A stretch of DNA of 30,936 nucleotides, taken from positions 1-30,936 of the IMG/VR virus record IMGVR_UViG_3300022925_000111. One strand, 5' to 3'. How positions within the stretch are numbered: the first letter of the stretch is position 1; every line of letters begins with the position of its first letter. The stretch is from a virus. The position numbers and the translations under genes are program-made. Positions 1-30,936 of the stretch are shown here, in pieces. The notes below the pieces were generated by a model. It searched no databases and was not told the DNA's origin. It saw only the letters and a program-made list of their open reading frames with translations.

Positions 1-264
1 AGTATAAATTAACTTGGTATTTACATATAACTCGTTGGTAGTTTCTATATCACTTTGGGTTTGATACATATAATCTACTTCAATCCCCCTTTGCCATTTG
101 CCTGTTTCTACAGAATTATCAATTGCTAATTTAAAAGTGGCATCGTCACTATTAATAAATGTGCCGCCAAGTTTAACACCACCAGTTGCATAAGCATTTA
201 ATGATACTAAAGTTAGTACCGCAACTGCAAATATAAACAATACTGCTTTTTTAATTCTGCTCAT
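1..264 (-). CDS. Secreted putative outer-membrane beta-barrel protein, C-terminus beyond window
   Basis: An open frame runs from an ATG at 264 leftward off the window edge without a stop (88 codons). It starts MSRIKKAVLFIFAVAVL and continues to LNAYA: a basic N-region, a hydrophobic core and an A-x-A type signal peptidase I site near residue 26. The mature part has alternating polar and aromatic residues (TFKLAID, GIEVDYMYQ, ELYVNTKLIY) typical of beta strands in outer-membrane barrels. It resembles DUF481-type barrels in style, but I cannot prove that family. Its ATG overlaps the TAA of the upstream DUF1281-like gene, so it is the last visible gene of the leftward operon that begins at the clamp. 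A phage-encoded envelope protein could alter the host surface; that role is inference. It is well supported as a gene and weakly supported as to function. Confidence 0.72.
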   Translation of the reverse strand, partial: MSRIKKAVLFIFAVAVLTLVSLNAYATGGVKLGGTFINSDDATFKLAIDNSVETGKWQRGIEVDYMYQTQSDIETTNELYVNTKLIYT

Positions 265-797
265 TATTCCAAATGTTCCTTTTCTATTGGCTCTAGATCT
301 TCTGCTGTTTCTAGCACAAAATCTTCCTCTTCAGCCGCCCATTCTAACCTACTTTCTAATATACCAAATGCTTCATTTAACTCTATGCCATCTGGGTCCA
401 TTATCCAATAATCATCACTTTTATCTGATATTGTTATACTTTCCTCTAATGTACCTGCAAAATCCATTGATGGTTCATAATACATCAAGTCTGCACTAAA
501 GTCTGGATTGTTTTCTAAGAATGTTCTAATTGCTCCTGTAGGCGGACTCCAAGCACTTTGAAAGTTACCAGTTAAATGTGCGTGGTCTGGACCGTCAGGA
601 TCATACTCGAAATGTTGCACTTCGTCTTCACTAATTTCCCACTTAGTTCCCCAAGTGTTTACTGCTTCATTGTAGTCCCATTCTCCAATAGGGCAAAGTG
701 TTTCCAACATACCTTTAGTTGAAAAATCTTCTTGTAACTTTTTAAGTTCCTCAGCAGGACCTTCTATATGTATGTGATTATCGCACCAATTAGGCAT
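264..797 (-). CDS. DUF1281/Api92-like ferredoxin-fold protein
   Basis: The 177-aa protein begins MPNWCDNHIHIEGP, the characteristic N-terminus of DUF1281 (Api92/YubB-like) proteins of phages and plasmids, followed by a helix (EELKKLQEDF). The middle has LTGNFQSAWSPPTGAI and LMYYEPSMDFAG, matching the family pattern of a WxPP segment and a later Y-x-EP-x-x-x-F-x-G segment. The C-terminus is strongly acidic. The molecular function of the family is not known. The ATG overlaps the TAA of the small membrane gene upstream, and AAAGGAG lies about 8-14 nt before the start, so it is translated within the operon. The family call rests on motif recognition; no function is claimed. Confidence 0.72.
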   Translation of the reverse strand: MPNWCDNHIHIEGPAEELKKLQEDFSTKGMLETLCPIGEWDYNEAVNTWGTKWEISEDEVQHFEYDPDGPDHAHLTGNFQSAWSPPTGAIRTFLENNPDFSADLMYYEPSMDFAGTLEESITISDKSDDYWIMDPDGIELNEAFGILESRLEWAAEEEDFVLETAEDLEPIEKEHLE

Positions 798-988
798 TAT
801 GTATTATCTCCTTTAGTGTACTTTACAGTACCTTGTTTATCAAACTTTGCTGGATAATTTTTGTTGGAACCCCAAACTTTAATTTCTATAGGTCCGCCAT
901 TTTTATAATTCAAATAACCCAGTACACTTACAGTAATTAAAAATATTGCTATTGCTATAATATCGAATGTTGTTATATCTTCAAACAT
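797..988 (-). CDS. Small single-span membrane protein
   Basis: This 63-aa protein has an acidic N-terminus (MFEDITTFD), one hydrophobic segment at about residues 10-26 (IIAIAIFLITVSVLGYL) and a polar, basic C-terminal tail. The distribution suggests one membrane span with the C-terminus in the cytoplasm. It overlaps the gene upstream by 8 nt and the gene downstream by 3 nt, as expected for a real gene in a packed phage operon. I do not recognise a family. A small modifier of the host membrane is one possibility, but nothing in the sequence proves it. Confidence 0.6.
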   Translation of the reverse strand: MFEDITTFDIIAIAIFLITVSVLGYLNYKNGGPIEIKVWGSNKNYPAKFDKQGTVKYTKGDNT

Positions 989-1226
989 AAAAATTATCTA
1001 AATCTCCTTGATGTTTGTCTGCAACTTCTATAGTCTCAACGTCATCTTCAGTGACACCACAGTCATTACATTCAAACCCTCTTTCAGTTTGTGTAGGTCC
1101 ACTGCTTTTGCAATCGTGATACCAAAACTGTAACTTATCATTTATTATACCAGAATTCTTGGCAGATGTCAAGTCCTTATTTGACAACTTTGTCTCCCAC
1201 ATATTCTGAAAAGTCTGTGTATGCAT
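981..1226 (-). CDS. Small protein with possible zinc-ribbon segment
   Basis: The frame encodes 81 aa. HDC near residue 38 and FECNDCG near residue 52 place three cysteines and a histidine as a possible metal site, although a complete four-ligand zinc ribbon is not obvious. It overlaps the preceding gene by 50 nt, unusually long for this operon. An in-frame ATG at 1202 would shorten the overlap but has no visible ribosome site, while AGAAG precedes the ATG at 1226. Its stop overlaps the start of the next gene by 8 nt, which supports it being real. No function is assigned. Confidence 0.5.
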   Translation of the reverse strand: MHTQTFQNMWETKLSNKDLTSAKNSGIINDKLQFWYHDCKSSGPTQTERGFECNDCGVTEDDVETIEVADKHQGDLDNFYV

Positions 1227-1698
1227 CTCTACTTCTTAAATCGTGTAAACTGTGACACCATACACCACTGTTAGAACCTTTAAAATGTTTATCATCTAGT
1301 TTAATTGTGGCGTTGTAATTGTGTTGGTTTATATATGGTAGAGGTACACTAATCATACTAACAAACTTGTTGTATTCTGTCCAACTATTTTGTAAAACGT
1401 CTTCGGCATATTTTACATTGTAATCCAATGTTACCCAATAACCATATGCCAATAAGTCCAAGATAGTCTTATTCCATTCTAACCAATCATCTCTAGATTC
1501 AGGAGCAAAACAATAACCACACCCTAAATAAATGTGATTCACTTTGTGTTTTTTAGCACGTTTATCGATATCCTTAGCACTTTGGCACCCAACTACAAAT
1601 AAAGTTTCAACACCCTTTAACGGAGTGTTTTCAACTTCTACGCCTGTGAAGTAAGTTGGGTTTTCGCCAAAGTTTTCTCTACCATCTATTGTTGCCAT
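1177..1698 (-). CDS. Protein of unknown function next to the dehydrogenase pair
   Basis: The 173-aa soluble protein opens with MATIDGRENFGENPTYFTG. It has an alternating beta/alpha look: a strand (TLFVVG), a helix with KDIDKRAKKH, a strand (HIYLGCGYCF), a helix and a strand (YWVTLDYNV), then a conserved-looking VPLPYI and a C-terminal GVWCHSLHDL. It contains several cysteines (GCQS, GCGYC, WCHS), but no CxxxCxxC radical-SAM motif is present. It overlaps the MDR dehydrogenase gene by 13 nt and so is probably made together with it and the DpdA-like enzyme. I do not recognise the family. Co-transcription with the base-exchange enzyme makes a role in nucleotide or DNA modification possible, but that is inference from position only. 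Confidence 0.68.
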   Translation of the reverse strand: MATIDGRENFGENPTYFTGVEVENTPLKGVETLFVVGCQSAKDIDKRAKKHKVNHIYLGCGYCFAPESRDDWLEWNKTILDLLAYGYWVTLDYNVKYAEDVLQNSWTEYNKFVSMISVPLPYINQHNYNATIKLDDKHFKGSNSGVWCHSLHDLRSRDAYTDFSEYVGDKVVK

Positions 1699-2636
1699 TT
1701 TATATAACCTCGTGAATATGTTTTACTTCTATCATTTGCATCTTCAAATGCCTGTTCTAGTTGCGTGTCTCTGTCGTATTCTGTTGTCCATAGTGTGCTA
1801 GTATCTATAGTGCCGTCTCTAACTAGTTCCACTCCTAATACCATCGAATCTATAAAACTTGCATCTCTAGGACTAGGGAATAGTATCTTTTTATTTTCCC
1901 ATAACATTTTACTAGTATCAACATTCATATTTTCTGTTTTTTCTGCACATATCAGATGTACGCCATTTGTTTTTAACATATCTAATTCGTTAATGTATTT
2001 AGGATCTGAACTGATATCAAATACAGCATCAAATATAAAATTACCATTGTCTAAATCTTTTTGTGTTAAAAATGTACATTTTGTTTTGTTCCAGAATTTT
2101 TTATTACTTTTACCAATTACATAAACGTTTGGCTTACTTGGCAATGCAAACTCTAAAGTTTTATACACTACCTGTGCTAAAAAGCCAGTCCCAATAATTA
2201 AATATTTCTTTCTCTTAAAGAATGTTTTAGGTTGCCCCATAAACATTCTCAAATAGTTATCTACTATGTTAATACCACAAGCAACTGGCTCTATGATATA
2301 TTTAGGATCTGCTTCAGGAACTTTAACATAAGTGCCATATTTTGCAATATATTCATCTGCAAATCCAGGCTCTCCTCTTGTAGCAACATAATCTCCCACC
2401 TTAAAACCTATATCAGGATTTGCAACTTCTGTAATTACTCCCAAGCATTCGTGTCCTTGAATTTCTTTTGGTAATGTAATAAAGTCTCCATTATACATAG
2501 CAACATCACTTCTGCAGACACCTGTATAAATGCTTTTAACTTTAACATCGTCACCTGTTAATTTAGGTAACTTATATGTAGTTTCTACTATATCTTGGTT
2601 TCCTGTGGTATAGAATAATCTATTTTTCTTTCTCAT
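1686..2636 (-). CDS. Zinc-type MDR dehydrogenase (alcohol/threonine dehydrogenase-like)
   Basis: The 316-aa protein matches the medium-chain dehydrogenase/reductase family. The GroES-like half has GVCRSD (Cys41), a GHE motif at 61-63 and EPVACGIN near 116-122, the places where MDR enzymes bind catalytic zinc and carry their core helix. The Rossmann half has LIIGTGFLA at about 146-154. The cysteine-rich structural zinc lobe of classical alcohol dehydrogenases is missing, and the protein is somewhat short for the family (usually about 340-380). The expected reaction is NAD(P)-dependent oxidation or reduction of an alcohol or carbonyl; the substrate is unknown. It overlaps the Gfo/Idh/MocA gene by 17 nt, so the two dehydrogenases are probably translationally coupled and may act on one substrate. 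Confidence 0.85.
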   Translation of the reverse strand: MRKKNRLFYTTGNQDIVETTYKLPKLTGDDVKVKSIYTGVCRSDVAMYNGDFITLPKEIQGHECLGVITEVANPDIGFKVGDYVATRGEPGFADEYIAKYGTYVKVPEADPKYIIEPVACGINIVDNYLRMFMGQPKTFFKRKKYLIIGTGFLAQVVYKTLEFALPSKPNVYVIGKSNKKFWNKTKCTFLTQKDLDNGNFIFDAVFDISSDPKYINELDMLKTNGVHLICAEKTENMNVDTSKMLWENKKILFPSPRDASFIDSMVLGVELVRDGTIDTSTLWTTEYDRDTQLEQAFEDANDRSKTYSRGYIKWQQ

Positions 2637-3525
2637 TAAATTCCTCTAATTGTTTGTGTATCCATAAGTCAATTTGTTGATGCCATTCATATGGATCATC
2701 TGGTGAAAACTCTAGCATATTTCCGTATGCTTCGTTTGGACATAATCCAAAGGGCCATCTAAGACTAGAACCATCTGCAAAATTAAGATTTATAGACTGG
2801 TCATCTATTCCTTCTTTCCAACTTGCATCTATTGTGATAGGTATATTTTTTAAACTGTAAATATCCACAGCCTTATCGCAGACGTCGTATACACCATCTT
2901 CTTTGTATACTCCATATGCAGTACCACTTATGTTATCTAAGTTCCATTTTTGTACTTTCCAACTAGATACTCGTTTAAACTCTGCAGGATCTTCTTGAAA
3001 TAAATGCAACATAAAACAATACAAGTGTGGGAACAAGTCGTGTGCTACGCCTCCCCAAGCATATTCACGGTTTGTACTCCAATTACCTGGATTAGGTATT
3101 CTGTCTTTATTAATCCAGTTTATAGTAACATCTGTAACATCATACTGCCCCACAAACTCATCTAATATTCCATACGTTTCTCTATACAAGTTATTTTTAA
3201 CTAGCATAATTTTGCTGTTAGGAAATCTGTCTATGGCATCTTGCCAATGTTGGGCACTAGGCAAACCAGGCTTTTCAACAAATATATTTGTAACACCTGC
3301 TTCGCCTAATTGATTTAATAATTCTAAATGTGTGTAATTAGGAGTGCAAATTACAGCCAATTTAAAATCATTATTTGATATTGCATCATCTAAGTCCTCA
3401 TAATCAGGATTAGTAAGAACATTGTGCTTGTCAACAGTTACAACTTCATACCCAACTTTTTTCAGTTGTGGTAAGTATACGTTATAACCTATACCGCCAA
3501 GTCCTACTAATACTGCTTTAGGCAT
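2620..3525 (-). CDS. Gfo/Idh/MocA-family oxidoreductase
   Basis: This 301-aa protein starts directly with a Rossmann fingerprint (AVLVGLGGIG, residues 4-13), followed by ICTPNYTHLE and the family signature VEKPG at 83-87, whose lysine takes part in catalysis. GGVAHDLFPH at 158-167 supplies the Asp163/His167 pair expected in the C-terminal substrate domain. Family members use NAD(P) to oxidise or reduce sugars, inositols, biliverdin and related compounds; the substrate here cannot be read from sequence. It overlaps the DpdA-like gene by 8 nt and the MDR gene by 17 nt. The arrangement suggests the two redox enzymes work in a pathway with the base-exchange enzyme or on a nucleotide sugar. Family call strong; pathway inferred. 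Confidence 0.87.
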   Translation of the reverse strand: MPKAVLVGLGGIGYNVYLPQLKKVGYEVVTVDKHNVLTNPDYEDLDDAISNNDFKLAVICTPNYTHLELLNQLGEAGVTNIFVEKPGLPSAQHWQDAIDRFPNSKIMLVKNNLYRETYGILDEFVGQYDVTDVTINWINKDRIPNPGNWSTNREYAWGGVAHDLFPHLYCFMLHLFQEDPAEFKRVSSWKVQKWNLDNISGTAYGVYKEDGVYDVCDKAVDIYSLKNIPITIDASWKEGIDDQSINLNFADGSSLRWPFGLCPNEAYGNMLEFSPDDPYEWHQQIDLWIHKQLEEFNEKEK

Positions 3526-5035
3526 TTTTTAATTCTGCCTCCAAATTTGCTAACACTTCATCATTCTCATCAAATGAGTTATCATCTGCTTCAGTAACTT
3601 CCTCTTCGAACAAACTTTGGAATAATTTGTTATTACCATCTTTATGAGGATTATTGTTTAGTGCTTCTAAGAATAATGTTGCTTCGTCGAGTAGTCCGTG
3701 TGGGTCTTCACTAGCAAAAAGTTCTTGTACGAAAGTATTAAAGTATAGAATGTTTCTAGGAACCCATTGACTAAACTCTTTACTTTTATCATTTCTTTTA
3801 ACTCTTTCCCAATTTCTCCAATCTGGCTGATACTCTTGCATTTCAATTAATGCTAATTGATTTGCTCTCTGAACTGCTCTGATGTGCATATAAACATTGT
3901 GTATCATTAAAATACCGTATGTAAAACTATCCCAACTTGTTTTACCTTCTTTACCAATTTTGTTTAACATACCAGGCTTGTACCAGTTTACATCTTTAAC
4001 TTTTGTTCTAAGACCAATTGGACTTTCAAAAGGAAATGGTAAATCTCCAATATTTTCACTATTAAGTTTGTTATCAAAACATTTGTCCATTAAGTAACTT
4101 TGTCTGTCTGCACTTAATACAGTTTGTGAGTAAACTAAACCATTTGCACTACTGATAAACGGACTTGCACTATCAAAACTAATAGTAATATTAGGATTAA
4201 TCTTTCTAAGTTCTCTTTGAATCACAGTAAACATTACTGCCCAATCCAACTTACTTGTACCAAGATAATGTATCCAATCTTTACCTTCAATTTTACCTTC
4301 ATCTCTCATCACAATAAGACGTTTGAGACACATCTTCATATCTCTCATATGGTTACCACCCATTGCCCACCCTTCAAACGGATAGTCTTTTACTGCGTCA
4401 TACCATATACTAGCATCTTCCCAATGTGTGCCTTGCAACACATTTAAGAATTTTGTTTTGCCTTGTCTGTGTTGTACAAAGAAATCATTGTTGTGTAATG
4501 TACATTTTAAACATTCATCAAAATCTTTAAGTCCTGTACGTTCCCTTAGTTCAGGCTTACTTGCCCAACTAGGTACATCAAGTGTCATACTCCAATCTGC
4601 TGTATGCTCTAACCAGTTTAAAATTTTGTGTCTAACTTTGTCAGCATCACCTTTGTATCCAGGATCGCCAGGCTTTTCAAAAAAGTTCTCCCAGTCGAAT
4701 TTAATAACACCTTTACCAATTTGGAAACCGCCTGAGTCTCCTAGTATCATAGTGTTTTCTCTATCACGTTTTTGAATAATGTATTCTAATTCGTTACTTC
4801 TGTCTATGTCTAAGTAGGCGTGTCCTGCCGAGTATAAACCCATATTATACTTAAAGTAACCTTTGTCATAGTCTAAAAAGTTTAGACCTTCAAAGCCGTG
4901 TTCGAAGCCTTCTGGAATCCTACCTTCAGGGATATAGCCTTCTATATGTTTACATCTGCCAAGCAGTTCTGTATAGAAACCACTAATAGCAGGCAAATAG
5001 ACTGCTGAATCACCTATGTGTTTGGATAAATCCAT
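3518..5035 (-). CDS. dpdA: DpdA-like DNA 7-deazaguanine transglycosylase (TGT superfamily)
   Basis: The 505-aa protein has the hallmarks of the tRNA-guanine transglycosylase fold: LGDSGGFQ at 98-105 (the first catalytic Asp and base-binding loop), LDVPSW at 152-157, VLQG at 199-202, GWAMGG at 222-227, HYLGTS at 256-261 and FDSASP at 287-292, equivalent to the TGT FDCVxP nucleophile motif. The zinc site (CxCxxC...H) of bacterial TGT is absent and the C-terminus is long and acidic, which fits phage DpdA rather than tRNA-modifying TGT. DpdA enzymes exchange guanine in DNA for a 7-deazaguanine such as preQ0, which protects against restriction. AAGGAG lies 5 nt before the start. No queC/D/E or folE genes occur in the window, so the base must come from elsewhere or from the host. 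A tRNA-directed TGT-like role is the alternative. Confidence 0.8.
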   Translation of the reverse strand: MDLSKHIGDSAVYLPAISGFYTELLGRCKHIEGYIPEGRIPEGFEHGFEGLNFLDYDKGYFKYNMGLYSAGHAYLDIDRSNELEYIIQKRDRENTMILGDSGGFQIGKGVIKFDWENFFEKPGDPGYKGDADKVRHKILNWLEHTADWSMTLDVPSWASKPELRERTGLKDFDECLKCTLHNNDFFVQHRQGKTKFLNVLQGTHWEDASIWYDAVKDYPFEGWAMGGNHMRDMKMCLKRLIVMRDEGKIEGKDWIHYLGTSKLDWAVMFTVIQRELRKINPNITISFDSASPFISSANGLVYSQTVLSADRQSYLMDKCFDNKLNSENIGDLPFPFESPIGLRTKVKDVNWYKPGMLNKIGKEGKTSWDSFTYGILMIHNVYMHIRAVQRANQLALIEMQEYQPDWRNWERVKRNDKSKEFSQWVPRNILYFNTFVQELFASEDPHGLLDEATLFLEALNNNPHKDGNNKLFQSLFEEEVTEADDNSFDENDEVLANLEAELKNA

Positions 5036-5036
5036 T

Positions 5037-5780
5037 TTAACTCCTTGCTGGTAAGATGTATGTATATGCTCCTATACCACTGTCGATATCGATTTGCATT
5101 GCTCCTGCTTCACTGAAACTTACTACACAATTACTGCTATCACTTAATCTAAGGATAGTAATAACTTTAGATAGTTCCCAACTCCACGTGCCTTTTAGTT
5201 CACCTTCAACATTATCGTTGACTGGTATTTTAGAACTGTCGCCATTTTGTTGTCCTATAATAAAGTGTAGTAATCCATCTTCTACTTTAGGTGTAAAACT
5301 GTTTTCATACACACCTAAGATGTTGTTAAAGAAGCCTAAGTCTTTTAAGTTCTTCTGACTAGGCACAAAACTAACGTCCCAATCAACGTCTCTCATTTTA
5401 ACGTCTTTTAACTGCTGGTTAACTACGTCTGCTAACATAAAGCGGTACTTTGCATTATGCCCTTCTGCACTTTTAAACTCAACTTCAACTGGAATATCTT
5501 CTCCGTTTCTTTCTTGTTTATTAATGCTAACAGTTGCGTCGTCACTATCAAAGCCTGGAAACTTTAATAGTCCATCAATAACTGTCATTCTACTCAAACC
5601 AACCGTTGCGTCAATAAAGTCGCTGATAGGACTGTGTAACTTACCCTGTATGATGACTGTTTTATCTTGATCCATAGCAGAGATTGTGGTCTCTGTGTCT
5701 GTACCAGATACTTTCACCATTTCAACAAATCCTAATGCGTGGGTATGCTTTAGGATGTCTTTAAAAATATCTTTTATCAT
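5037..5780 (-). CDS. 45: DNA polymerase sliding clamp (T4 gp45-like)
   Basis: The 247-aa protein is close to T4 gp45 in length (228 aa) and lies directly downstream of the DNA polymerase on the same strand, the usual place for the clamp in T4-like phages. It has the clamp-like pattern of two repeated all-beta domains: an N-terminal helix (FKDILKHTHALGFVEMVKV), the strand-rich ISDFIDATVGLSRM, and a terminal IDSGIGAYTYILPARS resembling the gp45 C-terminal strand. In T4 the trimeric ring tethers gp43 to DNA and also activates late transcription through gp33 and gp55. It has its own near-perfect sigma70 promoter at 5804-5832. The call rests on context, size and fold pattern more than on a diagnostic motif. 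Confidence 0.82.
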   Translation of the reverse strand: MIKDIFKDILKHTHALGFVEMVKVSGTDTETTISAMDQDKTVIIQGKLHSPISDFIDATVGLSRMTVIDGLLKFPGFDSDDATVSINKQERNGEDIPVEVEFKSAEGHNAKYRFMLADVVNQQLKDVKMRDVDWDVSFVPSQKNLKDLGFFNNILGVYENSFTPKVEDGLLHFIIGQQNGDSSKIPVNDNVEGELKGTWSWELSKVITILRLSDSSNCVVSFSEAGAMQIDIDSGIGAYTYILPARS

Positions 5781-5803
5781 TAGTTCACTCCTGTAATTTA
5801 GAT

Positions 5804-5832
5804 ATTATACATTTATTATTTAGAAAAGTCAA
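5804..5832 (-). promoter_or_regulatory. Sigma70-type promoter for the clamp-dpdA operon
   Basis: On the minus strand TTGACT (5832-5827) and TATAAT (5809-5804) are separated by exactly 17 nt. A SD (AGGAG) precedes the clamp ATG at 5780. This is an early-type promoter read by host RNA polymerase and would drive the whole leftward operon. Confidence 0.85.
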
Positions 5833-5851
5833 TGTCTTTCCCCCCATAATT

Positions 5852-8554
5852 TTAGTCTGAGAATGTAAACAAATCGTGGAATGTGTTACTAGTCTGTATT
5901 TGACTGAAATCCCATTTTAATACACTCAATAAATTTTGTACCTTTTTGTCTATTACTTTCTTCTCCATATCATCTTCGTCAAACGGTAACTTCTTAAACC
6001 ATTCAGGTAATTGTAATTCATCTGTAGGATATGCAATACTGCTGAATCCCATATTGTTTGTTTTTAAACTACACACAATTACTTTCATACCGTCAGTAAT
6101 TTTCATACTGTAGTTGTCTGACTGTGCTTGTAACATATTATTCCAATTTATACTTGCCCTGACGTGTCCTGGAATTGTTGTTGATTTTTTCTTTGCACCA
6201 TCATTTTTAATTGATTCTAACCTAAATAAAGACTGGCTGTTGCCTGGTGTTTGTACTGTTTTGTTATAAAGTGATGTATAGTTTGTTAAATTATTAACAC
6301 GTTTAGGCATACCTTTACGCCAAGGGTCCATACCTTTAAATTCTTCTTTGAATGTCCGAATATCTGCCATTATAGTTTTTTCGTCGCCGCCGTCGAGTGT
6401 TTTAGCAAGTATATCTTGTAAAAAATCTTGAACAAACTCTGGAGTATCACTTCGCTTGATATCTAACCCCATAATCTTTAGTTTACCACCTTCAGGCCTC
6501 CAGCCTTCCAAGTCTAGTACATTAATAGCATATCTTTTCTTTGTGATAAACAATCCTGCTCTGCCAACTACTTCTCTGCCTGCTTTAATAACATCGCCTT
6601 GATGTGTAGGCACGTTAAAGTCATTTTTCATAAAATTAGGAAAACTATCACTAACAGTATTAGAAATAGTATCATACAACTCAGTTGCCATTTCTAAATC
6701 CATTGTTGTTCCTTCAGGCAATGCAGGTGCGGCTGTAAAATATACCGAGTCTGTATCACCATATATAATTGTTGCACCTTGATGATTGTATTCTCCGGTG
6801 AGCAGTCTATTTGTTTCTGCACCCATATGACGTGTGATACGTCTACCTGTAAGTGTAGTACTTTGTCCTATTCTCATATCAAAGAACCTACAACCTGCAT
6901 TAAGTATCGCACCATACAAACTGTTCAAGTTAATCTTTTTGACCAATTGTCTTTTATCATAGAATGCAATTTGCTCTGGATCTGTTTGCTCTTTCTTTTT
7001 AGCCTGTAGTTCTTGCCTTTCTGAATACCAACGTTCAAGTAATCCAGGCACAATGCCTTGTACATCAGTTCTAAATAAAGTGCCATTGGCACTCAAACAC
7101 CAAGGTTGATTACTGTTAAATACCAAATTATAAACATCGGCACCAGTTACTTCATTGCTTGTACCATCTTCCATATCAAGTATAATAGGTCTAGTAACAT
7201 CTTTGCTCATAACAAGTTCATACTCGTTACTACCAAACTTACCTAACCAAGCATCAGCAAAACTCTTGCCTTCGATTGTCATTTTGTCATTAATTTCTTT
7301 TTCAGTATGATCAGGTCTCAACTGACCTACTACTGTTTCAGGTGCCATATTTAATGCTCTAAACACACTAGGATATAGACTGTTTAAATCCATTGAACCT
7401 ACCCAATCGTGCAAACCTTTTTGTGGGAAAGCAACAAAGGCACCTGCCGCCTGTGTGTTCTCTGGACGTTCTCTTAATCTATCTGGAACTACCACACCAC
7501 GTCTATGTGCTTCATTAATTATTGCTTGTTCTGTTGTTGCTACCGCACCCATTGTTGTTGGCAGTAATACAGTATTATCGTGTGCAATAGTATTTGCTAA
7601 ATCAATGAACTGTAGTTTGTCATCAATCTTTTTCAACAACATAGTATCCTGAATGTTATATTCTAAGAACAATTCAAAATCGTGATTGTAAAGCCTATCT
7701 AAACTTCCTTCATACGGAACTTTCTTTTCACCTACTTCCATTTCACCGATAAAGTCCAATCTGTAACTGTGCCTTTCTTCATAGTTGTACTTTCTATAAA
7801 GTTCCAAATAGTCCAAATGAACTCTACCAATCAAATCATATGTTTCTGTTTCTCTTCCGTGATTGATATATTTTCTTTCCTTGGGTAACATATCCCATAA
7901 ACACATCTTTCTAGTTTCGCTTTTACCTAACACTTTGGTAATACGATTTATTGTGTAAGGAATATCATAACCTTCTGAATTCCAACCACTCAATATGTCA
8001 GCATCCTCTATCAATACTAAAAACTTTTGTAGCAGTTCTTTTTCGTCTTTACATATAATGGTGTTGCCTACTTTGTCTGCAATTTTGTTTGCTTGTTCGT
8101 TATCTAACGACTTAGGAGCAACTGCTAGACAAACTATAGCATCACACCAGTTTAACACAACGGCTACCGCTGTGATGGGCATAAATGCGTCTTGTGGGGA
8201 ACTATATCCTCTTTCAGGGTCAAAGTCTACCTCAATATCAAAAAATGCAGTATGTAGTTTTGGTGCTTCGACACCTTGATAGTGGTCTGAAATAACCCGA
8301 TTGATTGGACGTAAATCACTTTCAAAAAGTTTTTTACCTCTATTGAATGCTATGTTTTTTTGGAAATCTTTGTGAGTAGAGCAAGTAATTTTGGTTACAG
8401 AGTCACCATAAATGCTTTTGTATTTGCCCTTTGGATCTTCTACATAAAAATAATATCTAGCCGGATGTTCTACATATTTACGTTTACCATCTATGCGTTC
8501 GACAACATTTACTTTATTCTTTTGTTTGTCATAATACGCATCAACGTAACTCAT
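5852..8554 (-). CDS. 43: Replicative family B DNA polymerase (T4 gp43-like)
   Basis: This 900-aa enzyme matches T4 gp43 in size (898) and domain order. Proofreading exonuclease motifs: ExoI FFDIEVD (Asp106, Glu108), ExoII GWNSEGYDIPY (Asp197), ExoIII YNIQDTMLL (Asp303). Polymerase motifs: A SMDLNSLYPS (Asp389), B KKINLNSLYG (539-548), C YGDTDS (598-603). All catalytic acids are present, so both activities should be intact. The extreme C-terminus, FHDLFTFSD, is hydrophobic-acidic and resembles the clamp-binding tail of gp43, and the clamp gene follows at once. A perfect sigma70 promoter lies at 8609-8637. The product copies the phage genome in the cytoplasm together with clamp, loader and helicase encoded elsewhere. 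Confidence 0.98.
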   Translation of the reverse strand: MSYVDAYYDKQKNKVNVVERIDGKRKYVEHPARYYFYVEDPKGKYKSIYGDSVTKITCSTHKDFQKNIAFNRGKKLFESDLRPINRVISDHYQGVEAPKLHTAFFDIEVDFDPERGYSSPQDAFMPITAVAVVLNWCDAIVCLAVAPKSLDNEQANKIADKVGNTIICKDEKELLQKFLVLIEDADILSGWNSEGYDIPYTINRITKVLGKSETRKMCLWDMLPKERKYINHGRETETYDLIGRVHLDYLELYRKYNYEERHSYRLDFIGEMEVGEKKVPYEGSLDRLYNHDFELFLEYNIQDTMLLKKIDDKLQFIDLANTIAHDNTVLLPTTMGAVATTEQAIINEAHRRGVVVPDRLRERPENTQAAGAFVAFPQKGLHDWVGSMDLNSLYPSVFRALNMAPETVVGQLRPDHTEKEINDKMTIEGKSFADAWLGKFGSNEYELVMSKDVTRPIILDMEDGTSNEVTGADVYNLVFNSNQPWCLSANGTLFRTDVQGIVPGLLERWYSERQELQAKKKEQTDPEQIAFYDKRQLVKKINLNSLYGAILNAGCRFFDMRIGQSTTLTGRRITRHMGAETNRLLTGEYNHQGATIIYGDTDSVYFTAAPALPEGTTMDLEMATELYDTISNTVSDSFPNFMKNDFNVPTHQGDVIKAGREVVGRAGLFITKKRYAINVLDLEGWRPEGGKLKIMGLDIKRSDTPEFVQDFLQDILAKTLDGGDEKTIMADIRTFKEEFKGMDPWRKGMPKRVNNLTNYTSLYNKTVQTPGNSQSLFRLESIKNDGAKKKSTTIPGHVRASINWNNMLQAQSDNYSMKITDGMKVIVCSLKTNNMGFSSIAYPTDELQLPEWFKKLPFDEDDMEKKVIDKKVQNLLSVLKWDFSQIQTSNTFHDLFTFSD

Positions 8555-8608
8555 ATATCAACTCCGAGCACCACTTCAGGCTGGCACAATACCAAATATT
8601 AAAAATTA

Positions 8609-8637
8609 ATTATAGCAAAAACTTTGACGGTTGTCAA
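8609..8637 (-). promoter_or_regulatory. Consensus sigma70 promoter for DNA polymerase
   Basis: Minus strand: TTGACA (8637-8632), 17 nt, TATAAT (8614-8609), a full match to the bacterial consensus. The transcript would start near 8602 and leave a leader of about 48 nt before the polymerase ATG at 8554. The -35 box directly abuts the stop codon of the DsbA-like gene. Confidence 0.9.
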
Positions 8638-8901
8638 TTATAATGTTTTGCCAACTACTTCTAAGATAGTTTCAAGTTCATCAAACTTATCTCTTTCTTG
8701 TCCTAAGGAAGCCTTGTGGGCGACTCTAATTGCTTTGTTTAGTGTACCTGCATTTAGATCCATTTCTTCTGCGATTGCTTTAACTGTATCACGAAGTCCT
8801 TCTTTGAGGGCGTCCATTTCAAAATGAACTTGCATACCTTCGTTGACTAATTTCTTTAGCCTTGCGACTTCTTCTTGATTAAATGTTTTATTAAATGCCA
8901 T
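8638..8901 (-). CDS. dsbA: DsbA-like double-stranded DNA-binding protein (late transcription)
   Basis: The 87-aa helical protein resembles T4 DsbA (89 aa), which binds DNA near late promoters. The similar core is LRDTVKAIAEEMDL, then LNKAIRVAHK and a terminal FDELETILEVV, which parallels the T4 order of D-x-R-x-x-AK-x-ELG, FN-x-L-x-x-x-HK and F-E-x-E-x-EE-V-x-x-x-Y. The predicted structure is a helical bundle with a mixed charge surface. GGGAG lies 6 nt before the start, and its own sigma70 promoter is at 8939-8967. Since the window contains many T4-type late promoters, a DsbA homologue fits. Sequence similarity is modest, so another small helical DNA-binding protein cannot be excluded. Confidence 0.68.
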   Translation of the reverse strand: MAFNKTFNQEEVARLKKLVNEGMQVHFEMDALKEGLRDTVKAIAEEMDLNAGTLNKAIRVAHKASLGQERDKFDELETILEVVGKTL

Positions 8902-8938
8902 TTATTTCTCCCTGTGTATGTAATTATCTGTTTAGGCT

Positions 8939-8967
8939 ATTATATAGTCTAAGAATTGGTAAGTCAA
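8939..8967 (-). promoter_or_regulatory. Sigma70 promoter for the dsbA-like gene
   Basis: Minus strand TTGACT (8967-8962), 17-nt spacer, TATAAT (8944-8939). It lies in the 76-nt gap upstream of the DsbA-like gene and gives a leader of about 30 nt that includes GGGAG. Confidence 0.85.
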
Positions 8968-8977
8968 TAAATATTTT

Positions 8978-9280
8978 TTAAACTGTGGTACTTGCTTCAA
9001 ATTCGAAGTCAAGTTCTGGGAATTCTTCTAATAATTCTTCTGAAATATCTTCACCTTCAGATGATGAGATATCGTCCTGTAGTAGTATCTCGTATGCAAA
9101 CAAATCCTCTTCTTGATAAACTAATACATCAAATTTATCTTCTTCACCACTAGACACTTGCATCATCTTTTTAGTGTCTGCTAAACTGTTTACAATATTA
9201 AAATACTTAGTAATGTCAGGCCCAGCCAACTTCTCTTTGGTTATGAGCCTGCAAAAGTTTTTTATAAACTTATCTTCCAT
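8978..9280 (-). CDS. Small acidic protein of unknown function
   Basis: The protein has 100 aa with two parts: a basic, helical N-terminal half (MEDKFIKNFCRLITKEKL, then ITKYFNIVNSLADTKK) and a very acidic C-terminal half rich in Glu and Asp (EDISEELLEEFPELDFEFE). I do not recognise a family. The position between a late-transcription DNA-binding protein and a lysis-type membrane protein, and the acidic tail, would suit a small transcription or replication accessory protein, but no diagnostic motif supports this. The start at 9280 is 5 nt beyond the stop of the upstream gene and lacks a clear ribosome-binding site. Confidence 0.6.
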   Translation of the reverse strand: MEDKFIKNFCRLITKEKLAGPDITKYFNIVNSLADTKKMMQVSSGEEDKFDVLVYQEEDLFAYEILLQDDISSSEGEDISEELLEEFPELDFEFEASTTV

Positions 9281-9285
9281 TACAA

Positions 9286-9612
9286 TTACTTACCTTTGCT
9301 AAATGCTTGAGCACCAAAGAATGCGGCAACGATACCTGCTACTGCTACAAAGTATGTAGCCGCCATATCGCCTAGTATTTTACTAGCACTTTCTAATCCA
9401 AATAGAACTGCTAATACTACTGCAAATGGATATAGAAGCATACCACTTAGTGCAAACCAAGCCATACTTCTTTGTGCATCTCTCATTGCATCTAAATCTT
9501 CCAGTTCTTTTCTTTTGAACTCTAGGTACATTTGCTCTTCTGCTTTTGAAACCTTTCCATCTCCATTTGTATCAGCCGGATGGTGTACTGCTGTTTTTGT
9601 TTCTTCTGTCAT
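9286..9612 (-). CDS. EF-hand plus two-span membrane protein, possible holin
   Basis: This 108-aa protein has a canonical calcium-binding EF-hand loop near residues 14-25 (DTNGDGKVSKAE), a charged helix rich in Glu, Lys and Arg (EQMYLEFKRKELEDLDAM), and two hydrophobic segments (about 50-70, FALSGMLLYPFAVVLAVLF, and about 84-103, YFVAVAGIVAAFFGAQAF). Size and two membrane spans fit a class II or III holin, which would release lysozyme by permeabilising the inner membrane. The EF-hand in front is unusual and would make the protein calcium-responsive if functional. AGGAGA precedes the start by 6 nt. It follows a fiber-like gene by 13 nt and is likely expressed late. Holin is inference; a calcium-binding virion or membrane protein is the alternative. 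Confidence 0.62.
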   Translation of the reverse strand: MTEETKTAVHHPADTNGDGKVSKAEEQMYLEFKRKELEDLDAMRDAQRSMAWFALSGMLLYPFAVVLAVLFGLESASKILGDMAATYFVAVAGIVAAFFGAQAFSKGK

Positions 9613-9625
9613 TTATGTTCTCCTA

Positions 9626-10924
9626 CTAACTACTTATGACTGTTCTGTCTGTCACTCGACGCCAGTTTGTGCCATCGCTAAATGCCATTACTGCGCCTCC
9701 TGACTCGTTAGGCACAAATATCATATGCCCTGTATATGCAGATGCATCAGGTACTGATGCAACTTCATACTGTGGAAACTCAACTGGTCCTCCACTTGAT
9801 TCCACTACACCGTAATCACTATTAACCAGTGCTACAACGGTATCAGTTAAATTACCATAATTAATTGTGTTTGTTGTTGAACTAGCAACCGATCCGTAAT
9901 CGCTTACTGTTTCAAATATAGGCGATGATACAGTACTAGCATCAACTTCACCGAATGTTAAATTGCCAGTGAGTTTTGCATCTATGGCACTATTTGCTCT
10001 GGCATCTGTGTAATAAAGATTTGTTGAACCTTCTGTGACGTCATCTGTATCACCACTTAGTTCACTTAAGGCATCAACAGTATCAACTTGTGCGTCAACG
10101 TATGTTTTAACTGCTAATTGTGATGGTACTAAAGTATCTGAAGCACTAGCAAAAGAAGTATCTGTATCAATTGCCGCTTGTACTCTAGCATCTGCTCTTG
10201 CGTTTGTGAAATATAAATTTGTACCTTCTGTGATATTGCTTGTACTAGATGTAGCAAAACTTACTACACCACTGCCATTTGTTGTTAATACTTGATTAGC
10301 AGTACCATCTGATGTGGGCATTGTGTAAGAACCATTTACAATTAGTGTGTTTGCTCTAACAACGTTAGGTGCTCCATTAGGTGCTATACTACCTGTTACA
10401 TTACCACTTAGGTTACCAATTAATGCACCAGCACTAAATGTTTCACCATTTACTGTCCACTCACCTTCGCCTTCGTCCCAACGTAGAAAAACGTTTCCTT
10501 CGTTACCTCTATTAACTAAAATGCCTGCGTTTGCAGTTGCGGGTTGGTTACTTGCTAAATCACTGTTTAATACAATTTCATTGTCAGCAATGTTAAGAGT
10601 TTCTGTATTAATTACCGTTTGAGTGCCATTTACAGTTAAATCGCCTGTAATAGTTACATCTGCACCAAATGTTACATCACTGCTTAATGTACTTGATATT
10701 TGATTATCTACAACCGAAGTGTTTGTTACATCAGTCCAAGCACCGCCAGAAGTTCTAATTGCTAAACGTTGATTATTTTTGTCAAACCAAATATCACCTG
10801 CCGATACTGTATAACTACCTGAAGGATCTGATGCACCACTGTATAATCCAGAACCTCTGTTGGATAACCCCAATCTGAATTCTGTTTTACTAGTACCTTT
10901 TAAATTTCTAAAGACGTCTGCCAT
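9626..10924 (-). CDS. Tail-fiber-like virion protein (432 aa)
   Basis: The protein is rich in Thr, Ser, Asn and Gly and nearly free of Cys, typical of beta-helical phage fibers. The N-terminus (MADVFRNLKG, then SYTVSAGDIWFDKNNQRL) is followed by a motif shared with the 549-aa protein at 13313-14962 (ITGDLTVNGTQT, then LNIADNEIVLNSD) and another shared with the 1362-aa protein (SYTMPTSDGTANQVLTTNGSG). The middle has paired repeats (NLYFTNARADARV and NLYYTDARANSAI). The C-terminal DASAYTGHMIFVPNESGG is a compact cap-like segment. A T4-type late promoter lies at 10951-10958 and AAAGG precedes the ATG. It probably forms part of a distal fiber that contacts the host; exact gp number unknown. Confidence 0.82.
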   Translation of the reverse strand: MADVFRNLKGTSKTEFRLGLSNRGSGLYSGASDPSGSYTVSAGDIWFDKNNQRLAIRTSGGAWTDVTNTSVVDNQISSTLSSDVTFGADVTITGDLTVNGTQTVINTETLNIADNEIVLNSDLASNQPATANAGILVNRGNEGNVFLRWDEGEGEWTVNGETFSAGALIGNLSGNVTGSIAPNGAPNVVRANTLIVNGSYTMPTSDGTANQVLTTNGSGVVSFATSSTSNITEGTNLYFTNARADARVQAAIDTDTSFASASDTLVPSQLAVKTYVDAQVDTVDALSELSGDTDDVTEGSTNLYYTDARANSAIDAKLTGNLTFGEVDASTVSSPIFETVSDYGSVASSTTNTINYGNLTDTVVALVNSDYGVVESSGGPVEFPQYEVASVPDASAYTGHMIFVPNESGGAVMAFSDGTNWRRVTDRTVISS

Positions 10925-10950
10925 TTACTTAAACCTTTCATATGTTTAAG

Positions 10951-10958
10951 TATTTATC
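10951..10958 (-). promoter_or_regulatory. T4-type late promoter for the 432-aa fiber gene
   Basis: The minus strand reads GATAAATACTTAAAC, close to the T4 late element TATAAATA followed by CT. The start codon is 27 nt downstream with AAAGG between. Confidence 0.8.
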
Positions 10959-10975
10959 TTATTTTAATTTTTGAC

Positions 10976-11722
10976 TTAGTTGACGGTAACTCGATTAATT
11001 ATTGTTTCTTTTGCCTTTGTTCTGTCGTTTACTCTATGCTCTTTTACATAGCCAGAAATGTTATAACTGTCATTTACATTTAAATCTGTAGATGAAAAAA
11101 ACTTGATAATATTATTATCTTTGGTTCCAACATATAACCAACTTTGAGTTCTGTGTATATATTTCCTCATAATTAATTTTACATCTTCGAAATCATTTCT
11201 TTCATATTCGGTGCCTATAAATTCGCTTTTAGAGCCAATTTCCTTTTCCATTTTTTCTGTTTCTTTAAACTTTAAAGCATTTTTATAGATTAAAGGTAAA
11301 CTCGATACAACTCCAATATCAGGATAACTTATATATTCATCTTTTATAAGTTTTAAGATTTTTTGCTCAAAATCACTTAAATTACCTTTCATACCTTTTA
11401 TAAGTAATCCTTTAAAAAATTTAATTTGTTGTGTTGTCATATCAGCATCATCTTGATTGGTATCTATTTCGAGAGCATCTATAAAATTTAGTATGCTTGA
11501 ATGATGTTTCTTGCCCACACCCAAAATATGTCTAACAATAAGAACATTTGGAACTTTATCAATTTTTGTGTCATCTGAAATAACTTGAGGAACTTCATTT
11601 GCTTTAACATATCCATTTTTGCGAAATACTGCATTAGCAACAATTAATAAATCTGTAAAACTAAATTTACTATTACTTTTAAACTTTGGATTCTTGCTGT
11701 CTATTGTTCTAACTGTTATCAT
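10976..11722 (-). CDS. Phage protein of unknown function, possible C-terminal OB-like segment
   Basis: This 248-aa lysine-rich soluble protein has an N-terminal part like a helical DNA- or protein-binding domain (FTDLLIVANAVFRKNGYVK, then VPNVLIVRHILGVGKKHHSS), a central helical part and a beta-rich C-terminus (SWLYVGTKDNNII, then SYNISGYVKEHRVND and ETIINRVTV). Phage proteins with a similar end (G-x-VK-x-H...keT-x-x-NRV) often carry a small nucleic-acid-binding beta fold, so such a role is possible, but I could not match a named family. It follows the HAD phosphatase by 7 nt and probably shares its promoter. The gap of about 50 nt to the next gene holds that gene's late promoter. Confidence 0.62.
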   Translation of the reverse strand: MITVRTIDSKNPKFKSNSKFSFTDLLIVANAVFRKNGYVKANEVPQVISDDTKIDKVPNVLIVRHILGVGKKHHSSILNFIDALEIDTNQDDADMTTQQIKFFKGLLIKGMKGNLSDFEQKILKLIKDEYISYPDIGVVSSLPLIYKNALKFKETEKMEKEIGSKSEFIGTEYERNDFEDVKLIMRKYIHRTQSWLYVGTKDNNIIKFFSSTDLNVNDSYNISGYVKEHRVNDRTKAKETIINRVTVN

Positions 11723-11729
11723 ATTTGCT

Positions 11730-12320
11730 CTACTTTGTAACTAAATTATAAATTTCTTGCCAATTAACAACTACATTTGCATTGCCTGTGTAGTTCATAT
11801 TGTGACCGTGTTCAACTAAAATACCTTTGAGTCCTGCTTCTATACCCCAATTTAAGTTCTCAGGTTTGTCTTCGATCCAGTAATTACCTTTATACTTTTC
11901 GCCGTACTCTTTGAGTATTTCATCTTTGTCTGCACCTGTGTCTAAACACACTACTTCTATAAAGGCATCTCCAAACAACTTTTTGAGGTTTCTTTCTCTT
12001 AACTCTTTTGCATAAGGATCTAAACTTAAACTTGTAATAGCAATAAATTTATATTGATGTTGTTCGTGTAATTTTTTAACAAAGTATTGAGCATCTCTAA
12101 GTGGAGGAAGAAATCCTATTGCCGCACTTTCGTTGAATACTTTTACCATTTGGGAACCTTGCTCTTTGCTTATACCATAACGGTCACCAACATTATACAT
12201 TGTTTTGTAACCTTCAACAGTCGAATGTCCGTGATGTTCCATCCAAACTGAAAATCCTTCTTCCCAATCTAAGACCACACCATCGCAGTCTGTCAATATT
12301 ATCTTATCTTTATTAATCAT
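11730..12320 (-). CDS. HAD-superfamily hydrolase, nucleotidase-like
   Basis: The 196-aa protein begins with HAD motif I, ILTDCDGVVLDW (Asp11 nucleophile and Asp13), has motif II at FIAITSLS (Thr) and motif IV at YWIEDKPENL (acidic magnesium ligands), with a lysine-containing segment between. Length and motif spacing fit phage and bacterial phosphatases of the 5'(3')-deoxyribonucleotidase or sugar-phosphatase type. The likely reaction is phosphate release from a small metabolite, possibly a nucleotide in phage-driven nucleotide recycling; the substrate is inferred. A sigma70 promoter (12344-12371) lies just upstream. It is transcribed leftward, away from the Pho-like island. Confidence 0.85.
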   Translation of the reverse strand: MINKDKIILTDCDGVVLDWEEGFSVWMEHHGHSTVEGYKTMYNVGDRYGISKEQGSQMVKVFNESAAIGFLPPLRDAQYFVKKLHEQHQYKFIAITSLSLDPYAKELRERNLKKLFGDAFIEVVCLDTGADKDEILKEYGEKYKGNYWIEDKPENLNWGIEAGLKGILVEHGHNMNYTGNANVVVNWQEIYNLVTK

Positions 12321-12343
12321 ATTTTTACCTACCTACATAACTA

Positions 12344-12371
12344 ATTATACAGAAATATTCAGAAAAGTCAA
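12344..12371 (-). promoter_or_regulatory. Sigma70 promoter for the HAD hydrolase operon
   Basis: Minus strand TTGACT (12371-12366), 16-nt spacer, TATAAT (12349-12344). It sits back to back with the rightward late promoter at 12391. Confidence 0.8.
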
Positions 12372-12390
12372 GTGTTTTTGGAACAATTTG

Positions 12391-12400
12391 TATAAATACT
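12391..12400 (+). promoter_or_regulatory. T4-type late promoter, exact consensus, rightward
   Basis: TATAAATACT matches the T4 late promoter core and its common extension. Transcription would start near 12404, giving a leader of about 100 nt before the ATG at 12506. The Pho-like repeats overlap the start site, so this site may be dual-use or partly coincidental. Confidence 0.6.
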
Positions 12401-12402
12401 TT

Positions 12403-12442
12403 TGTAACATAATCGTAACATAAATTTAACACAAACGTTACA
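12403..12442 (+). promoter_or_regulatory. Four 11-bp-spaced direct repeats resembling a Pho-box array
   Basis: The half-sites TGTAACA (12403), CGTAACA (12414), TTTAACA (12425) and CGTTACA (12436) start exactly 11 bp apart with AT-rich 4-nt gaps. PhoB-family regulators bind direct repeats on this period; cyanobacterial Pho boxes are built from YTTAACC-like units. A weak -10 (GATAAA, 12454-12459) follows after 11 bp, as in PhoB-activated promoters that lack a -35 box. This supports control of the downstream gene by a host response regulator. The factor itself is inferred. Confidence 0.55.
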
Positions 12443-12505
12443 GGTCCCAAAGGGATAAAGTAATTGTTAAAATGTTTCAATATGTTCATCAAACAGGAGA
12501 ATAAA

Positions 12506-12808
12506 ATGGCGAAGTCCTTAGGAATAGTAGCCGGATTGCTCATACTTTTTTCAAGTGGAACAGTTCTGGCTGATAATCATATCAACAAATCTGAAATAGA
12601 CAAAGTTGAATTTACAAAAACACAAATATTCTTTAGAATGAAAGATGAGTCTATATACAAGGGAGACCTTATTAGACCACAAAGTTGTCCCATTAAACCA
12701 AAAGGGGTAAAGTACGGTTTTGACGATAAAATACACAATAGTTTTGTTGTGTATCACAATTCCGGATTTCAAACCTGTAAGTTTAAAAACGTGGAGAGAC
12801 TGGTATGA
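12506..12808 (+). CDS. Secreted 100-aa protein of the Pho-like island
   Basis: The start is the ATG at 12506, preceded by AGGAG at 7 nt; a longer frame reaches back to 12464 but has no ribosome site. Residues 1-22 form a signal peptide (MAKSLGIVAGLLILFSSG, then TVLA with cleavage before DNHINK). The mature protein of about 78 residues has two cysteines (QSCPI and QTCKF) that could form a disulfide in the periplasm, and beta-like stretches (KTQIFFRMKDE, NSFVVYHNSG). I do not recognise the family. It stands alone on the plus strand between leftward genes, after the Pho-like array and late promoter, and is coupled to a 26-aa ORF. A periplasmic host-modifying or nutrient-related role is suggested by context only. 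Confidence 0.8.
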   Translation: MAKSLGIVAGLLILFSSGTVLADNHINKSEIDKVEFTKTQIFFRMKDESIYKGDLIRPQSCPIKPKGVKYGFDDKIHNSFVVYHNSGFQTCKFKNVERLV

Positions 12809-12885
12809 AGAGAATATGGAATACACTTGATAACATAATGAAAGCAGGTAGATTTACCCGAGTAGTTCATTTATTAAGAGATTAA
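12805..12885 (+). CDS. 26-aa basic peptide, translationally coupled
   Basis: The ATG overlaps the TGA of the secreted-protein gene (ATGA), and GGAGAG lies about 7 nt upstream inside that gene, so ribosomes can reinitiate. The product reads MKRIWNTLDNIMKAG then RFTRVVHLLRD. It would form an amphipathic helix with Ile, Leu, Val and Trp on one face and Arg, Lys on the other, suited to membrane or protein binding. The frame ends 13 nt before the start of a strong terminator, so the unit closes neatly after it. No homologue is recognised. The coupling and position argue for a real gene, but its length leaves doubt. Confidence 0.5.
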   Translation: MKRIWNTLDNIMKAGRFTRVVHLLRD

Positions 12886-12898
12886 ACAATAACCTAAT

Positions 12899-12926
12899 AA
12901 AAAGGGAGCATCGATGCTCCCTTTTT
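12899..12926. terminator. Bidirectional intrinsic terminator
   Basis: GGGAGCATCGATGCTCCC is a perfect palindrome flanked by five A residues on the left and five T residues on the right, so a hairpin with a U tract forms on both strands. It ends the rightward Pho-like unit and the leftward riboswitch unit. Confidence 0.93.
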
Positions 12927-12930
12927 CATC

Positions 12931-13080
12931 TTAAGGATAGAAAGGATTATCTGTTATATATGCAGGTAACTCGCTTTTCTTACTTTCTCTAATACTGTTT
13001 TTCACATTATTAGTTAAATGCTTTTCCTTAAGAGATTTTTTGACTGCTCTTATAAAGAGCCTTGATTGATATGTTGTCAT
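12931..13080 (-). CDS. 49-aa basic protein controlled by a tandem glutamine riboswitch
   Basis: A strong SD (GGAGGA, spaced 4 nt) precedes the ATG at 13080 and the frame ends with TAA at 12931, five nt from the shared terminator. The product starts MTTYQSRLFIRAVKKSLKEK, continues with HLTNNVKNSIRESKKSE and ends LPAYITDNPFYP. It has ten Lys or Arg residues, no Cys, and should be a basic helix with an aromatic-proline tail. Two glutamine aptamers fill its leader. Known cyanobacterial glutamine riboswitches control glutamine synthetase, its small basic inactivating factors, or short 'downstream peptide' ORFs. This gene fits the last class; I see no clear IF7/IF17 sequence match. A role in adjusting host nitrogen metabolism is a hypothesis. 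Confidence 0.85.
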   Translation of the reverse strand: MTTYQSRLFIRAVKKSLKEKHLTNNVKNSIRESKKSELPAYITDNPFYP

Positions 13081-13105
13081 AACATCCTCCTAATTAAAGT
13101 TAGAT

Positions 13106-13151
13106 GCGTTCCTTCAGTTTTCACCTACTTCCGTCTCTTGCGAGATGAACG
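13106..13151 (-). ncRNA. Glutamine riboswitch aptamer B (proximal to gene)
   Basis: On the minus strand: P1 CGTTC (13151-13147) pairs with GAACG (13111-13107). Next comes A, then P2 TCTC/GAGA closed by a GCAA tetraloop, then the conserved CGGAAGTAG (13133-13125), a small P3 (GGT/ACT with a GAAA loop), and the conserved GAAGGAACGC (13115-13106). Every invariant block of the glnA/Downstream-peptide (glutamine) riboswitch class is present. It ends 15 nt upstream of the SD of the 49-aa gene. Confidence 0.93.
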
Positions 13152-13156
13152 AAGAT

Positions 13157-13214
13157 GCGTTCCTTCGTCTACTTGACTACTTCCGTTCACTGCTACATTT
13201 AGAGTGAATGAACG
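13157..13214 (-). ncRNA. Glutamine riboswitch aptamer A (distal, tandem copy)
   Basis: On the minus strand: P1 CGTTC (13214-13210) pairs with GAACG (13162-13158). P2 is TTCACT/AGTGAA with an 11-nt loop, followed by CGGAAGTAG (13185-13177), P3 GTC/GAC with an AAGTA loop, and GAAGGAACGC (13166-13157). Only five nt separate it from aptamer B. The stems differ in sequence from copy B while the conserved blocks are identical, which shows selection on RNA structure. Confidence 0.93.
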
Positions 13215-13234
13215 ATGTAACATTTCTGTTACAT
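13215..13234 (-). promoter_or_regulatory. 5'-terminal hairpin of the riboswitch leader, or an operator
   Basis: The minus strand has ATGTAACA-GAAA-TGTTACAT, an 8-bp stem with a GNRA-type tetraloop. The late promoter at 13239-13246 would start transcription at or inside its first bases, so it probably caps and stabilises the RNA. Read as plus-strand DNA it also contains TGTAACA and TGTTACA 11 bp apart, like the Pho-like half-sites at 12403-12442. Confidence 0.7.
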
Positions 13235-13238
13235 ATAA

Positions 13239-13246
13239 TATTTATA
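13239..13246 (-). promoter_or_regulatory. T4-type late promoter for the riboswitch unit
   Basis: The minus strand reads TATAAATATT, an exact TATAAATA. The transcript would carry a leader of about 150 nt with the hairpin and both glutamine aptamers, then the 49-aa gene and the terminator. Confidence 0.75.
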
Positions 13247-13255
13247 CATTATGCT

Positions 13256-13283
13256 CAAAAAGAAAGGGCCTAAAAAGGCCCCT
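13256..13283 (-). terminator. Intrinsic terminator of the 549-aa virion gene
   Basis: On the minus strand GGGCC and GGCCC form a stem around a TTTTTA loop, followed by TTTCTTTTT. It lies about 30 nt past the stop codon at 13313 and insulates the riboswitch unit from the virion gene. Confidence 0.9.
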
Positions 13284-13312
13284 TCATATTGTTATTGTCT
13301 AACTATCAAATA

Positions 13313-14962
13313 TTATACAAACTTGTATTCTACTTGTGCGTTCACAACTCCACCTGTTGGTGTTGCTGATGTTGAACCGTCTGCTTGAACAAATGCAACT
13401 TGAATTGCCGCATTCTTAGTTAAAGCATCTGCATAGTCGATATCGATTACATAAGTACCAACTGCTACATCATTTTCTGTAGCCGCCGCTAATGTGTTAC
13501 CTGAACCTGCGTTATCTTTAACAAGCATACCTGCAACTGAGCCACCACTTACTTCTGTTGAAACATTAAGTATAACTCTACTTGCATAGTAAGTTCTTCC
13601 TGATACGTTAGGTACTGTACCAATATTAAAAGTAGCATCACTGCTGTTTGCTGTAAAACTTGCTCTTAATAATAACCCATCACCAGCATTATTGGCAACG
13701 TAATCTACGACTGCCGCTGAAGTTGGGATTGTGGTATCATTGTCGTTATTTGCAATACCGTCTGCTTCGTCAACAAACTTAGTTACTGCAATACTTTCAC
13801 CACTGTCAGTTAATGTACCGAAAGATACAATTCCTGAAGCAGTTACGTTTACTGCACCTGTTAATGAACCTGAACTAAGACTTGCTGTACCGTCTGTTAA
13901 TGTTGTTGAACTAACACTTGTTAAACCTGAGATAGAACTATCTAAGTTTAAAGTTACTTGGTCACCACTTACTGCTGAAGTAATGTTTGTACCACCTGCA
14001 ACTGTTAAAGTGTCACCACCCTCAATTGTGCTAGTTGAAGAACCATCACTTAATGTGAAACTGGTTTGAATAGCAACATTACTTGCTGATGTTATTCTAC
14101 CTTGAGCATCTACTGTAAATGATGGAATGTTAGTTGCATCACCATAGTCACCTGCTGTTACGGCAGTATCGTCTAGGTTTAATGTTACAGCACTTGCGCC
14201 GGAGGCTGATGTTATACCAGTTCCACCTGCGATAGTTAATGTACCACTATCTAAGTCTAAAGTTCTACCGGTACCATCGTCACCTGTAAATTGTAAGTCA
14301 TCGTCTCTGTCTAAGCCATCGACGTATGCTTTTAAGTTTGTATTCGCAGTATCAACGTATGCCTTTACAGATTGCTGTGAAGGTAATTTGTTTGCGGCGT
14401 TATCCGCAAATGTATCGTCGTCTACGAAAGTCATTGTTAAAGTACCATCATTAAATGATGAACCTTTTACTTCTGCCGCTTCAAAGTCAGCGACTGTTAA
14501 TGTTAATGCGCCGGAACTAGAACCTGTGAAGGATCCTGTTGCCGCTACGACTTTATCTTCTGATTCGTCCCATCCAATAAACACGTTATTGCTGTCACCA
14601 CGTTCGATTACTAAACCTACGTCGTTTGCTGGCGTGCCAGTTGTGCCCGTTGCTAATTCTAGCAATGAGTCTGCAATAGTTGTGTTAGTTGATGAAACGG
14701 TAGTTGTACTACCATTGACTGTCAGGTCACCTGTGATTGTCGCATCACCTGAAATGCTAATTGCACTTGCTGTGATATCATCTGATAAAAGTGTGCCTTG
14801 GACGTCTACGTTAGCCGCTCTAACTGCCGCTAATGTTGATCCGTCTGATTCGTAGAATTCAAATCTAGTGTTACCACTTGACCATTTCGTTCTACCACCA
14901 CTTTTACCTAATTGTACGTCATCACCGATTCCCTTTAATCCAAAATTCTTGACATCGGCCAT
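13313..14962 (-). CDS. Tail-fiber-like virion protein (549 aa)
   Basis: This 549-aa protein is rich in Thr, Ser, Gly, Asp and Val and almost free of Cys, with the repeat style of phage fibers. After MADVKNFGLKGIGDDVQLG comes a beta-rich segment, then ITGDLTVNGSTTTV and VFIGWDESEDKVV, both paralleled in the 432-aa fiber protein, and LPSQQSVKAYVDT, paralleled by LVPSQLAVKTYVDA there. The centre contains repeated TLTIAGGTGIT / TLTVAGGTNIT / VTLNLD units. The C-terminal domain (RASFTANSSDATFNIG, then NAQVEYKFV) is distinct. TTGGAG precedes the start by 8 nt. It has a leader of about 100 nt from a late promoter and its own terminator, so it is a single-gene transcription unit, perhaps an abundant virion component. 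Confidence 0.82.
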   Translation of the reverse strand: MADVKNFGLKGIGDDVQLGKSGGRTKWSSGNTRFEFYESDGSTLAAVRAANVDVQGTLLSDDITASAISISGDATITGDLTVNGSTTTVSSTNTTIADSLLELATGTTGTPANDVGLVIERGDSNNVFIGWDESEDKVVAATGSFTGSSSGALTLTVADFEAAEVKGSSFNDGTLTMTFVDDDTFADNAANKLPSQQSVKAYVDTANTNLKAYVDGLDRDDDLQFTGDDGTGRTLDLDSGTLTIAGGTGITSASGASAVTLNLDDTAVTAGDYGDATNIPSFTVDAQGRITSASNVAIQTSFTLSDGSSTSTIEGGDTLTVAGGTNITSAVSGDQVTLNLDSSISGLTSVSSTTLTDGTASLSSGSLTGAVNVTASGIVSFGTLTDSGESIAVTKFVDEADGIANNDNDTTIPTSAAVVDYVANNAGDGLLLRASFTANSSDATFNIGTVPNVSGRTYYASRVILNVSTEVSGGSVAGMLVKDNAGSGNTLAAATENDVAVGTYVIDIDYADALTKNAAIQVAFVQADGSTSATPTGGVVNAQVEYKFV

Positions 14963-14991
14963 TTTGTTTTCTCCAATTAATTGTGTTGTTA

Positions 14992-15007
14992 GCCTTATTT
15001 AAGGCTT
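14992..15007 (-). promoter_or_regulatory. Leader hairpin of the 549-aa virion gene
   Basis: AGCCTTATTTAAGGCT is a perfect inverted repeat (six-bp stem, four-nt loop) located 30 nt upstream of the start codon, inside the leader from the late promoter at 15064. It could stabilise the mRNA or slow transcription; no U tract follows, so it is not a standard terminator. Confidence 0.5.
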
Positions 15008-15063
15008 AAATTATTCTCTATTTTTTGTATACAATAGATGTGTGTATGCTGTATTGTTCTTAA

Positions 15064-15071
15064 TATTTATC
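15064..15071 (-). promoter_or_regulatory. T4-type late promoter for the 549-aa virion gene
   Basis: The minus strand reads AAGATAAATATT. It lies about 100 nt upstream of the ATG at 14962 and downstream of the stop of the 682-aa gene. Confidence 0.7.
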
Positions 15072-15101
15072 TTAATTTAGAGAAAATTATACAGAACCGT
15101 A

Positions 15102-17150
15102 TTAGATATACGTTACTTTGATTGTGATATTACCACTTGTTGCGGTAAAATGAGTGCATTTTGCTCTTAAAACTAATTCATCTGAATTACTGTCAGGATA
15201 CAAATATTCTGGAGTTGCTACATACGAACCTGTTTCTTCTAAATCAAAGTTTACGTTGCCTGCAACTAAATCAGGATCTGATGTTGTGCCAACTTCTACA
15301 ATAGGCACAGTATTTGCTGTTTGTCCACTAAATGCTGTGTGGACGTCGACACTAACACTTTGTATCTTACCACCGGGAGATATATTACCCATTACAACTG
15401 TATTACTGTTGCCAAATCCACTGTCTGGCATTACAAATGTTGCTGTGAGCGTCTGTGCGTCTGTATTAGCACTATCTTCATCGGATATCTTAACCCAAGC
15501 ACTACCATCATATAGGTACAATGCCCATTCGCCAACACCGTTGTCTAACACATAAGCCTGGTCACCTGTAGCGGCAGTTCCTGAGGCGTCTCTGGCGGCA
15601 ATATTATTATATACTGTCACTGTTGCTTGACGTATACCCTGTTCAATGTTTACTGCAATAGGATATGAACCAGTGTGTGAACTGAAAATCCCAACATCAC
15701 CTGTGAATGACCCACTGTTATCAAACAGCAATATCTCACCACCGTCGCTTCTAGTAAGTTTAAGTTTTTGAGCAGTACTGGCACTTGTTGTTGCAACCAA
15801 CCCTGAAGTGTTTGCTGAACCACCCACAAACGGATTACCGTTTTTGTCATTTGCGACAGCATAAATGTTTATAGCATTACCATTTGCTTCTGTGAGTTTT
15901 ACAGCCGCTCCTGTACCTGTACCTACTGCTGATGCAGTCAAATTGTCTATACTTGCGGCATTAATATCTGTTACAAAATCTTCTGCCAATGCAATGCCCG
16001 AATATCCTGCCGCCACACCTGCTGTGGTTGTGGTAAATGTAATTGTGGTATTACCATTGCCGCTGTCTATATTGGCTTGTGGCGCCGAGCCACCGTCTAC
16101 ATAACTACCCACAACACCATAACTTAGTCCACCTGCACTAGTAGAACTTTGTACGGTGGTTGCGTCAACAACTGTACTTGCAGTTACAGTAGTATTAGAT
16201 GTGTGACTATTTAATTCTGTTTGAATAGTACTGATATTTGCACCAGTACTGAATGTAATATCAAAACCATTTACAGATAGATTAGATGCTCCACTTAGTG
16301 TTGGATTACCAATCGAACCTGTTGCTATACTAGGTACAGCATCTTTAATTTTTAAGAAAACAACTTTTCCAGTATCTGATGTAGTTAAATCGCCATCAGT
16401 ATCTGCATAGATATAATCTCCTGATGAACCTGGCAAAGCAGGATTAAAGTCAACAACTTTGTTAAAAGGCTGAACTATAAATTGATTTGGTCCTGGGCCT
16501 GCTTCTGTAACAATACCAAATGTTTTACTTAAATTTAAACTGTTTGCTTTGACATATGAGCCATCTGACGCAACTGCTATAACATCAGATTTTGCAAATC
16601 CGTGTGCTGTTTTATCTAAAACATAATTGTGTTGAGGATTAAGATATTGGAATCTACCCATAACATTTGGATAAAAACTGTAACTGGCAATAGTACTTGG
16701 AAATGGATCTAGCATAGGTAATCCATCTTCATTGATGTTGAATACCACTGCGGCTCCGTTACCAAAAATACCACTACCGCCTGAACTGTTAAACGTATTA
16801 TAACGTAACCAATCTTCTACAACACAGGTAACACTACTGGCTGTCTTTGCACTAATAGATATAATTTTTAAACATTTACCACCAGATACGTCTGCTATCC
16901 AATCACCTACTATAACATCTAAGCCGTTGTACTGGAAGTCATCTCTAGTTAAGTGAGAACCGTGTGCTGATGCAGTAACACTGAATGTTACTTCCCATCT
17001 ATAAAATTTAGGTGAACTTCCACTACTCCACCATCGGTCGCCTAGTCCATCATTGTGAGGCCATCTTTCTTCGCCTGTGACTGCACTAACTTCTACACTT
17101 AATACTTTTGGGGGGACGTTTAAACTTATACCACTTGATTTATATGTCAT
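15102..17150 (-). CDS. Large virion structural protein (682 aa)
   Basis: The 682-aa protein begins MTYKSSGISLNVPPKVLSVE, with an N-terminal domain containing aromatic-rich segments (GDRWWSSGSSPKFYRWEVTF) and a GDWIADVSGGKCLKI unit. The middle is Thr, Ser, Gly and Asn rich with beta repeats, and a late segment (RDASGTAATGDQAYVLDNG, then GEWALYLYDGSAWVKISDED) resembles modules in phage fiber and baseplate proteins. The C-terminus (ITIKVTYI) is a simple beta strand. The start is 2 nt after the TAA of the 1362-aa fiber gene, so the two are made from one late transcript. It is probably a fiber, baseplate wedge or attachment component; the exact role cannot be read. Confidence 0.78.
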   Translation of the reverse strand: MTYKSSGISLNVPPKVLSVEVSAVTGEERWPHNDGLGDRWWSSGSSPKFYRWEVTFSVTASAHGSHLTRDDFQYNGLDVIVGDWIADVSGGKCLKIISISAKTASSVTCVVEDWLRYNTFNSSGGSGIFGNGAAVVFNINEDGLPMLDPFPSTIASYSFYPNVMGRFQYLNPQHNYVLDKTAHGFAKSDVIAVASDGSYVKANSLNLSKTFGIVTEAGPGPNQFIVQPFNKVVDFNPALPGSSGDYIYADTDGDLTTSDTGKVVFLKIKDAVPSIATGSIGNPTLSGASNLSVNGFDITFSTGANISTIQTELNSHTSNTTVTASTVVDATTVQSSTSAGGLSYGVVGSYVDGGSAPQANIDSGNGNTTITFTTTTAGVAAGYSGIALAEDFVTDINAASIDNLTASAVGTGTGAAVKLTEANGNAINIYAVANDKNGNPFVGGSANTSGLVATTSASTAQKLKLTRSDGGEILLFDNSGSFTGDVGIFSSHTGSYPIAVNIEQGIRQATVTVYNNIAARDASGTAATGDQAYVLDNGVGEWALYLYDGSAWVKISDEDSANTDAQTLTATFVMPDSGFGNSNTVVMGNISPGGKIQSVSVDVHTAFSGQTANTVPIVEVGTTSDPDLVAGNVNFDLEETGSYVATPEYLYPDSNSDELVLRAKCTHFTATSGNITIKVTYI

Positions 17151-17152
17151 TA

Positions 17153-20100
17153 TTAATCACCCATTATAAACCTAACCCAAGTATGAGTAGCAACGGCAGG
17201 AGAACCAAATCCACCTGGATCTCTTTGTCCGCCGGTGTTAGTCGTACTAACGTCTACGGTAACGGATGAATTGCTAAAGTCACCAAATGCTGTGGGAGAA
17301 CCTGCTGAGCCGTTTCCTGGCATAGTTGGTCTGTTGTTTTGGTCAACGTGAGTTATATAGTACTGATTATTTACTGCATCGTATCCATATAAAATTATAC
17401 TGTGTGGGGGGTTTGTATATCCTGTAAAGTTAAATGTAACACCATATCCTGAACCTGGAATAGTTACAGAACTTATTCCTGCACTGATATTTGCATTACC
17501 TGTTAATGTATTATCTGAGGCACTATAAGTAATCTTTGCTTCTTCCCAATGTGTTGCTCTGGTAACACTACCACCACCACCGGATTGTGCTACCCAATCA
17601 TAATCTGAACCATTCCAACTTAGTACTTCGTTGGTACCTGCTGTACTGGTATTTAAATGTGTATCTACATCAGAGTCTGCATAACTACTACCACCGCCAC
17701 TTACTGTGGCAAAACTTAATGTACCACTACCGTCTGTTTGTAATACTTGACCTGATGTACCATCTGATGATGGGAATGTGTAAGTATTGTTAAATTTGAT
17801 GTTTCCTTCTTCTGTGATTTCAAACTTAGTACTTGGATAAATTTCACTGGTTTCACTGTTGGACTTTGTGCCAAATTTCAATAAAGAAGCACCGGTGTTA
17901 GTTGAACTTGAAACAAAACTAATTGTGCCTACTTCACTAAATGCTCCGCCTGTGCGAGCCTCTACATTAAGTGCCGCTAATTTATCACCTGTACTGATGT
18001 TTGATGGACTTGCCTCTGTGCCTCTGGCTTTGAAGAATCTAATATCTGGTGCGTCGGCAGTATCGTTGTACTGACTCATTCTCAGTTGTGATTCTTGTGC
18101 GGCATCTCCACTGATGTGAAGTTTAACTGCTGGACTTGATGTACCAATACCTAATCTATCGTTTGAATCGTCCCAATGTAAATCTGCTATACCACCAAAT
18201 GATCCACCATTGTTATACTGTAATTGACCATCACTGCCACCTGGTGTACCACCGCCACTTGCAAGTAATGAAGTTAGGTCAACATTACCACTTTGTCCTG
18301 TTAAACTAATTACATTACCACTTATGCTTAAATCTTGAGCGTCAGTATCTGTTTTGCTATATGGTGCCAACATAGTAGTTAAATCTACGGTGTCGTCATT
18401 ACCACTGATTGTAATTATATTACCTGAAACACTTAATGTTTGTAAAGCACCGTCGGCTCCTGCTGGGCCAACATTACCTTGTGGTCCTTGTGGTCCTTGA
18501 GCACCTCTTACGTTACCTGCTGTTAAAACTGTTGAGTTGCTTAATGTTAAAGTTAAATTGTCGCCTGATAATGCCGCTGAACTTACACTTACACCATCAG
18601 TACCGTTTGTTCCATTTGTTCCGTTTACTCCAGCATTACCTTGAATACCTTGTATGCCCTGAGCACCTTGCGGTCCTCTAATATTTCCTAAATCTTGTAC
18701 AGATGTATTTGAATAAGTTATCGTTAAATTACTGCTTACCAATGCAGTATTTGTAATGCCAACGCCTGTGGCTCCTGTTGGTCCTACTGGTCCTCTAACA
18801 TTACCTGCTGTTAAAACTGTTGAATTACTTAATGTTAATTGTAAATTGTCACCTGACAGTGAAGCACTACTAATTGTAGGAGCATCGACCCCTGCATTAC
18901 CTTGTGGTCCTACAGCACCTACGCCACTTAAATCTACTGTTGTTCCGTCGAATGTTAAATCGCTTCCTGCTAAACTTATAACAGGTACGTTTGTTAAATC
19001 GTCAAAGTCGCCACTTGTGGCAACTGTGGATAAATCTGCTGAGTTGGCTTTGAGAGCAATACTATTTGTTGTTGTGGTAGCAAAGTTAGGATCGTCACCT
19101 AACGCCGCCGCTAATTCGTTTAATGTATCTAATGTTGCTGGCGCACTATCTGTTATTTCTGCAATGATATTTGTTTTAGTATCATATCCCTGTACTGTTA
19201 AATAATTTTGAACTTCTGTATTACCATATGCTACGTTACTGTAACTGTTTGTACTTAAGAAACTAGCAACATTACTATCACCGTAATCACTTGTTACACT
19301 ACCTAATGCACTTGTTAAATCTACAGTTGAAGCATTACCTGTAATGCTGATTACATTTCCTGATATACTGATTGCTTGAGCATCGTTATCTACGTTGCTA
19401 TAGCCTTGAGCATCTAGATATGCTTGTACTTTGACATTGCTGTATTCCATCACGGAAAGGTTTGCACTATTACCGCCACTTATACTTAAAATTCGTGTAT
19501 TGACGTCCCAACTTAATGTTTGAGAATCGTTGTCTACATTACTATAACTTTGAGCATCTAGATATGCTTGTACTTGGGCGTTGCCATAAGCAACATTGCT
19601 GTAACTTTGAGCATCTAAATATGCCTGAACTTCAGTGTTGCCGTAAGCAACATTACTGTAACTGTTTGTACTTAAGAAAGTAGCAACATTACTGTCGCCA
19701 TAATTTCCGCTACCGCCTGTACTTGCAAAGGTCACACTATCCGAAGTTGCATCAGTTGTAATGGTCATACCACTACCAGCAACAAATGTTACTGTGTCTG
19801 CTGATGCATCTGCAACAACTGTTGTTTGTCCTGCAACTGCAATATTTTTAAATGCTTCGCTGGCTCCACCGCTACCGCCACCACCTGAATTGGTAATGGT
19901 AATAGTGTCTGTATTTTCATCTGTTGTAATTTGTATGCCTGATCCTGCCGCAAATGTAAGTCCGTCTGAACTACTGTCAGCACTAATTGTACTTTCTCCA
20001 CTTACAAAAATATGCTTGAATGCGTTTTGAGCCACTGCCGTACTATCGATTGTGAGTACGTTGGTTGTAGCATTCACTGTTGCTGTGATATCAGTTCCGC

Positions 20101-21241
20101 CTGTAATTGTAAACACATCATTTGTGTTTGCCGCGGACGCCGTGTTTGTGCCGTCTGTAAGTCTTACGAATGAATTAGTTTGTGTTGCCCCACTCACTAA
20201 TGCGTTTGCTTCTGCTTTACTATAGACACCTAAATTTGTTCTTGCTTGTGCAACATCTGATAAGCCACTTAGGTTACTGGCATTTGTTGCCAATCCTAAA
20301 ATGTAACTGTCGTCTAATACTGTGCCATTAACATTGTTATAAATTTGTATGGCAGTATCAGCCTGCCCTTTGAAGTAGTTGGCGTGTACTTCATAAAATT
20401 GTCTTGTGGTTGAACCTATATCAAAACTGTTTGTTACTGTAGGAACACTTGTTTGGTCAAGCCTAACTGTTTTTGCTAGTATGCTTGATTCTGTAAAACT
20501 GGGTACTGTGATTGTTTTCCAATGTACAACACCGTTACCATATGTTGCAAGTACTTGGTCAGTTGTGCCGTCTGATGTTGGCATTGTAAAACTGTTACCA
20601 ATTTTAACAGCACCAGCACCTGTGATTTCAAAGTCTGGATTTGTTGATAAACTGCCTTCAGCATAAAATTCAATATTAGTATTACTTCTTACTTGTATAT
20701 GACCGTCTGAATTTTGTGCTGTGGATAATATAAGTCCGTGTGCTGATGTTAATTCTACATCAACTAAATCATTTGAACCTATTCTAAATCTTGTGTGTCC
20801 GTCAAAGGATGTTGAATCACTATAAGTACCATAACTGTTACTGCTTTGTACACCTATAAAACCTGCTACATTGGCATTTGCTCCATAGTTTTGTCCTTGT
20901 GCCACAAACACATTACCGTTATTGTTATGCAGTTGTAAAGGAGCCGTAGGCGAATATTGTGTGGCGTTAATTTTAATTAAGCCATTTGCAGTATCTTCTG
21001 TTACAGTGGTATTTGTGCCAGGAGCAATATTTTTAAACTTTAGAACCGAGCCATCTTTTTCTTTAAATACTCCTACGCCAGAAGCACCAACATTACTTGC
21101 ACTGGCTACAGCCGCATTAGCATTTGAACTTAAACTGTCTTGAGCAACAAAGATGCCTGAGTCACCGTCATATACTAGTATCTGATTATCAGAGATACTA
21201 TCTATATTAAAGGTTAATTGGTCTCCTGTAATATTTGGCAT
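17153..21241 (-). CDS. Giant modular tail fiber with collagen-like segments (1362 aa)
   Basis: This is the longest gene in the window. Residues about 510-680 carry repeated units of the form YGDSNVATFLSTNSYSN and AYGNTEVQAYLDAQSYSN. Residues about 770-935 contain at least four short collagen-like Gly-x-y runs (GPVGPTGATG, GPQGAQGIQGIQG, NGTNGTNGTDG, GAQGPQGPQG), each followed by a similar SAALSGDNLTLTLSNSTVL-type beta block. GSFGGIADLHWDDSNDRLGIG begins a C-terminal fiber module, and the last 120 residues form a separate cap (YGVTFNFTGYTN, ending TWVRFIMGD). Collagen-like repeats in phage fibers form rigid triple helices. A late promoter lies at 21271-21278 with AGGAAA before the ATG. Likely role: host receptor binding. 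Confidence 0.88.
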   Translation of the reverse strand: MPNITGDQLTFNIDSISDNQILVYDGDSGIFVAQDSLSSNANAAVASASNVGASGVGVFKEKDGSVLKFKNIAPGTNTTVTEDTANGLIKINATQYSPTAPLQLHNNNGNVFVAQGQNYGANANVAGFIGVQSSNSYGTYSDSTSFDGHTRFRIGSNDLVDVELTSAHGLILSTAQNSDGHIQVRSNTNIEFYAEGSLSTNPDFEITGAGAVKIGNSFTMPTSDGTTDQVLATYGNGVVHWKTITVPSFTESSILAKTVRLDQTSVPTVTNSFDIGSTTRQFYEVHANYFKGQADTAIQIYNNVNGTVLDDSYILGLATNASNLSGLSDVAQARTNLGVYSKAEANALVSGATQTNSFVRLTDGTNTASAANTNDVFTITGGTDITATVNATTNVLTIDSTAVAQNAFKHIFVSGESTISADSSSDGLTFAAGSGIQITTDENTDTITITNSGGGGSGGASEAFKNIAVAGQTTVVADASADTVTFVAGSGMTITTDATSDSVTFASTGGSGNYGDSNVATFLSTNSYSNVAYGNTEVQAYLDAQSYSNVAYGNAQVQAYLDAQSYSNVDNDSQTLSWDVNTRILSISGGNSANLSVMEYSNVKVQAYLDAQGYSNVDNDAQAISISGNVISITGNASTVDLTSALGSVTSDYGDSNVASFLSTNSYSNVAYGNTEVQNYLTVQGYDTKTNIIAEITDSAPATLDTLNELAAALGDDPNFATTTTNSIALKANSADLSTVATSGDFDDLTNVPVISLAGSDLTFDGTTVDLSGVGAVGPQGNAGVDAPTISSASLSGDNLQLTLSNSTVLTAGNVRGPVGPTGATGVGITNTALVSSNLTITYSNTSVQDLGNIRGPQGAQGIQGIQGNAGVNGTNGTNGTDGVSVSSAALSGDNLTLTLSNSTVLTAGNVRGAQGPQGPQGNVGPAGADGALQTLSVSGNIITISGNDDTVDLTTMLAPYSKTDTDAQDLSISGNVISLTGQSGNVDLTSLLASGGGTPGGSDGQLQYNNGGSFGGIADLHWDDSNDRLGIGTSSPAVKLHISGDAAQESQLRMSQYNDTADAPDIRFFKARGTEASPSNISTGDKLAALNVEARTGGAFSEVGTISFVSSSTNTGASLLKFGTKSNSETSEIYPSTKFEITEEGNIKFNNTYTFPSSDGTSGQVLQTDGSGTLSFATVSGGGSSYADSDVDTHLNTSTAGTNEVLSWNGSDYDWVAQSGGGGSVTRATHWEEAKITYSASDNTLTGNANISAGISSVTIPGSGYGVTFNFTGYTNPPHSIILYGYDAVNNQYYITHVDQNNRPTMPGNGSAGSPTAFGDFSNSSVTVDVSTTNTGGQRDPGGFGSPAVATHTWVRFIMGD
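18440..18925 (-). repeat. Collagen-like/beta-block repeat region in the giant fiber gene
   Basis: Several near-identical units encode a Gly-x-y run followed by a SGDNL-x-LTLSNSTVLTAGNVRG-type block. Repeats such as TTAACATTAAGCAACTCAACAG occur in related form more than once at DNA level, which invites recombination and length variation. Confidence 0.75.
19205..19695 (-). repeat. YSNVAYGN/AYLDAQ repeat region in the giant fiber gene
   Basis: Several imperfect copies of a block encoding AYGN-x-x-VQ-x-YLDAQ-x-YSNV and SNVA-x-FLSTNSYSNV occur in tandem or closely spaced. Codon choices are partly conserved, which suggests recent duplication. Confidence 0.75.
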
Positions 21242-21270
21242 AAAAATTTCCTATAGTAATACTTTATAAC

Positions 21271-21278
21271 TATTTATC
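21271..21278 (-). promoter_or_regulatory. T4-type late promoter for the giant fiber operon
   Basis: The minus strand reads AAGATAAATAGTT, 30 nt upstream of the ATG at 21241, with AGGAAA between them. Confidence 0.75.
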
Positions 21279-21302
21279 TTCTTATACGTTAAAGGAAATT
21301 TT

Positions 21303-21680
21303 TTAATTGTTTAGTAAAACTCTGCCGATTGCACCATAACTAGAATCATATGTACTGCCATCGCCAATTGCTGATCGATCCAGTATCACTCTGAGATAAA
21401 CATAGTTACCTGTAAAGGTATATGCCTCTGTGAGTGTAACTCCAGTTGTACCGCTAACAGGTTTAGTGATTTCTCTTATAGTAAACCAATCTGTTTCTGC
21501 TGGAGTTAAAGAAAGTGTGCCTTGTAGTTTTATAGTCCCTCTAAAAGCGGAATAGTTTACTGCAACGGTGTGGATACCGTCAGTATAGCCGTAATAACTA
21601 TCTGCTTTTACTTTTTCACCTGTTTTGTTCATTTCTGAACCGGTGTTTCCTAAAATTTCTACTGAATAACGTGCTGGCAT
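21303..21680 (-). CDS. Small virion-like beta protein (125 aa)
   Basis: The 125-aa protein MPARYSVEILGNTGSEMNK continues as an all-beta fold with YGYTDGIHTVAVNYSAF, GTIKLQGTLSLTPAET and YTFTGNYVYLRVILDRS. It contains no Cys and has the composition of the adjacent fiber genes, so it is likely a small virion or fiber-tip protein. The late promoter ends five nt before the ATG, so the mRNA would begin at the start codon. No SD is visible. No family is recognised. Confidence 0.7.
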   Translation of the reverse strand: MPARYSVEILGNTGSEMNKTGEKVKADSYYGYTDGIHTVAVNYSAFRGTIKLQGTLSLTPAETDWFTIREITKPVSGTTGVTLTEAYTFTGNYVYLRVILDRSAIGDGSTYDSSYGAIGRVLLNN

Positions 21681-21685
21681 ACAAG

Positions 21686-21693
21686 TATTTATC
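21686..21693 (-). promoter_or_regulatory. T4-type late promoter abutting the 125-aa gene
   Basis: The minus strand reads GATAAATACTTGT directly followed by the ATG at 21680. With T4 spacing (+1 six nt after the element) transcription starts at the A of the start codon, predicting a leaderless mRNA. Confidence 0.75.
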
Positions 21694-21697
21694 TAAC

Positions 21698-22168
21698 TTA
21701 TACTTTCTCGAGACGTTCCATTAAACGTTCAGCACGGTTAGTAACTTGTTTATACCAACGACTATCTCTACCCTCTTTGGCGGCTTCTTTCCAATCTTCT
21801 GCTAAAATACCGGCGTGCATTTTCTTAAATTTGCTTAATCTCGTTCTGCCCATATTAAACATCATATTGACTAGAATTTGTTGTACTTCATCTGGTAAGT
21901 CTCCAAATACTCCTTCTTCATATAGAAGTTCGCATTCTGCTATTGCTGTATCTAAATCTTTTTCAAAACATTCTTTTACTCTTTCTTCCGATACAGGAGT
22001 ACCGACTTCTTGTCCGTATTCAGGATCTGATTCTAAAACCAAATGCCCAACACCAAAAGTTGGATATCCAAGATGGTCCAAGTAGATTTCATTTACTACT
22101 CCTTCGTCTATTTTTAGTTGTTCAAAAACTGCTTCTCTATCCAGTTTTGTATCTTTTCTAAAAAACAT
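21698..22168 (-). CDS. e: T4-type lysozyme (GH24 endolysin)
   Basis: The 156-aa protein aligns by eye with T4 lysozyme (164 aa): LKIDEGVVNEIYLDHLGY then PTFGVGHL gives the catalytic triad Glu22, Asp31 and Thr37. INMMFNMG-type (VNMMFNMG), SRWYKQ and NRAERLM match the C-terminal lobe. It hydrolyses the MurNAc-GlcNAc bond of peptidoglycan. It lacks a signal peptide, so it needs a holin for release, unless it is virion-associated like the gp5 lysozyme domain. AAGGAG precedes the ATG by 5 nt, and the ATG overlaps the TAA of the upstream gene. Confidence 0.93.
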   Translation of the reverse strand: MFFRKDTKLDREAVFEQLKIDEGVVNEIYLDHLGYPTFGVGHLVLESDPEYGQEVGTPVSEERVKECFEKDLDTAIAECELLYEEGVFGDLPDEVQQILVNMMFNMGRTRLSKFKKMHAGILAEDWKEAAKEGRDSRWYKQVTNRAERLMERLEKV

Positions 22169-22899
22169 TATTTCTCCTTAAAATCGTTAAAAAGTATTGC
22201 TTTTGTTACTACATCTATTTTGTTTCCAAGACTCAATGTAACAATACCTAAATCTTTTTTATCATTTACATACAGTATTCTTTTTGTTCGCCAACCCCTA
22301 TATGTGTCTGAAAAATACTCTTTTTTGCCACACCTTCCACCTAATCTACTAAGGCAAGACGCAAATCTTTTTTTACTTTGTATTGCTTTATCAGACTTTT
22401 TATTATAATATTCTGCTGTAAATTCAATTTTATATCTATATTTATTTAACCATAGGTTAGGACGCAATGCAACTTCGGTATCTTGCAATACTTCTGCTTC
22501 AAATTCTTCTCTTGGGCCACAGACACGTTTTGTAAACTTATAAAAATTATTAACAAAGTCTACACAATGGTCTGCTTTGGCAAACCATATAGTTCTGTCT
22601 TTTTCCCAACGTTGCCTGTAAATTTCGCATCCGTGTTCAAACCAATAATCAGGTTCTTCTAAATATTTTTCTTTACACCATTTAGCAATAAGATGATGTA
22701 TAGTAGTTAGTGCGTGGTCTTCGTTGTTGTGCAAAAATGAATCATAATCTCCTTCCTCTTCGCCTGTTATACTATTGATTATAATTCTACTGCCATCAAC
22801 AACTACTTTGTATGGGTAATGTCCATATTCCTTTTTGTACATAGGTTCTATGGGTATACCTTTTAAAATAAATCCGATTGGTGTAATTTGATTAGACAA
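22168..22899 (-). CDS. Protein of unknown function (243 aa)
   Basis: This soluble, basic and aromatic-rich protein starts with TTG at 22899: GGAG lies nine nt upstream and the start overlaps the clp stop by eight nt. Recognisable features are a Trp/His/Cys-rich stretch (EEPDYWFEHGCEIYRQRWEKD) and a C-terminal beta-rich part (WRTKRILYVNDKKDLGIVTL). Five cysteines (ACW-like KWCK, HGC, DHC, RVC, SCL, RC) could bind metal, but no standard motif is seen. It is placed between the ClpA-like unfoldase and lysozyme and should be co-expressed with them. I do not recognise a family and assign no function. Confidence 0.68.
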   Translation of the reverse strand: MSNQITPIGFILKGIPIEPMYKKEYGHYPYKVVVDGSRIIINSITGEEEGDYDSFLHNNEDHALTTIHHLIAKWCKEKYLEEPDYWFEHGCEIYRQRWEKDRTIWFAKADHCVDFVNNFYKFTKRVCGPREEFEAEVLQDTEVALRPNLWLNKYRYKIEFTAEYYNKKSDKAIQSKKRFASCLSRLGGRCGKKEYFSDTYRGWRTKRILYVNDKKDLGIVTLSLGNKIDVVTKAILFNDFKEK

Positions 22900-25054
22900 T
22901 TACAAAATCTCCGTCTCTGTAATCCACAACAAAGTCACGGTTTTCTGCTTCTTCGTAAATAATCTTTTTACTGAGTGGCTTTTTAATTTTTTCTTCGAAT
23001 ACTCTTTTTAACGGTCTAGCACCCATTGTAGGCTCGTATCCTGCTTTGGCAATTTCATCTTTAGCAAGTGAAGTAAATACTATCCTAACATTTTTATCAT
23101 TGCTGGTTAATAAGTCATTGGTTTCATCTATAAGTCTTTCTATAATCATATACATTTGTTCCATACCCAACTTATTAAATTTAACAACTGAGTCAATCCT
23201 ATTTCTAAACTCTGGTGTAAAGAAACTTTTAACTGCTTTGATATCAGTATCTTTCTTCTTTTGATCCCCGAAGCCTACTTTAAGTTTTTCACTATCAGCG
23301 GCTCCTAAGTTACTTGTCATCAACAATATAGTATTATTAAAAGAAACTGTTTTACCCGTACTACCTGTAAGTCTACCATCGTCCATAACTTGTAATAATA
23401 TTTGCAATACTTCTGGTGCGGCTTTTTCTATCTCATCAAGTAATAAAATACAATTAGGATGTTTTTCTACTTCTGATAACAAAAGACCTTGTCCTAGTTC
23501 ACCTTCTGCGTGACCAACATATCCCGGAGGAGCACCAATTAATTTACTTACACTATGCCTTTCCATATACTCGGACATATCAAACCTTACTAGTTCGACA
23601 TCTAAACACTCAGAAAGTCTTTTTGCTGTTTCTGTTTTACCAACACCGGTTGGCCCTACTAGTAAATAAGAACCAATAGGTTTGTTGTGTTCTCTTAGTC
23701 CTGCTTTGCTCACAAGTATACTTTCTACCATTACATCAATTGCTTCGTCTTGTCCAAACACTTTGTCTTTAATCCTGACGTCTAGTGTTTTATAACTGTC
23801 TTTTTGCGAAATATCTAGCATATCTTTACTTACTTTAGATATTTTTGCAACTTGTTGAAATACATTATCCATAGTAACAGCAGGATTTTTATCTAACTTG
23901 CTAACAGCACCTGCTTGGTCTAGCACATCAATTGCTTTGTCGGGTAATGCTTTATTTTTGATGTATTGCTCTGATAAAGTAACAATCTTTTCTATGGTTC
24001 CTTCTTCGTATATCACTCCGTGAAAATCTTCAAACAAAGGTTGCAACCCTTTACAAACTTCAATAGTGTCTGGAATATTCATCGCTGAAACTTCAAGTCT
24101 TTGAAATCTACGCATTAATGCTCTATCTTTTTCGAAACTGTTTGCAAATTCATCTGGTGTAGTGGCACCAATAGTTTGAAGTTTGCCTTTGCCTAACACA
24201 GGTTTTAAAATGTTAGCAACATCTAAACTGCTACTACCTGCACTACCGGCACCCATAATTTGATGTATTTCATCTATAAATAATATAACATCATCTCTAC
24301 CTTCTAATCCTTCGAGTACGTTCTTCATACGTTCTTCGAAGTCTCCTCTAAACTTAGTACCAGCAACCATTGAGCCAATATCTAAATTGTAAACTTGTTT
24401 GCCTTGCAAGGCTTCGGGTATATCTTTGTTTACAATTCTATAAGCAATACCTTCTGCAATAGCAGTTTTACCTGTTCCTGGTTCCCCAACTAGCACACAA
24501 TTATTCTTTTTACGTCTAGCAAGTACTTCTACTACTTCCCTAACTTCTTCGTGTCTTCCAATTAGTGGGTCAACTCCGCCGTCTAATACTTCTTGATTTA
24601 GATTTTTTAGGAAACTGGCATCTAACTCGCCCTCGCCTGCTTCATTGACAACTGCGTTCACTAACACAGTTCTGTTTACATTGTTTGCTTGTAAAAAATA
24701 ACCTGCGTGGCTTTCTTTTTCACTACATAGACTAATCAACACATCTATTTCTGTAATTTCTTCTCTGCCTGTGAACACAACTTGAGTAAATGCTCTTTGT
24801 AGAACTCTTTCAACAGATGTAGTAGGTCTAGGCGTACCTGTGCTACCGCCATCACTTTTAAGTCCATTGTAGTCAGTATTGTTGAGATATTCTTCTAAGT
24901 CTGAATCTAATGTTTTTAAATCTCCACCAACACTCATACACAACTGTCTAACAGATTCGTTTTTCAAAAGAATAAAAAGAATATGTTCCAAAGTAACATA
25001 CTCGTGACTTCTGTTTTGTGCTTCTGAACTTGCTGATGATACAATATGTTCCAT
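22892..25054 (-). CDS. clpA: ClpA-like AAA+ unfoldase
   Basis: The start at 25054 (MEHIVSSASSEAQN) gives a normal Clp N-domain and has AAAGGA upstream; the longer frame to 25156 runs through dnaJ. The 720-aa product has an N domain (1-145), D1 with Walker A GEPGTGKT (190-197) and Walker B VILFIDE (256-262), and D2 with Walker A GPTGVGKT (467-474) and Walker B CILLLDE (535-541). The long coiled-coil M domain of ClpB is absent, so it is ClpA/ClpC-like. LKVGFGDQ (591-598) sits where ClpA carries its IGL/IGF loop for docking ClpP. No ClpP is encoded here, so it may deliver substrates to host ClpP. It lies 22 nt after dnaJ. Confidence 0.92.
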   Translation of the reverse strand: MEHIVSSASSEAQNRSHEYVTLEHILFILLKNESVRQLCMSVGGDLKTLDSDLEEYLNNTDYNGLKSDGGSTGTPRPTTSVERVLQRAFTQVVFTGREEITEIDVLISLCSEKESHAGYFLQANNVNRTVLVNAVVNEAGEGELDASFLKNLNQEVLDGGVDPLIGRHEEVREVVEVLARRKKNNCVLVGEPGTGKTAIAEGIAYRIVNKDIPEALQGKQVYNLDIGSMVAGTKFRGDFEERMKNVLEGLEGRDDVILFIDEIHQIMGAGSAGSSSLDVANILKPVLGKGKLQTIGATTPDEFANSFEKDRALMRRFQRLEVSAMNIPDTIEVCKGLQPLFEDFHGVIYEEGTIEKIVTLSEQYIKNKALPDKAIDVLDQAGAVSKLDKNPAVTMDNVFQQVAKISKVSKDMLDISQKDSYKTLDVRIKDKVFGQDEAIDVMVESILVSKAGLREHNKPIGSYLLVGPTGVGKTETAKRLSECLDVELVRFDMSEYMERHSVSKLIGAPPGYVGHAEGELGQGLLLSEVEKHPNCILLLDEIEKAAPEVLQILLQVMDDGRLTGSTGKTVSFNNTILLMTSNLGAADSEKLKVGFGDQKKKDTDIKAVKSFFTPEFRNRIDSVVKFNKLGMEQMYMIIERLIDETNDLLTSNDKNVRIVFTSLAKDEIAKAGYEPTMGARPLKRVFEEKIKKPLSKKIIYEEAENRDFVVDYRDGDFVIV

Positions 25055-25076
25055 AATACTATTTAATTCCTTTATC

Positions 25077-25859
25077 TTATTTGTATTCTTTAAACTGATT
25101 TCTGTACTGTTCCAGTAATTTTCTTTGTTCTTCGGTAACGTTTTTAGGCACAGCAATATTTACTATAATGTACAAATCGCCTACTCTACTGTTTTGTGGA
25201 TTTACGAATCCTTTTTGCGATAATCTTATTTTAGAATCGTGTTGTGTACCTGGAGGAACTTTAACTTCATATACTTTGTTATCTAAATTTCTAATTTCTA
25301 TTTTCCCACCCAATATAGCATCTATTACATCTACACTCATTCTAGCATACAAGTCGTCTCCTTCTCTTATAAAAGTATTAGAACGCCTATAAGTAATTTG
25401 TACTAATAGGTCACCGCCTGGTTTAAACTCTGGAAAATTTAAACTTGCTCCGTTTGGAAATCCTTTAGGAATATTTAATTCTAATTCTTGTCCGTCGACA
25501 TTAATAATTTTGTGACAACCTAAATATGCTTCTTGTATATCTATTTGTACTGTTATCTGAAAACGTTGTCTATAGTTTCTATTTGCTCCTCTGCCGCCAA
25601 ATATATCACTAAAAGCATCACTGAAAATATCGCTGAAAGGATTTTGTCCACCGCCAAAGCCTTGAAAAGGACTAGGATTATCGTATGCTTGTTTCTTTTG
25701 TGGATCACTTACTGTGTCATATGCTTCTTGTATCTTTTTAAACTGTTCAGCATCTCCTCCTTTGTCAGGATGGTGCTTACTCGCAAGTTTACGATATGCC
25801 TTTTTAATCTCTTGTGGAGTGGCATTTTTAGATATGCCTAACGTTTGATAATGATCCAT
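25077..25859 (-). CDS. dnaJ: Type II DnaJ/Hsp40 co-chaperone
   Basis: The 260-aa protein begins with a complete J domain ([23 protein letters not shown] at 30-32), followed by a Gly/Phe-rich linker ([17 protein letters not shown]). The C-terminal substrate-binding region follows directly ([47 protein letters not shown]). The four CxxCxGxG zinc repeats of type I DnaJ are missing, so it is CbpA-like and shorter than host proteins. The HPD motif should activate host DnaK. Its sigma70 promoter lies directly at the start codon, and clpA follows, suggesting a paired phage proteostasis module. Phage assembly or disabling of host factors are plausible roles. Confidence 0.95.
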
Positions 25860-25865
25860 TGATAT

Positions 25866-25894
25866 ATTATAGCAATTAACTTATGCAAAGTCAA
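25866..25894 (-). promoter_or_regulatory. Sigma70 promoter abutting dnaJ
   Basis: Minus strand TTGACT (25894-25889), 17-nt spacer, TATAAT (25871-25866), then six nt to the ATG at 25859. Transcription would begin at about the A of the start codon, so the dnaJ-clpA mRNA could be leaderless. The -35 overlaps the end of the methyltransferase-like gene. Confidence 0.85.
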
Positions 25895-26595
25895 GAATCA
25901 TATGGTTCTGATTGGTTCATAACCTTATGCCAACTGTAAGTAAGTTTTGCATTATTAATCATACTGTCTAATATTTTCTGAGGTTTAAACTCTCCATATG
26001 TTAATCCCCAATAGGTAGTATGTTGAATTACAGGTAAGTGATACAATATATAATCTATGTTTACTGCTACATCTTTTTTTATTAGCACTAATTGATGATT
26101 ACCTAAAATAAGTTTACGCCAATTAAAATTATCTCTTATAAAAGCATCTACACCTTCTGTTACTTCCGGCCATACTGTATTCATATAATCATCTACTACA
26201 ATAATTTCTTCTGTAATTTTACTGAATTTTCTTAGTGTATTAAGTGTTGTACCTGACGTTTTGTCTGCGTCTAAGTGTGTAAGTTTATATTTTTTCAAAT
26301 CTTTAGGCTTTAACTCGTCTGTGGATTTGTCAACAAAAGTTATCTTTTTGTGGTCATCCTCTAGTAATTGATCTAATACTGCTTCTTTTGTCCACCCTTG
26401 TTGCCAGTTGTCTACAACAGTAACATCATTAGAAAAGTCCAACATAGGAAACGTACTGCCTCCAGCACCTGCACCCACATCACACATTGGTTCGTTTTTG
26501 TAATTTCTAATCAAACAAAAATATATAAACCAGTCAACACCTGTTTTACCAGGTCTGTTTATTTGTTTTTGTAATTGCAGATTAGTATATTGCAT
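25891..26595 (-). CDS. SAM-dependent methyltransferase-like protein
   Basis: The 234-aa protein has a class I methyltransferase pattern: CDVGAGAGGSTFPMLD at 38-53 corresponds to motif I (the SAM-binding loop), VTVVDNW follows where an acidic residue should hold the ribose, and LTHLDADKTSGTTL then IIVVDDYMNTVWP resemble the metal- or substrate-binding segments of Methyltransf_24/CmcI-like proteins. The substrate is unknown; a sugar or small molecule is usual for such proteins. The start at 26595 has no clear SD. It follows the o-spanin by 25 nt and precedes dnaJ. Confidence 0.7.
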   Translation of the reverse strand: MQYTNLQLQKQINRPGKTGVDWFIYFCLIRNYKNEPMCDVGAGAGGSTFPMLDFSNDVTVVDNWQQGWTKEAVLDQLLEDDHKKITFVDKSTDELKPKDLKKYKLTHLDADKTSGTTLNTLRKFSKITEEIIVVDDYMNTVWPEVTEGVDAFIRDNFNWRKLILGNHQLVLIKKDVAVNIDYILYHLPVIQHTTYWGLTYGEFKPQKILDSMINNAKLTYSWHKVMNQSEPYDS

Positions 26596-26620
26596 ATACT
26601 ATACTTATTGCTTTTTTGAT

Positions 26621-27070
26621 TTAATCTTTCTTAGAATTGAAGTCCACCGGTTGAAAATCTTTATCAGTAAATGACTTAGATGTCTTATCGTCTTTTTTTT
26701 CTACTTTGGGTTCGTAATATTCTTTATATGCTTTTAATTGTGCTACTAGTCTAACTATTTGATTTCTTAGTTGTACATTGTTTTTTTGTAGCAACTCATA
26801 ATCTTCATCTGTTAAAGAAAACAACACAGGATCTATGTTTGCTTTTTTAAGTTCTGCAAACACTTCTTCTTGATTACCTTCGGTGAGTATTTTCCAATTA
26901 ATTTGCTCTAATTCTACCACAGGAGGTAATTCTAAATCTAATCTTATACGTTCGACCTCAGTTGTCATAACCTGTAATGGTTTAGTAGTACTACACCCAC
27001 TAATAAGGAACGTAATTAGGATTGGCAATGTTAGGGCATTCAGCATTAATTTCTGACTTCTTAGTTGCAT
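26621..27070 (-). CDS. Outer-membrane spanin lipoprotein (Rz1-like)
   Basis: The 149-aa protein has a lipoprotein signal peptide ending in a lipobox (ITFLISGCSTT; Cys26). The mature part is charged, with a helical LQKNNVQLRNQIVRLVAQLK segment able to form a coiled coil. GAGGAG precedes the ATG at 27070. The gene begins inside the 3' end of the i-spanin frame (71-nt overlap), the classic Rz/Rz1 architecture. Together the pair should bridge the periplasm and fuse inner and outer membranes in the last step of lysis. It is longer than lambda Rz1, closer to T4-like o-spanins. The call rests on lipobox, overlap and partner. Confidence 0.82.
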   Translation of the reverse strand: MQLRSQKLMLNALTLPILITFLISGCSTTKPLQVMTTEVERIRLDLELPPVVELEQINWKILTEGNQEEVFAELKKANIDPVLFSLTDEDYELLQKNNVQLRNQIVRLVAQLKAYKEYYEPKVEKKDDKTSKSFTDKDFQPVDFNSKKD

Positions 27071-27485
27071 TTAATTCCTCCTCTGTTAGTGGCGAGCCTT
27101 GTGCTATCTCAAAACACCTTGCTCGTTGTTTTTCTCTTCTACCTTCTATGATTTCTATACTTCTAGGTTTTTGTACTGCTAAGTTTCCAATATCTCTTCT
27201 TTCTCCCGAAGCATTTACTTTGTTAAACTTTTCGTTTGCGGCGTTTAAGTCACCTTGTAATTTTTCATTATTTTCTTGTAATTGTTTGTTGATATCTCTG
27301 ATTTGTGCAATATCTTTTAATTGTTGCTCGATAACTTTTTTCTGTTCAGCAACAGCACCCTCTAACTTTTCATTGTTGAGTTTTAGAATTTCGTTCTCTG
27401 ATTGCAAATGTTTGACATACATAAGTCCTCCCATTGCGCCAAGGACTGCTATACCCATTATGATTAATTTAATTTGGCTGAACAT
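27000..27485 (-). CDS. Inner-membrane spanin (Rz-like)
   Basis: The ATG at 27485 gives 161 aa: MFSQIKLIIMGIAVLG starts a single N-terminal membrane anchor (about 5-24), followed by a long coiled coil (about 28-95: QSENEILKLNNEKLEGAVA, QKKVIEQQLKDIAQI, NKQLQENNEKLQGDL). The periplasmic tail ends with CFEIAQGSPLTEEEL and CPNIANPNYVPY, with two cysteines that could link dimers. An alternative TTG start lies nine nt upstream. It overlaps the ACP-like gene by 17 nt at its start and the lipoprotein spanin by 71 nt at its end. Function: the inner half of the spanin bridge in lysis. Confidence 0.85.
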   Translation of the reverse strand: MFSQIKLIIMGIAVLGAMGGLMYVKHLQSENEILKLNNEKLEGAVAEQKKVIEQQLKDIAQIRDINKQLQENNEKLQGDLNAANEKFNKVNASGERRDIGNLAVQKPRSIEIIEGRREKQRARCFEIAQGSPLTEEELNATKKSEINAECPNIANPNYVPY

Positions 27486-27702
27486 TGGACTCAACTAACT
27501 TAATAAGGTCGCCCACAGTTTTTACATCTAGTATTGCTTCTTCGTCTAAAGAAATGTTTAATTTTTCATCAAGTGCTATGCTAAGTTCAACTAAGTCAAA
27601 CTCATCACCACCTAAGTCGTCTATAATGTGTGTATCGTCATCATTTAGTATCGGTAGATTACCAAAATGTCCTGACAAGACTTCTAGTACTGTGTCTCTC
27701 AT
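27469..27702 (-). CDS. Acyl-carrier-protein-like protein lacking the phosphopantetheine serine
   Basis: The 77-aa acidic protein has the ACP four-helix pattern: MRDTVLEVLSGHFG, a loop, DDLGGDEFDLVEL (residues 28-40), ALDEKLNISL, then DEEAILDVKTVGDLIKLVE. The diagnostic ACP motif is DSL at the start of helix II; here it is DEF, with Glu34 in place of the serine that carries 4'-phosphopantetheine. The DNA (GATGAGTTT) is unambiguous. It therefore cannot be a normal acyl carrier and may act as a decoy or structural partner of enzymes that bind ACP. Its ATG overlaps the TGA of the upstream gene by four nt. Confidence 0.85.
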   Translation of the reverse strand: MRDTVLEVLSGHFGNLPILNDDDTHIIDDLGGDEFDLVELSIALDEKLNISLDEEAILDVKTVGDLIKLVESNVQPN

Positions 27703-28463
27703 TTTCTTCTCAAGGTTAAAATATTATCGGAACCTGTTTTACTTAGTGCTACAACATCTGTACTTAATTTGTTTACGGACCAATTACGTCCTAAACTGTA
27801 CTGAAGTTTATTGTCTTCTATGTTGTTTACCAATATTGGTTTGTGTGCATACTCGTCAAGAACCGCTTTACCAAAGTTAAGCATTTCAAAAGTTTGCTTT
27901 CCATTGGACGATGAAAATTCTAAAATATTATTTTCCATTCCTAACTTGTTTATGTAACTGTCTTTTATAAAGTTCACTACATCTAATTTTTCTTGTTCCA
28001 CTTTTTTATCTTCCTGTGCTTTTGTAAATTCTTCTTTGGTCATATATTGTGACGGATCTTGTATAATAAAAGAGCCTAATGCTGGATCGCTTATTTTATA
28101 AGAGTCTTCTGCAAAATAACTTTTAACATCATAGTCTTTTAGTCCTACTAAATTTTCTATGTCTTCTACTATCTTTTTTAATTTTGTTAAAAAATCTTCG
28201 TCTCTTTTCATTTCGATAAAAACTAAGTGATGTCCGTCATCATCTGGATTAGGACTTGTTTCTACATCTAATGTTTCGTATGCACCTGTTTCTATAAATT
28301 GAGTAAGGTCCTCTGCAGGTTGCTTTTCTGTCATATATAATGCAGTAACGATTACGTCTTTTGCTTCGCCTGTTTTAGGATTGAATTCATCAATACTAAT
28401 TCTTGGGACCATAAGTTCTTTAAGGTCACCGTGTTGTAAACTATATCTACTGTCCAATGGCAC
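27699..28463 (-). CDS. Putative virion-associated protein of unknown function (254 aa)
   Basis: The start is GTG at 28463 with AGGAGA seven nt upstream; it overlaps the previous gene by 17 nt. The soluble protein has an N-terminal beta-rich part (DLKELMVPRISIDEF, then DVIVTALYMTEKQP), a region GHHLVFIEMKRDED, a charged helical stretch (YMTKEEFTKAQEDKKVEQEK), and a C-terminal beta-rich domain (NILEFSSSNGKQTFEML ending NILTLRRK). No enzymatic motif is seen. Together with the preceding 178-aa gene, and under a late promoter, it is probably a structural or assembly protein of the virion. Not recognised further. Confidence 0.65.
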   Translation of the reverse strand: MPLDSRYSLQHGDLKELMVPRISIDEFNPKTGEAKDVIVTALYMTEKQPAEDLTQFIETGAYETLDVETSPNPDDDGHHLVFIEMKRDEDFLTKLKKIVEDIENLVGLKDYDVKSYFAEDSYKISDPALGSFIIQDPSQYMTKEEFTKAQEDKKVEQEKLDVVNFIKDSYINKLGMENNILEFSSSNGKQTFEMLNFGKAVLDEYAHKPILVNNIEDNKLQYSLGRNWSVNKLSTDVVALSKTGSDNILTLRRK

Positions 28464-28983
28464 CTGTATCTCCTGTTGGTTCTACTGTATCTTCTAATGC
28501 TGGAATATCATCTGCACCAGCGGCTTTACTCATTGAATATTGAATAATATCATCTTTGACATCTTCTATAAACTTGCGTGGCATCTTGATGTTTACTAGC
28601 CAAATAGGACTTTCGTCAATTTTGCTTCTTCTAAAAATTCTACCATTTCTAGTAACTGTTTCAAAATCTTCAGGCGTTTTAACACGTCTTGCGGATTTAA
28701 ATATATCTTCTGTCCATTTAATTTTACAATCTTTTAATAACAGTCTTTCTACAGCACTTGGATCAGGCATAGACTTTTTGTCATACATTAGTGTAACATC
28801 AACCCAATATCTATCTATATTAGGTCCCTCAACAACAATACCTTTACTCCAATTCTTATAGGCATAAAGGTTAATTTTATCTAGTACGTCTTCAAACTCA
28901 ATTAAAAGGTCTAACATTCTGTTATCTTCGTGTAGATTTTTAACTGTTTGATTTAGTAATAAAGTGTTGTATTCTTTAGGCAT
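28447..28983 (-). CDS. Putative virion-associated protein of unknown function (178 aa)
   Basis: I choose the start at 28983 (MPKEYNTLLLNQTVKN): GGAG lies 9 nt upstream of it and the late promoter at 29001-29009 would start transcription near 28996, so the ATG at 28998 would lie at the very 5' end without an SD. The 178-aa product has a helical N-terminus (NRMLDLLIEFEDVLDKINLY), a mixed central domain (KGIVVEGPNIDRYWVDVTLM) and a low-complexity tail (EDTVEPTGDTGAIGQ). It is the first gene of a late operon that includes the ACP-like and spanin genes. I do not recognise the family. Confidence 0.7.
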   Translation of the reverse strand: MPKEYNTLLLNQTVKNLHEDNRMLDLLIEFEDVLDKINLYAYKNWSKGIVVEGPNIDRYWVDVTLMYDKKSMPDPSAVERLLLKDCKIKWTEDIFKSARRVKTPEDFETVTRNGRIFRRSKIDESPIWLVNIKMPRKFIEDVKDDIIQYSMSKAAGADDIPALEDTVEPTGDTGAIGQ

Positions 28984-29000
28984 AAATTTTTTCTCCATAA

Positions 29001-29009
29001 GTATTTATC
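29001..29009 (-). promoter_or_regulatory. T4-type late promoter for the lysis/virion operon
   Basis: The minus strand reads AGATAAATACTT. Transcription from about 28996 leaves a short leader that includes GGAG for the ATG at 28983. Confidence 0.75.
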
Positions 29010-29013
29010 TGTT

Positions 29014-29031
29014 TTTAACAGTAGTGTTAAA
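29014..29031. promoter_or_regulatory. Inverted repeat between divergent transcription units
   Basis: TTTAACA-GTAG-TGTTAAA is a perfect 7-bp inverted repeat just upstream of the leftward late promoter. It could be an operator or an RNA hairpin. The function is unknown. Confidence 0.45.
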
Positions 29032-29108
29032 TGACTAGGAAATTAAATAAATAATATTGTAGTGCAAAATATTAACATTACAGTTTGTAAACACACAAAT
29101 TTCTTAAT

Positions 29109-29147
29109 AACCGTGAAGAGAGACGCCTTTCTTAACGGTTTTTTTAT
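29109..29147 (+). terminator. Terminator-like hairpin in the phoH leader
   Basis: AACCGT (29109-29114) pairs with ACGGTT (29135-29140). After one mismatch, AAGA pairs with TCTT and three further pairs close a four-nt loop. Seven to eight T residues follow. It looks like an intrinsic terminator, yet no rightward gene lies upstream. It ends about 20 nt before phoH and may be an attenuator or the 3' end of a small RNA. The SD of phoH (AAGGAG) lies downstream of it. Confidence 0.75.
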
Positions 29148-29168
29148 GGCGAAACAAAGGAGATTATT

Positions 29169-29930
29169 ATGTCCAGAAAATCACGCAAGAACAGAGAATT
29201 CAAAAAAAGAGTTCGACAATTTTATAACCAAGGAGATACTTTAAGTATGGAAAATTTTAACCACATAGCATTATCTACGTCAAATGTCGTAGTAGTGCCA
29301 AAAACAATTACCCAAGACAAATTGGTTGCAGACATTCAAAACACGGCAAAAGATATCGTGTTAGCAATAGGACCTGCGGGAACGGGTAAAACGTATTTGG
29401 CAACTAAGAGTGCTATCAAGGCGTTTGTATCTAAAGAAGTTAGTAAGATAGTGATTACCAGACCAGCAGTCTCCGTAGATGAGCAACACGGATTTCTGCC
29501 TGGCAATCTAGTAGAAAAAATGGCTCCGTGGACCAGACCAATATTCGATGTGTTTGAGGAACACTATAATCTGAAAGAGATTGAATATATGTTAGAAATG
29601 GGTAAAATAGAAGTTGCACCATTGGCATATATGAGAGGTAGGACTTTTAAAAACACATTCATTATTGCTGATGAGATGCAGAATGCAACGCCTTCTCAAT
29701 TTAAAATGCTTATGACAAGAATAGGTCACGGTAGTAAAATGATTGTTACTGGAGACTTGGATCAGCACGACAGAGGATTTGAACAAAATGGATTGAAAGA
29801 CTTTTGTCAAAGATTGAGAGGTTCGCAGTCAAATAAGATTAGTTTAGTTGAGTTTGATGCTAGAGATATTAAACGACACCCTGTGATAGAAGATGTGCTT
29901 AGTCTGTATCACACAGAAGTCGTAGGATAA
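29169..29930 (+). CDS. phoH: PhoH-like P-loop ATPase
   Basis: The 253-aa protein has Walker A GPAGTGKT (68-75), the PhoH family segment KIVITRPAVSVDEQHGFLPG, a Walker B-type FIIADEMQNATPSQ and a sensor-like MIVTGDLDQHDR. It matches the single-domain PhoH of marine phages, with no added RNase or KH domain. PhoH proteins are ATPases/putative RNA helicases; the gene is a common marine phage marker and belongs to the phosphate regulon in E. coli, though its role in phage infection is not settled. AAGGAG precedes the ATG by 6 nt. The leader contains a terminator-like hairpin that could control expression. Confidence 0.95.
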   Translation: MSRKSRKNREFKKRVRQFYNQGDTLSMENFNHIALSTSNVVVVPKTITQDKLVADIQNTAKDIVLAIGPAGTGKTYLATKSAIKAFVSKEVSKIVITRPAVSVDEQHGFLPGNLVEKMAPWTRPIFDVFEEHYNLKEIEYMLEMGKIEVAPLAYMRGRTFKNTFIIADEMQNATPSQFKMLMTRIGHGSKMIVTGDLDQHDRGFEQNGLKDFCQRLRGSQSNKISLVEFDARDIKRHPVIEDVLSLYHTEVVG

Positions 29931-30114
29931 TATCACTCACAGGACGTACTTGATGTTGCTCTAAGTCGTATAGTTCGCTCATACGATCCACAGCACTTTT
30001 GATAGCCACTAAAGGCTCACTTTTGTTTTGCTTGATGTGGCTATGTACAAATCCTTTTGGTTTAAATTCAGGTTCTGTACTGATTATTTCTTTTGCTATT
30101 GCTTCTAAATCCAT
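29899..30114 (-). CDS. Small protein of unknown function (71 aa), likely leaderless
   Basis: The 71-aa helical protein MDLEAIAKEIISTEPEFK continues to a C-terminus SDIILRLLCDTD. An exact late element (TATAAATACT) ends close before the ATG. Its 3' end overlaps the phoH 3' end by 32 nt in convergent orientation. The sequence has balanced charge and a helix-rich look (VAIKSAVDRMSELYDLEQ). No family is recognised. The promoter placement is the main support for it being real. Confidence 0.58.
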   Translation of the reverse strand: MDLEAIAKEIISTEPEFKPKGFVHSHIKQNKSEPLVAIKSAVDRMSELYDLEQHQVRPVSDIILRLLCDTD

Positions 30115-30121
30115 TGTGTAG

Positions 30122-30129
30122 TATTTATA
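30122..30129 (-). promoter_or_regulatory. T4-type late promoter abutting the 71-aa gene
   Basis: The minus strand reads TATAAATACTACACA then ATG at 30114. With T4 spacing, +1 lies about two nt before the start codon. The element also overlaps the start codon of the divergent rightward oxygenase gene at 30129. Confidence 0.7.
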
Positions 30130-30695
30130 TGGTGGCTAAATACTTGGGAATGATAAAAGAACTCAATAACAATATAGATCCTCAAAGAATAGTCGAAGCA
30201 TACAAACTTATTGAAGACAAGTTTGACTTATCTAAACCTTTTCCAGCAGTAAGTATAACCAGTTTGGATGGCGAAGATGATTGGACATACTCTACTCAAA
30301 AGACTGCTGACTTATCAGTACAAGAGTCAGAACTTAATGTACTCAACAAAAGTCTTAAAGGAAGTTACTATGAAGAATTAATTTCTCAGTATCCAGACTT
30401 TTATAGATGGAGAGTATTATGTATGCCAGGTAAACGTACATACAATGTCCATCAAGATTCAAAACTTAATCAAGGAAATTTATCAAATATAAGAATTCAT
30501 ATACCTATGATTACAAACGAGCAATGTTTCTTTCAATTTTGGGATGGTAGACCTGAAGCAAACAAGCAAAGTATTGTTAGGTCATATCATTTAGAAGTAG
30601 GAAAGGCATATGAAGTAAACACTTCAAATTTTCATACTGCTGTTAATTTTGGTACAGAGTTTAGGTACCACTTGATAGGTGTGAAATACGTTTAA
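30129..30695 (+). CDS. 2-oxoglutarate/Fe(II)-dependent dioxygenase-like protein
   Basis: The start at 30129 (MVAKYLGMIKELNNN) is preferred over an upstream ATG that would enter the divergent gene; ribosome-binding signals are weak for all choices. The 188-aa protein has an iron-binding HxD at 108-110 (YNVHQDS), a beta strand RIHIPMI, the distal histidine at 169 (SNFHTAVN) and Arg179 (EFRYHLIG), which would bind 2-oxoglutarate. This is the pattern of aspartyl/prolyl hydroxylase-like 2OG oxygenases common in marine T4-like phages. The substrate is unknown. The 3' end overlaps the leftward SufE-like gene by 35 nt. Confidence 0.85.
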   Translation: MVAKYLGMIKELNNNIDPQRIVEAYKLIEDKFDLSKPFPAVSITSLDGEDDWTYSTQKTADLSVQESELNVLNKSLKGSYYEELISQYPDFYRWRVLCMPGKRTYNVHQDSKLNQGNLSNIRIHIPMITNEQCFFQFWDGRPEANKQSIVRSYHLEVGKAYEVNTSNFHTAVNFGTEFRYHLIGVKYV

Positions 30696-30936
30696 AAGCA
30701 GACTGCAATCCTGTTTGTCGTTGCATAGTAATCTTGTTGCCAAACGGTAACTCATTCATAAACTCTTCAAATTCGTTTTCGTTAAATGTTGTTTGGTCTT
30801 GGAATCTTACAAGCAAAATATGTAGCAGTCCTCCTACCAATTTACTTTCTGTAAAGAATGTAAATCTTTTTGAAATCTCATCTTTATAACACCAAACTTT
30901 ACTTTGACAGCCGTATACTCTGTGTTCGTCTATACA
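30661..30936 (-). CDS. SufE-like sulfur-acceptor protein, N-terminus beyond window
   Basis: Reading leftward from the right edge, an open frame of 91 codons ends with TAA at 30661. It contains VYGCQSKVW, equivalent to SufE's GCQSQVW with its active-site cysteine that accepts persulfide from SufS. It also has GGLLHILLVRFQDQT and a C-terminal ITMQRQTGLQSAFKRI resembling the SRSQGLEAMIRAI end of SufE. About 45 N-terminal residues should lie outside the window. A phage SufE could boost Fe-S cluster assembly in the infected cell, a typical auxiliary function. The family call is good; the role in infection is inferred. The 3' end overlaps the oxygenase gene by 35 nt in convergent orientation. Confidence 0.82.
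   Translation of the reverse strand, partial: CIDEHRVYGCQSKVWCYKDEISKRFTFFTESKLVGGLLHILLVRFQDQTTFNENEFEEFMNELPFGNKITMQRQTGLQSAFKRISHLSSGT

Follow-up and report, generated by a model that had tools for sequence, protein, structure and literature searches.

A phage acyl carrier protein homologue with an acidic residue at the phosphopantetheine site, encoded next to spanin genes

We describe a phage acyl carrier protein (ACP) homologue in which the serine that receives phosphopantetheine (PPant) is replaced by glutamate, and whose relatives carry glutamate or aspartate at the same site. Its gene lies in the window, that is, the whole stretch of 30,936 nucleotides analysed here (positions 1 to 30,936 of the IMG/VR virus record IMGVR_UViG_3300022925_000111), and this 31 kb record is probably a fragment. 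By sequence and predicted fold, the protein is a true ACP homologue. Since its attachment serine has given way to an acidic residue, it is, as judged from its sequence, a conserved and permanently unmodified ACP that is never phosphopantetheinylated. It very probably works without a prosthetic group, and carriage of acyl groups in vivo would be excluded in principle by the absent serine. The residue that defines an acyl carrier is thus missing, with Glu34 here and Glu or Asp in the relatives; therefore, the label “functional ACP” should be avoided for this protein.

The gene, its product and its surroundings

The open reading frame (ORF) runs from position 27702 to 27469. Residue 34 is encoded by GAG at 27603-27601 and aligns with the PPant serine of ACPs, so that DSL has become DEF. 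In Pfam, the ORF matched PP-binding (PF00550) only (E=6.2e-7, 30 bits against a curated cut-off of 20.8), and in PHROGs it matched phrog_5934, a phage “acyl carrier protein”. An AlphaFold2 model with 27 family members as input reached a pLDDT of 92.5 and predicts the four helices of the ACP fold (residues 2-13, 34-48, 54-58 and 63-73). The top PDB matches to this model in Foldseek were bacterial ACPs, the first being H. pylori apo-ACP (TM 0.84, 1.6 Å), and a non-ACP fold was ruled out by the model and these matches together. An earlier note, made from the sequence alone, had read the ORF as an ACP homologue with DEF in place of DSL; both the domain match and the predicted structure bear this out.

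Bacterial AcpP (PF00550) is among the closest known systems. It shares with the window protein the fold, the length, the helix-II pattern D-x-Phi-D-x-x-E, a TV motif before helix IV and a strong negative charge. In contrast to AcpP, the window protein has Glu for Ser36 (Asp in relatives) and, on this reading, no phosphopantetheine, and it is phage-made and encoded in a lysis cassette. The helix-II acids are retained in the family as D33, an acid at 34, D36 and E or D at 39, and the second acidic cluster of ACPs (E47/E48) is eroded in some members.

Table 1. Features of the window in and around the block containing the serine-less ACP gene.
Feature	Coordinates	Strand	Basis and remarks
Serine-less ACP gene	27469..27702	minus	77 aa, net charge -15, pI about 4.05; Glu34 at phosphopantetheine site
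Inner-membrane spanin (Rz-like)	27000..27485	minus	PHROG 739 E=2e-12; ATG overlaps ACP gene end by 17 nt
Outer-membrane spanin lipoprotein (LISGC lipobox)	26621..27070	minus	PHROG 812 E=3e-8; start within inner-spanin gene
Virion structural protein directly upstream of ACP	27699..28463	minus	PHROG 13138 E=5e-24; 4-nt overlap with ACP gene
Virion structural protein	28447..28998	minus	PHROG 12928 E=1e-39; conserved in jumbo phages PA5oct, RaK2-like, SCTP-2
DnaJ-like co-chaperone, downstream, member of conserved cluster	25077..25859	minus	Pfam, synteny
ClpA/B-like ATPase, downstream, member of conserved cluster	22892..25156	minus	Pfam, synteny
Phage lysozyme (putative endolysin or baseplate lysozyme), same block	21698..22168	minus	Pfam PF00959, PHROGs 13211/7

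The gene is followed by a two-component spanin cassette, the inner spanin first and then the overlapping outer-spanin lipoprotein (Table 1). Farther downstream come a weakly GidB-like possible methyltransferase, DnaJ, the Clp ATPase and the lysozyme, and on the upstream side the two virion proteins are followed by a divergent PhoH gene. The cluster PhoH/virion/virion/DnaJ/Clp is that of jumbo myoviruses, PA5oct and SCTP-2 among them, in which it occurs without an ACP.

Two further observations may be added. The lysozyme shows 87-94% identity in relatives whose adjoining proteins share only about 30-60% (e.g., L023-L033), pointing to recent exchange or to an unusual constraint, and the inner spanin is likewise better conserved than its surroundings. 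Gene 75 of Salicola phage SCTP-2 (L178 5064-6671) encodes a PhoH-like protein of 535 aa that seems to be interrupted past its LPG motif by an intein-like insert ending in HNT.

Relatives, gene order and selection

The gene order of the window is kept in 16/16 close relatives from IMG/VR, and so is glutamate, as DEF or DEY; the relatives’ contigs are metagenomic and fragmentary. Since the DEF-containing peptide used in the first searches could bias the result, the searches were repeated with a DNA pattern in which the serine codon is free, and also with the inner spanin as bait. The bait led to 80 loci, in which the ACP was sought by HMM. It adjoins the spanins in 30 of them, 28 times directly before the inner spanin and twice after the outer spanin, and was not found by HMM in the remaining 50; the ACP is thus not a constant part of the spanin cassette. 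All 28 distinct ACPs directly upstream of the inner spanin have Glu or Asp at the site (DEF, DEY, DEI, DDF, DDM). P or S occurs in those located behind the outer spanin, and A in a close relative. In the alignment of homologues, which had been set beforehand as a refuting test, the serine is not kept, and a substitution confined to a single genome is ruled out by the Glu/Asp in relatives.

The ACP gene overlaps that of the inner spanin by 1, 8, 11 or 17 nt wherever the start of the latter is identifiable. In more distant loci with an ACP, the genes run from a virion protein through an endolysin (GH108 plus PG-binding, or with PG_binding_1) and, in most cases, a small Cys-rich ORF to the ACP, the inner spanin and the outer spanin. 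Where a locus has no ACP, the position immediately preceding the spanin is taken by the endolysin, by the Cys-rich ORF or by a putative small membrane protein, and the ACP is absent at this place in HTVC008M, SCTP-2, PA5oct and Va1. In a related branch, it lies between a virion protein and a T4-gp15-like tail sheath stabiliser gene. Among named phages, the window protein had only weak matches. Both spanins named in the earlier note are confirmed by PHROGs, and the link to them is stronger than was noted there, as relatives place the ACP between endolysin and inner spanin. Its phrase “a carrier that cannot carry” is likewise supported by the conserved acid, and neither a phosphopantetheinyl transferase (PPTase, PF01648) nor a second PP-binding protein was found in ten related contigs, which are possibly fragments.

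Several small ORFs of these loci may be recorded separately. The Cys-rich ORF, about 40-50 aa long, lies between endolysin and ACP/spanin in many marine phages (L206 3641-3799 and similar loci) and carries the motifs C-x-N-C-G-x-E-x-H-E-G and D-G-D-x-K; one that was tested had no PHROG match. A conserved putative membrane protein of ~55 aa directly before the inner spanin (L192, L198, L201, L221, about 3820-3998), with the motif KDRVKE-SSWSGA-LI-G-I-L-GP, is a candidate holin. The inner-spanin homologue of HTVC008M appears as a two-piece match over two annotated ORFs, gp145/gp146 (L179 4550-5083; NC_020484.1 117049-117582), which suggests a frameshift or a sequencing error in the record.

Among close relatives, dN/dS is 0.06-0.27. 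In a tree of 28 representatives, built with the trait column left out, E and D were exchanged at least 8 times and changes between acid and non-acid occurred 2 times; the negative charge, not the mere loss of serine, therefore appears to be under selection.

Serine-less ACPs across viruses and cells

The pattern DLG[AG]D-x-Phi-D-x-[VIM]-[DE], with the serine codon free, was run on viral contigs and cellular genomes. Among the matches listed, 109 viral ACP homologues comprised 93 with S, 8 with E, 4 with D and one each with P, A, L and G, so that D or E accounts for 12/16 of the non-Ser viral ACPs listed. The identical pattern returned Ser in 116/116 cellular ACPs, and the acid at this site is thus beyond chance (Fisher p about 5e-6 for the difference in Ser, with relatedness ignored and the viral set taken among the matches listed). 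When all of IMG/VR was scanned for the acidic form, 75 stretches matched, some of them from Kuttervirus-type phages and others on several unrelated contigs, and the cultured phage Lu11 has Asp at the serine site. A bacterial origin of the acidic form was considered and rejected, as the acidic pattern had no match in 397 Pelagibacterales-order genomes or 385 Alphaproteobacteria genomes. A large ACP tree gave 14 acid changes by parsimony, a count of independent Ser-to-acid events that is indicative only because these short proteins provide few columns and deep nodes are weak; a single origin of the acidic form may be compatible with the strongly supported branches.

At the serine site, the “acyl carrier protein” of Ackermannviridae carries Asp or Glu in the Salmonella and E. 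coli phages examined, Kuttervirus-type examples being L458 6356-6688, L279 and L118. Compared with the window ACP, that of Kuttervirus (e.g., SH19 gp096) shares the Asp/Glu but belongs to another branch, has an N-terminal extension and a VWA-protein neighbour, and lies about 3 kb from the annotated spanin. An ACP near spanin-like genes in jumbo phages has been reported previously (PMC7760394). Pectobacterium phage CBB gp163 and Erwinia phage pEa_SNUABM_12 00158 are ACP-domain genes immediately ahead of the inner- and outer-spanin genes, as in the window, but in both of them DSL is intact and the protein is extended by about 60 residues at the N-terminus. As a side observation, pEa_SNUABM_12 00159 (L462 45579-45944), which directly follows the ACP gene, has an N-terminal membrane segment and a 4-nt overlap with the o-spanin gene; it is likely the inner spanin, which its authors reported as not observable.

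Possible roles and what they mean

Our best explanation as a whole, held tentatively and a little short of probable, is that of an obligate apo ACP-fold protein acting as a late decoy of host ACP-binding lipid enzymes; the host-enzyme decoy, taken as a mechanism, we regard as a possibility to be held with some doubt. The ACP would be made late, together with lysis and virion proteins, and would remain cytoplasmic. Its acidic helix-II face (Asp33, Glu34, Asp36, Glu39), the docking surface of ACPs for host enzymes, is retained, and the carboxylate may aid docking by supplying the negative charge that the phosphopantetheine phosphate would otherwise provide. Such a permanent apo-ACP mimic would compete with host acyl-ACP on membrane-lipid enzymes of the PlsB/PlsX/Fab type, with the consequence that, before lysis, phospholipid supply and membrane repair would be stopped or fatty-acid resources freed. 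We favour a host-directed decoy on two grounds: the acidic form recurs in unrelated phages, and the gene itself is optional and changes its place among the late genes, as fits a host-directed accessory gene.

Apo-ACP is described as a potent growth inhibitor acting via glycerol-3-phosphate acyltransferase (Keating et al., 1995, as cited in PMC3896788 and PMC4736557), and the engineered obligate apo-ACP S39A suppresses growth when overexpressed (PMC4736557). This mutant and S36T, which in E. coli is unmodified and does not support growth (PMC3340395), are unmodifiable like the window ACP, but they are artificial and have a neutral residue instead of an acid. MukB is stimulated equally by apo- and holo-AcpP (PMC8602292), whereas SpoT reportedly fails to bind apo-ACP (PMC3896788) and ACP S36T no longer binds IscS (PMC13343975). 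Given these mixed effects, a permanent apo mimic would act on some host partners and not on others, and the loss of binding by IscS and SpoT once the serine is changed or unmodified counts against the decoy, as does the erosion of E47/E48 in part of the family. Of the earlier interpretation, the non-carrier and the spanin link hold, while SpoT as a decoy target is unlikely because of its reported failure to bind apo-ACP.

Other evidence against a decoy fits a structural role. ACPs of other phages occur in virion proteomes, being listed in virion mass spectrometry of Eneladusvirus, the genus of pEa_SNUABM_12 (PMC7760394), and, by one peptide, of Kuttervirus Sajous1 (PMC10892097). The overlap with the inner spanin and the recurrence beside spanins in CBB and SNUABM_12, where serine is kept, suggest a link to lysis beyond late timing alone. 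The ACP fold could then serve as a small, acidic module that binds a phage protein, comparable to apo-ACP on MukB; the partner might be the endolysin, a small lysis protein, or a virion or assembly factor, and the ACP may be packaged or time lysis. We regard this as the main rival, though rather unlikely. The strict overlap, the place between endolysin and spanin, the tail-sheath stabiliser adjoining it in another lineage, and the many PDB complexes in which ACP is a subunit speak for it. However, most of the 80 relatives, as well as SCTP-2 and HTVC008M, have spanins without the ACP, the inner spanin has few cytoplasmic residues, and a dedicated lysis or virion part would hardly be expected to be optional, or to lie now ahead of the inner spanin, now behind the outer spanin and now next to the stabiliser gene. 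Moreover, there is no tight co-evolution of ACP and spanin, because the ACP diverges faster (about 48% identity against 72% for the spanin).

An unreactive ACP might also occupy the host phosphopantetheinyl transferase AcpS and block maturation of host ACP. AcpS docks on the same conserved helix-II face, and AcpS-ACP complexes are among the structural matches (4dxe), but any non-serine residue would suffice for such inhibition, yet it is the acid that appears selected; we consider it improbable. A decaying auxiliary metabolic gene, drifting without function, could be read from the S, P and A at the site in one branch (after the outer spanin and close kin), but is very improbable in view of the purifying selection indicated by dN/dS, the intact predicted fold, the acid-only site across deep divergence and the wide distribution. 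A working ACP modified at another residue or via an unusual linkage is barely credible, as AcpS needs Ser, S36T behaves as described above and a phage PPTase was not found in the ten related contigs.

The usual description of phage ACPs is that of fatty-acid or auxiliary metabolic genes. About one in seven viral ACPs among the matches listed lack the key serine, mostly with an acid instead, and that description therefore cannot be right for them; the ACP shape seems to be kept by the virus for a purpose other than fat synthesis. No prior report of serine-less phage ACPs was found in our search of the open-access literature, and there we likewise did not find the conserved acidic replacement, the inner-spanin overlap in the marine group or the recurrence in several phage lineages. 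It is conceivable, though unlikely, that phages have repeatedly made ACP into charged, prosthetic-group-free mimics that seize ACP-binding host enzymes at lysis, with Glu/Asp replacing the phosphopantetheine phosphate; this would amount to a general strategy for attacking membrane lipid synthesis, so far hidden under the annotation of an auxiliary metabolic gene. In this family, obligate apo-ACPs occur naturally, under selection and tied to lysis genes, and the acidic form is present in cultured phages (Kuttervirus, Lu11). It thereby becomes a testable question whether host phospholipid synthesis is blocked before lysis by apo-ACP mimicry, or whether the ACP fold serves as a module of the virion or the lysis machine.
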